Positions 1-64,000 of a DNA stretch of 64,000 bases are shown here, one piece after another (position 1 is the first letter of the stretch; each line of letters starts with the position of its first letter). A program made the position numbers and the translations under genes. Source of the stretch: Georgenia yuyongxinii (lineage in GTDB: Bacteria > Actinomycetota > Actinomycetes > Actinomycetales > Actinomycetaceae); the NCBI RefSeq assembly GCF_006352065.1, contig NZ_CP040915.1, forward strand, positions 2,728,001 to 2,792,000, in the 5' to 3' direction. The notes beneath the pieces were generated by a model, which saw only the letters and a list, made by a program, of their open reading frames with translations, made no database searches and was not told the DNA's origin.

Positions 1-78
1 GCGGGTGGGCGGGCTGGGGCCCTGGCAGGACTGACCGGCCTCGTTGCGAAGCCGGTCGGTCCGTGCCGGGGCGGCGCC

Positions 79-855
79 TCAGTCCCGGCGCACCACGGGG
101 TTGGAGAGCGTGCCGATGCCCTCGATCTCGATGTCGACGCGCTGGCCCACGTCGATCGGCCCGACGCCCGCCGGGGTGCCGGTGAGGATGACGTCGCCGG
201 GCAGCAGCGTGAAGATCGTCGAGACGTAGGCGATCAGCTCCGGCACGCCGTAGAGCAGCTGGCTGGTGCGCCCGTCCTGACGCAGCTCACCGTCGACGCG
301 AGCCCGCACCGCCAGGTCCGAGACGTCCAGGTCCATCGCGATGTACGGCCCGAGCGGGCAGGAGGTGTCGAAGGCCTTCCCGCGGGTCCACTGCACGTCG
401 GACTTCTGCACGTCCCGCGCGGTGACGTCGTTGGCGGCGGTGTACCCGAAGATCACGTCTGCGGCCTTCTCGACCGGCACGTACTTGCACATCCGGGAGA
501 TGACGACGGCGAGCTCGGCCTCGTGGTGCACCTCGCGCGAGTACGGCGGCAGCACGATCGGGTCACCGGGACCGATCACCGAGGTGTTCGGCTTGAGGAA
601 GACCACCGGCTCCTCGGGGATCTCGTTGCCCATCTCGGCGGCATGGGCGGCGTAGTTGCGGCCGATTGCCACCACCTTCGAGCGCGGGATGACCGGGGAG
701 AGCAGCCGCACGTCGGCCACCTTCACCCGCTCCCCCGTGGTGGCGGCGATGTCGCCGTAGATGGGGTCGTCCTTGAGGACGATCAGCTCGTCCGTCTCCT
801 CGTCAAGGATGCCGTAGCGGGGGTTGTCCCCGGTGGTGAACCGTGCGATGCGCAT
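79..855 (-). CDS. Fumarylacetoacetate hydrolase (FAH) family protein
   Basis: 258 aa. The ATG at 855 is chosen because MRIARF is the usual family N-terminus and a TAGGGT hexamer at 863-868 leaves a 7-nt gap, which suits a leaderless start. FAH enzymes hydrolyse, decarboxylate or isomerise 2-oxo acids using a divalent metal. Seen: GRNYAAHAAEMGN (about residues 65-77), VVFLKPNTSVIGPG (84-97), the metal-binding HHEAELAVVI (110-119), ANDVTARDVQ and C-terminal LTGTPAGVGP. The size fits the short cytosolic bacterial type. In many actinobacteria this gene lies next to gltX and close to leuB-ilvE-cimA; cimA and leuB are in this window and gltX may lie just off the left edge (inference). The divergent SDR gene shares the intergenic region. 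The exact substrate is not readable from the sequence. Confidence 0.9.
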   Translation of the reverse strand: MRIARFTTGDNPRYGILDEETDELIVLKDDPIYGDIAATTGERVKVADVRLLSPVIPRSKVVAIGRNYAAHAAEMGNEIPEEPVVFLKPNTSVIGPGDPIVLPPYSREVHHEAELAVVISRMCKYVPVEKAADVIFGYTAANDVTARDVQKSDVQWTRGKAFDTSCPLGPYIAMDLDVSDLAVRARVDGELRQDGRTSQLLYGVPELIAYVSTIFTLLPGDVILTGTPAGVGPIDVGQRVDIEIEGIGTLSNPVVRRD

Positions 856-937
856 GGGAGCCACCCTAGTTCGCGTGCCCGCCCCGCCGAACTGACCCGG
901 GACCAACTGCCCCAGTTCCCGCCCCCGACGACTGATA

Positions 938-958
938 GGTATTAGTCATACCAATACC
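938..958. promoter_or_regulatory. Palindromic operator, GntR/FadR-like
   Basis: A 21-bp imperfect palindrome, GGTATT-N9-AATACC, whose centre (TAGTCATACCA) fits the FadR-subfamily GntR consensus TNGTNNNACNA exactly. It lies between the divergent FAH and SDR genes and ends 37 bp before the SDR start, a position suited to repression of both. No GntR gene is present in the window. Confidence 0.5.
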
Positions 959-995
959 GAGGGCAGGAAGTCCCGCCGCGAAGGAGGAGAGACCA

Positions 996-1742
996 ATGAG
1001 GCTCCAGGAACGCGTGATCACGGTCACCGGAGCGGCGTCCGGCATCGGCCGGGCGATCGCGGTACAGGCCGCCAAGGAGGGCGCCAAGGTCGTCGTCTCC
1101 GACGTCAACGAGGCCGGCGGCGCGGAGACGGTCGACCTCATCGAGGCCGACGGCGGCACGGCCGCCTTCCTCCGCACGGACATCTCCCGCGAGGGCGACG
1201 CCCAGGCGCTCGTGGACTTCGCCGTCGAGACCTACGGCCGGCTGGACGGGTGCGCGAACAACGCGGGCATCGCGCTCGCCAGCCACCCGCTCCACGAGAC
1301 CCCCACGGACCTGTGGCTCAAGACGCAGGCCGTGAACGCGACAGGCACCTTCTTCCAGCTGCGGGCGCAGCTGGCGTACCTGGCCGAGCACGGTGGCGGC
1401 GCGATCGTCAACACGGCCTCGCTGGCGGGAATCACCCCGGCCGCGGGCGTCACGTCGTACGCGGCGTCGAAGTTCGCGGTGATCGGCCTGACCAAGCAGG
1501 CAGCGCTCGAGTACGTGGGCAACGGCGTACGGGTCAACGCGATCGCCCCGGGCGTGATCCGCACGCCGATCTTCGACAACAGCTCCCCCGAGGAGATGGC
1601 CGCGTTCGAGGCCCTCCAGCCCGGCGGCCGCCTCGGCGAGCCGGAGGAGATGGCCACCGTCGTGTGCTTCCTGCTCTCCGACGAGGCGTCCTACGTCAAC
1701 GGCGCGATCCTCAACGCCGACATGGGCGCCACCGCCTTCTGA
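996..1742 (+). CDS. SDR family NAD(P)-dependent oxidoreductase
   Basis: 248 aa, preceded by AAGGAGGAG about 7 nt before the ATG. Classical short-chain dehydrogenase: cofactor motif TGAASGIGRAIA (about residues 11-22), NNAG near residue 90, catalytic Ser in VNTASLAG and the Tyr-Lys pair in SYAASKFA. The C-terminal GAILNADMGATAF resembles the usual GG-x-D-G-G ending. It should oxidise or reduce a hydroxyl/keto group of a small metabolite. Pairing with a divergent FAH hydrolase and a GntR-type operator suggests catabolism of a sugar acid or related compound, but that is inference. A hairpin terminator follows at 1751-1776. Confidence 0.92.
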   Translation: MRLQERVITVTGAASGIGRAIAVQAAKEGAKVVVSDVNEAGGAETVDLIEADGGTAAFLRTDISREGDAQALVDFAVETYGRLDGCANNAGIALASHPLHETPTDLWLKTQAVNATGTFFQLRAQLAYLAEHGGGAIVNTASLAGITPAAGVTSYAASKFAVIGLTKQAALEYVGNGVRVNAIAPGVIRTPIFDNSSPEEMAAFEALQPGGRLGEPEEMATVVCFLLSDEASYVNGAILNADMGATAF

Positions 1743-1750
1743 CCCGCGGT

Positions 1751-1776
1751 CGGCCCGGGAGCAGCCTCCCGGGCCG
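1751..1776 (+). terminator. Hairpin terminator after SDR gene
   Basis: Perfect 11-bp stem (CGGCCCGGGAG / CTCCCGGGCCG) with a 4-nt loop, 8 nt after the SDR stop codon. No U-tract follows, as is common for high-GC actinobacterial terminators. Confidence 0.6.
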
Positions 1777-1833
1777 TCCTGGTGGCAGGGCCGACGACGC
1801 GGCCTCCTATCCTGCGCGCCTACCCTGGACGGC

Positions 1834-2745
1834 ATGCCCGCCACCGCCGCCGCCCTCGACGTCGCCGTGCTACCGGCCACGCAGTGGCAGGCCCGGGCCC
1901 GCGCGCACGCCGATCGCGCCGACGCCCTCACCGCCGCACACCGCGAGCGGCGCTCCCGCCACGAGAAGCACCCGGTCGAAGACTTCCTGTACGAGTACTA
2001 CAGCGCCCGCCCCGCCCGGCTACGGCGGTGGTTCCCCGGCGTGGGCACGGCACTGACCGGCGACGACGCCGCGCTGGCGGAACCGGCCACCTGGCGCTGG
2101 CACGTGCGCACCGTCGTCGCCGGGCGAGCCGTCGTGGCGCTGGACGCCGCGGCGTTCCTGGCCGACCGCGGCGAGGGCGTGGGCTGGCTCGACGAGCTGT
2201 TGCGCCGCACCGCCGGCCGGGCCGCGCACCTGGGCTGCCTGGGCCTGCACGAGTGGGCGATGGTCTACCAGCAGGAGGCCCACCGCCACCCGCTGCCGCT
2301 ACGCCTCGGCCAGGCGGGCACGGACGCCGTCGTCGAAGCCCATGCCATCCGATGCACGCACTACGACGCGTTCAGGTTCTTCACCCCGCCCGCCCGGCCC
2401 CTCAACCGGCTCCAGCCCGAGCGCACCACCCAGCTCGACCTGGAGCAGCCGGGGTGCCTGCACGCCAACATGGACCTGCTCAAGATCGCCCTGAAGCTAG
2501 GGCCAGCATCCCCGGGCGAGCTGCTCCTGGACTGCTTCGAGCTGGCCAGGGACATCCGGGTGCTCGACATGGCCGCCTCCCCCTACGACGTCAGGGGCCT
2601 CGGCCACACGCCGGTCGCGATCGAGACCGCCGAGGGGCGGGCCGAGTACGTGGCCCGGCAGCGAGAGCTCGCCGAGCGGGCCGAGCCGCTGCGCGCCCGC
2701 CTCCTCGCCGTGACGACGGCGGTACTCGCCACCGGCGCGAGCTAG
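1834..2745 (+). CDS. Conserved actinobacterial protein, often labelled 3-methyladenine DNA glycosylase
   Basis: 303 aa. The ATG at 1834 follows TACCCT (1821-1826) by 7 nt, so translation is probably leaderless. The sequence matches a conserved actinobacterial family usually annotated as 3-methyladenine DNA glycosylase. Recognisable stretches are HEKHPVEDFLYEYYSARP near residue 48, LGLHEWAMVYQ (about 133-143), IRCTHYDAFRFFTPPA (about 171-186) and the C-terminal GCLHANMDLLKIALKLGP. No helix-hairpin-helix GPD or Tag-type zinc motif is visible, so the DNA-repair label rests on family naming rather than on catalytic residues. It stands alone between two transcription breaks. Confidence 0.7.
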   Translation: MPATAAALDVAVLPATQWQARARAHADRADALTAAHRERRSRHEKHPVEDFLYEYYSARPARLRRWFPGVGTALTGDDAALAEPATWRWHVRTVVAGRAVVALDAAAFLADRGEGVGWLDELLRRTAGRAAHLGCLGLHEWAMVYQQEAHRHPLPLRLGQAGTDAVVEAHAIRCTHYDAFRFFTPPARPLNRLQPERTTQLDLEQPGCLHANMDLLKIALKLGPASPGELLLDCFELARDIRVLDMAASPYDVRGLGHTPVAIETAEGRAEYVARQRELAERAEPLRARLLAVTTAVLATGAS

Positions 2746-2960
2746 CGTCGGGCTGTTACCGTTTCGCCGCCGTCACGCCATTCTCAGCCGTCCCACCTGC
2801 GCGTACGCTCCCGCTGAGAGCTCTCACCACAGCCCAGCGCACCGCCCCAAGGTGCGCCCTCCACGCCTCGTGCGTCTCGCCGCGGCCCGACCGGAGCCCG
2901 GCTCACATCACGTGCTGTCCGGCGGCGCCGGCCGCGGGCGGCTGGGAGGAAGGGAACGCC

Positions 2961-3518
2961 ATGAGGCGTCTCTTGCGTGTGCTGCTGGCGCTCGTCTTCG
3001 CGCTGGCACTCGTCGGGCCCGCGACGTCGGCATCCGCCCACGCGGGTCCGTACTGCGGGATCTACTGGGGCTCTTTGGCCAAGCACGCGGGCAGCGTGAG
3101 CGGCTCGGAGTACCTCACCAACATCCGCGCTGGTCAGCACCCGTGCTATGACCGGCTCGTCCTCGACGTGCGCGGCGGGCGGGTGTCGGGCTACGACGTC
3201 CGGTACGCCTCCGTCTTCACCGAGGGTGAGGGCGCGTTCATCCCGCTGCGCGGCGCGGCCGACCTGCGGATCACCGCCTTCGTCCACGCCGACGACGGCA
3301 TGGGCCACGCCACGTACGACCCCGCGAACGCCACCGAGGCCGTCGATGTGACCGGCTTCCGCACGTTCAAGCAGGTCGCCTGGGGCAACAGCTTCGAGGG
3401 CCAGTCGACGGTCGGGCTCGGTGTCCGCGCCCGGCTGCCGTTCCGGGTGTTCGTGCTCGACGGCGGGCCGGGGCATGCCACGTCCCGCCTCGTCATCGAC
3501 GTCGCCCACCGCTGGTGA
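2961..3518 (+). CDS. Secreted AMIN-like domain protein
   Basis: 185 aa with GGAGGAAGG about 8 nt before the ATG. N-terminal signal peptide: MRRLLRV, a hydrophobic core to about residue 22 and an AXA-type site (SASAHA) near residues 23-28. The mature part holds two early cysteines (YCGIYWG and HPCYDRL) and the pattern RAGQHPCYDRLVLDVRGG ... GYDVRYA, typical of the actinobacterial AMIN-like beta-sandwich domain in exported proteins. It ends with FRVFVLDGGPGHATSRLVIDVAH. The likely location is the cell envelope or outside the cell; the function is unknown. A GC-rich hairpin follows the stop codon. Confidence 0.8.
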   Translation: MRRLLRVLLALVFALALVGPATSASAHAGPYCGIYWGSLAKHAGSVSGSEYLTNIRAGQHPCYDRLVLDVRGGRVSGYDVRYASVFTEGEGAFIPLRGAADLRITAFVHADDGMGHATYDPANATEAVDVTGFRTFKQVAWGNSFEGQSTVGLGVRARLPFRVFVLDGGPGHATSRLVIDVAHRW

Positions 3519-3521
3519 GAT

Positions 3522-3553
3522 CCTCCCGCCCGGCCACCGGCCGGGCGGGGAGG
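3522..3553 (+). terminator. Hairpin terminator after AMIN-like gene
   Basis: CCTCCCGCCCGGCC pairs with GGCCGGGCGGGGAGG (one bulged G) around a 3-nt loop, starting 3 nt after the stop codon. Confidence 0.6.
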
Positions 3554-3642
3554 CTCCTCAACGGGACGTTCCACGGTCGGCCGACGCGGCGTCGACGCGG
3601 CGGGACATCTCGCCGTCACCTCGCGGCGTTAACCTGCGCCCC

Positions 3643-4914
3643 GTGACCGCCTCCCCCGGCCGCCTCGCGCGGCGGCTCGGCCTGCTCGACGCCGTCGTCA
3701 TCGGCATGAGCTCGATGATCGGCGCGGGCGTGTTCGCCGTCTTCGCGCCAGCCGCGCAGGCGGCCGGACCGTGGCTGCTGGCCGGGCTGGCAGTCGCCGT
3801 GGTGGTGGCAGCCTGCAACGCCACCTCGACGGCACAGCTCGCCGCGGTCTACCCCACCTCGGGCGGCACCTACGTCTACGGCCGCGAGCGCCTCGGTGAG
3901 TGGTGGGGCTTCGCGGCCGGATGGTCGTTCGTCATCGGCAAGACCGCCTCGTGCGCGGCGATGGCGACCACCTTTGCCGCCTACACGGTGCCCGGGCCGT
4001 GGCAGCGGCCGGTGGCCGCCGCCGCGGTGCTGGCGCTGACGGCCGTCAGCTGGCGTGGCATCACCCGCACTGCGGCGCTGGCCCGGGTGATCGTCGCCGT
4101 CGTGCTGGTCGCGCTGGCCGTGGCCGTCGTCGGCGCGCTGGCCGGCGGTGCGACGCCGGGTTCCCCGCCCGGCGGGGCCACGGCGCCCGGGCCGCTCGGC
4201 GTGCTGCAGGCGGCCGGGCTGATCTTCTTCGCGTTCGCTGGCTACGCGCGGATCGCCACGCTCGGGGAGGAGGTGCGCGAGCCCGCGCGGACCATCCCTC
4301 GGGCGATCGTGACCACGCTGGCCATCGTGGCCGCCGTCTACACCGCCGTCGCGCTGACCCTGCTGACGGTGCTCGGACCCGACCGTGTCGCGGCCTCGGA
4401 CGCCCCGCTTGCCGAGGCCGTGGCCGCCGGGTCATGGGCGTGGGCGGTGCCGGTGGTGCGGGTCGGCGCCGCCGCGGCGTGCCTGGGGGCCCTGCTGGCG
4501 CTGCTCGCCGGTGTCGGGCGCACCGCGCTGGCGATGGCCCGGGAGGGCGACCTGCCCCGGCCGCTCGCCGCGGTGCACCCCCGCTTCCACGTGCCTCACC
4601 GGGTAGAGGCGGCCGTGGGCGCCGTCGTCGCCGTCGCCGTGCTGGTCGCGGACCTGCGTGAGCTCATCGGCTTCAGCTCCACCGGCGTGCTGCTGTACTA
4701 CGCGGTGGCCAACCTGGCGGCGCTCACCCAGGGCCCGGGCCAGCGCCGTTACCCGCGCGGGCTGCAGGTCCTCGGCCTGGCCGGCTGTCTGGTGCTGGTC
4801 GCGACCCTGCCGACGGTGGCGCTGCTCGGCGGGCTCGCCGTGGTGGCGGCCGGGCTGGTGGGCCGGCTGCTCGTGCGCGGCGTCCGGCCCGCGGCGCCTA
4901 ACCTCGACCCATGA
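3643..4914 (+). CDS. APC family amino-acid permease
   Basis: 423 aa from a GTG at 3643. TAACCT at 3630-3635 leaves 7 nt to the GTG, suggesting a leaderless start. Hydrophobic throughout with about 12 predicted helices. The first helix carries VIGMSSMIGAGVF, the unwound glycine-rich substrate segment of APC transporters, and later GLIFFAFAGYARIATLGEEVREPARTIP matches the family's helix-6 region. It should import or exchange amino acids or amines across the membrane; the substrate cannot be told. It overlaps the next gene by 4 nt (ATGA), so the two are probably co-transcribed, although the downstream gene also has its own -10-like hexamer. Confidence 0.88.
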   Translation: MTASPGRLARRLGLLDAVVIGMSSMIGAGVFAVFAPAAQAAGPWLLAGLAVAVVVAACNATSTAQLAAVYPTSGGTYVYGRERLGEWWGFAAGWSFVIGKTASCAAMATTFAAYTVPGPWQRPVAAAAVLALTAVSWRGITRTAALARVIVAVVLVALAVAVVGALAGGATPGSPPGGATAPGPLGVLQAAGLIFFAFAGYARIATLGEEVREPARTIPRAIVTTLAIVAAVYTAVALTLLTVLGPDRVAASDAPLAEAVAAGSWAWAVPVVRVGAAAACLGALLALLAGVGRTALAMAREGDLPRPLAAVHPRFHVPHRVEAAVGAVVAVAVLVADLRELIGFSSTGVLLYYAVANLAALTQGPGQRRYPRGLQVLGLAGCLVLVATLPTVALLGGLAVVAAGLVGRLLVRGVRPAAPNLDP

Positions 4915-6068
4915 CCTCGTCCCGGCCGACGGCGCAGGGCGCAACCCCGCCGGCGCAGCCCGGTCCGGTGAGCGGCGCCGCGACGACGCGCCTCGTCGGC
5001 ATCGACCTCGCGCGGGGTCTGGCCATCGTCGGGATGTTCGTCGCCCACCTCGGCGCCGACGGCCCGGCCGGCGCGCGGAACCCGGAGTGGTTCGTCATCG
5101 CCGACGGGCGCTCCGCCTCGATGTTCGCCCTGCTCGCGGGGGTCTCGCTCGCGCTGACGAGCGGGCGCGACCGGGTCCCGTCGGGGCCACGGCTCGCCCA
5201 TGCCCGGATGACCACCCTGGTGCGCGCGGCCCTCCTGCTGCCGCTCGGCTGGTTCCTCAGCGCGCTCGGCACACCCGTGGCGGTCATCCTGCCCGCCTAC
5301 GCCGTGCTGTTCGTCCTCGCTCTGCCGTTCCTCGGGCTCCGGCGCCGGTGGCTGGTCACCGGCGCCGCGGTGACCGCGGTGGTGGGACCCACCCTCATGG
5401 CGCTCGCGGTGGAGCCGGTGGGTGGGTCTGCGAGCCTGGTCGCGCGCCTGACCGAGGCGCCCGCGAGCGGCACGGTGCGCCTGCCCGGCGACGAGCTGGT
5501 CACCGGCTACTACCCGGCCATCGTCTATCTGGCCTACATCCTGCTCGGGCTGGCCGTCGGTCGCACGGACCTCACGCGGCTGCGCACCCAGGTGGGTCTC
5601 CTCGTCGCCGGCGCCGGGCTGGCCGCATTCGCCTGGGGCACCTCGCGGCTCACGCTGGACGCCGTAGGCGCGGACGCCTCCCCCCTGGTGCGCCAGCTGC
5701 TCTCGGGCCGGGCCCACGACGACGCCACCCTCGAGGTGCTCGGCAACTGCGGCACCGCCATGGCGGTGATCGGTCTGTTCCTGCTGCTGACCCGGCCGGG
5801 CCGGTTCGGCCGGATGGTCGGCGCGGTCCTCAGTCCGTTGGCCGCCGCCGGCGCGATGAGCCTGAGCGTCTACACCGCCCAGATCCTTGCGATCTTCGTC
5901 TTGGGCGAGGAGGTGGTGCGGGACGCGACGTCCAACGCCGTGCTCGCGTGGTTCGTCATCGTCGCCCTCGCCGGGGCGTGGCTGTGGCGGCGCCTGTTCG
6001 GCCGGGGACCGCTGGAGCGGGTGCTGCACGGCGCGGCGACGGCGGTGGCCGGTCCGCGGCCGAGCTGA
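4911..6068 (+). CDS. DUF418/DUF1624-type polytopic membrane protein
   Basis: 385 aa overlapping the permease stop by 4 nt. A TAACCT hexamer at 4899-4904 lies 6 nt before the ATG, so a second, leaderless transcript is possible. After a Pro/Ala-rich N-terminus comes LVGIDLARGLAIVGMFVAHL (about 27-46), the hallmark of the DUF418/heparan-alpha-glucosaminide acetyltransferase-like membrane family, then DGRSASMFALLAGVSLAL. About 10 hydrophobic segments follow. Related proteins are proposed membrane acyltransferases or transporters; no specific role is supported here. Coupling to an amino-acid permease is the only context. Confidence 0.78.
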   Translation: MTSSRPTAQGATPPAQPGPVSGAATTRLVGIDLARGLAIVGMFVAHLGADGPAGARNPEWFVIADGRSASMFALLAGVSLALTSGRDRVPSGPRLAHARMTTLVRAALLLPLGWFLSALGTPVAVILPAYAVLFVLALPFLGLRRRWLVTGAAVTAVVGPTLMALAVEPVGGSASLVARLTEAPASGTVRLPGDELVTGYYPAIVYLAYILLGLAVGRTDLTRLRTQVGLLVAGAGLAAFAWGTSRLTLDAVGADASPLVRQLLSGRAHDDATLEVLGNCGTAMAVIGLFLLLTRPGRFGRMVGAVLSPLAAAGAMSLSVYTAQILAIFVLGEEVVRDATSNAVLAWFVIVALAGAWLWRRLFGRGPLERVLHGAATAVAGPRPS

Positions 6069-6107
6069 CGGCTCGCGGTCAGGCTCGCCGAACTCCCGGC
6101 TTATGGC

Positions 6108-7427
6108 TCAAGCTGCCCAGCTCAGATCGACGAGGAGACGTTCGACGGGGCTGCACGCGGCGCCTGAGCCTGGTGGTGCAGTCGCGCGTACGGGGCGTAT
6201 CTCTCCGGGTAGCGGTGGAGCTCCCGAGGTGTAGCGGTGCCCGGTGGGGGTCGTGATCTCCACGACGTGGCCTCGCGGCCCCGGTCCGGCACGCTGCTCC
6301 CCGGCCGGAACGGTCCGTGCCCGCCAGCCCGGCGCCTGACGGGCGTAGTTGCACGCCTCGCAGGTCCCGCGGATGTTCTCCGCCGAGGTCGCGCCGCCGT
6401 CGGCGGACGCCTCGATGTGGTCGTGGTGGCGGATCGGGGCGTCGCACCACAGCGTCCGGCACCCCTGGTCCCGCGCGTCGATGAACCGTCCCAGCCCGGG
6501 CGGCACGGTCCGGCGCCTGGAGTCCATCGCGACGAGCTGCCCGGTGCCCGGAGCGGTGAAGAGCCGGCGCAGCCACACCAGCACCTTGCGGCCTGCCCCG
6601 TCGAGAGATTCCACGGCATCGGCAGTGCCGGTCCGGGCGGCGATCAACGCGCGGGCCCATCCCGCGGCGACCGTGCCGTACCCCGGTATGACCGCCGGTT
6701 CGTCATCGCCCGCGAGCAGGGCCCGGTCGGTCATCACCACCTGGACCTCCACCGGGACGTCCGCAGCCCTGTCCTGACCGGTGACCCGCTCGACGAGGGT
6801 GTCGGCCATGATCTGCCCCCGGCTCCTGGGGTCGCCCTGCGCCCGCAGCGCGTCGGCCGCCCGGGTCAGCGCCGCGTAGACACCCACGCCCTGGACCACC
6901 GGGAGCAGCCCGGTCAGGTAGGTCATGGTGTCCGGCGCCGGCCGCACCGTCACGCAGCGCTCGCTCTCGGCCTTGGCCGACCGCCGCACCACCGACCGAG
7001 CGTCGAGCCGGTAGGCGATCTGCTTCACGCGAGCCACGAGCGCCCGGTCCCCGAGCTGCTCGACCGCGCCCGGATCCGCCCAGATCTCGGCATCGAGCGC
7101 GGCCCGGTCCACCACCGTCAGGCAAGCGGACTCACGCACCAGCAACGTGGCCCGCCACTCGCTGATCGCCCCGGCCGACAATGCCGCGAAGGTGTCCGGC
7201 ATCTCGTCCACCAGCGCCTTCGCGAAGCCCAGCAGCCGGCTACCCCGGGAGGGTGACTCCCGACGGGCCAGCGCCACCTGCGCCCCGATCCCGCGACCCC
7301 GACGTGCGGCCGGCACCCCCACCGACGCCTGGTGCTGCACCTGCGACGCGTCCAGGTCCACCGCGATGCGGGCCTGCGCCCCCGCAGCCGCCGCCTTGAG
7401 CTCCTCCAGCACCCGCAGCTGGTCCAC
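6108..7427 (-). CDS. DUF222/HNH endonuclease family protein, probably frameshifted at the 5' end
   Basis: 439 aa as read from a GTG at 7427. DUF222 occupies about residues 1-300 (KAAAAGAQARIAVDLDAS, VALARRESPSRGSRLLGFAK, LRPAPDTMTYLTGLLPVVQG) and an HNH nuclease module the C-terminus (CRTLWCDAPIRHHDHI ... GTCEACNYARQAPGW; two CxxC/CxxxC-like pairs and the HH-N catalytic set). The first visible residues lie inside DUF222. The missing N-terminus is found in another frame, from an ATG at 7564 to about 7463 (reading ...SADVARWRDSVMAW), after which the expected GLDRDVSDAERVDQLR continues in this frame. A one-base loss near 7459-7467, a sequencing error, or decay would explain it. The true gene span would be 6108-7564. 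Confidence 0.75.
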   Translation of the reverse strand: MDQLRVLEELKAAAAGAQARIAVDLDASQVQHQASVGVPAARRGRGIGAQVALARRESPSRGSRLLGFAKALVDEMPDTFAALSAGAISEWRATLLVRESACLTVVDRAALDAEIWADPGAVEQLGDRALVARVKQIAYRLDARSVVRRSAKAESERCVTVRPAPDTMTYLTGLLPVVQGVGVYAALTRAADALRAQGDPRSRGQIMADTLVERVTGQDRAADVPVEVQVVMTDRALLAGDDEPAVIPGYGTVAAGWARALIAARTGTADAVESLDGAGRKVLVWLRRLFTAPGTGQLVAMDSRRRTVPPGLGRFIDARDQGCRTLWCDAPIRHHDHIEASADGGATSAENIRGTCEACNYARQAPGWRARTVPAGEQRAGPGPRGHVVEITTPTGHRYTSGAPPLPGEIRPVRATAPPGSGAACSPVERLLVDLSWAA

Positions 7428-7747
7428 CCGCTCCGCATCGGAGACGTCCCGGTCCAGGCCATCACCGAGTCCCGCCAGCGGGCGACATCGGCAGAGGTCA
7501 GGCGCGCAGGCGGAGCCTCGAGATGTCCCGCATCTCCGGCCTGGCCACCCTGCCTCTTCAACATGTGTCTGACGCTATCCGCGCCCACTGACATCGACCC
7601 TCACAGTGTGAACGGGGCCGTCCGAGGCCGATGCCCGTGGCAGCCGGCCTGCATTCCGACGAGCCCGGAAGGGCCGCGCAGGGCCGACCGGCGGTGGTTC
7701 ACGCCCGGACTCGTGGGTGGCGTGCGAAGCCGGGCTCGTGCCTGAGC

Positions 7748-9187
7748 TCAGCGCCGCAAGGCGGGCACCGGCGCCCACACGTCGCCCGGCAGGGGCCCGG
7801 GCAGCACCTCGGGCTCGGCGACGAACCGCGGCTCCGCATCCTCCGCCGTCGTCCGCTGGCGCTCGTAGTCACGCAGCAGGGCCACCACCCACGGGGCGAG
7901 ACGGATGAGCGCGACCAGGTTGACCAAGGTGATCACTGCCATGGCGGTGTCCATGAGGACCCACACCGTCTGCAGCGCGAGCACGGACCCGACGCCGGTG
8001 GTCAGCACCGTCACCGCGCCGAGCACGCGGCGGGCGGAGCCACCGGCACGCAGGAAGTCCATGTTCACCTCGGCGTAGGCGTAGGCGCCAAGGATCGAGG
8101 AGAAGCCGAAGAAGAAGATCATGATCGTCATCGGCCAGGCCATCCAGCCGCCGAGCTGGGTGGTCACGGCCGTGGTGGTCAGCTCCGCGCCGGCCTCGAT
8201 GCCGGTGACGCCCGGGACGTAGATGCTCGCGCCGGAGGCCAGGATGATGAACGCCGTCGAGGTGCAGACGAACATGGTGTCGACGAAGACCCCGAGCGAC
8301 TGGATCAGGCCCTGCTGCACCGGGTGGGCCACGGTGGCGGTGGCCGCGGCGTTGGGGTTGGTGCCCATGCCGGCCTCGTTGGAGAACAGCCCGCGGCGCA
8401 CACCGTTGAGGATCGCGGCCACCGCCCCGCCGCCCACGCCGGCGAGCCCTGCTCGCATCCCGAACGCGCCGGCAAAGATGTCGGCGAAGAACTGCGGGAC
8501 CGCGTCGAGGTTGACCGCGATCACCGCGACCGCGATGGCCACGTAGCCCAACGCCATTGCGGGGGTCATGATCTCGGCGACGCGGGCCACGAGCCTGACG
8601 CCACCGAACACCACCAGCGCGGTGAGGACCACCAGCACCAGGGCGGTGGCCCAGGTGGGCACGCCGTGGGAGTGCTCGACGGTCGCCGAGATGGTGTTCG
8701 CCTGGACCATCGGCATGGCCAGCGCCATGGAGAGCACGAGCAGGACGGCGAACGCGGTCCCCCACCGGCGCGATCCCAGGCCGCGGGCGATGTAGTACGC
8801 CGGACCGCCGCGGAAGGTGCCGTCCAGCGCCCGGACCTTGAACACCTGCGCGAGAGTGGCCTCGGCGAACGAGGTGGCCATGCCCACGAGGGAGACGAGC
8901 CACATCCAGAAGATCGCGCCGGGTCCGCCGAGGATCAGGGCGATCGCGACGCCGGTGATGTTCCCGATCCCGATGCGGGTCGCCATGCCGATCGCGAAGG
9001 CCTGGAAGGAGGAGATGCCGCCGTCGGCGCCGCGGCGCGAGCGGGTGGCGTAGGACACCATCTGCGTGAACAGGCGCACCTGCACCGCACGCGTGCGCCA
9101 GGTCATCACCACGCCCACGAGCACGAGCAGCCCGATGAGCAGGGAGGTGTAGACGGCGTCGTTGACGGCGGTGAGCAGATCGGTCAT
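7748..9187 (-). CDS. Sodium:alanine/glycine symporter, AGCS family (AlsT-like)
   Basis: 479 aa from the ATG at 9187; a second ATG at 9199 is possible and ribosome binding sites are weak for both. The AGCS signatures are clear: ATRIGIGNITGVAIALILGG near residue 75, the family motif FSNEAGMGTNPNAAATA near the middle, and about 10-11 hydrophobic helices. These carriers bring in alanine or glycine with sodium. The C-terminus after the last helix is short and hydrophilic (YERQRTTAEDAEPRF...). It is transcribed alone, divergent from the helicase gene; the intergenic region carries a 20-bp direct repeat. Confidence 0.93.
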   Translation of the reverse strand: MTDLLTAVNDAVYTSLLIGLLVLVGVVMTWRTRAVQVRLFTQMVSYATRSRRGADGGISSFQAFAIGMATRIGIGNITGVAIALILGGPGAIFWMWLVSLVGMATSFAEATLAQVFKVRALDGTFRGGPAYYIARGLGSRRWGTAFAVLLVLSMALAMPMVQANTISATVEHSHGVPTWATALVLVVLTALVVFGGVRLVARVAEIMTPAMALGYVAIAVAVIAVNLDAVPQFFADIFAGAFGMRAGLAGVGGGAVAAILNGVRRGLFSNEAGMGTNPNAAATATVAHPVQQGLIQSLGVFVDTMFVCTSTAFIILASGASIYVPGVTGIEAGAELTTTAVTTQLGGWMAWPMTIMIFFFGFSSILGAYAYAEVNMDFLRAGGSARRVLGAVTVLTTGVGSVLALQTVWVLMDTAMAVITLVNLVALIRLAPWVVALLRDYERQRTTAEDAEPRFVAEPEVLPGPLPGDVWAPVPALRR

Positions 9188-9273
9188 TCGGGATTCCATT
9201 TCGGGGACGACGGCGGGGCGCCCGCCCCAGGTCCGCCGTCGATGGTGGCACATCGGTGCAGTGCGGCGCCGTG

Positions 9274-9315
9274 GTGCCCGTCACGCCGCTCGCATGTGCC
9301 CGTCACGCCGCTCGC
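9274..9315. repeat. Tandem 20-bp direct repeat
   Basis: GTGCCCGTCACGCCGCTCGC occurs at 9274-9293 and again at 9296-9315 (22-bp period). A degenerate third copy (CCCGTCACCCGCC) follows from about 9321. It lies in the divergent AGCS-helicase intergenic region. Confidence 0.85.
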
Positions 9316-9429
9316 CGGTACCCGTCACCCGCCGGGGACGGTGCTCGATGCGCGACCGCTGGAGAAGGCGGGATCGAGATGTCGACCTCTCACCCCGGGC
9401 CCGTGGGCGCCGTCTGAGAGGATCGGAGG

Positions 9430-12093
9430 ATGTCGACCACCGCGCTCAACCTCGTCCTGGACGACCTGCTGCCCGAGGGTGAGACGGCCGCGCCGGACGC
9501 CGACGCCATCTACGCGGCCTTCGAGTCCTGGGCCACCGAGACCGGCCTGACCCTCTACCCCCACCAGGAGGAGGCGGTCATGGAGCTGGTCTCCGGCTCC
9601 CACGTCGTCCTCGCCACCCCCACCGGCTCGGGGAAGTCGCTGGTCGCCATGGGCGCTCTTTTCGCCGCCATGGCCACCGGGCGCACCGGCTACTACACCG
9701 CCCCGCTCAAGGCGCTGGTGTCGGAGAAGTTCTTCGACCTGGTGGGCCTGTTCGGCTCCGCCAACGTCGGCATGGTCACCGGGGACTCCGCGATCAACCC
9801 CGACGCCCCGATCATCTGCTGCACCGCGGAGATCCTCGCCAACCAGGCGCTGCGCGACGGCGCCGACACCGACGCCGGCGTGGTGGTCATGGACGAGTTC
9901 CACTTCTACGCCGACCCCCAGCGCGGCTGGGCCTGGCAGGTGCCCCTCCTCGAGCTGCCGCATGCCCAGTTCCTGCTCATGAGCGCCACCCTGGGCGACG
10001 TCTCCTTCTTCGTCGAGGACCTGCGGCGCCGCACCGGCACGGACGTCGCGGTCGTCGACGACGCCGAGCGGCCCGTCCCGCTGACCTACACCTACTCCCT
10101 CGAGCCCATCCAGGACCTGCTCCTCGAGCTGGTCTCCACCCACCGCGCCCCGGTGTACGTGGTCCACTTCGCGCAGAAGGACGCCGTCGAGCGGGCACAG
10201 TCGCTGACCTCGGTGCAGGTGGCCACCCGCGAGCAGCGCGACCGGATCGCCGCCGCACTGGGCGACTTCCGCTTCGGGCCCGGCTTCGGCGCGATCCTGT
10301 CCCGGCTGCTGCGCCACGGGGTCGGCGTGCACCACGCCGGGATGCTCCCGCGCTACCGCCGCCTGGTCGAGCGGCTCACCCAGGCCGGGCTGCTCGGCGT
10401 CATCTGCGGCACGGACACCCTCGGGGTGGGCATCAACGTGCCCATCCGCACTGTGGTGCTGACCTCGTTGACCAAGTTCGACGGCGAGAAGTCGCGCCAC
10501 CTCTCCGCCCGCGAGTTCCACCAGATCGCCGGGCGCGCCGGCCGCGCCGGGTTCGACACCGTCGGCGAGGTCGTCGTCCAGGCCCCGGAGCACGTCATCG
10601 AGAACGCCAAGGCCCTCGCCAAGGCCGGCGACGACGAGCGCAAGCGCCGCAAGATCGTGCGCAAGAAGGCCCCCTCCGGGGTGGTGAACTGGACCGACAA
10701 GACCTTCGAGCGCCTGCGCGACGCCACCCCCGAGCCGCTGACCAGCCAGTTCCGGGTGACCCACACCATGGTGCTGTCGGTGCTGGCCCGGCCCGGCGAC
10801 CCGGTGGCGGCCATGTACCGCCTGGTCACCGACAACCACGAGCCCGAGCGTGACCGCAACCCGCACCTGCGCCGGGCCATCGAGATCTACCGGTCGCTGC
10901 GCGCGGCCGGCGTGGTCGAGCACGCCGACGCCACCTGGCGCCGCGCCCACCCGAGCGAGCCATATGTTCGCCTGACGGTGGACCTGCCGCGGGACTTCGC
11001 GCTCAACGCCCCGCTGTCCCCCTTCGCGCTGGCCGCCCTGGAGCTGCTCGACGTGGAGGACCCGGACTTCGCGCTCGACGTCGTCTCGGTCATCGAGGCG
11101 ACCCTGGAGGACCCCCGCCCACTGCTGTACGCCCAGCAAAGGGCACTCAAGGGCGAGGCCGTGGGCGCGATGAAGGCCGAGGGCCTGGAGTACGACGAGC
11201 GCATGGCGCTGCTCGAGGACGTCACCTGGCCCCGCCCGCTGGCCGAGCTGCTCGAGGCGGCGCTGGCCACGTACCGGCGGACCAACCCGTGGGTGTCCGA
11301 CTACGAGCTGCAGCCCAAGTCCGTGGTGCGCGAGATGGTCGAGCAGGCCATGACGTTCTCCGAGCTCGTCTCGCGCTACCAGCTCGCCAGGTCCGAGGGT
11401 GTGGTGCTGCGGTACCTCACCGACGCCTATCGCGCGCTGCGGCAGGTGGTCCCTGACTGGGCGCGCACCGAGGAGGTCACCGCCGTGGTGGACTGGCTCG
11501 GGAACCTGGTCCGCTCGGTCGACTCCTCGCTGCTCGACGAGTGGGAGGCCCTCTCCGCCGGTGCCGCGGCCGCCGCGGGCGCCGTCGTCGTCCCCGAGGA
11601 CGCCTCCACCGCCGTCGCCGAGCGGCGCTTCGGCGAGGGCCCCGACGGCGAGGTGGCACTGACCCGGAACCGGCACGCGTTCCGGGTGGCGGTACGCAAC
11701 GCGCTGTTCCGCCGGGTCGACGCGCTCGGGCGGGAGGCCTACGTCGCCCTGGGGCACCTGGACCGGGAGGCGGGGTGGGACACCGACCGCTGGGAGTCGG
11801 CCATGGCGCCGTACTGGGCCGAGTACGACTGGCTGGGCACCGGGCCCGAGGCGCGGGCCGCGTCCCTGGTGAGCATCGTCGAGCAGCCGAGCGACGCCGA
11901 CCTGCCGGCCGCCCTCGCCGGCACCCACCTCGGCGACCTCGCCCCCGGTTCCGAGCGCGTGTGGCTGGTGCGGCAGACCTTCGACGACCCGGCCGGCGAC
12001 CACGACTGGGGCCTGACCGCGCTGGTCGACCTCGACGCCTCCGACGCGACCGGCGCCGTCGTGCTGAAGGTGCTCGACGTCGGCCCCCGCTGA
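9430..12093 (+). CDS. DEAD/DEAH-box helicase with C-terminal DUF3516
   Basis: 887 aa, start supported by GGAGG 2 nt before the ATG. SF2 helicase core: Q-motif region (LYPHQEEAVMELVSG, about 42-56), Walker A ATPTGSGKS (60-68), Walker B/motif II as DEFH (about 157-160), motif III SAT, helicase C-terminal domain with GMLPRYRRLVERL, TDTLGVGINVPIRTVV and motif VI QIAGRAGRAGFD. Residues from about 430 to the end form DUF3516, found in actinobacteria beside this Ski2/Mtr4-like helicase core. It should unwind RNA or DNA with ATP; the biological role is not established. Three copies of the 19-20-bp GAGATGTC repeat begin 22 nt after the stop codon. Confidence 0.93.
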   Translation: MSTTALNLVLDDLLPEGETAAPDADAIYAAFESWATETGLTLYPHQEEAVMELVSGSHVVLATPTGSGKSLVAMGALFAAMATGRTGYYTAPLKALVSEKFFDLVGLFGSANVGMVTGDSAINPDAPIICCTAEILANQALRDGADTDAGVVVMDEFHFYADPQRGWAWQVPLLELPHAQFLLMSATLGDVSFFVEDLRRRTGTDVAVVDDAERPVPLTYTYSLEPIQDLLLELVSTHRAPVYVVHFAQKDAVERAQSLTSVQVATREQRDRIAAALGDFRFGPGFGAILSRLLRHGVGVHHAGMLPRYRRLVERLTQAGLLGVICGTDTLGVGINVPIRTVVLTSLTKFDGEKSRHLSAREFHQIAGRAGRAGFDTVGEVVVQAPEHVIENAKALAKAGDDERKRRKIVRKKAPSGVVNWTDKTFERLRDATPEPLTSQFRVTHTMVLSVLARPGDPVAAMYRLVTDNHEPERDRNPHLRRAIEIYRSLRAAGVVEHADATWRRAHPSEPYVRLTVDLPRDFALNAPLSPFALAALELLDVEDPDFALDVVSVIEATLEDPRPLLYAQQRALKGEAVGAMKAEGLEYDERMALLEDVTWPRPLAELLEAALATYRRTNPWVSDYELQPKSVVREMVEQAMTFSELVSRYQLARSEGVVLRYLTDAYRALRQVVPDWARTEEVTAVVDWLGNLVRSVDSSLLDEWEALSAGAAAAAGAVVVPEDASTAVAERRFGEGPDGEVALTRNRHAFRVAVRNALFRRVDALGREAYVALGHLDREAGWDTDRWESAMAPYWAEYDWLGTGPEARAASLVSIVEQPSDADLPAALAGTHLGDLAPGSERVWLVRQTFDDPAGDHDWGLTALVDLDASDATGAVVLKVLDVGPR

Positions 12094-12114
12094 CCCCTGC
12101 CTCGCCGCACCGGC

Positions 12115-12180
12115 GAGATGTCATCTTCTCCTCGAGATGTCACCTTTCTCGGCGAGATGTCACTTCTTCTTTTGCGAGAC
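12115..12180 (+). repeat. GAGATGTC repeat array, copy A (behind helicase gene)
   Basis: GAGATGTC recurs at 12115, 12134 and 12154 (periods 19 and 20 bp), with a weaker GAGAC at 12176; the units differ in the A/T-rich filler (TCTTCTCCTC, ACCTTTCTCGGC, ACTTCTTCTTTTGC). The same unit lies behind ilvC and gatB. No transposase or open gene is present in the 278 bp between the helicase and ybaK. Confidence 0.85.
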
Positions 12181-12371
12181 ATCGCCACCGTCCACAGGGC
12201 ATCGGCGCACGGCCGGCTGACCTGCATCCATGAGGCCGTGGGCGCCGATGTGGCTCACCGACCGCAAGCTCGACAGGACAACCCCCGTTGTGGGTGCGCA
12301 AGCCGGCCGACGCCAAGCCCGGCTGACGACCCGGACCGCGCCACGGGCGCCGGACCTGAGAGCATCGCCGC

Positions 12372-12863
12372 GTGGCGAAGAAGACGACCCCCGCGGGCAC
12401 CCCCGCCCTGCTCGCGCTCGCGCGAGCCGGCGTGGCGCACGAGGTCCGCGCCTACGAGCACGACCCCCGCAGCGGCCTGAGCTTCGGTGAGGAGGCCGCT
12501 GTCGTCCTCAAGGTCGAGCCGGCGCGGGTGTTCAAGACCCTCGTGACCGCGGTGGACGGCGTGCTGACGGTCGCGGTGGTCCCCGTCACCGGCCGGCTGG
12601 ACCTCAAGGCGCTCGCAACGGCGGTCGGCGGGAAGCGGGCGGTGATGGCCGAACCGGCCGCGGCCGAGCGTGCCACCGGGTACGTCGTCGGCGGCATCTC
12701 GCCGCTGGGCCAGCGCAGCCGGCTGGCCACCGTGGTCGACGCAAGCGCGGCGACCTACCCGACAGTGCTGGTCAGCGCCGGGCGCCGCGGCCTGGACGTC
12801 GAGCTCGCCCCGGCGGACCTCATCGCGCTGACCGGGGCCGTCGTCGCGGTGGTGGCCCGGTGA
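12372..12863 (+). CDS. ybaK: Cys-tRNA(Pro)/Cys-tRNA(Cys) deacylase, YbaK/EbsC family
   Basis: 163 aa from a GTG at 12372, close to the family's usual 155-160 aa. YbaK hydrolyses mischarged Cys-tRNA(Pro) in the cytosol, supporting ProRS fidelity. Seen: TPALLALARAGVAHEVRAYEHD at the N-terminus, then VFKTLVTAVDG with the conserved lysine, AVVPVTGRLDLKALA, and the C-terminal YVVGGISPLGQRSRL and VSAGRRGLDVELAPADLIALTGA, all typical of YbaK. The last 27 bp and the stop are part of a 30-bp duplication whose second copy provides the start of the next gene. Confidence 0.93.
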   Translation: MAKKTTPAGTPALLALARAGVAHEVRAYEHDPRSGLSFGEEAAVVLKVEPARVFKTLVTAVDGVLTVAVVPVTGRLDLKALATAVGGKRAVMAEPAAAERATGYVVGGISPLGQRSRLATVVDASAATYPTVLVSAGRRGLDVELAPADLIALTGAVVAVVAR

Positions 12864-12898
12864 GCCCCGCCGTCGTCGCGGTAGTGGCCCGGTGAGCC
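12837..12898. repeat. 30-bp tandem duplication spanning ybaK stop and next start
   Basis: Two 30-bp copies at 12837-12866 and 12869-12898 differ at one base. Each holds the Val-Ala-Arg codons, a TGA and the sequence GGTGAGCC. The first ends ybaK; the second supplies the GTG start of the pentapeptide gene. Confidence 0.9.
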
Positions 12899-13536
12899 GC
12901 CGCACCTGGGAGGTGCCCGAGCCCGACGTCGCCCGCCACCTGGTACCAGTGCGCCCCGCGGACCTGAGCTCCGCCACCGTCGACGGCGCCGACCTGGCGG
13001 GGACGGACCTGCCCGAGCTCGTCCAGGCCCAGATCGAGGGGTCCTCCCTCGAGCGGGCGCGGGCCGGCGGCGGGCACTGGCGCCGGGTCACCCTTGTGGA
13101 CTGCCGGCTCGACGGCGCCGACCTGGCCAATCTCCGCGCCGAGGAGCTCACGCTCATGCGCACGAGCCTGCGCGAGGTGCGGCTGGTCGGCGCCCAGCTG
13201 GCTGGGGCCAGGCTGCGGGCCGTCCGGCTCGCGGGCTGCCTGGCACGGCTGAGCAGCTGGCGCAGCGCCCGGCTGCAGCAGGTGGTGCTCGAGGGCTGCG
13301 ACCTCGCCGAGGCCGACCTGACCGGCGCCGAGCTGACCGACGTCGTCCTGCGCGACTGCGTCCTCAGTGGCGCCCAGCTGGGCGGCATGCGGTGCGAGCG
13401 GGTCGAGCTGCGTGGCTGCCGCCTGGACGGGGTGAGCGGCGTCGCCGGGCTGCGCGGGGCGCGGGTGGCTGAGGAGGACGCCTACGAGCTGCTGCCGGCG
13501 ATGGCGCGGGAGCTGGGCATCACGATCGGCTCCTGA
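12892..13536 (+). CDS. Pentapeptide repeat-containing protein
   Basis: 214 aa from a GTG at 12892, 28 nt after ybaK, so probably co-transcribed. From about residue 25 onward the sequence runs in A(D/N)LXX-like pentapeptides (ATVDGADLAGTDL, CRLDGADLANLRAEEL, VGAQLAGARLRAVRLAG, CDLAEADLTGAELTDVVLRDC). This predicts a right-handed quadrilateral beta-helix. The register is interrupted around LARLSSWRSARLQQ. No signal peptide or membrane helix is present, so it is cytosolic. Some relatives mimic DNA and protect gyrase, but nothing here proves that role. Confidence 0.88.
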   Translation: MSRRTWEVPEPDVARHLVPVRPADLSSATVDGADLAGTDLPELVQAQIEGSSLERARAGGGHWRRVTLVDCRLDGADLANLRAEELTLMRTSLREVRLVGAQLAGARLRAVRLAGCLARLSSWRSARLQQVVLEGCDLAEADLTGAELTDVVLRDCVLSGAQLGGMRCERVELRGCRLDGVSGVAGLRGARVAEEDAYELLPAMARELGITIGS

Positions 13537-13553
13537 GCCCCTGGCGTTCTCTG

Positions 13554-13591
13554 GCAGACCGGGTGCGGCGTTGCAGACCGGGTGCGGCGTT
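13554..13591. repeat. Perfect 19-bp tandem duplication
   Basis: GCAGACCGGGTGCGGCGTT is present twice head to tail at 13554-13572 and 13573-13591, in the short gap between two convergent genes. Confidence 0.9.
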
Positions 13592-13599
13592 CCCCCGGC

Positions 13600-14175
13600 T
13601 CAGCCCTTCTCGGCCTTCGCCGCCGCCTTCGCGGCCCGCTTGTTCTCTCGTACCTCCTGCAGGGACCCGGCGTCGACGATGTCCGCCACGGACCGCCGCG
13701 ACCCCTCCTCGCCGTACGCTCCGGCAGCCTCGCGCCATCCCTCGGCCGTCAGCCCGCACTGCTTGCCGAGCAGCGCCAGGAAGATGCGGGCCTTCTGGTC
13801 CCCGAACCCGGGCAGCGCCTTGAGCCGCCGCAGCACCTCTGCACCGTCGGGGTCGCCGGACGTCCACAGCGCCGTGGCGTCGCCGCCGTAGTGCTCGAGC
13901 AGGTGCGCGCACAGCGCCTGGGTGCGCCCGGCCATCGACCCGGGATAGCGGTGCACCGCCGGCGGGGTCCGGAAGACCTCGGTGAGCCGCTCGGGGTCGG
14001 TCTCGGCGAGGGTACGGGCATCGAGGCCGCCGAGCCGCTCCCTGATCTTCAGCGGCCCTGCGAACGCCGTCTCCATCGCCACCTGCTGGTCCAGCAGCAT
14101 CCCGATCAGCAGGGCGAGGGGGTCGGTGGAGAGCAGGTCGTCCGCGGCGCCGTCGCCGGTGATGTGGAGAGCCAT
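13600..14175 (-). CDS. HhH-GPD-type base excision DNA repair protein
   Basis: 191 aa from the ATG at 14175 (MALHITGD, the conserved start of this family). It belongs to the short helix-hairpin-helix GPD glycosylase-like group. Seen: DPLALLIGMLLDQQVAMETAFAG (helical N-terminal part), a possible HhH segment around LKALPGFGDQKARIFLALLGKQ (about 129-150) and the trailing basic RENKRAAKAAAKAEKG. It lacks an iron-sulfur cysteine cluster. A DNA lesion glycosylase role is the family assignment; the base specificity is unknown. Confidence 0.85.
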   Translation of the reverse strand: MALHITGDGAADDLLSTDPLALLIGMLLDQQVAMETAFAGPLKIRERLGGLDARTLAETDPERLTEVFRTPPAVHRYPGSMAGRTQALCAHLLEHYGGDATALWTSGDPDGAEVLRRLKALPGFGDQKARIFLALLGKQCGLTAEGWREAAGAYGEEGSRRSVADIVDAGSLQEVRENKRAAKAAAKAEKG

Positions 14176-14264
14176 GCGCGTCAGTCTCCCACCCCGGGAC
14201 CCCAGGATCACTCACGGGCGACGTCGTCACCCTGCTCCCTGTGAGGTGCTTCCGGTGCCGCGCC

Positions 14265-15677
14265 TCAGTCCGCGGGCGCTGGGGGCGCCGCGGGACGGTT
14301 CGCCGGTAGCTTGGCGCCGGCGACCAGACCGACGAGCCCGACCACGACGAGGACGACCAGCGCCAGGGCGTAGTTCCGCCCCGGGGTCGCGGCGAGACCC
14401 GCGACCAGGACCGTGCCGGCGATCGCGGTCCCGAGCGACGAGCCGAGGTTCGACACGCTGCGCGAGAGGCCGGAGATCTCGCCCTGCTGCGCCTCGGGGA
14501 ACGCGGACTGCACCACGTTGACCGATGGCGTGAGCATGATGCCGATGCCGAGCCCGAGGACGAAGAGCCCGGGGGCGAGGGCCCACGCGCTCTGCGAGAC
14601 CCGCACCAGCAGGATGAGCAACACGATGCCGACGATGGTGACGGCGAAGCCGGTGACGATGAGGGTGCGCTGTGCGCGGCGCTGGGCGAGGCGCTGCGCG
14701 GCGAGCGAGGCCAGCAGCACCCCGACGGTGGCCGCAGTGAAGATGACGCCCGTCTCGATCGCGTTGTACCCCCGCGACACCTGCAGGTACGCCGCGACGA
14801 CGAACGAGGTGCCCATGAGCATGAGCCACTGGGCGTTCTGCGTGACGAGGCCGAGATTCGAGGTGCGGTTGCGGAACAGCTTGGTCGACAGCAACGGTTC
14901 CTTCCCCGCCCGCTCCTTGGCCCGCACGGAGGCGAAGAACCAGACGAGGAAGAGGACGCCGGCCACCAGGAGACCGAGGCTGAGGAGCAGGTTGTTGTCG
15001 GCGGCCAGGATCCCCGTGACGATGAGGATGAGGCCGACGGCGGACAGGATCGCCCCACCAACGTCGAAGTGGCGCGTCGGGTCCGCCGGCAGGGGGTCCT
15101 CGAGGCTGCGCCGGCTGAGCAGGACGATCAGGCCGATGACCAGCGCCTGGAAGATGAACGCCGCCCGCCAGCTGATCGCGGTGGCGATGAGGCCACCGAT
15201 CAGCGGCCCGGTGGCCGCGCCGATGCCGGCCGCAGCGTTGATCGCCCCGAACGCCCGGGCCCGGGAGGTGGTTCCGGTGAACAGCATCGTCGCGAGGATG
15301 TACACCGGCGGGATGAGCAGCGCCGTGCCGATGCCCTCGAGGATGGAGTTGCCGAGGATGAGTACCCCGAGGTTAGGGGCGGCGGCGCTGATGAGCGCGC
15401 CGACCGCGTACACCACGAGTCCCACGTTGAGGCACCGCTTGCGGCCGTACCGGTCCGTGAGCTTGCCACCCGGGATCATGAACGCCGCCATGACGAGCAG
15501 AAAGAGCGTGATCGCGACCTGGATGCCCTGGACCGTGGTGTTCAGGTCCTCAGCCATGTCGTTGATCATCACGTTCATGTTCGAGCCGGCGAAGCTGCAG
15601 ATGAACTGCGCCAGTGCCAGCGGGAGCAGCACGCCACGCGCGACGGCCGACGGCCGTGCACTCACCCGTTCGACCAT
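14265..15677 (-). CDS. MFS transporter, DHA2 (EmrB/QacA-type) drug exporter
   Basis: 470 aa from the ATG at 15677, with GGAGGCGG about 8 nt upstream; longer in-frame starts lack a ribosome binding site. Fourteen-helix drug:H+ antiporter pattern: FICSFAGSNMNVMINDMAEDL in helix 1, PGGKLTDRYGRKRCL (loop 2-3 motif A), and a motif-C-like AINAAAGIGAATGPLIGGLI around helix 5. Exports small hydrophobic compounds by family inference. It is divergent from the GH15 gene across a 206-bp region that holds a perfect 17-bp palindrome. Confidence 0.9.
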   Translation of the reverse strand: MVERVSARPSAVARGVLLPLALAQFICSFAGSNMNVMINDMAEDLNTTVQGIQVAITLFLLVMAAFMIPGGKLTDRYGRKRCLNVGLVVYAVGALISAAAPNLGVLILGNSILEGIGTALLIPPVYILATMLFTGTTSRARAFGAINAAAGIGAATGPLIGGLIATAISWRAAFIFQALVIGLIVLLSRRSLEDPLPADPTRHFDVGGAILSAVGLILIVTGILAADNNLLLSLGLLVAGVLFLVWFFASVRAKERAGKEPLLSTKLFRNRTSNLGLVTQNAQWLMLMGTSFVVAAYLQVSRGYNAIETGVIFTAATVGVLLASLAAQRLAQRRAQRTLIVTGFAVTIVGIVLLILLVRVSQSAWALAPGLFVLGLGIGIMLTPSVNVVQSAFPEAQQGEISGLSRSVSNLGSSLGTAIAGTVLVAGLAATPGRNYALALVVLVVVGLVGLVAGAKLPANRPAAPPAPAD

Positions 15678-15787
15678 TTGTCCACCGCCTCCATAGGGCA
15701 CTGTCCTTCGGCCCCTCACAGTGCTGGCCCCACTCCGTCGTCGCATCATGCGCCGGTGATGAGCGACCGGCCGGGCCACCGGTCGGG

Positions 15788-15804
15788 TCATCCCGTCGGG
15801 ATGA
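15788..15804. promoter_or_regulatory. Perfect palindrome, candidate operator
   Basis: TCATCCCG-T-CGGGATGA, 8-bp arms around a single base, in the intergenic region between the divergent MFS exporter and GH15 genes. A looser pair CATCA...TGATG lies just upstream. The placement fits an operator controlling one or both genes. Confidence 0.5.
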
Positions 15805-15883
15805 TGCCCGGCTCCCGGCTCCTGCCCGACGGTGGGCGGTAACCATGCAGGCGTCAGGGCGAAGGCCCGGAGGAGCGAGGATC

Positions 15884-17860
15884 ATGAGCGACTACCCGCT
15901 GATCGCCGACCACGGGCTCATCGGTGACCTGCAGACCGCTGCGCTGGTCGCCACGGACGGCTCGATCGACTGGTTCTGCTCGCCACGGTTCGACTCGCCG
16001 AGCGTGTTCGGCGCCCTGCTCGACCACGCGCGCGGTGGCCACATGCGGATCAGCCCCACGGTCGACGTCGTCACCAGCAAGCAGCTGTACCTGCCGGACA
16101 CCGCCGTCCTCGTGACCCGGTTCATGACGGAGGACGGTGTCGGTGAGGTCGTCGACTTCATGCCGACGTCCACCTCCAACGCCCCGACCACCAGGCACCG
16201 CCTGGTCCGGATGGTGCGCTGCGTACGGGGCCGGATGACCTTCGACCTCGACATCGCACCGCGGTTCGACTACGGCCGCGAGACGCACCAGACCACGGTG
16301 AGCGACGACGGCGCGGTCTTCCGCGGCGCGCACACGTCGATGGCCGTCCACCTCGTGCGGGAGCCCGAGGACGAGCGCCTCGCCGAAGGGACGGTGGACT
16401 CCCGCGGTGACCTGCACGCACGCCTCCCGCTCACGGCGGGCATGATGCGCGGTGTCGTGGTGGAGACGGGTGCCACCGAGGCGCGCCAGATCCGGGTGGC
16501 GGCGGTCCGCGAGCTGTTGGACGAGACCGTGCGCTTCTGGGAGTCGTGGCTCGCACAGTCCACGTACTTCGGGCGCTGGCGCGAGATGGTCCACCGCTCC
16601 GCCATCACGCTCAAGCTCATGACGTACGCGCCGACCGGCGGCCTCGTGGCCGCACCGACCGCCGGCCTGCCCGAGCAGATCGGCGGCGAGCGCAACTGGG
16701 ACTACCGCTACACCTGGGTCCGGGACGCCTCGTTCTCGGTGTACTCCCTCCTCGGGCTGGGCTTCCGGGAGGAGGCGGCCGCGTTCGCCGGCTGGTTGCG
16801 GGACCGGGTGCGGGACCAGGGCGCGGACGGAGAGGGCCCGCTGCAGATCATGTACCGGATCGACGGCTCCAGCGACCTGTCCGAGGAGACCCTCGGGCAC
16901 TGGGAGGGCTACCGCGGCTCCAGTCCCGTCCGCATCGGCAACGGCGCGGCGGGCCAGCTCCAGCTCGACATCTACGGCGAGGCGATCGACAGCATCTACT
17001 TCGCGGACAAGCACGGCATCCAGACCGGGCACCCCGGCTGGCTCAGGCTGGTCGACGTGCTGAACTGGCTCGCCGACAACTGGGACCAGCCCGAGGAGGG
17101 CATCTGGGAGACACGCGGCGGGCGGCAGGACTTCACCTACGGGCGGCTGATGTGCTGGGTCGCCTTCGACCGCGGCATCCGGCTGGCCACCAGCCACGGC
17201 CGGCCCGCCCCCGTGGACCGCTGGCGGCACGAGCGGGACGCCGTCTACAACCAGATCATGGAGCGGGGGTGGAGCCACGAGCGCCAGGCGTTCGTCCAGC
17301 ACTACCGCACCGACGTCCTCGACGCGTCCCTCCTGCGCATGTCCAACGTCGGCTTTGTCTCGCCGACCGACCCGATGTGGGCCTCCACGCTCGAGGCGAT
17401 GGACGGCGAGCTGGTGACGGACAGCCTCGTGTACCGCTACGACCCCGAGGCCTCCCCCGACGGTCTGCGCGGCTCGGAGGGCACGTTCTCGTTGTGCTCC
17501 TTCGCCTATGTCGACGCCCTGGCCCGGGCCGGCCACGTCGGCAAGGCGCGGCTGATCTTCGAGAAGATGCTCACCTACGCCAACCACCTCGGCCTGTACT
17601 CGGAGGAGATCGCCCTGACCGGCGAGCAGATCGGCAACTTCCCCCAGGCCTTCACCCACCTCGCCCTCATCGACGCCGCGCTCCGCCTCAACTCCATCCT
17701 CGACCAGACGAAACCGGCGCTGCGGGCACAACCGCTGAGCACCGTCCCCGGCCAGCGCGCACCGGTCCCCGCGTCGACGGACGCCGACGGGACGGCCGCG
17801 ACAGACCCCGCCACGGCGGCGCAGCCTGCCGTCCCACCGGACCGAGCCTCGTCAGGGTGA
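15884..17860 (+). CDS. Glycoside hydrolase family 15 protein (trehalase/glucoamylase-like)
   Basis: 658 aa; ATG at 15884 with GGAGGAGCGAGG upstream, and the start MSDYPLIADHGLIGDLQTAALV is the conserved N-terminus of this family. An N-terminal beta-sandwich (about 1-260) with DGSIDWFCSPRFDSPSVFG precedes the (alpha/alpha)6 catalytic barrel. The barrel carries ERNWDYRYTWVRDASFS (first catalytic-site region) and ETLGHWEGYRGSSPVRIGNGA (second acidic region). Mycobacterial members are cytosolic trehalases, so trehalose hydrolysis is likely but not proven. The last 50 residues are low-complexity Ala/Pro/Thr. No signal peptide. Confidence 0.92.
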   Translation: MSDYPLIADHGLIGDLQTAALVATDGSIDWFCSPRFDSPSVFGALLDHARGGHMRISPTVDVVTSKQLYLPDTAVLVTRFMTEDGVGEVVDFMPTSTSNAPTTRHRLVRMVRCVRGRMTFDLDIAPRFDYGRETHQTTVSDDGAVFRGAHTSMAVHLVREPEDERLAEGTVDSRGDLHARLPLTAGMMRGVVVETGATEARQIRVAAVRELLDETVRFWESWLAQSTYFGRWREMVHRSAITLKLMTYAPTGGLVAAPTAGLPEQIGGERNWDYRYTWVRDASFSVYSLLGLGFREEAAAFAGWLRDRVRDQGADGEGPLQIMYRIDGSSDLSEETLGHWEGYRGSSPVRIGNGAAGQLQLDIYGEAIDSIYFADKHGIQTGHPGWLRLVDVLNWLADNWDQPEEGIWETRGGRQDFTYGRLMCWVAFDRGIRLATSHGRPAPVDRWRHERDAVYNQIMERGWSHERQAFVQHYRTDVLDASLLRMSNVGFVSPTDPMWASTLEAMDGELVTDSLVYRYDPEASPDGLRGSEGTFSLCSFAYVDALARAGHVGKARLIFEKMLTYANHLGLYSEEIALTGEQIGNFPQAFTHLALIDAALRLNSILDQTKPALRAQPLSTVPGQRAPVPASTDADGTAATDPATAAQPAVPPDRASSG

Positions 17861-17931
17861 CGGTCCCGGGCGGGACGCCGTCGCCTGCGGGCGGGGTGAC
17901 CGTCGCGTGCCGGCGTGGCGACCCCGGGACC

Positions 17932-18564
17932 TCACTCCGCCTCGACCACCGGGATGACCGGCACCGGCGGCGGGTCCGACTCACGGCCACCCACGTCCGG
18001 CATCTGCGCGGCACCGTGGATGATGCCCAGGCGACCGAGCAGGAAGAGGAACGCCTCGGCGTACGGGTTGTCGAGGTTCTGCCGCGCCACCTCCAGCCAG
18101 TCCACCTGCTCGCGCAGGGCCCGCACCACCGGCAGCAGGGTGGAGTAGTCGCAGCGGTGCTCGGTGAGCACCCCCAGCTTGGAGGCGACGACGTCGGTGG
18201 CCGGCAGCACGGGCATGTTCACCCCGAGCACGTCGAACCGTTCGGCCCGCTCGAGCAGCTCCGGCGTCACGTGGTCACCGGAGACCTTGAAGATGACGTC
18301 GACGAGGGCGCCCTCGTTGTAAGCCTTGAACAGCCAGTTCTCCACCGGCTGCTCCACCTCGAGCGCCGTGCTCCCCAGCGCCTCCTTGGCCCGGTCGACG
18401 TCCTTCTCGAGGATCGCGAAGTCCACGTCGTGGTCCGACTCCGGCGCCCCGTGCACCCACGCGGCGTACCCGCCCGCGAGCGCGAACGGGATGTCCGCCG
18501 CGGACAGGGCCGACCCGGCGATCCGCAACCCGTCACGCAGCAGGGCGCGTTCGTCCTTGTCCAT
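17932..18564 (-). CDS. Nucleotidyltransferase-fold family protein
   Basis: 210 aa from the ATG at 18564. LAGGYAAWVHGAPESDHDVD near residues 27-46 fits the G-G-x-A ... D-x-D pattern of the nucleotidyltransferase (MNT/AbiEii-like) fold, with the acidic pair in DHDVDFAI. EQPVENWLFKAYNEGALVDVIFKVSG follows, where the third acidic residue may sit. Proteins of this type transfer nucleotides to small molecules or proteins. It is convergent with GH15 and has no visible antitoxin-like partner. Function unknown. Confidence 0.72.
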   Translation of the reverse strand: MDKDERALLRDGLRIAGSALSAADIPFALAGGYAAWVHGAPESDHDVDFAILEKDVDRAKEALGSTALEVEQPVENWLFKAYNEGALVDVIFKVSGDHVTPELLERAERFDVLGVNMPVLPATDVVASKLGVLTEHRCDYSTLLPVVRALREQVDWLEVARQNLDNPYAEAFLFLLGRLGIIHGAAQMPDVGGRESDPPPVPVIPVVEAE

Positions 18565-18702
18565 GGTGCGGGTGTACACGATCGACGGCGACGACGCACC
18601 ACAGGGAGGCGACCCGGCCGGGGGTTCCCGGCCACACCGCCGACGGCGCCCCGGTGCGCGAACGACGCGCGGACCGGACCGATCGCGGGCAGAATCCGAG
18701 CG

Positions 18703-19515
18703 GTGCGGATCGCGACGTTCAACATCCTCCACGGACGCTCGCTCGTGGACGACCGCGTCGATCTCGACCGGTTCACCGACGCGGTGCGCCGGCTCGACGC
18801 CGACATCCTCGCGCTGCAGGAGGTCGACCGCGACCAGCCCCGCTCGCACGGCGCCGACCTGACCATGATGGCCGCGGCGGCAATGGGCGCCCCCGAGCAC
18901 CGGTTCGTCGCCACCATGCACGGCACCCCGGACCTGTGGACCGCCGCCACCGGCGAGGAGCAGCCAGAGGCCGCCACGTACGGCATCGCGCTGCTCAGCC
19001 GCTACCCGGTGGAGCACTGGAAGGTGCTCACCCTGCCCGCGCCCCAGCAGCGGGTGCCCGTCCTCTTCCCCGACCGCCGCCGACCGGTCCTGGTCCAGGA
19101 CGAGCAGCGCACCGCCGTCGCCGCCGTCGTGTCCACCCGCGAGGGCACGTTGAGCGTGGTCGCGACCCACCTGACGTTCGTCCCCGGCTGGAACGTGGCA
19201 CAGCTGCGCCACCTGGTGCGCGCCGTGCGCGACCTCCCCCGCCCGCTCGTGCTGCTCGGCGACCTCAACCTCGCCGGCGGCCGGCCCGCCCGGTTCAGCG
19301 GCCTGCGCCCGCTGGTCGTCGCCCCCACGTTCCCGCTGGACCGTCCGGACCGCCAGCTCGACCACATCCTGGTCGACGGCGATGTCACGGTCACCGAGCC
19401 GGGGACCGCCGTCGACCTCGGCATGTCCGACCACCGGGCCCTGCACGTGGGCGTCTCGCTCGCGGCGGCGGCGGCACCGGCTGCCGGCTCCGCCGCCAGA
19501 ACCGCGCAACGCTGA
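18703..19515 (+). CDS. Endonuclease/exonuclease/phosphatase family protein
   Basis: 270 aa from a GTG at 18703, which follows CAGAAT (18690-18695) by 7 nt. Complete EEP fold motifs: RIATFNILHGR at the N-terminus, catalytic Glu in ILALQEVDRDQPRS (about 34-47), GIALLSRYPVE, VVATHLTFVPG, GDLNL (Asp/Asn pair near residue 186) and the terminal MSDHRALHVGV. These enzymes cleave phosphodiesters of nucleic acids, phosphoinositides or other substrates with a metal ion. No signal peptide is seen, so an intracellular enzyme is likely. The C-terminus is an Ala-rich tail. Confidence 0.88.
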   Translation: MRIATFNILHGRSLVDDRVDLDRFTDAVRRLDADILALQEVDRDQPRSHGADLTMMAAAAMGAPEHRFVATMHGTPDLWTAATGEEQPEAATYGIALLSRYPVEHWKVLTLPAPQQRVPVLFPDRRRPVLVQDEQRTAVAAVVSTREGTLSVVATHLTFVPGWNVAQLRHLVRAVRDLPRPLVLLGDLNLAGGRPARFSGLRPLVVAPTFPLDRPDRQLDHILVDGDVTVTEPGTAVDLGMSDHRALHVGVSLAAAAAPAAGSAARTAQR

Positions 19516-19608
19516 CCGAAGGGCGGGCTCGCACGCCGGGCCCGCACGGTCTCGTCCGCACGGCGGCGCCCGCACCGGCCGCCGCTCCGGGGCCGATATC
19601 GTCGGCCC

Positions 19609-20337
19609 GTGCCTCAGGACCTCCCCGCGCGCATCGCCGCCAACCTCGACACGGTCCGACGGCGGATCGACGCCGCCGCCGCGGGTGCCGGCCGCGACCC
19701 GGCCGAGATCCGCCTGCTCCTGGCGGTCAAGACCCAGCCCGTCGAGACGATCCGCGCCGCGCTGGACGCCGGGGCGGACCTGCTCGGGCACAACCGGGCC
19801 CAGGAGCTCGCGGCCAGCGGCCCGCCGCTGGCGGAGGCCGGCGTGCCACCGCACGAGATGCACTTCATCGGCCACCTGCAGTCGAACAAGGTCAACCAGG
19901 TGCTGCGCTGGGCCACGTGCGTGCAGAGCGTGAACTCGGTGCGCCTGGCCACGCGCCTCGACCAGGCCGTCGCACGCGCCGGCCGCGCGCCGCTGGACGT
20001 GCTCGTGGAGGTCAACACCGCCGCGGAGGCGACCAAGACCGGCGCCGACCCGGCCGACGCCGTCGAGCTGGCCACCGCCGTCGGGGCCCTGGAGCACCTG
20101 CGGCTGCGTGGGTTGATGACGGTCGGCGCACACTCCCCCGACCCCGCCGAGGTGCGCCGCTCCTACGACCGGCTCGCTCGGCTGCGCTCCGAGATCCTCG
20201 CGTCCGCGGCGCCGGGGACGCAGGGTGCGCACGGGCTGAGCATGGGGATGAGCGGCGACCTGGAGATCGCCGTCGCCGCCGGCGCGACGATGGTGCGCGT
20301 GGGTACCGCCGTCTTCGGGCCCCGCCCGTACCCATGA
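19609..20337 (+). CDS. YggS family PLP-binding protein (PLP homeostasis)
   Basis: 242 aa from a GTG at 19609; TATCGT (19597-19602) lies 6 nt upstream, giving a likely leaderless start. YggS/PLPBP proteins bind pyridoxal phosphate and buffer it in the cytosol. Seen: LLLAVKTQPVETIRAALDAG with the PLP lysine near residue 40, GHNRAQEL, HFIGHLQSNKVN, VNSVRLA, VLVEVNTAAEATKTG, LRGLMTVG and GMSGDLEIAVAAGATMVRVGTAVFG, all family hallmarks. It is not next to the cell-division genes where many actinobacteria carry it, so this may be a second or relocated copy. Confidence 0.93.
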   Translation: MPQDLPARIAANLDTVRRRIDAAAAGAGRDPAEIRLLLAVKTQPVETIRAALDAGADLLGHNRAQELAASGPPLAEAGVPPHEMHFIGHLQSNKVNQVLRWATCVQSVNSVRLATRLDQAVARAGRAPLDVLVEVNTAAEATKTGADPADAVELATAVGALEHLRLRGLMTVGAHSPDPAEVRRSYDRLARLRSEILASAAPGTQGAHGLSMGMSGDLEIAVAAGATMVRVGTAVFGPRPYP

Positions 20338-20359
20338 CGACGGCGGACGGGCCGCGCGC

Positions 20360-21118
20360 TCAGAACATGCCGTTGTCGTGGGCGAGCTCGGCCGGGATCT
20401 CCGCCACGACGTCCCAGTGCTCGGCGATCTTGCCGTCCGCCACCCGGAACAGGTCGTAGAAGGCGGTCGGCCGCCCACCGACGCTGCCCTCCGCCACCGA
20501 CAGCACGAACTCCCCTTCGGCGATGAGCATGTGCCGTCTGGTGTAGACGACCGCCTTCCCCTGCTTCGTCAGCTCCAGGAACGCCTCGCCCAGCCCGCTG
20601 ACGCCGTCACGCACCAGCGGGTTGTGCTGGGTGTAGCTGTCGCCGTCGAAGAACTCCGGGACCGCTGACAGGCTGCCCTCCACGAGGACCGTCTGGACGA
20701 AGCGGTCCACCAGTGCCCGGCTCTCCTCGGTCGCCTCGGGCCGCGTGACCTGCGTGGGGCCGTCCGTCTGGCTGCGCCCCGACGCGGTCGAGGCCACCAC
20801 GGGCTGCTCGACGGACCAGTGCTCGACGGCCTTGCCGTCCCGCATGCGGTGGATGTCGAAGGCGACGACGTCGTCCGGGCCGACCCCGCGGAGGGTGCCG
20901 TGGCTCGCGACCAGGTCACCGTCCTCGAAGATCCGGTGCACCTCGAACGAGGAGCCCGCGGGCACAGCTGAGACGAGGCTGCGCAGGCCCTCCCGGCCGT
21001 CCGGCACGTCGGCGGCGTGCTGGACGTAGTCGGCGGCGACGAACCGGTCCACGGCCGAGGCGTCGTGGCTGCCGAACAGCGTGTCGAAGGCGTCCCGAAT
21101 GACGTCCCGGTCGGACAT
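20360..21118 (-). CDS. Tandem SnoaL-like (NTF2-fold) protein
   Basis: 252 aa from an ATG at 21118. Two NTF2/SnoaL-like units in one chain: residues about 1-110 (DAFDTLFGSHDASAVDRFVAADYVQH ... VAFDIHRMRDGKAVEHWSV) and about 130-250 (FVQTVLVEGSLSAVPEFFDG ... FYDLFRVADGKIAEHWDVV). The repeated D-G-K-x-x-E-H-W is diagnostic of SnoaL-like cyclase/isomerase folds. The two halves differ enough to be an old duplication. Small-molecule binding or hydrolysis is plausible, no substrate can be named. It faces yggS convergently with a 22-nt gap. Confidence 0.82.
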   Translation of the reverse strand: MSDRDVIRDAFDTLFGSHDASAVDRFVAADYVQHAADVPDGREGLRSLVSAVPAGSSFEVHRIFEDGDLVASHGTLRGVGPDDVVAFDIHRMRDGKAVEHWSVEQPVVASTASGRSQTDGPTQVTRPEATEESRALVDRFVQTVLVEGSLSAVPEFFDGDSYTQHNPLVRDGVSGLGEAFLELTKQGKAVVYTRRHMLIAEGEFVLSVAEGSVGGRPTAFYDLFRVADGKIAEHWDVVAEIPAELAHDNGMF

Positions 21119-21285
21119 CGTGACCTCCCCTGGGTGCGGACGGCCACGCTAGACCCGCTGCCCCCGCCGGGCCAGCCGTCAGTTCGGGGGTGCGGTCCTC
21201 CAGGCGCAGCTGGTTCGGCGGACGGACCGCCGCTGACGCCGCCCGCGCCGTCGCGCGTCCGGACGCGGCCCCGACGGCGGGCCGG

Positions 21286-22335
21286 TCACGGCACCCGGTA
21301 CGTCCAGTCGTCCGAGAGGAACTTCGTCGCCATGAGCTCGTGGGCCCGGGCCAGCTCGTCCTCGGTGTAGTTCGACGGCACGGTGTTGTAGCGGCCGCGG
21401 AAGTGGGCGATGAAGGCGTCGATGATCGCCTCGCGGGCCATGCCTGTCTGCGAGCGCATGGGGTCCACCCGCTTGTTGGCGCTCTTGGTGCCCTTGTCGG
21501 ACATCTTCTCCCGGCCGATGCGAAGCACGTCGAGCATCTTGTCGGCGTCGATGTCGTAGGCCATCGTCACGTGGTGGAGCACCACCCCGGAGGCGAAGCG
21601 CTTCTGCGCCGCGCCGCCGATCTTGCCGTGCTCGGACGCGATGTCGTTCAGGGGCACGTACCGGGCGTCGACGCCGATCTCCGCGAGGGCGCCGAGCACC
21701 CAGTCGTCGAGGAATGCGTAGGAGCGCTCGAAGCTGAGGCCCTCCACCAGCGACTCTGGCACCACCAGCGAGTAGGTGATGCAGTTGCCGGGCTCCATGA
21801 ACATCGCCCCGCCACCGGAGATGCGGCGCACGACGCTCATGCCGTGCCGTGCGAGCGCCTCCGGGTCGATCTCGTTGCGCACCGACTGGAACGAGCCGAT
21901 GACCACCAGGGGCGCGTCCCACTCCCAGATCCGCATCGTGGGCCCCCGCCGGCCGGCCGCGACCTCGCCGGGGATGACCTCGTCCAGGGCGACGTTCAGC
22001 GCGGGATGCACCGGCCCGCCGTGGATGACCTCGAAGGTGTGGTCGCCCCAGCTCGTCGCGTGCCCCAGGGCGCGCCGCACGGCGATGCCGACGGCCTCGG
22101 CGGAGAAGCCGACCATGCTCACCGTGTGGTCGATGGCGGCCGTGATGGCGCCCGCGAGCTGCTCGGCGGTGGCTTCCGCGGGCATCCCGGCGAGCGCGGC
22201 GTTGATGTCCTCCAGCGCGGAGTCGGGCTCGAGGAAGAAGTCCCCGGACACGCGGGGGTTGCGCAGGCGGCCGTCCTCGACGTCGACGTCGACCGCGACC
22301 AGCTTGCCCCCGGGGACCTTGTACTCACCATGCAT
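21286..22335 (-). CDS. Lipoate-protein ligase family protein (LplA) with N-terminal accessory domain
   Basis: 349 aa from the ATG at 22335; TAGAGT at 22342-22347 leaves 6 nt, a likely leaderless start. The N-terminal about 95 residues (MHGEYKVPGGKLVAVDVDVEDG) match the lipoate ligase accessory domain. The catalytic biotin/lipoyl-ligase-like domain follows with the lipoyl-AMP loop VRRISGGGAMFMEPGNCITY (about 174-193) and a lysine-bearing EHGKIGGAAQKRF that includes the conserved active-site lysine region. It activates free lipoate with ATP and loads it on E2 or GcvH domains. The accessory domain is placed first, opposite to E. coli LplA. Confidence 0.88.
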   Translation of the reverse strand: MHGEYKVPGGKLVAVDVDVEDGRLRNPRVSGDFFLEPDSALEDINAALAGMPAEATAEQLAGAITAAIDHTVSMVGFSAEAVGIAVRRALGHATSWGDHTFEVIHGGPVHPALNVALDEVIPGEVAAGRRGPTMRIWEWDAPLVVIGSFQSVRNEIDPEALARHGMSVVRRISGGGAMFMEPGNCITYSLVVPESLVEGLSFERSYAFLDDWVLGALAEIGVDARYVPLNDIASEHGKIGGAAQKRFASGVVLHHVTMAYDIDADKMLDVLRIGREKMSDKGTKSANKRVDPMRSQTGMAREAIIDAFIAHFRGRYNTVPSNYTEDELARAHELMATKFLSDDWTYRVP

Positions 22336-22416
22336 GCCGCAACTCTAGGTCCGACGGCGGACGGGTCCGGCGTCCCGGTGGTCACGCCACGGTCCTGGTC
22401 GAGCCGGCCGCGAGCG

Positions 22417-22459
22417 CGGTAGTACTTCCCTCAGGCTATTCCTGAGCGAAGTACTACCG
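22417..22459. repeat. 43-bp hairpin behind cimA
   Basis: Perfect 12-bp arms (CGGTAGTACTTC / GAAGTACTACCG), one C-C mismatch, then a further 6-bp stem (CTCAGG / CCTGAG) and a 5-nt loop CTATT. It is markedly more AT-rich than its surroundings. It lies 97 nt downstream of the cimA stop and 82 nt upstream of the lplA start. It lacks a U-tract on either strand, so it may be a terminator, a mobile repeat or an RNA-processing site. Confidence 0.8.
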
Positions 22460-22555
22460 GCCTGGGCGCCCGACCGGGCGGGTGCACCATCAGCCGGGGA
22501 AGCCGCAGCAGGCCGACGGCGGGACGCACCGCGGACCGGGGGTCCGCCGTCATGC

Positions 22556-24202
22556 TCAGCGCGGCTCGACGCCCGCGTGCAGCAGCCCCCACACGATCGC
22601 ATCGGTCAGCGCCTCCCAGCTGGCCTCGATGATGTTCGGGCCCACGCCCACGGTCGACCAGCTGCGCACGGTGTCGGACGTCTCGATGAGCACGCGGATG
22701 ATCGCGTCGGTGCCCTGCTGCGAGTCGAGGATGCGCACCTTGTAGTCGGTGAGCTCGAACCCCTCGATCTCCGGGTAGGTGCTGACCAGCGCGCGGCGCA
22801 GGGCGTCGTCCAGGGCGTTGACCGGGCCGTTGCCCTCCCCGGTGCTGACCACCCGGCCGCGCCCGGTGCGCAGCTTGACGGTCGCCTCGGCGTCGGTGGG
22901 GGCGCCGACGCCGGGCCGGTGCTCGACGAACGTGCGCCAGCTCTCCACCTCGAAGAAGCGCGGGCCGTGCCCGTCGATCTCGTGGCGCAGCAGCAGCTCG
23001 AAGGAGGCGTCCGCGGCGTCGTAGGTGTACCCCGCGGCCTCGGCGTCCTTGACCCGCCGGGTCACGCGCCCGAGGAGCTCGGACTGCCCGGCCAGGTCGA
23101 AGCCCAGCTCGCGGCCCTTGAGCTCGATGGAGGCCCGGCCGGCCATCTCCGAGACCAGCATGCGCATGTCGTTGCCGACCGCGACGGGGTCGATGTGCTG
23201 GTACAGGTCCGGGTCGATGCGGATGGCGCTGGCGTGCAGGCCGGCCTTGTGCGCGAACGCGGAGGCGCCGACGTAGGGCTGGCGGCCGTAGGGGGTGATG
23301 TTGGTGAGCTCGGAGATCGCGTGAGAGATGCGGCTGGCCTCGCGGAGCCCCTCGCTGCCGAGCAGGTCGTGGCCGAGCTTGAGCTCGAGGTTGGCCACGC
23401 AGGTGAGCAGGTCGGCGTTGCCCGTGCGCTCGCCGTAGCCGTTGATGGTGCCCTGGATGTGGGCGGCGCCGGCCCCGACGGCGGCCAGGGTGTTGGCGAC
23501 TGCGCAGCCGGAGTCGTTGTGGGCATGCATACCCAGCCGGCCGGTGGTCGCGGCGCGTACCTCCCCGACCACCTGGCTCACCCAGTCGGGCAGCATCCCG
23601 CCGTTGGTGTCGCACAGCACCACGGTCGCCGCGCCGGCGTCGAACGCGGTCTGCACGCACCGCAGGGCGTAGGCGGGGTCGTAGCGGTAGCCGTCGAAGA
23701 AGTGCTCCGCGTCGAGCACCACCTCCCGGCCCAGCCCGACCAGGTAGCGCACGGTCTCGCCGATCATGCGGAGGTTCTCCTCCGCCGTCGTCCGCAGCGC
23801 CCGCTCGACGTGCCGGATGTCGCTCTTGGCGACGAGGGTGATGACGGGGGCCTCGGAGTCGACGAGCGCGCGCACCTGGGCGTCCTCGTGCGGCTGGGCG
23901 CCGGGCTTGCAGGTGGACCCGAACGCGGCGAGCCGGGCATGGCGCAGGTCCAGCTCCTTGGCGGCGCGGGCGAAGAACTCGGTGTCCTTCGGGATCGCGC
24001 CGGGCCAGCCGCCCTCGATGTAGCCCACGCCGAGCTCGTCGAGCTGCGCGGCGATGGCCAGCTTGTCGGCCACGGAGAGGTTCATGCCCTCCTGCTGGGC
24101 GCCGTCGCGCAGGGTGGTGTCGTAGACCTGGACGACGGCGGAGGCCGGGTCCTCGGCGTGCGCGGGACGGGTGAGGCCGGAGGGGGCGACGGTGCTCGAC
24201 AT
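22556..24202 (-). CDS. cimA: Citramalate synthase
   Basis: 548 aa from the ATG at 24202, with AAGGAG 9 nt upstream. CimA condenses pyruvate and acetyl-CoA to (R)-citramalate, entering isoleucine synthesis without threonine. Seen: YDTTLRDGAQQEGMNLSVADK (catalytic Arg-Asp, about 28-48), GWPGAIPKDTEFF, the metal-binding GMHAHNDSGCAVANTLAAV (about 222-240), GERTGNADL, ASAFAHKAGLHASAI, and a C-terminal LeuA allosteric dimer domain (about 425-548). The gene is controlled by an attenuator: a leader peptide at 24403-24432 and a terminator at 24346-24375. The length fits the citramalate synthase/LeuA-type2 group; LeuA2 as an alternative is less likely. Confidence 0.93.
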   Translation of the reverse strand: MSSTVAPSGLTRPAHAEDPASAVVQVYDTTLRDGAQQEGMNLSVADKLAIAAQLDELGVGYIEGGWPGAIPKDTEFFARAAKELDLRHARLAAFGSTCKPGAQPHEDAQVRALVDSEAPVITLVAKSDIRHVERALRTTAEENLRMIGETVRYLVGLGREVVLDAEHFFDGYRYDPAYALRCVQTAFDAGAATVVLCDTNGGMLPDWVSQVVGEVRAATTGRLGMHAHNDSGCAVANTLAAVGAGAAHIQGTINGYGERTGNADLLTCVANLELKLGHDLLGSEGLREASRISHAISELTNITPYGRQPYVGASAFAHKAGLHASAIRIDPDLYQHIDPVAVGNDMRMLVSEMAGRASIELKGRELGFDLAGQSELLGRVTRRVKDAEAAGYTYDAADASFELLLRHEIDGHGPRFFEVESWRTFVEHRPGVGAPTDAEATVKLRTGRGRVVSTGEGNGPVNALDDALRRALVSTYPEIEGFELTDYKVRILDSQQGTDAIIRVLIETSDTVRSWSTVGVGPNIIEASWEALTDAIVWGLLHAGVEPR

Positions 24203-24345
24203 GCGGAAACTCCTTGCGGAAGGCCGCGGGCGCGGCCAGTGGTCACGCGACGCTGGTCCCAGCCTAGGCCGGCGGGGTGGTGCCGGTACCGGTCGCCACC
24301 GGGCCGGCCCGGTGGCTGTGTCACCGGGAGTGGTGGCCCCGGCAA

Positions 24346-24375
24346 CAAAAAGACCTCCCGAGGTACGGGAGGTCT
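24346..24375 (-). terminator. Attenuator terminator in cimA leader
   Basis: Perfect 10-bp stem (AGACCTCCCG / CGGGAGGTCT) with a 5-nt loop. On the minus strand it is followed by a run of five T (TTTTTG), a textbook intrinsic terminator. It lies 144 nt upstream of the cimA ATG and 27 nt downstream of the LII leader peptide. Confidence 0.85.
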
Positions 24376-24402
24376 GCGCGCCGGGCGGGTGTGCCCGACG
24401 CG

Positions 24403-24432
24403 CTAGCCGATAATCAGCTGGGCCTGCGTCAC
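24403..24432 (-). CDS. cimA leader peptide (9 aa, VTQAQLIIG)
   Basis: GTG-ACG-CAG-GCC-CAG-CTG-ATT-ATC-GGC-TAG. Leu-Ile-Ile sit just before the stop, and ATT is a rare Ile codon in DNA this GC-rich. A CACACT hexamer at 24440-24445 leaves 7 nt to the GTG, so the leader could itself be leaderless. Followed by the terminator at 24346-24375, this is the layout of ribosome-mediated attenuation by isoleucine/leucine supply. It is too short for gene callers and is inferred from position and codons. Confidence 0.7.
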   Translation of the reverse strand: MTQAQLIIG

Positions 24433-24500
24433 GCGCCACAGTGTGCCACAGCCCACCTGCCCCGTGTCCAGCCGCGCCACGATGTGGCGGTGCCGTCCTG

Positions 24501-25856
24501 TCACGGCGGCGCTGACGTCGTGACGCTGTCCCGGGGTGTGGCCGGTGCGGCCAGCACCTCCAGCGCCACCAGCAGCACACCCACGATGAGTGCGACGACC
24601 AGCACGTCCACCCCGCTCGGGCGGTCCCAGAACAGCAGCACGACGGCGGCAAGGACGAGCACCGTGACGCGGATCGCCCTGCGGTAGGCGGACAGCCGGG
24701 CCGCCACCCGCTCCCCCGCCAGCCCGCCGGGTGCACCGGCCAGCTCACGGAGGCGGCCCGTCCCGTTCGAGAGGGCGTTACGGATGCCCACCGCGGCCGG
24801 GGACGGTCCGGTCAGGTAGGCCGTCGCGGCGACGACCACGCCGAGGACGAAGGCGGCACGCAGGCCGGTCCTGAGGAACCGCACGATCGTGTCGAACAGC
24901 CCCGCCGCGGGCTCCCGCGCCAGGAGGTCGGCCGGCACGGCGTTGAGGTAGGCGGAACGCCCTGCCGCGAGCAGCAGCGCGAGGACCACCATGGACAGCG
25001 CCACCCCGATCCCGACCCAGACCAGCGCGCGACGCCGGTGCGGCGCAATGAGCACCCCGGCGAAAAGGACCGCGACGGTGACGAACGGCAGTGCCGTGCC
25101 CAACGTGTTGAGCAAGCCGAAGGCGGACTGCGCCGCGGGCAGGTTCGGCACGTCGAAGAGCACGAACGACTTGTGGATCTCCGGGATCCGGGCGGCCACC
25201 GTGAGGCCGCGGTCCACGAGCCGTTCCTTGACGATCTCGACGAACGGGGCGATATCGATGCTGACCTGGCCGTTCGCGACGGACACCCCCTCTCTGGTGT
25301 CCCCGGTGAGCACCGCGACGAGCTGCCGGTGGACGAGCCGGTTCGCCTGCACCCACGCCGCGGCGAACTGGTCGGAGGCGACCACGCGGTCCACCTGGGA
25401 CCCGACGAATCCCTCGACGCCGTCGACCGCCGGGCCGGCCAGCGCCACGATCCGCTCCTGCAGCTCCGGCGGGAGGTCGGTGGACCCTGCGATCGCGGTC
25501 ATGGCCTGGGTGGCGATCTCCTCGAGGCCGAGCGCGTTGAACACCTCGGTGGTGACGGTCGCCGCGATGGCGTCCTGCACCGCCGGGTCCTCGATGACGG
25601 GTGCCACAGTCTCGACGTACGCGTCCGTGTCTGTGACCTGGGTGTCGAGCCAGGTGGCGATGACCGAGAGCGGTGCGAGGACGCAGCCGAGCAGGATGAC
25701 GAGCGCGGCGGCCACGACCCGGAGCCGGCTACGGGCGCGGTGCTCGCGCGGCGGGGCCGGCCGGGCCGCGGCCCGGGCACGCAGGCCGGCCACCTCGGCC
25801 CGCAGTCGATCGAGCTCGGCGCGTTCGTCGACGCCCAGGGGAGTCGTGTCGGCCAT
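24501..25856 (-). CDS. Conserved membrane protein, function unknown
   Basis: 451 aa; ATG at 25856 preferred (a possible GAGG just upstream), another ATG lies at 25874 without a site. N-terminal short coiled coil (ERAELDRLRAEVAGLRARAAAR), a transmembrane helix about 46-68 (VVAAALVILLGCVLAPLSVI), then a large extracytoplasmic region of about 210 residues. That region begins WLDTQVTDTDAYVETVAPVIEDPAVQDAIAA, a motif seen in actinobacterial membrane proteins of unknown role. Four or five further helices end the protein. Its stop is 68 nt before the cimA leader start. Confidence 0.7.
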   Translation of the reverse strand: MADTTPLGVDERAELDRLRAEVAGLRARAAARPAPPREHRARSRLRVVAAALVILLGCVLAPLSVIATWLDTQVTDTDAYVETVAPVIEDPAVQDAIAATVTTEVFNALGLEEIATQAMTAIAGSTDLPPELQERIVALAGPAVDGVEGFVGSQVDRVVASDQFAAAWVQANRLVHRQLVAVLTGDTREGVSVANGQVSIDIAPFVEIVKERLVDRGLTVAARIPEIHKSFVLFDVPNLPAAQSAFGLLNTLGTALPFVTVAVLFAGVLIAPHRRRALVWVGIGVALSMVVLALLLAAGRSAYLNAVPADLLAREPAAGLFDTIVRFLRTGLRAAFVLGVVVAATAYLTGPSPAAVGIRNALSNGTGRLRELAGAPGGLAGERVAARLSAYRRAIRVTVLVLAAVVLLFWDRPSGVDVLVVALIVGVLLVALEVLAAPATPRDSVTTSAPP

Positions 25857-25993
25857 GGCCTCAACCTCACGCATCGTCGGGTGCGGCACCGCGCTCCGCG
25901 GTCGCGGTGGTCTGCCCGGTTTCCATCCTGCGGTGCCCGCGATCCCGCCTGATCGCCCGCCAGGGGTGAACGCCTGCCTTCTCGCAGCGGGCT

Positions 25994-26026
25994 GGCTCCG
26001 CTTCCCGCCCGCTGGGAAGCGGAGCC
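25994..26026. repeat. Perfect inverted repeat (13-bp arms)
   Basis: GGCTCCGCTTCCC and GGGAAGCGGAGCC around a 7-nt loop. It stands between two divergently transcribed genes, where a terminator would not be expected. Confidence 0.8.
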
Positions 26027-26188
26027 GACACCCCTCATCCACGACGGGTGAGGTGCCATGGGGCCGGCGGTAGAACCTGCCCCGCCGACGCGAGCTGAGC
26101 ACCGGGTGGAGGAGGCGGCCCGACAATCACCCACCGCGTGTGAGGCCATCTCACCCGGGCGGGGGTTACCTGGTGATCGGGGGACGCA

Positions 26189-26244
26189 GACCATGTGGCG
26201 ACGCCGACCATGTGGCGACGCCGACCATGTGGCGACGCCGACCA
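26189..26244. repeat. Triple 17-bp tandem repeat
   Basis: GACCATGTGGCGACGCC is repeated three times without a mismatch at 26189, 26206 and 26223, with a partial fourth copy to 26244. It ends directly at the ribosome binding site of the CYTH gene, so the copies lie in its 5' untranslated or promoter region. Confidence 0.9.
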
Positions 26245-26256
26245 GAGGAGCCTGCG

Positions 26257-27114
26257 ATGAACGCGAAGGCACAACGCCTTCTCAGCGAGGACGTCGCCGA
26301 GGTCCTGAGGCTCGTGAAGGACTCCGACAGCGTGGAGCTGAAGGTCACGGTGCCGGACAACGCCTACCGCCCGGCGGTGGCGGCCCTTGGGGCGGACCCG
26401 CTCAACGGGCAGATCCGCCAGGTGTTCTTCTTCGACACCCCCGACCTCAGGCTCAACGCGGCGGGCGTCGTCGCGCGGGCGCGCCGGATCCAGGGCCGCG
26501 GCGACGACTCCGTCGTCAAGCTGCGTCCCGTCGTCCCCTCGACCCTGCCCGCCCAGCTGCGCCAGTCCCCCGCGCTCGTGGTGGAGGTCGACGCGATGCC
26601 CGGTGGCTACGTGTGCTCCGCGTCCCTCAAGCACCTGCTGCCCAAGCCCGAGGTGCGGCCGGTCGTGCTGGACGGCAAACCGCTGCGCAAGCTCTTCTCG
26701 AAGGAGCAGCGGGCGTTCTACACCGAGCATGCCCCGGAGGGACTCGGCCTGGACGACCTCTCGGTGCTCGGCCCGATCTTCGTGCTCAAGCTCAAGCTCC
26801 GCCCGGAGGGGTTCGCGCGCAAGCTCGTGGGCGAGATGTGGATCTACCCGGACGGTTCCCGCGTCGTCGAGCTGTCCACCCGGTGCCTGCCCGGCGAGGG
26901 CCTCGAGGCGGGTCTGGAGACGCGGGCGTTCCTCGAGGCCAAAGGGATCCCGCTCAGCGTCGACCAGCTCACCAAGACCAAGACGGCGCTGGAGTTCTTC
27001 TCCGCCGAGCTGCAGGCCCAGAAGAACCAGGCGCCTACCCAGAAGAGCAAGGCGCCGGCCAAGAAGAGCAAGGCGCCGGCCAAGAAGAGCAAGGCGCCGG
27101 CCAAGAAGAGCTGA
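26257..27114 (+). CDS. CYTH-like domain protein with Lys/Ala/Pro repeat tail
   Basis: 285 aa from the ATG at 26257, with AGAGGAG 6 nt upstream. The N-terminal about 240 residues look like a triphosphate-tunnel (CYTH-like) barrel: DSVELKVTVPDN near residue 26, VFFFDTPDLRLNAAGVVARARRI (about 62-84), SVVKLRPVVPS, ALVVEVDAMPGG and FVLKLKLRPEGFARKLVGEMW. The classical ExExK is only partly kept (SVELK), so catalysis on triphosphates is uncertain. The last about 28 residues repeat KSKAPAK, encoded by 21-bp units, giving a basic tail like those that bind DNA or RNA. No operon partner. Confidence 0.72.
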   Translation: MNAKAQRLLSEDVAEVLRLVKDSDSVELKVTVPDNAYRPAVAALGADPLNGQIRQVFFFDTPDLRLNAAGVVARARRIQGRGDDSVVKLRPVVPSTLPAQLRQSPALVVEVDAMPGGYVCSASLKHLLPKPEVRPVVLDGKPLRKLFSKEQRAFYTEHAPEGLGLDDLSVLGPIFVLKLKLRPEGFARKLVGEMWIYPDGSRVVELSTRCLPGEGLEAGLETRAFLEAKGIPLSVDQLTKTKTALEFFSAELQAQKNQAPTQKSKAPAKKSKAPAKKSKAPAKKS

Positions 27115-27139
27115 CCACCGCCCCGGCGCCCGGAGACCG

Positions 27140-28294
27140 TCAGACCAGGCGGTACATCCAGTCGTGCGGGTCCGCGCGGCGGCCGTACTGGATGTCGGTC
27201 AAGGTGGTGTACAGCTCCGTCGTCACCGAGCCGGGTGCGCCGTCGGCGACCGTCACGTCGAAGCCCTCCCCCGCCAGGCGGCCGATCGGGGTGATGACCG
27301 CGGCGGTGCCGCACGCGAACATCTCCGCCACCTGCCCGGAGCCGATCTCCTCGAGCAGGGGGGCCAGCTCGATCGTCTCCTCGCGCACGGTGCGCCCGGC
27401 GTCCCGCAGCAGCTGCAGGATCGCGGCACGGGTGCCGCCCTCGAGGATCGTGCCTGTCAGGGCGGGGGTGCGCACCGCGCCGTCGGCGTCGACGACGAAG
27501 ACGTTCATCCCGCCGAGCTCCTCGAGGTGGGTGTTCGTCGCGGCGTCGAGGAAGCAGACCTGCTCGAAGCCCTTCTCGTAAGCCTCCTGCTGGGGGAGCA
27601 AGGACGCGGCGTAGTTGCCGCCGGTCTTGGCCGCGCCCATGCCCCCGGGGCCGACCCGGTGGAAGTCCTGCGCCACCCAGATGGACACCGGCTGGAAGCC
27701 GTTGACGAAGTACGGCCCCACCGGTGAGGCGATGAGGAGGTACTCGAGCTCGTGCGCCGAGCGCACCCCGAGGAACGCCTCGGTGGCGATCATGAACGGG
27801 CGCAGGTAGAGGCTGGAGCCTTCCACGCCGGGCACCCAGCGCTGGTCGACGGCGGCGAGCGCGGCCAGCGATGCGACGAAGTCCTCCTCGGGCAGTTCCG
27901 GCAGCGCAAGCCGGCGGGCGGAGGCGTTGAAGCGGGCGGCGTTGAAGCCGGGCCGGAAGGTCCACACGGACCCGTCGTCGTGCCGGTAGGCCTTGAGCCC
28001 TTCGAAGATCTCCTGGCCGTAGTGGAACACCGCCGCGGCCGGCGAGAGCGTGAGCGGCCCGAACGGCTCCGTGCGGTGGGCCTGCCAGCCCTCGTCCCGC
28101 GTCCACCTGGCCCGGACCATGTGGTCGCTGAACGCGACCCCGAACGAGAGGTGCGCCATGACGGCGTCGTACTCCGGGTCGGACGCCGGAGCCGAGTTGG
28201 GCGTGAGTGGGAAGCGGGCGACGAGCTCGCTCGCGGCCGGCAGCTGGGCGGCGGAGAGCGCGGTCAGCGTGGCGACCGGGGACGGGGTGCTCAT
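27140..28294 (-). CDS. ilvE: Branched-chain amino-acid aminotransferase
   Basis: 384 aa from an ATG at 28294. Fold-type IV PLP aminotransferase that transfers the amino group between glutamate and Leu/Ile/Val keto acids in the last biosynthetic step. Seen: AVFHYGQEIFEGLKAYRHDDGSV, FRPGFNAARFNASARRLALP, YLRPFMIATEAFLGV, PLP lysine in GGMGAAKTGGNYAASL, CFLDAATNTHLEELGGMN and LTGTILEGGTRAAILQL. Length and motifs match the long actinobacterial/eukaryotic-type IlvE. It lies 119 nt downstream of leuB, separated by a strong hairpin, so read-through or a separate promoter is needed. Confidence 0.95.
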   Translation of the reverse strand: MSTPSPVATLTALSAAQLPAASELVARFPLTPNSAPASDPEYDAVMAHLSFGVAFSDHMVRARWTRDEGWQAHRTEPFGPLTLSPAAAVFHYGQEIFEGLKAYRHDDGSVWTFRPGFNAARFNASARRLALPELPEEDFVASLAALAAVDQRWVPGVEGSSLYLRPFMIATEAFLGVRSAHELEYLLIASPVGPYFVNGFQPVSIWVAQDFHRVGPGGMGAAKTGGNYAASLLPQQEAYEKGFEQVCFLDAATNTHLEELGGMNVFVVDADGAVRTPALTGTILEGGTRAAILQLLRDAGRTVREETIELAPLLEEIGSGQVAEMFACGTAAVITPIGRLAGEGFDVTVADGAPGSVTTELYTTLTDIQYGRRADPHDWMYRLV

Positions 28295-28347
28295 AGGAGA
28301 CCTTCTCGAGACGTGTGCGGCGGGTGCTGGGGACGACGGTAGCGCCG

Positions 28348-28378
28348 GATGCCCGCCGGCGGGAGGCCGGCGGGCATC
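28348..28378 (-). terminator. Hairpin terminator after leuB
   Basis: Perfect 13-bp stem (GATGCCCGCCGGC / GCCGGCGGGCATC) with a 5-nt loop, 36 nt after the leuB stop and 54 nt before the ilvE start. No U-tract. Confidence 0.65.
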
Positions 28379-28413
28379 GCTGATCGCGCGGGAGCGCGCG
28401 GGGACGGGCCGGG

Positions 28414-29475
28414 TCAGCCCGATACTCGCGCGGCGGTCGCGACCCGGGCCGCGAGCGCGTCGCCAACCTCGCTCGTCGTGCGGGGCGCCGTGCCGCGCTC
28501 GGTGATGTCCGCGGCGACGGCGTCAAAGACGCGCCGTGCCTCGTCCGTCAGCCCGAGGTGCTCGAGCAGCAGCGCCACCGACAGGATCGTGGCGGTGGGG
28601 TCGGCCTTGCCCTGGCCCGCGATGTCGGGCGCGGAGCCGTGGACGGGCTCGAACATCGACGGTGTGGTGCGGTCCGGGTTGATGTTCCCCGACGCGGCCA
28701 GGCCGATCCCGCCGGTGATCGCGGCGGCGAGGTCGGTGATGATGTCACCGAAGAGGTTGTCGGTCACGATGACGTCGAAGCGAGCCGGGTCGTTGACCAT
28801 GAAGATCGTCGCCGCGTCCACGTGCAGGTAGTCGACGGTGACCTCGGGGTACTCGGCGCCGACGGCCTCGACGGTGCGCCGCCACAGGTGGCCGGCGTGG
28901 ACGAGGACGTTGTGCTTGTGCACCAGGGTGAGCTTCTTGCGGGGCCGGGCCTGCGCGCGGGCGAAGGCGTCCCGGACCACCCGCTCGACGCCGAACGCGG
29001 TGTTCACCGAGACCTCGTTGGCGACCTCGTGCGGCGTGCCCACGCGGATCGCGCCACCGTTGCCGACGTACGGGCCCTCGGTGCCCTCACGGACGACGAC
29101 GAAGTCGACCTCACCGGGCTCGGCAAGCGGCGTGGCCACACCGGGGTAGAGGCGCGAGGGACGCAGGTTGACGTAGTGGTCCAGGGCGAACCGGAGCTTG
29201 AGCAGCAGGCCGCGCTCCAGGACGCCGGAGGGGACCGACGGGTCGCCGATGGCGCCGAGGAGGATCGCGTCGTGCTCGCGGATCGCCTCGAGGTCGGCGT
29301 CGGTGAGGGTCTCGCCGGTGCGGTGCCAGCGGGCGGCGCCCAGGTCGAACGGTGTGCGCTCCACGCGCACGTCCGAGCCGTCCAGGACGACGTCGAGAAC
29401 CTTGAGGCCTTCGGCCACCACCTCGGGACCGATGCCGTCGCCGGCCACCACTGCGAGTTTGATCGTGCGCGTCAT
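28414..29475 (-). CDS. leuB: 3-isopropylmalate dehydrogenase
   Basis: 353 aa from the ATG at 29475; TAGAGT (29484-29489) lies 8 nt upstream. LeuB oxidises and decarboxylates 3-isopropylmalate with NAD in leucine synthesis. Seen: [20 protein letters not shown] at the N-terminus, [47 protein letters not shown], the catalytic Lys in [11 protein letters not shown], and the signature [26 protein letters not shown], followed by [20 protein letters not shown]. leuA and leuCD are not in the window. ilvE follows downstream. Confidence 0.96.
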
Positions 29476-29625
29476 GCCTCGGAACTCTACCCGCGGGTCC
29501 ACGTTTCGGGATGACCATCTCACGATCTGACCATCCGGTTGTCGCTCGCACGACCCGTCTCCCCACCGCGCCGCACCGGTGCCGCTCCCGCCTGTCGCCG
29601 CGCCGCACCGGTGCTGCACCGCGCC

Positions 29626-30813
29626 TCACCCGGCGACGGCAACCCCCCGCTCTCGCGCCCGCAGCACCAGCGCCCACGTCCCGCCCAGCAGCGCGATGCC
29701 CGCGGCGACACCGAACGCCCCGGGGATCGTGGCGACCTGGGCGACGAGCCCCAGCACGATGGGGCCGCCGCCGATGCCGAGGTCGACGAAGGCGCTCGCC
29801 GTGGCCGAGGCAGCACCGCGCTCGCCCGCGCCGGCCCGGGTGAAGATGGCGGCGAAGAGCGCCGGTGTGCTGAAGGCAATGCCCAGGCCCATGACCGCCG
29901 CGCCGAGGAGGGCGCCGGCCGGGGTGGCCCACGCAGCGAGGATGACCAGCCCGGCGGCCATCGTCAGGACGGCGGTGGCGCCGAGCACGAGGGGCGGAAG
30001 GCGGTCGGGCAGCCTGGCGAACGCCACACGGACGGCGACGACCATCGCGCCGTAGACGAGGAGCGGCAGGCTCGCGTTGCCGAGGCCAACGGCGTCGGCG
30101 TGCAGCGCGGCGAACGCGAGGAACCCGCCCATCGCGACCATGGAGGCCAGGAAGACCAGCCCGACCGGGACGGACGGCCAGTGGATCAAGTGTCCCTCCC
30201 CCGGCTCGGGAGCCGCGGAGGGACGGGTCTCCCCGATCGTCAGCACGATGGCGCCAGCGACCGCCGCCAGTACCGCCGCTCCGGACCAGGCCACGGCGAA
30301 GCCCGCCGTTCGCACGAGGAGTTCACCGAGCGGCGGCCCAACGGTCAGGCCGAGGTAGAGCCCCAGGGAGTTGTAGCTCATGGCCTCGCCCATCCGGCTC
30401 CGGGGCGCCAGGTCCACCAGCGCGGCCACTGCCGCCACGAAGAAGGCAGCCTCAGCCACGCCCAGGAGCAGTCGCAGCGCGACGACACCAGCGAGCGTGC
30501 CGGCCAGCGGCGTCAGCGCCATGCCCACTGCGCACAGGAGCGCGCCGGCGAGCATGACCGGCTGACGCCCGCGGGAGTCGGCCAGCCGGCCGACGAACGG
30601 CCGGCACACGAGGGCGACGATGGCGAAGGCTCCGAAGGCCAGGCCAGCACCGGCCGCGTCCGAACCGAGCGGGCCGGTGACGTACACCGGCAGGGCGTAG
30701 ACGGCGACGCCGTCGGCGGTGAAGTACGCGAGCTCGGCGAGGCCCAGCATCACGAACGAGCGGGTGACGAGGCGGTCGGGTGGGCGGACCACCCTAGTGT
30801 CATCGAGGGCCAT
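29626..30813 (-). CDS. MFS transporter
   Basis: 395 aa from the ATG at 30813. Twelve hydrophobic helices with the MFS loop 2-3 motif RPFVGRLADSRGRQPVML and a second-half counterpart VRVAFARLPDRLP. Helix 5 contains NSLGLYLGLTVGPPLGELL, a motif-C-like segment seen in drug-efflux members. Likely exports small molecules or drugs. It is transcribed downstream of, and in the same direction as, the HD-GYP/LuxR regulator, with 139 nt between them, and may be its target (inference). Confidence 0.85.
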   Translation of the reverse strand: MALDDTRVVRPPDRLVTRSFVMLGLAELAYFTADGVAVYALPVYVTGPLGSDAAGAGLAFGAFAIVALVCRPFVGRLADSRGRQPVMLAGALLCAVGMALTPLAGTLAGVVALRLLLGVAEAAFFVAAVAALVDLAPRSRMGEAMSYNSLGLYLGLTVGPPLGELLVRTAGFAVAWSGAAVLAAVAGAIVLTIGETRPSAAPEPGEGHLIHWPSVPVGLVFLASMVAMGGFLAFAALHADAVGLGNASLPLLVYGAMVVAVRVAFARLPDRLPPLVLGATAVLTMAAGLVILAAWATPAGALLGAAVMGLGIAFSTPALFAAIFTRAGAGERGAASATASAFVDLGIGGGPIVLGLVAQVATIPGAFGVAAGIALLGGTWALVLRARERGVAVAG

Positions 30814-30952
30814 GCAGCCAGGGTGGTTCCAGGACGCGCGCCGCACATGGGTAGACCTACGCATCTGTCGGACCAGCCGCGGGAGGCGGCAACCCACCCA
30901 AACGCTCAGCAGGATCCCCAACACCATGCAGCACCATGCAGCACCGAAGCGG

Positions 30953-32581
30953 TCACAGGAGCCCGTGCTCCATGGCGAACAGCGCGGCGGCCGCCCGGGT
31001 GCTCGCTCCGATGCGCTGGTAGATGTCCTGGAGGTGGTGCTCGGCGGTCCGCGGGGAGATGACGAGTCGCTCCGCCACCTCCCGGTTCGACAGCCCCACC
31101 GCAACGAGCCGGAGCACCTCGACCTGCCGTCCGGTCAAGCCTGCGACGCCGGAGACAGGGGTGGTGCCCGGCCGGCCGGCAGCCTGCTGGACGGCCGCCA
31201 CAGCGTCGGGATCGAGACGACCGGCTCGGGCAGCCGCCGTCAGCGAGGCGACGGCGGCCTCCACCTGGCCGCCGTCCTCCGCCGACCGTGGCCTGGCCCG
31301 CATCCCGACCTCCGTCGTAGGCGACCCGGCGCGGGCCCCCTGGTGGTCACCACGCCCGGGACGACTCTCGAGCGCCGACCGGTACGCGTCCGCAGCCGCG
31401 AGGACCCGCGCGGGCATCGAGAGGTCCACGGCACGCAGGCCGCGGTGGTATCCGCTGCCGTCGGACCGCTCGTGGTGGCGAGCCGCCGTCGTGGCGACCG
31501 CGGCCAGCTCGGGCAGCCGTGCCAGGATCCGCTCGGTGTAGTAGGGGTGCAGGCGGGCCTGGTCTCGCTCGGCGGCAGTGAGAGGACCGGTCTTGCTCCA
31601 GATCCGGCTGGATACGGCGATCCGCCCGAGATCGTGGAGGTGTCCGGCGAGTCGCACGTCCGACATTTCGGGCAGCCCCAGGATGCCTGCCGCGTCGGAC
31701 GCAAGGCCGGCCACGGCCGCCGAGTGGCCCTGCAGCCGGGGGCTCTTGAGGTCGACCAGGTCCCCGAAGGTCCGGGCGACGCCCTCCAGCTCGCGGTCGT
31801 CGACGTGGCGCACGGGATCCGGTTCCAGCTCGAGCGCGACGTCGAGAGGGTCCAGGGGTCCGGCGCCGGCGGGACCGTCCGCGCGGAGGGGCCCGGGCTC
31901 GGTCACCCCGTCGAGCAGGTCGACCGTGAATGCCTCGACCAGGTCCGGGTCGAGCTGCGTCCGGGCGCGGCGCCGCACCTCGGCGAGGGCGGTCTGTGAG
32001 CCCGCGCGCAGCGCCAGCAGCACCGCAGTGCCCGCGACGTGCACGATCCGGGTCGCCAGCGGGATCTGCGTGCCTCGGACCAGCGGGTACCCCTCGCCGT
32101 CCCACTGGGCGGTGACGTGCCCGAGGGCCTCGACGACGCCGTCGCCCAGGCCGAGCCGACGGGCGGCACCGCTGGCAACCTCGCACGTCGCCCGTGGGGG
32201 CTCGCTGTCCCGGGCCGCGCGTACGGCAGCCAGCAGGGTCCGCCCATGTCCCCGCCCCGACGCGGCGGCGACGCCCGGGACGAACGTGCGCACGACGTCG
32301 ACGGGCCGGGTCAGGTCGGCGACGAAGCTGTACCGGACGACGGCGATGTCGTCGCCGAAGGCGCGCGCCCCGGCGTGGGAGGCCGCGGTGCAGCCGAGGT
32401 GCTCGAGGAGTGAGGCGTACAGGACGACCCGGACCTCGTCATCGGTGCAGCCCACCGCGCGGGCCAGCCGGACCGCCGCCACGCAACGAACGAGTGACTC
32501 GTCGAGCGGCGCGCCGGTCCCCAGGTCCAGCGCGCCGGACAGGCCACCGAGGATCCCCAGGAGGCGGATCACACTCGCCAC
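30953..32581 (-). CDS. Double HD-GYP-type domain protein with C-terminal LuxR (GerE) helix-turn-helix
   Basis: 542 aa from a GTG at 32581. The C-terminal HD domain is complete in appearance: DLKSPRLQGHSAAVAGLA (about 278-295), HLHDLGRIAV (314-323), RHHERSDGSGYHRGL (368-382) and a following DAYRS. An N-terminal module carries QWDGEGYPLVRGTQIPLATRI (about 159-179), resembling a second, degenerate HD-GYP unit with EHLG in place of the HD pair. Residues about 475-542 form a LuxR DNA-binding domain (GLTGRQVEVLRLVAVGLSNREVAERL ... TAEHHLQDIYQRIG). So a phosphodiesterase-like sensor is joined to a transcription regulator. Targets unknown; the MFS gene downstream is a candidate. Confidence 0.85.
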   Translation of the reverse strand: MASVIRLLGILGGLSGALDLGTGAPLDESLVRCVAAVRLARAVGCTDDEVRVVLYASLLEHLGCTAASHAGARAFGDDIAVVRYSFVADLTRPVDVVRTFVPGVAAASGRGHGRTLLAAVRAARDSEPPRATCEVASGAARRLGLGDGVVEALGHVTAQWDGEGYPLVRGTQIPLATRIVHVAGTAVLLALRAGSQTALAEVRRRARTQLDPDLVEAFTVDLLDGVTEPGPLRADGPAGAGPLDPLDVALELEPDPVRHVDDRELEGVARTFGDLVDLKSPRLQGHSAAVAGLASDAAGILGLPEMSDVRLAGHLHDLGRIAVSSRIWSKTGPLTAAERDQARLHPYYTERILARLPELAAVATTAARHHERSDGSGYHRGLRAVDLSMPARVLAAADAYRSALESRPGRGDHQGARAGSPTTEVGMRARPRSAEDGGQVEAAVASLTAAARAGRLDPDAVAAVQQAAGRPGTTPVSGVAGLTGRQVEVLRLVAVGLSNREVAERLVISPRTAEHHLQDIYQRIGASTRAAAALFAMEHGLL

Positions 32582-32643
32582 GATGGCAGGTGGTCAGGGC
32601 CGCCGCAACGACGCCGAGTCATGTCATAAGTGCGAGAACGCAC

Positions 32644-32676
32644 TGAGGCCGGCCCTCCATCGGAGGGCCGGCCTCA
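32644..32676 (-). terminator. Strong hairpin terminator of ilvBNC
   Basis: Perfect 15-bp stem (TGAGGCCGGCCCTCC / GGAGGGCCGGCCTCA) with a 3-nt loop. It lies 25 bp beyond the GAGATGTC repeats that follow ilvC. Confidence 0.7.
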
Positions 32677-32701
32677 CCGACAGCTGTCGCGGCTGCCGGG
32701 C

Positions 32702-32749
32702 GATGACATCTCACGGAGAAGATGACATCTCAAGGGAGAGATGCGGCGG
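32702..32749 (-). repeat. GAGATGTC repeat array, copy B (behind ilvC)
   Basis: On the ilvC strand GAGATGTC occurs at 32724-32731 and 32705-32712, a 19-bp period, with a degenerate GCATCTC unit beside the stop codon. The array fills the space between the ilvC stop (32750) and the terminator. The orientation to the gene is the same as in copies A and C. Confidence 0.85.
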
Positions 32750-33790
<1,041 letters not shown>

Positions 33791-33872
33791 TCAGTTGGTT
33801 GATGAGGTCAAGCCTGCCAGGCCGTGGTGACACGCCGAGCGCGCGTCCAGCCCTGGCGGTGGGTCGGGGGTG

Positions 33873-34400
33873 TCAGGCCGAGCGGACGGCCCGTTCGGCG
33901 GCGCGGTCGGTCATCGAGCGGGAGCCGCGGGCGATCGCGACGGCGCCGGACTGGACGATCTCGCGGATGCCGTGCGGCTCCAGGGCGGCGAGCAGGGCCT
34001 TGACCTTGCCCTCGGACCCGGTGGCCTCGATCGTCACGGCGTCGGGGGCGACGTCGACGACGTGCGCCCGGAACAGCTCGACCACCTGCAGCACCGCTGT
34101 GCGCGAGGCATCATCGGCGCGGACCTTGACGAGCAGGAGCTCGCGCTGGACCGAGCTGTCGGGCTCGAGCTCGACGATCTTGAGGACGTTGACGAGCTTG
34201 TTGAGCTGCTTGGTCACCTGCTCCAGAGGCAGCTCCGCGGCGTCGACCACCACGGTGATGCGGGAGATCTCCGGGTGCTCGGTGGGGCCCACGGCCAGGG
34301 AGTGGATGTTGAACGCCCGCCGGGCGAAGAGGGCCGACACGCGCGTGAGCACGCCAGGCTTGTTCTCCACCAGCACGGACAGGGTGTGCCTGTGACTCAT
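33873..34400 (-). CDS. ilvN: Acetolactate synthase small (regulatory) subunit
   Basis: 175 aa from the ATG at 34400, AGGAGCAGG upstream, 14 nt after the ilvB stop. It contains an ACT domain at residues about 4-80 (HTLSVLVENKPGVLTRVSALFARRAFNIHSL), which binds valine for feedback inhibition, followed by the ALS_ss_C domain (about 95-165). It forms a complex with IlvB. The middle of a three-gene operon. Confidence 0.96.
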   Translation of the reverse strand: MSHRHTLSVLVENKPGVLTRVSALFARRAFNIHSLAVGPTEHPEISRITVVVDAAELPLEQVTKQLNKLVNVLKIVELEPDSSVQRELLLVKVRADDASRTAVLQVVELFRAHVVDVAPDAVTIEATGSEGKVKALLAALEPHGIREIVQSGAVAIARGSRSMTDRAAERAVRSA

Positions 34401-34414
34401 CTACCTGCTCCTGC

Positions 34415-36271
34415 TCACTCGTCGCGGTCCCACGCGGGGGTGAGCCCGCGCGCGTACTGGATCTTGTCGTTGCTCACGCCGGCGGCGACCATCGGCCACA
34501 CCATGGCGTCGCGGCTGACCACGAAGTCGACGACCACGGGCTGGTCGTCGATCTCCATGGCGCGCTTGATCGTCGCGTCCACGTCGGCGGTGGACTCACA
34601 TCGCAGGCCCACGCACCCGTAGGCCTCGGCGAGCTTGACGAAGTCGGGGATGTGCCGGGTCTCGTGGCCGGTGTGCAGGTCGGTGTGGGAGTAGCGGCCC
34701 TCATAGAAGAGGGTCTGCCACTGGCGGACCATGCCGAGGGAGGAGTTGTTGATCAGCGCCACCTTGATCGGGATGCCCTCGAGGGCGCAGGTGGCCAGCT
34801 CCTGGTTGGTCATCTGGAAGCAGCCGTCGCCGTCGATCGCCCAGACGGTGGCGTCCGGGCGGCCCACCTTCGCGCCCATCGCGGCCGGGACCGCGTAGCC
34901 CATGGTGCCCAGGCCACCGGAGTTGAGCCACGTCCGTGGGTGCTCGTACCGGATGAACTGGGCGGCCCACATCTGGTGCTGCCCCACCCCGGAGACGTAC
35001 ACGGCCTCGGGGCCCACGATCTCACCGAGCCGGGAGATGACGTGCTGAGGGGCCATCAGGCCGTCCTCGGTGGGGGCCCAGCCCAGCGGATAGGTCTGGC
35101 GCAGGTCGTCCAGCTGCTTCCACCAGGCCTCCAGGTCCGGCTGGCCGTGCTGCGCCTGCGCGGCGGTCAGCTCGCCGACCAGGTCCGCGATGACCTCCTT
35201 GAGGTCACCGACGATCGGGACGTCGGCGTGACGGTTCTTGGAGATCTCGGCGGGGTCGATGTCCGCGTGGACGATGGTGGCCTTGGGGGCGAAGCTGTCC
35301 AGCTGGCCGGTCACCCGGTCGTCGAACCTGGCACCGAGCGCGACGACGAGGTCGGCCTGCTGCAGGGCGGCCACCGCCGCGACGGTGCCGTGCATGCCGG
35401 GCATGCCGAGGTTCTGCGGGTGGGAGTCGGGCACCGCGCCGCGCGCCATGAGCGTGGTGACGACGGCGGCCCCGGACAGGTCCACCAGGCGGCGCAGCTC
35501 GGCCGAGGCGTTGCTACGGATGGCGCCGCCGCCGACGTAGAGCACCGGGCGGCGGGCGGTGGCGAGCAGCCGGGCGGCCTCGCGCACCTGGCGGGCGTGC
35601 GGCTTGGTGACGGGGTGGTAGCCGGGCAGGTCCATCTGGGGCGGCCAGCTGAACGTGGACCCCGCCTGCTGGGCCGACTTGGCGATGTCGACGAGCACCG
35701 GGCCCGGGCGGCCGGTGGAGGCGATGTGGAAGGCCTCAGCGATGCGGGCCGGGATCTCGTCGGCATCGGTGACGAGGAAGGAGTGCTTGGTCAGCGGCAT
35801 CGTGGCGCCGACGATGTCGGCCTCCTGGAAGGCGTCCGTGCCGATCATCGCGGCGCCCACCTGCCCGGTGATGGCCACGACCGGGACGGAGTCCATGTGG
35901 GCGTCGGCCAGCGCGGTGATGAGGTTGGTCGCGCCCGGGCCCGAGGTGGCCATGCAGACGCCGACCTTCCCGGTCGCGGCGGCGTAGCCGGTGGCGGCGT
36001 GGCCGGCACCCTGCTCGTGCCGGACGAGGATGTGGCGCAGCTTGGTCGAGTCGTACAGCGGGTCGTAGGTGGGCAGGATCGCCCCACCCGGCATGCCGAA
36101 GATCGACTCGACGCCCGCCTCCTCGAGGGACCGGACGATGTTCCGGGCGCCGGTGGAGGGCTCGGTGACCTGCGCCGTCGACGGTGCTACCGCCGATGCC
36201 ATCCGGACGGGAGCCGCCGGCGCCTGGGGCGCGGCGGGGCGAGGCGGCGCCGGGTGCGGTGCCTTGGCCAT
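34415..36271 (-). CDS. ilvB: Acetolactate synthase large (catalytic) subunit
   Basis: 618 aa. The ATG at 36271 is chosen for its GGAGG 6 nt upstream; an in-frame ATG at 36319 would lie in the attenuator tail. A Pro/Ala-rich N-terminal extension of about 40 residues precedes the conserved enzyme. ThDP enzyme domains: N-terminal PYR domain with the catalytic Glu in [18 protein letters not shown], the FAD-binding middle domain, and the PP domain with [16 protein letters not shown] ending in [13 protein letters not shown] (the GDG-N ThDP motif). It condenses two pyruvates, or pyruvate with 2-oxobutyrate. Controlled by the leader and terminator at 36320-36427. Confidence 0.97.
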
Positions 36272-36319
36272 GGTGTGCCTCCTACGGTGGTGCGGGACGG
36301 GAAGTTGACGTACTGGCAT

Positions 36320-36363
36320 GAAAAAACCCCTCGGTCCGCGGGGTCACGGAAGGCTCGAGGGGT
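36320..36363 (-). terminator. Attenuator terminator upstream of ilvB
   Basis: ACCCCTCG (36326-36333) pairs with CGAGGGGT (36356-36363). The minus strand then runs into six T (36320-36325). The 22-nt loop can form an inner TCCG/CGGA pairing. It is 49 nt upstream of the ilvB start and 17 nt after the leader peptide stop. Confidence 0.8.
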
Positions 36364-36379
36364 GCGCGCAGTGCTCGGG

Positions 36380-36427
36380 TCAGCGAGCGGCCGCGCGCCG
36401 CCGGACTACGTCAACTCGGAACTGCAT
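36380..36427 (-). CDS. ilvB leader peptide (15 aa, MQFRVDVVRRRAAAR)
   Basis: A 16-codon ORF from the ATG at 36427 with Val-Asp-Val-Val encoded by GTT-GAC-GTA-GTC, unusual Val codons for DNA this rich in GC. The following Arg/Ala run overlaps GC-rich self-complementary RNA. It resembles known actinobacterial ilvB leader peptides in length and in the Val cluster followed by arginines. TATGGT (36435-36440) lies 7 nt upstream, so the ATG is probably the 5' end of the transcript. Starting at the ATG at 36439 would give 19 aa instead. Confidence 0.72.
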   Translation of the reverse strand: MQFRVDVVRRRAAAR

Positions 36428-36434
36428 GAGGTTC

Positions 36435-36463
36435 ACCATAGCGGGCGCGGGCCCGCAGGTCAC
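36435..36463 (-). promoter_or_regulatory. ilvBNC promoter
   Basis: -35 GTGACC (36458-36463), 17-bp spacer, -10 TATGGT (36435-36440); the expected start point falls at or next to the leader peptide ATG at 36427. Confidence 0.6.
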
Positions 36464-36532
36464 GTTCCGCAGTGTCGGTCTCGCATCGTGGATCACAGGC
36501 TCACGCCTCGGACGGTTTGCGTGGTGGTCGGC

Positions 36533-37210
36533 CTACCCCTCCGCCGCCTCCCAGGTACACAGGCGCGCCTGGTTCCCCTCGGCGTCGGCGAGAACCCACC
36601 GCGACGGCGCGTGCGCGTCGGTGACCAGGCGGCCACCGGCGTCCAGCGCTGCCTGCACGCGTGCCCGGACGGCGTCGTGCGGGACGTGGATGTCGAGGTG
36701 GACCGTGCCGGGCTGTGGTGGCTGGGACCCGTTCATGCGCTGGAATCGTACGGAGGGGCCGCGCCCAGCGGGGTCGATGAGATCCGCCGTCGCCGGGTCG
36801 TCACCGGGGAACTGCGGGTCTTTGTACCCGAGCACGGCACGCCAGAACGGTCGGACGGCTGGAATATCGAGGGCGTCGATGCCGATCTCCAGCTGCTGGG
36901 GACGGGCCGGCTCGGCCGCCACGCCTAGCTCGGCGGCGACGGCGGTGACGCGCCCGGCGAGGCGCACGTCGCGCTCCGTCAGGCCGCCGGCGTCGTGGGT
37001 CACGCTGCGCACGTGCACCCGGAAGTAGCGCACGTCCAGGTCCGGGTGGTGGTCGAGCTCGTCGGCGATCTCGCCGATACGCCGGACCAGCTCGATCCCG
37101 CGTGCGAGGTCGCCGGTGCGGAACGTGGCGTGCAAGCGCCCGGCGAGCACCCGCCAGTCCTGCAGGCCGGCCCGTGACTGGACGTCGGCGGCCGTGAGTC
37201 GCTCGGTCAT
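36533..37210 (-). CDS. 4a-hydroxytetrahydrobiopterin dehydratase-like / VOC domain fusion
   Basis: 225 aa from the ATG at 37210. Residues about 1-90 match pterin-4a-carbinolamine dehydratase, with the active-site pattern ELDHHPDLDVRYFRVHVRS (about 51-69) and THDAGGLTERDVRLA. Residues about 105-225 are a glyoxalase/VOC-type domain (IGIDALDIPAVRPFWRAVLGY ... VHLDIHVPHDAVRARVQAAL ... RWVLADAEGNQARLCTW). Such fusions are known in actinobacteria. Pterin recycling or an unlinked metal-dependent reaction are both possible. It is divergent from the AspT-like transporter. Confidence 0.82.
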   Translation of the reverse strand: MTERLTAADVQSRAGLQDWRVLAGRLHATFRTGDLARGIELVRRIGEIADELDHHPDLDVRYFRVHVRSVTHDAGGLTERDVRLAGRVTAVAAELGVAAEPARPQQLEIGIDALDIPAVRPFWRAVLGYKDPQFPGDDPATADLIDPAGRGPSVRFQRMNGSQPPQPGTVHLDIHVPHDAVRARVQAALDAGGRLVTDAHAPSRWVLADAEGNQARLCTWEAAEG

Positions 37211-37367
37211 GGCCACAGCCTGGCACCGGACGGTGACGGGGGCGAGGCGGCTTCCGCGCCGTCCGGCCACAGCGATGGGAGCGCACGTGACCTCCGGCCC
37301 CCCTCGGTGTCCCCGGCGGCCGATACGGTCGATTCCGACATACCAGGACCCACGCAGGAGGCCCCCG

Positions 37368-38948
37368 TTGCAGACCATCCTCGGCGCGCTCGCCGACCAG
37401 CCCCTGCTGCTGCTTTTCCTCGTCATCGGTGTGGGTGCGGTGATCGGGCGCCTGTCTTTCCGGGGGGTCTCCCTCGGGGCCGTCGCCGTCCTGTTCACGG
37501 CGATCGCGGTCACGGCCCTGGGCGTCCACCACGGTGTCACCCTCGCCATCCCCGAGACCCTCGGGTTCTTCGGCCTAGTGCTGTTCGCGTTCGTCACCGG
37601 CATCACCTCGGGCCCGAACTTCTTCCACGCGCTGCGCACCGCCTACCCGGTCATGCTGGCGGTCGCCGTCGTCCTGGTCCTCGGCGCCGGCACCGCCGTC
37701 GGCCTGGGCAGGGCGCTCGGCCTCGAGGGGCAGGTGGTCGCGGGTGCGTTCGCGGGTGCGTTGACGAACACGCCGGCCCTCGCGGCGGCGGGCGGCACGC
37801 CGGAGGCGACCGTGGGGTACGCCGTCGCGTACGTCTTCGGCGTGGTCGGCATGCTCGCCGCCGTCGCGCTCGCGTTGCGTCACCGCGGCACCGACCGGGA
37901 CACCCCCTCCCCCGTGGTCGACGTCAGCCTCCGGGTGGAACGTACCGACGGCCCGACGGTTGCCGGCCTGCGGGAGCGCCACGGCGGTCAGCTGCACTTC
38001 TCCCGGATCCGCCGCGACGAGTCCGGGCCGGCCGAGCCGGTGGCGCCGGGCGACGTGCTGCGCGTCGGCGATGTCGTCACCGTCGTGGGACCGGCGTCGG
38101 TGGTGTCGGAGCTGACCACCGAGCTGGGCCACGTCTCCTCGCACGACCTCACGGCCGACCGCCGGTTCCTGGACTTCCGCCGGATGACCGTCTCCGCCCC
38201 GCGGCTCGCGGGGCGCACGGTGGCCGAGCTGGGGCTCGAGGCCAGGTTCCACGCCACGGCGGCCCGGGTGCGCCGCGGCGACGTCGACATGGTCGCCACC
38301 CCGGACCTCGTGCTGCAGCTCGGCGACCGGGTCCGGGTGGTCGCTCCCCGGGCCCGCATGTCGGAGGTGACGGCGTACTTCGGGGACTCCGCGCGGGGCT
38401 TGGCGGACATCAACCCGGCGGCGCTGGGACTCGGGCTCCTGCTCGGCCTGCTCATCGGGGAGACCCCGATCCCGCTGCCGGGCGGGTCGACCTTCGCCAT
38501 CGGCGCCGCAGCGGGCACCTTGATCGTGGGGCTCGTGATGGGCCGGGTGGGCCGCATCGGGCCGGTGGTGACGGCCCTGCCCTACACGGCGTCCATGGTG
38601 CTCTCCGAGCTGGGCCTGCTGGTCTTCCTCGCGTACGCGGGCACCAAGGCCGGCTCGCTCATCCTCACGGCGTTCGCCTCCGGCGAGTGGGTGCGCATCC
38701 TGCTGCTCGGCGCGGGTATCACGCTGGTGGTGGCGGCGGCGACGTATGTGGTCATGCGGCGCGTGTTCTCGATGGGCGGCACCCGCCTGTCGGGCGTTCT
38801 CGGCGGCGCCCAGACGCAGCCGGCGATCCTGGCGTTCGCGAACGGCCGCACCGGGCACGACCCGCGGGTGGCGCTCGGCTACGCCCTCGTCTACCCGACG
38901 GCGATGGTCGTAAAGATCCTGCTCGCACAGGTTCTCGGCGGGTTGTGA
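37368..38948 (+). CDS. AspT/YidE-family transporter with two TrkA-C domains
   Basis: 526 aa from a TTG at 37368, supported by AGGAGG 7 nt upstream; no better ATG or GTG exists near. Five or six helices (about 1-165, with FFGLVLFAFVTGITSGPNFF), a cytosolic middle of about 190 residues holding two RCK_C/TrkA-C domains (PGDVLRVGDVVTVVGP and LQLGDRVRVVAPRARMSEV), then another block of helices (INPAALGLGLLLGLLIG ... GALTNTPALA-like QTQPAILAFANGRTG). This is the layout of the aspartate:alanine antiporter superfamily. The substrate is unknown. A hairpin terminator separates it from the convergent ybdD-cstA. Confidence 0.85.
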   Translation: MQTILGALADQPLLLLFLVIGVGAVIGRLSFRGVSLGAVAVLFTAIAVTALGVHHGVTLAIPETLGFFGLVLFAFVTGITSGPNFFHALRTAYPVMLAVAVVLVLGAGTAVGLGRALGLEGQVVAGAFAGALTNTPALAAAGGTPEATVGYAVAYVFGVVGMLAAVALALRHRGTDRDTPSPVVDVSLRVERTDGPTVAGLRERHGGQLHFSRIRRDESGPAEPVAPGDVLRVGDVVTVVGPASVVSELTTELGHVSSHDLTADRRFLDFRRMTVSAPRLAGRTVAELGLEARFHATAARVRRGDVDMVATPDLVLQLGDRVRVVAPRARMSEVTAYFGDSARGLADINPAALGLGLLLGLLIGETPIPLPGGSTFAIGAAAGTLIVGLVMGRVGRIGPVVTALPYTASMVLSELGLLVFLAYAGTKAGSLILTAFASGEWVRILLLGAGITLVVAAATYVVMRRVFSMGGTRLSGVLGGAQTQPAILAFANGRTGHDPRVALGYALVYPTAMVVKILLAQVLGGL

Positions 38949-38957
38949 GCGACAGGA

Positions 38958-38989
38958 CGAGGCCCCCACCCGTCAGGGTGAGGGCCTCG
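38958..38989. terminator. Bidirectional terminator between convergent genes
   Basis: CGAGGCCCCCACCC pairs with GGGTGAGGGCCTCG (one mismatch) around a 4-nt loop, 9 nt after the transporter stop and 13 nt beyond the ybdD stop on the other strand. Confidence 0.65.
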
Positions 38990-39002
38990 GCCTGTGGTGC
39001 GC

Positions 39003-39206
39003 TCAGCAGCAGCGCGCGCCCGGGTTGGCGTCCAGCTCCGCCCAGCGCCGGCGCCAGAACTCCTTCTCGGTCGGCACGGATGCCGCCGGGTGGACCCGGC
39101 GCCGGTGGGCGACGAACCGCTCGTAGTCCTTGTCGCCCATCACGGACGACACGTACCAGTGCACGGCCCGGACACCGCGGGTGAGGCGGCTCCCGAGAGC
39201 CGTCAC
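39003..39206 (-). CDS. YbdD/YjiX family protein
   Basis: 67 aa from a GTG overlapping the cstA stop by 4 nt (GTGA), so translationally coupled. Conserved features of the family: VHWYVSSVMGDKDYERFVAHRRRVHP and PTEKEFWRRRWAELDANPGARCC, with a terminal cysteine pair. It accompanies CstA-type peptide/pyruvate transporters in many bacteria and is probably needed for their function. Confidence 0.93.
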   Translation of the reverse strand: MTALGSRLTRGVRAVHWYVSSVMGDKDYERFVAHRRRVHPAASVPTEKEFWRRRWAELDANPGARCC

Positions 39207-41539
39207 CGCACGGGCTCCCGGACGCCGTCGTCGTCCTCCGAGAGGGCGTTGTCGTCCTCGGAGCGGGCGTGGTCATGGTCGCGGGCGTGGCCCTTGGCGC
39301 CGTGGAAGACGGCGTTCGGGTCCACCTCGAGCCACTCGGCCTCGATGGCCTTCTCCGTGGGGGTCGCGACCAGGCCTCGCGGGGCGAACCGGCGGGAGGG
39401 CTCCTCCCCCTCCTCCGAGGTCGCCATGCCGCCGGCCCGCACGGAGCGGACCACGACGACCATGCCGGCCACGAACACCGTCAGGACCATCGCCGCGAAG
39501 AGCACGGACAGCGTGGTCTGGATGTAGGTGTTGCGGATGACGGCGTCCATCGCCTCGGGCGTGGCAGCGGTGCCGAGGGCGGTCTCGCCAGCTGCACGCG
39601 CCTCCACGAACCGCCGGTTCTGCGCCCAGTAGCCCAGCGCCGGGTTGTCGGAGAAGATCTTCTGGTACGACGCGGTCATGGTGACCAACAGGTCCCAGGC
39701 GAGCGGGACGCCCGCGATCCACGCCCACTTGTACAGCTTCTTCTTCATGAGCACCACGAAGATCAGCGTGAGGGCGATGGCGGCGAGCAGCTGGTTGGCG
39801 ATGCCGAACAGCGGGAACAGGGTGTTGATGCCACCGAGTGGGTCGGTGACGCCCATCAGCAGGATCGCGCCCCACCCGGCGACGACGACGGCGGACGCCA
39901 CCCAGGCACCCACGCGCCAGGAGGGGTCGCGGAACTTCTTGAAGCCGCCGCCGAGGTTGCCCAGGGTGTCGGTGAGCATGAAGCGCGCGGTGCGGGTACC
40001 GGCGTCGACCGTGGTGAGGATGAACAGCGCCTCGAACATGATCGCGAAGTGGTACCAGAACGCCTTGAGGGAGTCCCCGCCCACGAGCTTGGCGAGCACC
40101 TCCGACATTCCGAAGGCCAGCGTCGGGGCGCCACCGGTGCGCGAGATGATCGACTCCTCGCCGACCGACGCGGCCGCGCCGGCGATCTGGTCCGCCGTCA
40201 CGGGGGCAGTGCCCAGACCCAGGCCGTTGACGTACTCGGCCGCGGTCTCCGGCGTTCCACCGGTGAGGGTGGCCGGGGCGTTCATCGTGAAGTACAGGTT
40301 CTGGTCGATGACGACGGCCGTGACCAGCGCCATGATGGCGACGAATGACTCGGTCAGCATGCCGCCGTAGCCGATGATCCGCGCCTGGCCCTCCTTCTCG
40401 AGGAGCTTGGGCGTGGTGCCGGAGGCGATGAGCGAGTGGAAGCCTGAAAGCGCGCCGCACGCGATCGTGATGAACAGGAACGGGAAGAGCGAACCGGCGA
40501 AGGCCGGCCCGTTTCCTTCGACGGCAAACTTGCTGACCGCGGGAGCCTGGACGGCGGGGCCGACCCACAGGATTCCGATGGCGAGCAGGGCGATGGTGCC
40601 CACCTTCATGTAGGTGGACAGGTAGTCACGCGGCGCGAGCAGCAACCACACCGGCAGCACCGAGGCGGCGAAGCCGTAGATGATCAAGCACCACGCGAGC
40701 GTGACCTTGCTCAGGGTCAGGTACTCCTGGCCCCAGTCGGTCTGGTTCACCCAGCCGCCGGCGATGATGGCGAGCAGCAGCAGCGCGACGCCGATCGCGG
40801 AGACCTCGCTGACCTTTCCGGGGCGCAGGTAGCGCAGGTACAGCCCCATGAAGATCGCGATCGGGATGGTCATCGCGATGGAGAACACGCCCCACGGGCT
40901 CTCGGCCAGGGCGTTGACGACGATCAGGCCGAGGACGGCGATGATGATGATCATGATGGCGAAGACGCCGATGAGCCCTGCGGCGCCGCCGACGGTGCCC
41001 ATCTCGTCGCGCACCATCTGGCCCAGCGAGCGCCCACGGCGCCGCACCGACAGCCAGAGGACCAGGTAGTCCTGCACGGCGCCGGCCAGGACCGCGCCGA
41101 GGATGATCCAGATGGTGCCCGGCAAGAAGCCCATCTGGGCGGCCATCACGGGCCCGACCAGCGGGCCCGCGCCGGCGATGGCGGCGAAGTGGTGCCCGAA
41201 GAGCACGCGCCGGTCGGTGGGCTCGTAGTCCTTGCCGTTGTCGTACAGCTCGGCCGGGGTCGCGCGGTCGTCGCGCGGGCGGACGACCTTGTACTCGATC
41301 AGCCGGGCGTAGAACCGGTAGCCGATGATGTACGTGCCGATAGCCGCGACGACGAACCAGCGGGCGTTCACCTCCTCCCCGCGGACGAAGGCGATGATCG
41401 CCCACGCGACCGCCGCGGCCAGCGCGATGGCGGCGAAGACCATCTTCTTGCGGAAAGTCATCGGTGTGCGGTCGACCACCGCGACCGGGGGCCGGTCAGG
41501 GTTGGTGCGCACGACGTCTATGTGTTTTGACTGAAGCAT
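39203..41539 (-). CDS. cstA: Carbon starvation protein A (CstA)
   Basis: 778 aa from an ATG at 41539, GGAG about 6 nt upstream. About 16-18 helices. Hallmarks: GHHFAAIAGAGPLVGPVMAAQ (about 114-134), GTIWIILGAVLAGAVQDYLVLW, GYGGMLTESFVAIMALV, SFxA-like AFGMSEVLAKLVGG and TRTARFMLTDTLGNLG. CstA imports pyruvate or peptides under carbon limitation. The cytosolic C-terminus ends in a His/Asp-rich tail (GHARDHDHARSEDDNALSEDDDG), possibly metal-binding. Co-transcribed with ybdD. A CRP/GlxR-like half site lies about 137-152 nt upstream. Confidence 0.95.
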   Translation of the reverse strand: MLQSKHIDVVRTNPDRPPVAVVDRTPMTFRKKMVFAAIALAAAVAWAIIAFVRGEEVNARWFVVAAIGTYIIGYRFYARLIEYKVVRPRDDRATPAELYDNGKDYEPTDRRVLFGHHFAAIAGAGPLVGPVMAAQMGFLPGTIWIILGAVLAGAVQDYLVLWLSVRRRGRSLGQMVRDEMGTVGGAAGLIGVFAIMIIIIAVLGLIVVNALAESPWGVFSIAMTIPIAIFMGLYLRYLRPGKVSEVSAIGVALLLLAIIAGGWVNQTDWGQEYLTLSKVTLAWCLIIYGFAASVLPVWLLLAPRDYLSTYMKVGTIALLAIGILWVGPAVQAPAVSKFAVEGNGPAFAGSLFPFLFITIACGALSGFHSLIASGTTPKLLEKEGQARIIGYGGMLTESFVAIMALVTAVVIDQNLYFTMNAPATLTGGTPETAAEYVNGLGLGTAPVTADQIAGAAASVGEESIISRTGGAPTLAFGMSEVLAKLVGGDSLKAFWYHFAIMFEALFILTTVDAGTRTARFMLTDTLGNLGGGFKKFRDPSWRVGAWVASAVVVAGWGAILLMGVTDPLGGINTLFPLFGIANQLLAAIALTLIFVVLMKKKLYKWAWIAGVPLAWDLLVTMTASYQKIFSDNPALGYWAQNRRFVEARAAGETALGTAATPEAMDAVIRNTYIQTTLSVLFAAMVLTVFVAGMVVVVRSVRAGGMATSEEGEEPSRRFAPRGLVATPTEKAIEAEWLEVDPNAVFHGAKGHARDHDHARSEDDNALSEDDDGVREPVR

Positions 41540-41637
41540 CGTTTCTCCACGTAGAACCCCCGGGTGCTGCTGCGCGGCGGGGAGCGGCGGAAGGCGTCCA
41601 ATCGGACGCCCCCGGTACTCTAACGTCGTCCAAAAAG

Positions 41638-41652
41638 TCGTAGGTCATACGA
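41638..41652. promoter_or_regulatory. TCGTA-N5-TACGA palindrome upstream of cstA
   Basis: A 15-bp palindrome with 5-bp perfect arms, close to the GntR-type TNGTNNNACNA pattern, about 100 nt upstream of the cstA start and next to a TAGAGT hexamer that could be its -10. Candidate operator only. Confidence 0.35.
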
Positions 41653-41675
41653 ATGTCCCAGCCGGCCTGGGTCGG

Positions 41676-41691
41676 TCCGTGTTAGATCACA
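41676..41691 (-). promoter_or_regulatory. CRP/GlxR-like site (one good half) upstream of cstA
   Basis: On the minus strand TGTGATCTAACACGGA. The left half TGTGANNTA fits the CRP/GlxR consensus and the right half is poor. GlxR-type control of cstA is known in related actinobacteria, so the position is sensible but the match is partial. Confidence 0.3.
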
Positions 41692-41705
41692 GGGCGGCGG
41701 TCCAG

Positions 41706-41743
41706 ACGACGGCGGCCCGCACCTCGTGGGTGCGGGCCGTCGT
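41706..41743 (-). terminator. Hairpin terminator after ilvD
   Basis: ACGACGG and CCCGCACC of the left arm pair with GGTGCGGGCCGTCGT, leaving a 3-nt bulge and a short loop; it begins 22 nt after the ilvD stop. Confidence 0.6.
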
Positions 41744-41765
41744 CGGGCTGGTGCGTGCTGGCGTG

Positions 41766-43475
41766 CTACTCGAGGATCGCGCCCCTCGAAGCGGACTTGA
41801 CCAGCTTGGTGTACTTGCCCAGCACACCCTTCGTGAACTTCGGGGGCACGGGCGCCCAGCCTTCGTTGCGGCGGGCGAGCTCGGCGTCGTCCACCAGAAG
41901 GTCGAGGGTCCCGTTCGCGACGTCGAGGCGGATGCGGTCGCCGTCGCGCACCAGGGCGATCGGGCCGCCGTCGACGGCCTCGGGTGCGATGTGGCCCACG
42001 CACAGGCCGGTGGTGCCACCGGAGAAGCGCCCGTCGGTCATGAGAAGGACATCCTTGCCCAGGCCCGCGCCCTTGATGGCGCCGGTGATGGCGAGCATCT
42101 CCCGCATGCCAGGGCCCCCCTTGGGTCCCTCGTACCGGATGACGACGACATCGCCGTGGGTGATGGTGCCGTCCTCCAGGGCATCCATCGCGGCACGCTC
42201 GCGGTCGAAGACCCGGGCGGTGCCCTCGAAGACGTCGGCCTCGAAGCCCGCGGACTTCACCACGGCCCCCTCCGGGGCGAGCGAGCCGTGCAGGATCGTG
42301 ATGCCACCGGTCGTCGCGATCGGGTTGCTGGCCGGGCGGAGCACGCTTCCGTCGGGCTGCTGGGGGGCGAGCTTCTCCAGGTTCTCCGCAACGGTCTTGC
42401 CGGTGACGGTCATGCAGCTTCCGTCGAGGAGACCCTCGTCCAGGAGGGTCTTCATGACGACCTGGATGCCGCCGACGCGGTCGACGTCGTTCATGACGTA
42501 CTTTCCGTACGGCTTGAGGTTGGCCAGGTGCGGGACCTTGGCACCGATGCGGGAGAAGTCGTCGAGCGTGAGGTCGACGTCGGCCTCGTGCGCGATGGCG
42601 AGCAGGTGCAGGACGGCGTTCGTGGAGCCGCCGAAGGCCTGGACGACGGCGATGGCGTTCTCGAAGGCGGCCTTGGTCATGATGTCGCTGGAGGTGATGC
42701 CCTGGCGCAGCATCTCCACGACCGCCTCGCCGGCCCGTCGGGCGGCGGCGTCGCGGCGGCGGTCCGCCGACGGCGGGGTGGCCGATCCGGGGATCGACAT
42801 GCCGATCGCCTCGGCCACGGTGGCCATGGTGTTGGCGGTGTAGTAGCCGCCGCACGCGCCCTCGCCCGGGCAGATGGCGCGCTCGATGCGGTCGAGGTCC
42901 TCGCGGCTCATGAGCCCGCGGGAGCAGGCGCCGACGGCCTCGAAGGCGTCGATGATCGTGACGTCCTTCTCGGTGCCGTCCGAGAGCTTGACGAAGCCGG
43001 GCATGATCGAACCGGCGTAGATGAAGACGCTGGCAAGGTCGAGGCGGGCGGCGGCCATGAGCATGCCGGGCAGCGACTTGTCGCAGCCGGCCAGCAGGAC
43101 GGAGCCGTCCAGTCGCTCGGCCTGCATCACGGTCTCGACGGAGTCCGCGATGACGTCGCGGGAGACGAGGGAGAAGTGCATGCCCTCGTGGCCCATCGAG
43201 ATCCCGTCCGAGACGGAGATGGTGCCGAACTGCAGCGGATACCCGCCGCCGGCGTGCACTCCCTCCTTGGCCGCCTGTGCGAGGCGGTCGAGCGAGAGGT
43301 TGCAGGGGGTGATCTCGTTCCAGGAGCTGGCGATGCCGATCTGCGGCTTCGCGAAGTCCTCGTCCCCCATGCCCACGGCGCGCAGCATGCCGCGCGACGC
43401 GGTCGCCTCCAGGCCGTCGGTGACGGTGCGGCTGCGGGGCTTGATATCCGGCGTGGCCGGCGCGTCGGTACTCAT
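41766..43475 (-). CDS. ilvD: Dihydroxy-acid dehydratase
   Basis: 569 aa from an ATG at 43475. TAGACT (43483-43488) lies 7 nt upstream, giving a leaderless start. IlvD dehydrates 2,3-dihydroxy acids to the 2-keto acids of Val, Leu and Ile using an Fe-S cluster. Seen: [20 protein letters not shown] with the first cluster Cys, [17 protein letters not shown] (CDK motif), [15 protein letters not shown] with a further Cys, [16 protein letters not shown] and the C-terminal [19 protein letters not shown]. It lies upstream of cstA on the same strand but is separated by a terminator, and downstream of the rRNA operon. Confidence 0.97.
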
Positions 43476-43894
43476 GGTCGCGAGTCTAGGACGCCCGGCG
43501 TGGAGCCAGAGATCACGTCCGCCGTCGCGGCCGGCCGCGTCATGTCACCTGTGCCGTGGTCGGCGCGGTGCCCGGCCCATGTGCATTGCCGGGGATCGAG
43601 CGATCCGCGAGAAGTGGCCCCACCTGTTTTTAAGGACTCGCCCGCGTCTCCGTCTACGCCGACGACGTGCCCGCCGCGCACGTCTGGAACACAGGCTCTT
43701 CGGTCTCGAGCCGTGCTCCGTGCGCCCGGCGGTGTGCGCCCGCAGCGGATGTGGGCCGATGTGGGGGTCCGGCTGGGCGACCACGCAAACGAGCTCGTCA
43801 TCATCGACCGCCGATTCGTCGCCGCGAATCGCAGGAACCTTTCCGCCCCACGAATCCGGCCCGCGAACCCGCGTAAATGCGGAAAGGCCCCCAC
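43476..43894. other. Intergenic region between rRNA operon and ilvD
   Basis: About 420 bp without a supported gene. Translating it yields fragments such as ELVIIDRRFVAANRR on the plus strand, with no start, no ribosome binding site and no recognisable family; it may be decayed coding sequence. The ilvD -10 hexamer is at its left end and the rRNA terminator at its right end. Confidence 0.5.
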
Positions 43895-43940
43895 GAAAAA
43901 AATGCAGAAAGGCCCCCACCTGGTGGTGGGGGCCTTTCTG
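43895..43940 (-). terminator. rRNA operon terminator
   Basis: Perfect 16-bp stem (CAGAAAGGCCCCCACC / GGTGGGGGCCTTTCTG) with a 4-nt loop, followed on the minus strand by CATTTTTTTC. The downstream arm is repeated once more (GTGGGGGCCTTTC at about 43881-43893), so an alternative second hairpin can form. Confidence 0.9.
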
Positions 43941-43949
43941 TTAATGGGT

Positions 43950-44066
43950 GTTCGGCGGTGTCCTACTCTCCCACACAGTCTCCCGTGCAGTACCATCGGC
44001 GCTGAGGGGCTTAGCTTCCGGGTTCGGAATGGGACCGGGCGTTTCCCCCTCGCTATGACCGCCGTA
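43950..44066 (-). rRNA. rrf: 5S ribosomal RNA
   Basis: About 117 nt. The minus strand begins TTACGGCGGTCATAGCGAGG and ends GTAGGACACCGCCGAA, so the two ends pair as in all 5S rRNAs. The central CCATTCCGAACCCGGAAGCT is the conserved loop B/C region. Ends are set by the helix and may be off by a few bases. Confidence 0.95.
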
Positions 44067-44190
44067 ACTCTATGGAGATGTACCCGTGGGCCCTTTGTCC
44101 AACATGGTGTTGGGGGTGGGTTTCTCGGGAACCGTACAGTGGACGCGTATGCAGTGCTTTTACTTCTTCTCACCGGGGTGAGTGTTGTGG

Positions 44191-49184
<4,994 letters not shown>

Positions 49185-49421
49185 ACCAACTGCCAACCCC
49201 CGACAACCAACCCCACCCCGAAGAGCAAGACCAGCCATACCAGGAGCGACAAACCATACGAAGACAACCCCACCGAAGCGAGGCCAATCCATGGCATCAC
49301 ACCCACCACCCGACGAGACAGACGATGAGCATGTAACCAAAACAAAACAAAGACCCCACACACCACACACCCCACCCACAAAAGGCAGGACAAGCGATGC
49401 ACAGAATCAAATGGCATCAAA

Positions 49422-49453
49422 AACTTGGCACACTGTTGAGTTCTCAAAGAACA
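49422..49453 (-). promoter_or_regulatory. rRNA leader boxA-like / processing element
   Basis: The minus strand reads GTTCTTTGAGAACTCAACAG followed by TGTGCCAAG. It carries the boxA-type TGAGAACTC recognised by the Nus antitermination complex in actinobacteria, about 240 nt upstream of the 16S 5' end. Confidence 0.7.
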
Positions 49454-49512
49454 GACACACACCAGAAACCAACCAGGACACAAGTCCCAACCGCCTCCGG
49501 GGCAACCTCTCA

Positions 49513-49542
49513 AGCCTAACCGGACCGATTCCCGCTTGTCAA
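49513..49542 (-). promoter_or_regulatory. rRNA promoter P2
   Basis: -35 TTGACA (49537-49542), 18-bp spacer, -10 TAGGCT (49513-49518), about 330 nt before the 16S start. Confidence 0.75.
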
Positions 49543-49701
49543 CTCCGCCGATTTCCAACAACCCGCAGAACCCACACACAGAAATACAAATCCAGCACCC
49601 CCGAAAAAGCGCGCAAAACGTCTCACGCTTCATCTAGAGGGAGTGTTCCCGCGGGACCGGCCACCTCTCGGTGTCCGTGCCTCCCTGGCGGGACTCGAGA
49701 A

Positions 49702-49731
49702 TATTACGCAGACGCCGCGCGCAGGGTCAAA
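49702..49731 (-). promoter_or_regulatory. rRNA promoter P1
   Basis: -35 TTGACC (49726-49731), 18-bp spacer, -10 TAATAT (49702-49707), start expected near 49695. The AT-rich -10 stands out in this GC-rich DNA. The 687 bp from 49185 to 49871 hold only leader, P1, P2 and the boxA element; no gene is seen. Confidence 0.75.
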
Positions 49732-49871
49732 CCAGATCGGCCATGGCCTGCGCCACACCATCTCGGGGGCCAGCGTGCGCCTCGCCGCGGCCGCCACCCC
49801 GGCCTCGCCTGCCGGTCGCGCGAGACCGAACCGCGCACGATCAGCGCCTCGCACAGCGGCGCAGCGGCCCG

Positions 49872-51455
49872 TCAGGGCATGCGGTCGTACGCCGGCAGCG
49901 TCAAGAAGTCGGCGTAGTGGTCGGCCACGGCCACCTCGAGGAACGTCGCGCGCGCGTCGGCGTACTCGGCCGGATCGCCGGGCAGCTTGGCGATCTCCTC
50001 CTCGGCGATGCGCTCGACGAGCTCGCGGGTGACCTGGTGCCCGGTGTCGGCGAGGGTGACGTCGTTGTGGAGCCACTGCCACACCTGGGACCGGGAGATC
50101 TCGGCGGTGGCCGCGTCCTCCATGAGGTTGAAGATCGCAACCGCGCCCAGGCCACCCAGCCACGCCTTGAGGTACTGGATCCCGACCGAGATGTTGCTGC
50201 GCAGCCCCGCCTCGGTGACCTGCCCGGGGGTGCTGGCGACATCGAGGAGCTGGGCCGCGGTGACCTGGACGTCCTCGCGCTTCTTGTCGATCTGGTTCGG
50301 CCGGTCACCCAGCACGGCGGTGAAGACCTCCGTGCACAGCTCGACCATGCCGGGGTGCGCCACCCAGGAGCCGTCGAACCCGTCAGCGGCCTCGCGGGTC
50401 TTGTCCTCGCGGACCTTGGCGAAGGCCGTCTCGTTGACCGCCTCGTCGCGGCTGGGGATGAACGCGGCCATGCCCCCGATGGCGTGGGCGCCACGCTTGT
50501 GGCAGCTCCGCACGAGCAGCTCGGTGTAGGCGCGCATGAACGGGGCCGTCATGGTCACCGCGTTGCGGTCGGGCAGCAAGAACTCCGCCCCGCGGGTCCG
50601 GAAGCACTTGATGACCGAGAACATGTAGTCCCAGCGGCCGGCGTTCAGCCCCGCCGAGTGCTCACGCAGCTCGTAGAGGATCTCCTCCATCTCGAACGCC
50701 GCCGGGAACGTCTCGATCAGCACCGTGGCCCGGATCGTGCCCCGCGGGATGCCCAGGAAATCCTGGGCGAGGGTGAACGCGTCGTTCCACAGCCGCGCCT
50801 CCAGGTGGGACTCCATCTTGGCCAGGTAGAAGTACGGACCCAGGCCCTTCTCGATCTGCCGCCGACCCGCCGTGGCGAGGTACAGGGCGAAGTCCACCAA
50901 CGACCCGCAGGTCGCCTCGCCATCGACGAGGATGTGCTTCTCCGGCAGGTGCCAACCGCGCGGACGCACGACGACGGTTGCCAGCTCGCCGTCGGGCTTG
51001 AGGGCGTAGGTCTTGCCGTTCTCCGCGGTGAAGTCGATCCGCCGGTCCACCGCCTCGAGCAGGTTCAGCTGCCCCTCCACCACCGACTCCCAGCGCGGGG
51101 TGTTCGCGTCCTCGAAGTCCGCGAGCCACACCTTCGCGCTCGAGTTCAACGCGTTGACCGTCATCTTGCGGTCCGTCGGGCCGGTGATCTCCACCCGCCG
51201 GTCCACCAACCCGCGCGCCGGCGGGGCCACCTGCCACAACGAGTCCTGCCTGATGTGCGCAGTCTCGGGCAAGAAGTCGAGCATGCCACCAGCCGCGAGG
51301 TCCGCCACCCGCCGGGCACGCGCCTCCAGCAGCTCCAGGCGCCGGCCGTTCAGCTCGCGGTGCAGCCGGGCGATCAGGCCCAGGGCCACCGGAGTGAGAA
51401 CCTCGTCGTACCGCTCGCCCGGCCGGCCGGCGACGGTCAGCCCGTCCACACTCAT
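49872..51455 (-). CDS. aceB: Malate synthase A
   Basis: 527 aa from the ATG at 51455 with GGGGGAG about 8 nt upstream. Condenses glyoxylate and acetyl-CoA to malate. Seen: VNALNSSAKVWLADFEDANTP (about 114-134), TVVVRPRGWHLPEKHILVDG, the signature ATVLIETFPAAFEMEEILYE and LREHSAGLNAGRWDYMFS, and GGMAAFIPSRDEAVNE. Length matches isoform A. Its position at the end of the allantoin operon suggests a main role in using the glyoxylate released from purines. isocitrate lyase is not in the window. Confidence 0.96.
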   Translation of the reverse strand: MSVDGLTVAGRPGERYDEVLTPVALGLIARLHRELNGRRLELLEARARRVADLAAGGMLDFLPETAHIRQDSLWQVAPPARGLVDRRVEITGPTDRKMTVNALNSSAKVWLADFEDANTPRWESVVEGQLNLLEAVDRRIDFTAENGKTYALKPDGELATVVVRPRGWHLPEKHILVDGEATCGSLVDFALYLATAGRRQIEKGLGPYFYLAKMESHLEARLWNDAFTLAQDFLGIPRGTIRATVLIETFPAAFEMEEILYELREHSAGLNAGRWDYMFSVIKCFRTRGAEFLLPDRNAVTMTAPFMRAYTELLVRSCHKRGAHAIGGMAAFIPSRDEAVNETAFAKVREDKTREAADGFDGSWVAHPGMVELCTEVFTAVLGDRPNQIDKKREDVQVTAAQLLDVASTPGQVTEAGLRSNISVGIQYLKAWLGGLGAVAIFNLMEDAATAEISRSQVWQWLHNDVTLADTGHQVTRELVERIAEEEIAKLPGDPAEYADARATFLEVAVADHYADFLTLPAYDRMP

Positions 51456-51542
51456 CACGGCACTCCCCCACATCCGGGACCACGAGATACCACTGTTCTC
51501 TGACGGGAACCGTAGGTGGGGCGCGCCCACACGGTCAACGCC

Positions 51543-52631
51543 TCACGGTCTCGCGCGGCGCCAGCGGTCTTCGGCGAGCGCGCGCCCGGACGCGCTGACC
51601 TCCCCCCACAGGCGCAGCCTGCTCAGTCCGCCGTCGGGGTAGACGTCCAGGCGCACGTGGGTGCCCTCGACCGCCTGTTCCACGAGCAGCCGGTGCCGGG
51701 TGTCGGGGACAACCGGACGTTTCGCGACGATGTCGGTCCAGGCGGCCGTATCAAGGTCGCTGCCCCGGGCGTCCGCGACCGACAGCCGCACCCACCCGGG
51801 CGCGTTGCCCACGTAGTAGCCGGTGTCGACCTCCACGTGACGTACGGTGCCCGGCGCGGCGAGGGCGAAGACCGCATGGTCGTTGCCGCCGCCGCGGCGT
51901 CGGGCGTTCTCCCACCCCTCACCCATGTGGCGGGCGCGGCCCGGCAGGATGATCTGCGCCGGCGAGGAGTAGAAGGCGTCCGAGGTCTGCTCGAGCCGGC
52001 CCCCGTTGTCGGCCGCCACCAGGTCGATCGTGCCGGTGAGGAACCGCGGGTCGGGCAGGGCCTCGCCGTGCACCCGAAACCGGGCGACACCGCCGTCGGG
52101 ATAGATCGACAGGCGCACGTGGGTCCAGCAGTGCGGATCCTCGACGGCGTAGTAGTTCTTCGCGTCGCCGGCGCAGTCGGTCCGACCGACCAGCGTGGTC
52201 CACTCCGCGTCGGCGAGCGCCGCGGCGTCGGGGTAGTCCGCCACGTGGGCGGCCTCGACCGAGACGTTTGGTGGGTAGTTGCCGCGGAACCACGCGGTGT
52301 CGACCACGACGCCTCGCACGACCCCGGGGGCGCCGAGGCGCACGACGGCCCAGTCGTGCCCGGCGTCGCGACGGCGGCGAGTCTCCCAGCCGTCGTAGAG
52401 CTTTCCCTTGTGCCCGAACGCCTGCGGGTCGAAGGCCGCCTCGCCGGGGTTGATGAGGTTCTCCCGGGAGGCGAACAACTCGTCGTTCGCCGCGACGACG
52501 CTTGCGCCCAGCGCGCGCGAAGCGAGGTCCGTCAGGCCGGTGAAGGCCGCCCCGGGCGCCGTCGGGGCGGATGTACCGGGCGCCGTCGGGGCGGATGCCC
52601 CGGGCGGGGCGGGGTGCGATGGACCGGTCAT
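51543..52631 (-). CDS. alc: Allantoicase
   Basis: 362 aa from an ATG at 52631 overlapping the allantoinase stop by 4 nt. Hydrolyses allantoate to ureidoglycolate and urea. Two related beta-sandwich allantoicase repeats: about 30-195 ([78 protein letters not shown]) and about 200-345 ([41 protein letters not shown]). The first about 30 residues are an Ala/Pro/Thr run encoded by a 22-bp tandem duplication (52552-52597), probably not part of the enzyme fold. Confidence 0.95.
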
Positions 52632-54001
52632 GGCTGTCCTCGTCTCAGCAGCGTGCCGCTCGGGACGTCGGTGACCGGGCGGCCGCGCAGGAACGTGCTC
52701 CTGACGACGCCGGTGAGGCGGCTTCCGGCGTAGGGGGTGGTGGGGTTCTTGTGGTGCAGGCGGGCGGGGTCGACGACGAACTCCTCGTCCGGGGCGAAGA
52801 CCGCCAGGTCGGCATCGTGCCCGACGGCGATCCCCCCTTTGCGGGTCAGGCCCAGCAGGGCGGCAGGTGCGGCGGACATCCACCGCACCACCTCCTCCAG
52901 GGCGACGCCCCGTGCCCGGGCCGCCGACCACATGACGGGCAGGCCGAGCTGGAGGGACGCGACGCCGCCCCAGGCCTCGCCGAAGTCCCCCGAGGGCGGG
53001 TTCTTCAGCTCGGGTGTGGCAGGCGAGTGGTCGGTGACGACGATGTCGATCACGCCGTCGGCGAGGCCCTGCCACAGCATGTCCTGGTTGTCCGTACCGC
53101 GGATCGGGGGGCAGCACTTGAAGGCGGTGGCGCCGTCGGGGACCTCCTCGGCGGCGAGGGTGAGGTAGTGCGGGCAGGTCTCCACCGTGAGGCGCACGCC
53201 CTCGGCGCGGGCGGCGGCGATCATCGGCAGGGCGCCGGCGTCGGAGAGGTGCAGCACGTGGGCCCGGGCGCCGGTGCGGCGCGCCGCCTCGATGACTCCC
53301 GCGATCGCGGCGGACTCGGCACGCGGCGGCCGGGAGGCGAGGAAGTCCGCGTAGCGAGCACCCTGGGCGTGCGGGGCACCGGCGATGACCGCGGGGTCCT
53401 CGGCGTGCACGATCATGAGCGCGTCGAGCGCGGCCAGCTCGCGGAGGTCGCGGACGAGCTCGTCGGGTCCCAGCGGGGCGAACTCCGGAACACCGGAGTC
53501 GAGAAGGAAGCACTTGAAGCCGAACACGCCGGCCTCGTACAACGGCCGCAGCTGCGCGGTGTTCCCCGGGACGGCACCACCCCAGAAGCCGACGTCGACG
53601 AACGCGGCCGCGCGGGCGCGGTCACGCTTGAGCTCGAGGGCGCGCACCCCGGTCGTGGGCGGCACACAGTTCAGCGGCATGTCGACGATCGTCGTCACGC
53701 CGCCGGCCGCGGCAGCCCGGGTCGCGGAGGCGAAGCCCTCCCAGTCGGTGCGGCCCGGCTCGTTGACGTGCACGTGGGAGTCGACCAGCCCGGGCAGGAG
53801 GATCTCGTCGTCACCGATGTCCAGCACGCGCGCCCCGGCCAGGTCGGCGCCGAGCGGCTCGACGGCGACGATGGTGCCGCGGCGCACCGCCACCTCGGCC
53901 GGGCACACACCGCTGGGGGTCAGGACGCGCCGGCCCCGCACCACCAGGTCAAGGGCGAGGTCGGGACCGCCCGCGGCGGGGCGGGCGGAGGCCAGGCTCA
54001 T
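52628..54001 (-). CDS. allB: Allantoinase
   Basis: 457 aa from the ATG at 54001, overlapping the upstream gene by 4 nt. Amidohydrolase that opens the hydantoin ring of allantoin to allantoate. Seen: metal-binding [15 protein letters not shown] (about 62-76), [16 protein letters not shown], bridging-lysine region [31 protein letters not shown] and [14 protein letters not shown] with the last metal Asp. Distinguished from dihydropyrimidinase and dihydroorotase by NCVPPTTG and the neighbouring allantoicase and uricase genes. Confidence 0.95.
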
Positions 54002-55299
54002 GGCGTGGCTCCCGCGGTGCGCGCCCGGGGCCTCACGAGGGCGGCCAGCTCGTCGGCGGGAAGGCCGCGGGCGGCGAGCTCGTCGACGCCGAGTGCGCCG
54101 CAGTCCAGGCCGCGAGAGAGGAACCAGGCCAGGGCGCGGGCGGTGGCCGGCTCGTCGAGCACGGCGCCGTCGACGTGGTCGAGGTAGTCGCGCAGGCGTC
54201 CGGCGCCCGCGTCGAGCCCCTGCCGGTAGAACGTGTAGGTCGCCGCGAACCGGCTGGGCAGGTGCGCGGGGTGGAGGTCCCAGCCTTGGTAGTAGCCGCG
54301 CTCGAGGGCACGGCGCACGAGCCGGGCGTGCAGCGTCCAGGCGTCCCGGACCGACTCGGGCGTTCCGACGGGCAGGACGTTCGTGGAGCCGTCGGACAGC
54401 TGAACCCCGGTCCCCGCGGCGGCGACCTGCATGACCGCCTTGGCGTGGTCGGCCGCGGGGTGCTCCAGGCTCTGGTGCGCGGCGGCGATGCCTAGCGAGG
54501 CGGAGTAGTCGTAGGTGCCGTAGTGCAGCGCCGCCACCCGCCCCCGGCCGGCACGGATGATCCGGGCGACCCCGGCTGCGCCGTCGGGCCCGAGGACGGA
54601 CTGCGGGGTCTCGACCTGCACCTCGAACCGCAGCCGGCCGCCCGGCAGGCCGAGGGCGGCCTCGAGCCGCTCGCACACCGTCATCATGGCCGCCACCTGC
54701 TCGACGGCCGTGACCTTCGGCAGCGTGAGCCGCAGCCCGTCGGGCAGGTCCCCACCGGCAGCCAGCGTGGTAAGGAACACGTCGAGGGTGCGCAGGCCAC
54801 GGGCCCGGGTGGGGGCCTCGAGGCTCTTGAAGCGGATGCCCGCGTACGGGGTGGCCTCACCGGTCTCCAGCTCGCGGCGCAGGCTGTGGGCGGCGGCCAC
54901 GGCGACGTCGTCCTCGGCGTCGCCGTGGTCGCCGTACCCGTCCTCGAGGTCGATGCGCAGGTCCTCCACCGGTTCGGCGGCCAGCTTGGCCGCCACCCGC
55001 TCGCCGACGGCGGAGCGCAGCGGGGCGGGGACGGCGGCGGCGGCGAGGAGGGCGTCGATGCCGCCGGCGTCGCTCACCGCTTGGCGCGACCGCTCGCCCC
55101 ACTCCCGGGCGAGCCCGGCGTGGTAGCGGTCGGCGGGGACGTAGACGGTGTGCACCGGCTGACGGGTGGTGTCCGCACCGGGGTAGTCACGGGCAAGCCG
55201 GGCGTCGACCGGCGCGAGCAGACCCTCGACGTCATCGAGGTCCGCCGGCGCCAGTGAGGTGCGCGCCTCTGCGCCTGGTCCTCGCGTCCCGTTGCCCAA
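53998..55299 (-). CDS. DUF6986 family protein, aldolase/citrate-lyase-like fold
   Basis: 433 aa from a TTG at 55299, chosen because AGGAGG (55308-55313) lies 8 nt upstream; an ATG at 55371 would overlap uricase and has no site. Seen: [49 protein letters not shown] with acidic residues, [60 protein letters not shown] and [23 protein letters not shown]. The pattern is that of a HpcH/citrate-lyase TIM barrel. It overlaps allB by 4 nt. A role in purine degradation is strongly implied by context; the reaction is unknown (see findings). Confidence 0.85.
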
Positions 55300-55343
55300 C
55301 CCGTCGCCCTCCTCGGTCGCCTCCGCCGTCGCCCGCTCGCAGC

Positions 55344-56834
55344 TCAGCAAAACCCGGCCACCGTCGCCCATGCCCGCGGGTCGGGCGCGACGTCCGAGCG
55401 CCGCACCTCGGCCTCGATGAGCCCGTACGGGCGGTCCGCGGCGTAGAAGACCTCCCCCGGGTTGTCCATCCCGAAGGGCGCGAGGTCGACGAGGAAGTGG
55501 TGCAGGTTCGGCATGGAGAACCTGATCTCCCCGATCTCGGGGTGCTCGTGCAGCACCCGCTCGCCCATCTTGTACAGCGTCTGCTGCAGGGCGAAGGAGT
55601 GCACGTCGGCGAACGTCTCGAGGAGGAGCCGGCGCACGTCGGCGTACAGCGCGTCGTAGTCGACGTCCGCCGTGGTGTAGCGCCACCGCGCCGTCACGCT
55701 CGTGGCGAGGATGCGGTCGTCGGTCTCGGCGAGGGTGGTGTACCGGTCGCGCGGGAACCCGTGGAACTCCGAGCCGGTGGACTTGAGCACCGAGAGGTCC
55801 TCCAGGCCCGCCACGACGAACACGTCGTCACCGTCGCGCTGGACGACGGCGGTGCGGGTCTCGGTGCCGCCCTTGACGAAGGCGTGGTCGTGGGTGCCGC
55901 CGGTGGCGTTGTCGGCCAGGGTCGTGGGGATGCGCTCCCAGGTGTACTGCTTGACCAGCCACCGCCCACCCGAGACCCAGTCGAAGCCGGAGGTGAAGTG
56001 CTCGGCGAGCCGGAGGGCGAACTCCTCGGGCGCACCGACGCCGTCCTTGGCGAGGGCGAAGACCGTGTTCTTCTGGGTGTCGGTGGCCACCACGGGGGCG
56101 TTGTCCCCCACGAGGTGCGCCGAGGCGAAGTCGCCACGGAGCTGAGAGGTCACGGACAGCTCGGTGATGCGGTGCCGCGGGGTGTCGCGGTCCACCCTGA
56201 GCAGCCGGACCTCGGCCTTGCCGTACTGGTTGTCGCCAAGCACGATCGCGGCGGTCGCGTCCGGCGCGGTCGCGTTCGCGGCGGTCGTGCCGGCAGAGCG
56301 GGTGTCGCTCATCTCTGGCTCCTTCGGTGTCACGCCCAGCTCCTTCGCCAGGCGCAGGACGGCGATCTCCCGCAGCTGCTCGGCCACCACCAGCCGCTCG
56401 CTCACGGGGTCGTTGGTCAGGCGTTGCTCGAGGGCAGCCAAGATCTCCGGCCCGGTGCGCCCGCCGGCCCGGATGAGGAACACGTGACCGAAGCGCGCCT
56501 CGTACGCCGCGTTGCCGGCGGCGAGGCGACGTGCCGTCTCGGCGTCGGTCGGGTCGACCCCGGCCTGCTCCTCGCGCGAGTGCGCGGCGTCGGTCTCGTC
56601 GCCGCGCACGCGCTCGCCGATCCGGGGGTGGCGGGCCAGGGCGGCGTCGACCTCCTCGGGCGTCCACGGGACTGCCGCCGTGCGCGCCGCCGTCAGTGCG
56701 GCGTCGGCATCGGCGTAGGGGCGTCCCTCGACGATCGCGCGGGCCCAGCGGGGCACGGCGGCGCAGGCGAGCACCAGCGCCGTCGCGTCGCCGGGGTCGG
56801 CCTCGTTGAGGCGGGCCAGTCCGGTGCGGGCCAT
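55344..56834 (-). CDS. OHCU decarboxylase - urate oxidase fusion
   Basis: 496 aa from the ATG at 56834, with GAGGAGG 8 nt upstream. Residues about 1-170 are OHCU decarboxylase (FNEADPG-like LARLNEADPGDATALVLACA, HPRIGER, EEQAG, NAAYEARFGHVFLIRAGG). Residues about 185-496 are cofactor-free urate oxidase (GDNQYGKAEVRLLRVDRDTP, SAHLVGDNAPVVATDTQKNT, PNLHHFLVDLAPFGMDN). The chain covers the first and third steps of urate to allantoin; the order of domains matches Bacillus PucL. An internal ATG at 56312 with its own ribosome binding site begins the uricase part. 5-hydroxyisourate hydrolase is absent nearby. First gene of the operon. Confidence 0.94.
   Translation of the reverse strand: MARTGLARLNEADPGDATALVLACAAVPRWARAIVEGRPYADADAALTAARTAAVPWTPEEVDAALARHPRIGERVRGDETDAAHSREEQAGVDPTDAETARRLAAGNAAYEARFGHVFLIRAGGRTGPEILAALEQRLTNDPVSERLVVAEQLREIAVLRLAKELGVTPKEPEMSDTRSAGTTAANATAPDATAAIVLGDNQYGKAEVRLLRVDRDTPRHRITELSVTSQLRGDFASAHLVGDNAPVVATDTQKNTVFALAKDGVGAPEEFALRLAEHFTSGFDWVSGGRWLVKQYTWERIPTTLADNATGGTHDHAFVKGGTETRTAVVQRDGDDVFVVAGLEDLSVLKSTGSEFHGFPRDRYTTLAETDDRILATSVTARWRYTTADVDYDALYADVRRLLLETFADVHSFALQQTLYKMGERVLHEHPEIGEIRFSMPNLHHFLVDLAPFGMDNPGEVFYAADRPYGLIEAEVRRSDVAPDPRAWATVAGFC
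56310..56324 (-). promoter_or_regulatory. Internal ribosome binding site and ATG for uricase domain
   Basis: AAGGAG lies 6 nt before an in-frame ATG (56312-56310, MSDTRSAG) exactly at the junction of the decarboxylase and uricase domains. It could yield a separate 322-aa uricase in addition to the fusion. Confidence 0.55.
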
Positions 56835-56869
56835 GCGCGCCGACCTCCTCGTCGATTGCCAGCGGGAAC

Positions 56870-56897
56870 AACCTATCGACGCGCACGTTTCCGTCAA
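56870..56897 (-). promoter_or_regulatory. Promoter of purine-degradation operon
   Basis: -35 TTGACG (56892-56897), 16-bp spacer, -10 TAGGTT (56870-56875), 35 nt before the first start codon. Confidence 0.6.
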
Positions 56898-57065
56898 CGT
56901 CGGGTCGGCGACGGCCGTCGCTGAAGTCGTGTGAGACGAGTCGGACATCTTGGGACGTAGGCCCCAAGATTCGGGCGAGTCGACCCGCCATGCTGGTTCA
57001 CAAGGAGCTCAACCAGAGCTCAACCGGAGCAGCGAAGCTCCACCTCGGCTCACAAGGAGAGCACG

Positions 57066-57629
57066 ATGGCCACGTCATTCACCAACCGCACCGACGGCAC
57101 CACCAGGTCGCAGGTCGGCCCGGTGTACCAGGAGCAGATCGTCACCTCGCCCGGAGCGCGCAAGACGCTCGCGATCGGCCGGATCATCATCGGCTGGGTG
57201 TTCCTCTGGGCCTTCATCGACAAGTTGTTCGGCCTGGGCTTCATGACCCCGGTCGAGCGCGCCTGGATCAACGGCGGGACACCTGCCCAGGGCTTCATCA
57301 AGGGCATCGAGGGCCCGTTCCACGGCGTCTTCCAGGTGTTCGCCAACCCGTTCGGCGACGCGCTGTTCATGGTCGGCCTGCTCGGCATCGGCGTCGCGAT
57401 GATCGCCGGCGCAGGCCTGCGCATCGCCGCCGTCACGGGCACGCTGCTCATGCTGTTCATGTACCTGGCCGAGCTGCCCGCAGCGCTGGGGGGCACCAAC
57501 CCGATCACGGACTCGCACTGGATCGAGGCCATGCTCCTCATCATCGCCGCGGTGACGCTCTCCGGTGACACCTGGGGCGTCGGCAAGTGGTGGGCCAAGA
57601 TGATCGGCAACAAGACCTGGCTGCGCTGA
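57066..57629 (+). CDS. DoxX-like integral membrane protein
   Basis: 187 aa from the ATG at 57066, AAGGAG 8 nt upstream. Four hydrophobic helices: IGRIIIGWVFLWAFIDKLF (about 38-56), FGDALFMVGLLGIGVAMIAG, LRIAAVTGTLLMLFMYLAEL and IEAMLLIIAAVTLSG. The GWVFLWAFIDKLFGLGF start resembles DoxX/DoxD (thiosulfate:quinone oxidoreductase-type) subunits. A redox role is possible but unproven. Two copies of TCACAAGGAG precede the gene (about 56998 and 57049). A terminator hairpin follows. Transcribed alone, divergent from the purine operon. Confidence 0.75.
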   Translation: MATSFTNRTDGTTRSQVGPVYQEQIVTSPGARKTLAIGRIIIGWVFLWAFIDKLFGLGFMTPVERAWINGGTPAQGFIKGIEGPFHGVFQVFANPFGDALFMVGLLGIGVAMIAGAGLRIAAVTGTLLMLFMYLAELPAALGGTNPITDSHWIEAMLLIIAAVTLSGDTWGVGKWWAKMIGNKTWLR

Positions 57630-57668
57630 GTCCCAACAGCCACGGCTGCACGCCAGCCGCACCACGGC

Positions 57669-57700
57669 AGGGGCGCCGGTCCTGAAGGACCGGCGCCCCT
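57669..57700. terminator. Bidirectional terminator hairpin
   Basis: Perfect 15-bp stem AGGGGCGCCGGTCCT / AGGACCGGCGCCCCT with a 2-nt loop, between convergent DoxX-like and malic enzyme genes. Confidence 0.75.
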
Positions 57701-57778
57701 CGCGCGCGTGCGGGCCGCCTTCACGACGACGCGGCGTGGCGACCGCCGTCGGGCACTGCCGTCGGCCCCCGACGCTGA

Positions 57779-59206
57779 TCAGACGGTGAGGGGCTCCTCA
57801 GCCGTGCTGGCCTGCTCGGCGAGGTGCCGCTCGGCTTCGGCGCGGACGGCTTCGGCGACGGCCTCGGCCACGCGGGTGTCGAACACGCCGGGGATGATGA
57901 AGGCGCTGTTGAGCTCCTCGTCGCTGACGACGCCGGCGATCGCCACCGCCGCCACCCGGAGCATCTCGTCCGAGATGTGCGAGGCACCCGCGTCCAGCAG
58001 GCCGCGGAAGAGCCCGGGGAAGGCGAGGACGTTGTTGATCTGGTTCGGGTAGTCGCTGCGCCCGGTGGCCACGACGGCAGCCGTCTGCCCTGCCTCGATC
58101 GGGTCGACCTCGGGGGTCGGGTTGGCCAGCGCGAACACGATCGCGCCGTCGTTCATGCGCGCCACATCCGCACCGGTGAGGATGTTGCCCGCCGAGACCC
58201 CGATAAACACGTCCGCGCCGGCCATGCCCTCCTTAAGGGTGCCGGTGAAGCCCTCCTCGTTGGTGTGATCGGAGATCCAGTTGCGGTACTCGTCGCCGTT
58301 GGTGGCGCCGCGGTGCAACGCCCCGGCGCGGCCGAACGCGACGATGTGCCGGGCACCCTGGGCCATGAGGAGCCGGATGATCGCGTTGCCCGCGGCGCCG
58401 ACGCCGGAGACGACGATGCGCACGTCCTCCAACTTCTTCTCGACCACCTTGAGCGCGTTGATCAGCGCCGCCAGCACCACGATCGCGGTGCCGTGCTGGT
58501 CGTCGTGGAAGACTGGGATGTCCAGCTCCTCGCGGAGCCTGCGCTCGATCTCGAAGCAGCGCGGGGCGGAGATGTCCTCGAGGTTGACGCCGCCGTAGAC
58601 CGGGGCCAGCGCCTTGACGATGGAGATGATCTCCTCGGTGTCCTTGGTGTCCAGGCAGACCGGCCACGCGTCCACCCCGGCGAACTCCTTGAACAGCGCG
58701 GCCTTGCCCTCCATCACAGGCAGCGCGGCGGCGGGGCCGATGTCTCCGAGGCCGAGCACCGCGGTGCCGTCGGTGACCACGGCGACGGTGTTGCGCTTGA
58801 TCGTCAGCCGCCGCGCGTCAGCCGGGTTCTCGGCGATGGCCAGGCACACGCGGGCCACGCCCGGGGTGTAGGCGCGGGACAGGTCCCGGCGCGTCTTGAG
58901 CGGCACCTTGGTCCGGACCTCGATCTTGCCGCCCAGGTGCATGAGGAAGGTCGAGTCGCTCATCTTCAGCACCTTCACGCCCTCGAGGGCGTTGAGGGCC
59001 GCGACCACCTGGTCCCCGTGCTCGGCGTCCACCGTGTCACAGGTGACATCGACGACGACCTTCTTCGTCGCCGAGTGCACGATGTCGACGCCCATCACGG
59101 CGGCCCCCGCCTCGGCGACCGCGGAGACCACGTTGCTCGTCGCCCGTTGCGACGCGGGTGCTTCCACCCGCAACGTGATGGTGTAGCTGGGACTTGGCAA
59201 AACCAT
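57779..59206 (-). CDS. NAD-dependent malic enzyme with N-terminal ACT domain
   Basis: 475 aa from the ATG at 59206 (GGAAGG upstream). Residues about 1-85 form an ACT domain ([27 protein letters not shown]), probably an allosteric amino-acid or metabolite sensor. The catalytic part follows: [77 protein letters not shown] with the Glu-Asp metal ligands, [18 protein letters not shown], and Rossmann [16 protein letters not shown]. Oxidatively decarboxylates malate to pyruvate. Malate can come from the purine/glyoxylate route encoded next door (inference). Short form without a phosphotransacetylase domain. Confidence 0.95.
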
Positions 59207-59322
59207 GAGGGGCGACCTTCCGAGACCGTGGTGACGAGCGCCACGAATCCTATCCCGCTGTGACCTGCGACCTTGGTCACGCCCGCCCCGCGGCGTGCCG
59301 GGCGGGCGGCGGTGCGCCGAGA

Positions 59323-59358
59323 CGGCCGACGGCCCCCCTTCCGGGGGGCCGTCGGCCG
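59323..59358 (-). terminator. Terminator of gatCAB operon
   Basis: Perfect 16-bp stem (CGGCCGACGGCCCCCC / GGGGGGCCGTCGGCCG), loop TTCC, directly abutting the GAGATGTC repeats. Confidence 0.75.
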
Positions 59359-59425
59359 ATGACATCTCGCGCAGCAGATGACATCTCGCGGAAGAGATGA
59401 CATGTCACCAAGGAGGTGGCATATC
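59358..59425 (-). repeat. GAGATGTC repeat array, copy C (behind gatB)
   Basis: On the gatB strand the units lie at 59418-59425 (GATATGCC, degenerate), 59399-59406 (GACATGTC), 59380-59387 and 59361-59368 (both GAGATGTC), an exact 19-bp period. They sit between the gatB stop (59451) and the terminator. Confidence 0.88.
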
Positions 59426-59450
59426 GGCGTGCGCTCTGCGGGTTCCGCAG

Positions 59451-60956
59451 CTAGCCGATGCGCTCCATGAGCAGCTCGCGCACGCGCGCCGCGTCGGCCT
59501 TGCCACGGGTGGCCTTCATGACCGCGCCGACGATCGCGCCTGCCGCCTGGACCTTCCCGCCGCGGATCTTCTCCACGACGTCGGGGTTCGCCGCCAGGGC
59601 CTCGTCGATCGCCGTGTCGAGAGCGCCGTCGTCGGAGACGACCTCGAGGCCACGGTCCTGGACCACCTGCTCGGGTGAGCCCTCCCCGGCCAGCACGCCT
59701 TCGAGCACCTGCCGGGCGAGCTTGTCGTTGATGCGCCCGGCCTCGACCAGGGCCGCGAGCTGGGCTACTTGCTGCGCGGTGATCGCCAGCTCCTCCAGCG
59801 TGACGCCGTCGGTCTTGGCGGTGCGGGCGAGCTCCCCCATCCACCACTTCCGCGCCGCGGCCGGGCTCGCCCCGGCAGCGACCGTGGCCTCGACAAGGTC
59901 GCCGGCACCCGCATTGACGAGGTCGCGCATCTCGGCGTCGGAGTAGCCCCACTCGCCCTGCAGGCGCCGACGGCGCACGGCCGGCAGCTCGGGCAGGGTC
60001 GCCCGGATCGCCTCGACCCACTCACGCGGGGGCGCCAGGGGGACGAGGTCCGGCTCGGGGAAGTACCGGTAGTCCTCGGCGTCGGACTTGACCCGCCCGG
60101 GCGAGGTGGTGCCGGAGTCCTCGTGCCAGTGCCGGGTCTCCTGGGTCACCGTGGCGCCGGCGTCGAGGATCGCGGCCTGTCGGGAGATCTCGTAGCGCAC
60201 CGACCGCTCGACGGAGCGGAAGGAGTTGACGTTCTTTGTCTCGGTGCGGGTGCCCAACGGTGAGGTGGGCGTGGGCCGCAGGGAGACGTTGACGTCGGCG
60301 CGCACGTTGCCGCGCTCCATCCGCGCCTCGGAGACCTCCAGGGCGCGGAAGATGTCACGCAGCGTGTTCACGTAGGCCCGTGCCACCTCCGGGGCCCGCG
60401 CCCCGGCGCCCTCGATGGGACGGGTGACGATCTCCACCAGCGGGATGCCGGCGCGGTTGTAGTCCACCAGGGAGTACTCGGCGCCGTGGATCCGGCCGGT
60501 CGCACCGCCGACGTGGGTGTTCTTGCCGGCGTCCTCCTCCATGTGGGCGCGCTCGATGTCCACCCGGAAGACGGTGCCGTCCTCGAGCTCGACGTCGAGG
60601 TAGCCGTCGAAGGCGATCGGCTCGTCGTACTGGGAGGTCTGGAAGTTCTTCGGCACGTCCGGGTAGAAGTAGTTCTTCCGGGCGAACCGGCAGGTCTCGG
60701 CGATGGTGCAGTTCAGCGCGAGGCCGATCTTGACGGCGTACTCCACCGCCTTGCCGTTGACCACCGGCAGGGCGCCGGGCAGGCCCAGCGAGACCGGGGT
60801 GACAGCGGAGTTGGGCTCGGCGCCGAAGGTCTGCGGGGCGCCGTCGAACATCTTCGACTTCGTGCCCAGCTCGACGTGCACCTCGATGCCCAGCACGGGG
60901 TCGTAGCGCTTGATCGCGTCCTCGTAGTCGACGAGGTCGACGGTCTGCGTGCTCAT
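59451..60956 (-). CDS. gatB: Asp-tRNA(Asn)/Glu-tRNA(Gln) amidotransferase subunit B
   Basis: 501 aa from the ATG at 60956, overlapping gatA by 4 nt. Kinase/tRNA-binding subunit that phosphorylates Glu- or Asp-tRNA. Seen: [20 protein letters not shown] (about 23-42), [91 protein letters not shown] and a C-terminal tRNA-binding YqeY-like tail. Complete length. Confidence 0.97.
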
Positions 60957-62461
60957 CGGGCAGCCACCTCCAGCTCGGGGGCCTGGGCCAGCAGCGGACC
61001 GCCCCACTTGGCGGTGAGCAGGCGTTCGAGGACGCCTCCCACCCGGTACAGACGGGCGTCCTCGCGGGCGGGCGCGAGGACCTGGAAACCGACCGGCAGG
61101 CCGTCGTCGCTCAGGCCCGAGGGGAGCGAGATGCCGGGGATGCCGGCGAGGTTGGCCGGGATCGTGGCGACGTCGTTGAGGTACATCGCCATCGGGTCGT
61201 CGAGCTTCTCGCCGAACTTGAACGCCGTGGTCGGCGCGGTGGGAGAGACGAGCACGTCGGCCTGGCCGAAGGCCTGGGCGAAGTCGCGCTGGATGAGCGT
61301 GCGGACCTTCTGCGCCGAGCCGTAGTAGGCGTCGTAGTACCCGGCGGAGAGCACGTGGGTGCCCAGGATGATGCGGCGCTTGACCTCGTCGCCGAAGCCG
61401 GCCCCGCGCGTGGCCGCCATGACCCGCTCGGCGGTGGCCGGCCCGTCGGCGGGCTCGACGCGTAGCCCGAACCGCATGCCGTCGAACTTCGCCAGGTTGG
61501 AGGAGGCCTCCGCCGGCATGATCAGGTAGTACGCCGCGAGCGCGTAGTCGAAGCTCGGGCACGAGACCTCGACGACCTCGGCGCCGGCCTGCTTGAGCAG
61601 CTCGACCGACTCCTCGAAGGAGCGGCGCACGCCGGGGGCGTAGCCCTCGCCCCCGAGCTCCTTGACGATGCCGACGCGCAGTCCTTTGAGGTCCTCCGCG
61701 CGGGCGGCGGCGACGTAGCCGGTGGCCGGGTCGCTCAGCGAGGTGGAGTCGAGCGGGTCGTGCCCGCCGATGACCTCGTGCAGCAGGGCGGCGTCGAGCA
61801 CGGTGCGCGTGACCGGGCCGGCCTGGTCCAGCGAGGAGGCCATGGCGATCAGGCCGTAGCGGGAGACGGACCCGTAGGTGGGCTTGACCCCGACCGTGCC
61901 GGTGACGGCGGCCGGCTGGCGGATCGAGCCGCCGGTGTCCGTGCCGATGGCCAGCGGCGCCTCGTAGGCGGCGACGGCGGCCGCGGAGCCACCGCCCGAG
62001 CCGCCGGGGATGCGCTCGAGGTCCCAGGGGTTGCGGGTGTTGCCGTACGCCGAGTGCTCGGTGGAAGAGCCCATGGCGAACTCGTCGAGGTTCGTCTTGC
62101 CCAGGATGGGCATGCCCGCGGCGCGCAGCCGCGTGACGAGCGTCGCGTCGTAGGGCGGCACCCAGTTCTCGAGGATCTTCGAGGCGGCCGTGGTGACCTG
62201 GCCCTTGGTGACCACGATGTCCTTGACGGCGATCGGGACGCCGGCCAGCTCGGGTAGGTCCTCCCCCGCCACGCGGCGCGCGTCGACGGCGGCCGCGGCG
62301 GCCAGCGCCTCGTCGGTGTTGGTGTGCAGGAAGGCGTGCACGTCACCGTCCACGGCGGCCATGCGGTCCAGGTGCGCCTGGGTCACCTCGACGGAGGAGA
62401 CCTCCTTGGCCGACAGCAACGCGGCGAGCTCGGCGGCGCTGCGGCGGATCAGCTCGCTCAT
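60953..62461 (-). CDS. gatA: Asp-tRNA(Asn)/Glu-tRNA(Gln) amidotransferase subunit A
   Basis: 502 aa from an ATG at 62461, overlapping gatC by 4 nt. Amidase-signature glutaminase subunit. Catalytic triad visible: Lys in [13 protein letters not shown] (about 76-88), Ser in [14 protein letters not shown] (about 149-162) and the second Ser in [13 protein letters not shown]. It releases ammonia from glutamine and passes it to GatB. Complete length. Confidence 0.97.
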
Positions 62462-62757
62462 GCGTCCTCCCCGAGGATCTGCGGGACCGCGAAGCGGCCG
62501 TCGATGGCGGAGGGCGCGGCGGACATGACATCGTCCACGTCCAGGGTCGGCACCACCTCGTCCTCGCGCATGACGTTGGTCAGCGGGATCGGGTGGGAGG
62601 TGGCGGGCACGTCGGGCGTGGCGACCTCGTTGACCCGGGCCACCGCGGAGGCGATGACGTCGAGCTCGCCGGCGAGGCGGTCGACCTCCTCGGGCGTGAG
62701 CTCGATGCGGGCGAGCGCCGCGACGCGCGCGACCTCGTCGGAAGAGATGGTGGACAT
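62458..62757 (-). CDS. gatC: Asp-tRNA(Asn)/Glu-tRNA(Gln) amidotransferase subunit C
   Basis: 99 aa from an ATG at 62757; TAGACT (62764-62769) is 6 nt upstream, a likely leaderless start shared by the gatCAB operon. Conserved N-terminus [28 protein letters not shown] and the extended [26 protein letters not shown] tail that wraps GatA. Confidence 0.96.
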
Positions 62758-62867
62758 GCGGCGAGTCTAAACGCCCGGCCGGGTGGCGTGACCGGGGCGA
62801 CGGCGCCCGGCCGGGTGCCGTGGCGCGTGCCCGCCGGGACAGCGGGCCTCGCGCAGACCCGGAGGCG

Positions 62868-63284
62868 TCAGCCGGTGGACCGGGCGATCAGGGCGAGCAG
62901 CGCCTTCGCGTAGGCATCGGCCGCGGCGGGGGCGGCATGCTCCTCGACGGCGTCCGTGCCGCCTGGCACCGCGGTGGTGACCAGGTACTCGCCGTCAAGA
63001 CGGTGCAGTGCCCGGAACGTGGCGCCGAGCAGCTCGCGGAGCTGGTCCTCGCGCGGCAGCCACACCGTCTCCTCCAGGGTGACCGCGTCGAGCGCCCACT
63101 CGGTGGTGCCGTTGAAGCCCAGGATGGTCCCGCTCGGGAACCGGTGCGCCTGGACAGTCATCTCGGCGACCGTGAAGACGTCGCCGGCCAGCTCGGGCTG
63201 GTCGATGGTGAACCGGTCGCCGGCCGCCGGCCGCCAGCGCAACCCGGCCTCCTGGAGCTCGCGGGCGAGCTGGAGGGAGATCAT
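62868..63284 (-). CDS. Small conserved actinobacterial protein (sometimes labelled CpaE)
   Basis: 138 aa from the ATG at 63284; GATAAT (63291-63296) lies 6 nt upstream. Conserved pattern [71 protein letters not shown]. Homologues in actinobacteria are often called pilus assembly protein CpaE, but no P-loop or receiver domain is visible, so that name is not supported. Function unknown; located beside gatCAB. Confidence 0.75.
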
Positions 63285-63419
63285 CGGCCCATTATCCGCA
63301 ACGCCTGGGAGAACCGGGGCCCTGAGCCCGCGTCGACCAGGCCACCCGGGGACGCCAAGGCACCCCTCGCCGTCGGCATCTGCGCCGGTCAGGGCGCCTG
63401 CGTGCCCTAGGTTGGCGCC

Positions 63420-64000
63420 ATGCCGAAACGTCAGCGCCTCGGCCTCGCACTCCTGCGGGCGCAGAACATCCACGCCCGCGACGTCTGGCGCGCCGCCCGC
63501 TGGTACGTGACCGCCACGGTCGCCGTCCAGGTCGCCGCGGCGACCGCCGTCGTCGCCGTGGACCGCGTGCGCAAGCGGCGCGAGCCGCCGACCGGGGAGT
63601 TCCCCCGCACCGCGCCGCGGACCCTGTCGGTGGCGGACTCCGAGGTCACCACCTACACCTACGGCGCCGACCTCTACGAGGACATGCTCGCCGCGATCCA
63701 CGGCGCGCGGACCAAGGTGCAGTTCGAGACCTTCATCTGGAAGTCCGACGAGGTGGGACACGCGTTCAAGGACGCGCTCCTCGGCGCGGCCCGGCGCGGT
63801 GTGCAGGTGTTCATCGTGTTCGACAGCTGGGCCAACCTCGTGGTCCCGCCGTCCTTCAAGCACTTCCCCGACCTGCCCAACCTTCACGTGATGCGCTTTC
63901 CGCTGTTCCGGCCCGGCCTGCTCACGCTGAACATGCGCAAGACGGGCCGGGACCACCGCAAGCTGCTGATCGTCGACGGCGAGACCAGCTTCGTGGGCGG
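63420..64000 (+). CDS. Phospholipase D / cardiolipin synthase-like protein (3' end cut by window)
   Basis: At least 193 aa from the ATG at 63420; TAGGTT (63408-63413) is 6 nt upstream. An N-terminal membrane helix (about 29-47) precedes the first PLD domain: GADLYEDMLAAIHGARTKVQFETF, WKSDEVGHAFKDALLGAARRGVQVFIVFDSW, then the first HKD motif HRKLLIVDGETSFVGG at the window edge (H-x-K-x4-D). The second HKD motif must lie beyond 64000. Likely transfers phosphatidyl groups in the membrane. Confidence 0.88.
   Translation, partial: MPKRQRLGLALLRAQNIHARDVWRAARWYVTATVAVQVAAATAVVAVDRVRKRREPPTGEFPRTAPRTLSVADSEVTTYTYGADLYEDMLAAIHGARTKVQFETFIWKSDEVGHAFKDALLGAARRGVQVFIVFDSWANLVVPPSFKHFPDLPNLHVMRFPLFRPGLLTLNMRKTGRDHRKLLIVDGETSFVG

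Follow-up and report, generated by a model that had tools for sequence, protein, structure and literature searches.

Three genes in one stretch of the Georgenia yuyongxinii genome are each followed, shortly behind their stop codons, by tandem copies of the same short word, which raises the question of whether these copies are a functional element of gene ends or the remains of something mobile. The stretch, referred to here as the window, comprises 64,000 nt of the genome (G000; a single contig of 4,171,640 bases).

Results

A preliminary description of the window proposed a family of direct repeats with two to four units per locus at a period of 19–20 bp, and this agrees with the three arrays listed below, which contain three, two, and three cores spaced by 19 bp, with one step of 20 bp. 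The arrays start 21 nt (helicase), 18 nt (ilvC), and 44 nt (gatB) downstream of the stop codons, within the distance of about 50 nt given at the time, and all three share the strand of the preceding gene. Genes in the list were identified by gene call and domain match, and all other features from the sequence.

9430..12093, + strand: upstream gene, DEAD-box helicase with DUF3516
12094..12114, + strand: C-rich tract from the helicase stop codon (12091-12093) to the array
12115..12165, + strand: helicase array, three cores, spacing 19 and 20 bp
32750..33778, - strand: upstream gene ilvC (KARI domains)
32732..32749, - strand: tract from the ilvC stop codon (32752-32750) to the array
32703..32731, - strand: ilvC array, two cores, spacing 19 bp
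32645..32675, - strand: GC-rich hairpin downstream of the ilvC array, putative terminator
59451..60956, - strand: upstream gene gatB
59407..59450, - strand: tract from the gatB stop codon (59453-59451) to the array
59359..59406, - strand: gatB array, one GACATGTC and two GAGATGTC cores, spacing 19 bp
59324..59357, - strand: GC-rich hairpin directly after the gatB array, putative terminator

The window contains 12 copies of the core GAGATGTC, where 1.99 would be expected, and 0 of 100 shuffles reach that number; 7 of the 12 copies fall in the three arrays. Single cores outside the arrays lie at window positions 1179, 3604, 7520, 9376, and 58569, where chance would account for about 2 in the window. 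The window also holds a complete rRNA operon (16S, 23S, 5S) at 43950-49182 on the minus strand, and rRNA is the sole Rfam family found there at gathering score.

Across G000 the family proves larger than first reported, with 91 exact pairs of the form GAGATGTC-N9..14-GAGATGTC (reversed control pattern, 0) and 247 units at no more than three mismatches to GAGATGTCATCTTCTCCG (control, 0). The unit reads GAGATGTCATCTTCTCCGY, with a 19-bp step in 96 of the 109 neighbour spacings below 80 bp, and the last unit of an array ends at about GAGATGTCAT. The conserved part is a core of ~10 bases, to which a fixed spacer is added only where a next core follows. The left flank of the arrays is rich in C and has a weak CCCGC ahead of the first core, and the arrays themselves have a GC content of 49%, compared with 76% for other gene ends (first 25 nt). 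A variant array with a 21-bp period is found at G000:C1:3060227-3060297 (L065:1728-1798), where four cores are joined by a different spacer, GAGATGTCACCCGATCACCCC.

Placement was tabulated in two overlapping samples of G000, one of 61 stretches (the window and 60 others) picked by motif alone, and one of 800 kb chosen without the motif, with genes called by a codon model trained on the window and p values taken from simple nulls, each test singly. The motif-chosen stretches hold 122 arrays, 70 of which have two or more units; 4 of these 70 lie inside called genes, and the 66 intergenic ones have a stop codon upstream in 54 cases, a start in 11, and no called gene in 1. Where a stop lies upstream, the array is 6–44 nt away in 46 cases, overlaps the stop in 3, and is further off in 5, compared with random intergenic positions, which have an upstream stop in 48% of cases and one within 60 nt in 15%. 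The 800 kb, of which 15.5% is intergenic, contain 37 arrays including single units, 28 being intergenic (23 after stops, 5 after starts) and 9 lying in called genes. Of the 28 intergenic arrays, 21 have the orientation of the gene before them and start no more than 60 nt past its stop codon, against 13.7% at random (p = 3.2e-13). The rule first seen at the three window loci thus extends genome-wide, and the copies are not placed at random relative to genes.

The rule has exceptions, with 11 of the 66 intergenic multi-unit arrays of G000 lying antisense. Arrays are found at 7 of 66 gene ends with a convergent neighbour and at 4 of 115 with a codirectional one (gaps of at least 60 nt). As the element is carried by 20 of the 686 genes in the 800 kb, it is no general terminator. 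The genes that carry it are as unrelated as had been claimed: 129 Pfam families are matched by the 61 upstream proteins, and the commonest of them occurs in two. Apart from the three window genes, gene functions are taken from this tally, of which the 25 families inspected belong mostly to metabolism and translation and include no transposase. A C-rich stretch followed by repeat copies, mostly sense-oriented, thus marks the end of roughly a hundred or more genes without kinship.

The tract between stop codon and first unit is distinct in composition. With gene ends whose first unit lies less than 10 or more than 60 nt from the stop excluded, it contains 58% C and 19% G in G000 (69 ends), compared with 41% and 34% at 107 other ends (p = 1.7e-17). 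Two relatives from the genus show the same, with 61% C and 17% G in G003 (25 ends) against 42% and 34% (47 others; p = 2e-7), and 51% and 22% in G008 (16 ends) against 41% and 38% (19 others; p = 0.0015). A C-rich, G-poor RNA segment, one of the characters of Rho-dependent terminators, is present in all three species, with segments in which C exceeds G marking Rho-utilisation sites in the available account (PMC9160355).

Two of the window arrays had been described as running into strong hairpins. Such hairpins are present after the ilvC and gatB arrays, but do not characterise the family as a whole. The best hairpin reaches -20 kcal/mol or below at 21 of the 80 array-bearing ends and at 31 of the 92 others (p = 0.32), and the medians are -16.1 kcal/mol after arrays, -16.0 for random 80-mers, and -17.5 for other gene ends, which do not differ. 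An adjunct to intrinsic terminators, as the two window loci suggested, is rejected on these 80 array ends, and the same comparison lends no support to arrays substituting for hairpins. Of the 84 arrays with an upstream stop, 31 have an inverted partner no more than 160 nt downstream, and the other 53 have none. Covariation between facing arms is absent in G000 (18 pairs; 1049 of 2000 shuffles do equally well) and in G003 (16 pairs; 597 of 2000), and pairing is therefore not the conserved property there; the G008 arms covary (n = 8 pairs with 0–3 mismatches; equalled by 16 of 2000 shuffles).

Relaxed units in the nine genus genomes number 266 (G000), 211 (G003), 89 (G008), 37 (G001), 20 (G002), 15 (G004), 10 (G007), 8 (G005), and 6 (G006), with reversed controls in the same order giving 3, 2, 0, 1, 1, 1, 7, 2, and 2, which places G005, G006, and G007 near background. 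The spelling differs between species. G003 uses GAGACGTCAACTCCTCCGC or GAGAGGTCAAGTTCTCCGC among others, in arrays of up to 11 units with a 19-bp period in 110 of 131 spacings, G008 has mostly single units spelled GAGMGGTCAAGTNCTCGCA and a 19-bp spacing in 0 of 8 cases, and G004 has five GACACGTC cores in 19-bp steps behind the helicase gene (L198). Four G003 arrays of 6–11 units (L154, L129, L140, L149) have variable positions that are alike within and different between arrays, a likeness that looks as it would after local expansion.

The placement behind stops recurs in the relatives, with 34 of 48 intergenic arrays of G003 and 22 of 26 of G008 in unit-centred stretches lying behind a stop and the rest (14 and 4) behind starts. 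In 400 kb of each genome chosen without the motif, stops and starts account for 6 and 3 arrays in G003 and for 9 and 1 in G008, or for 16 and 10 and for 10 and 1 when counted by unit. Antisense copies make up 14 of the 48 unit-centred arrays of G003 and 10 of 26 intergenic units in its 400 kb, and the orientation rule is weaker in this genome than in G000 and G008.

Among the eight other genomes, helicase orthologs carry units in G004 and G008, each spelled differently from G000, gatB orthologs carry units in G003 alone, G002 having one related word, and ilvC orthologs carry a sense unit in 0 of 8. In G008 and G003 stretches selected without the motif, a unit is carried by 3 of the 14 genes orthologous to unit-bearing genes of G000, compared with 13 of 682 genes overall in the same stretches. 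A biased sample, motif-chosen on both sides, agrees with this picture, and one motif-chosen on neither side (13, 9, and 1 pairs) is uninformative, with no unit on either side. Arrays thus persist at some genes despite the change of spelling, and are gained or lost at most. The exact-unit pair at up to two mismatches matches 2 of 99 relatives, G000 and G003, whilst the exact 19-bp pair was found in 0 of 395 other genomes of the phylum and the relaxed pair in 0 of 395 other genomes of the order, the eight other genus members lying outside both samples. A longer pattern had no match in a broad genome-contig collection, a shorter one matched 7 stretches from unrelated organisms, about the number expected by chance arithmetic, and viral contigs and plasmids gave no match, in collections that may omit records near this genome.

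The possibility that the repeats are ends of a lost insertion element, or flank a transposase, had also been raised. In the families covered (rve and Y1) it finds no support. The 30 integrase-type (rve) matches inspected with their flanks, out of 69 in the genus, have no unit at up to three mismatches in or beside them, and a Y1_Tnp (RAYT-type) transposase was found in 0 of nine genus genomes, with 5 of 14 control genomes matched by the same profile search. A target duplication is unconvincing, the best of 343 settings being a 3-mer at 10 of 124 elements compared with 3.6 in shuffles. We have provisionally set aside insertion-sequence ends, on the inspected rve matches and the target duplications, and have rejected a REP/RAYT element, on the Y1_Tnp result. 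Array DNA has nevertheless spread from one locus to another, whether through transposition or through conversion between units, as shown by a 135-bp composite (a unit, ~100 bp, and a unit end) seen only in G000 among the nine genomes (0 of 8 relatives), in four copies with identities of 100, 98, 92, and 81% at G000:C1:503054, 581778, 934290, and 1878055 (L255, L256, L258, and L257, respectively). The edges of the composite coincide with unit edges, its ends are direct and not inverted, and its middle ~100 bp has an inverted repeat of its own, GGAAATGCTCGCG.

Discussion

We tentatively interpret the arrays as cis-acting, factor-dependent elements of gene ends, in which a rut-like tract and an oriented array are read by a lineage-specific protein, and from their placement we infer a role in termination or mRNA stability, as was first suggested for the window loci. 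The sense strand is C-rich and G-poor for ~10–45 nt behind the stop, a composition resembling that of Rho-utilisation sites, and the one to eleven copies of GAGnnGTCAnnTnCTC that come after it, with a 19-bp period in G000 and G003, may serve as directional binding sites on the DNA. A lineage-specific protein bound to them would act as a one-way obstacle that slows or halts RNA polymerase, and the transcript would be released by Rho, loaded on the C-rich tract, or by the bound protein itself. The spelling of the sites would then drift together with the protein, species by species. Counting for such an element are the stop-proximal sense placement, the 19-bp period, the C-rich tract, the absence of covariation in G000 and G003, the sharing of respelled units between orthologs, and the unrelatedness of the upstream genes. 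Against it count the lack of a match to the repressor profile described below, the insignificant likeness to the L5 and Bxb1 sites, the small number of genes concerned (20 of 686), the 11 of 14 orthologs without a unit, the antisense arrays, the 9 of 37 arrays inside genes, and, in G008, the missing 19-bp period (0 of 8) and the covarying facing arms.

A selfish or passive dispersed repeat, copied by a transposase, gene conversion, or biased DNA uptake and surviving mostly in the tolerant stretch directly after stops, with the species spellings as separate recent bursts, is somewhat unlikely but still a serious rival. It would account for the 135-bp composite with its edges at unit edges, the copy numbers that vary widely over the nine genomes, the high turnover of arrays at orthologs, and the G003 arrays that look locally expanded; copying of the composite does support this explanation, but is equally a route by which a functional site could spread. 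However, the Y1 transposase was found in none of the nine genomes, the inspected rve matches lack units, the target duplication is unconvincing, and the composite ends are direct. Furthermore, a burst alone does not yield a prevailing orientation at 6–44 nt from the stop, nor the C-rich tract.

Prevailing sense orientation behind the stop codon is also what would be seen if the units acted at the RNA level, bound in the 3' UTR by an RNA-binding protein or small RNA that sets mRNA stability or fate whilst transcription is not stopped. A period of 19 bp is no whole number of helical turns, which fits such a signal, as does the low GC content of the arrays relative to other gene ends, with which they should fold little. 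However, facing units lack covariation in G000 and G003, the within-unit pairing of G000 is, as judged by eye, not kept in the G003 and G008 spellings, and the window has no Rfam family other than rRNA at gathering score; a single-stranded binding site would still be compatible with all of these, and overall we consider an RNA-level signal decidedly unlikely. A hairpin or cruciform of the REP/BIME kind, with inverted pairs acting as a bidirectional terminator or gyrase site, is very improbable. Whilst the inverted partners of 31 arrays, the covarying pairs of G008, and the higher frequency of arrays at convergent ends all point towards it, the majority of arrays have no partner, the missing covariation weakens it for both G000 and G003, and a Y1 transposase was found in none of the nine genomes.

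If the arrays do stop transcription, as the factor-dependent gene-end element would, they represent a way of ending bacterial transcripts that relies neither on a hairpin nor on Rho alone, and its code, which can be read and varies from one sister species to another, would allow the co-change of factor and site to be followed. If they are selfish, they form a repeat family narrowly addressed to gene ends, and no known mover accounts for it. On either reading the element is clean and testable, as its place, direction, and spelling can be altered singly.

Comparison with known systems

The unit string was not found in the literature searched, and the available portions of the literature on intergenic and gene-end repeat families yielded no description of this family. 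Rho-dependent terminators share with the array tracts a C-rich, G-poor RNA (the C>G bubble), however rut sites are, as far as the available text goes, defined by composition with no fixed repeat word required, and the tracts are short compared with the 70-nt windows scanned for them (PMC9160355).

REP/BIME/REPIN elements resemble the arrays in having more than 100 dispersed intergenic copies and composite arrays, and REPs are reported to assist Rho-dependent termination, according to the accessible account (PMC2817692). In contrast to these elements, the array unit is directional and has no conserved palindrome, and the Y1 transposase is found in none of the nine genus genomes; a palindrome with compensatory changes is absent in G000 and G003, with covariation seen in G008 (n = 8). 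The DUS of Neisseriaceae, as described in the portion available, likewise form species dialects of one word, with inverted pairs associated with terminators (PMC3630211). However, with 2426 and 5918 copies for two dialects and intragenic positions being common, they differ from the array units, which are ~250 (247, far below DUS), tandem, mostly intergenic, and sense-oriented. The intergenic TAACTGA repeats of Beggiatoaceae (169 sets) are also short direct repeats at a preferred gene-relative place, with a role that their description, in the part available, leaves unproven; unlike the arrays, they are built from a heptamer and lie mostly just upstream of start codons (PMC4679880).

Nearest in mechanism are the stoperators of cluster A phages such as L5 and Bxb1, which, in the available parts of their descriptions, are short, asymmetric, and mostly intergenic, with one prevailing orientation, a lineage-dependent spelling, and an effect on elongation that is lost on reversal (PMC3029335, PMC6550527, PMC9283540, PMC5712189). 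The array sites are likewise short, asymmetric, mostly intergenic, of prevailing orientation, and spelled by lineage, and in intergenic gaps they are oriented with transcription as stoperators are, with exceptions mostly in G003. In contrast to phage stoperators, they lie in a host chromosome as tandem 19-bp arrays behind stops, number ~250 units, and are preceded by a C-rich tract. Identity with the L5 and Bxb1 stoperators by sequence is rejected, with 7–10 of 13 positions matching and significance in 1 of 12 comparisons. The units match the L5 consensus at 8–9 of 13 positions (equalled by 7–40% of shuffled units) and that of Bxb1 at 7–8 of 13 (33–91%), except for the G004 spelling, which matches at 10 of 13 on the antisense strand (1.1%); the other 11 of the 12 comparisons, made with L5 and Bxb1 only, are no better than 6.7% of shuffled units. 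A profile built from six phage stoperator repressors was run against 1.12 Mb of G000, which with overlaps counted amounts to about one quarter of that genome, and against 0.53 Mb of G003 and 0.46 Mb of G008, with no match. A stoperator principle at work in a host chromosome, by which the genus would end part of its transcription units with oriented tandem roadblock sites, a protein of its own that reads them, and a site alphabet that changes with it, is on balance unlikely. By analogy, the arrays may work like phage stoperators, rather than being stoperators.
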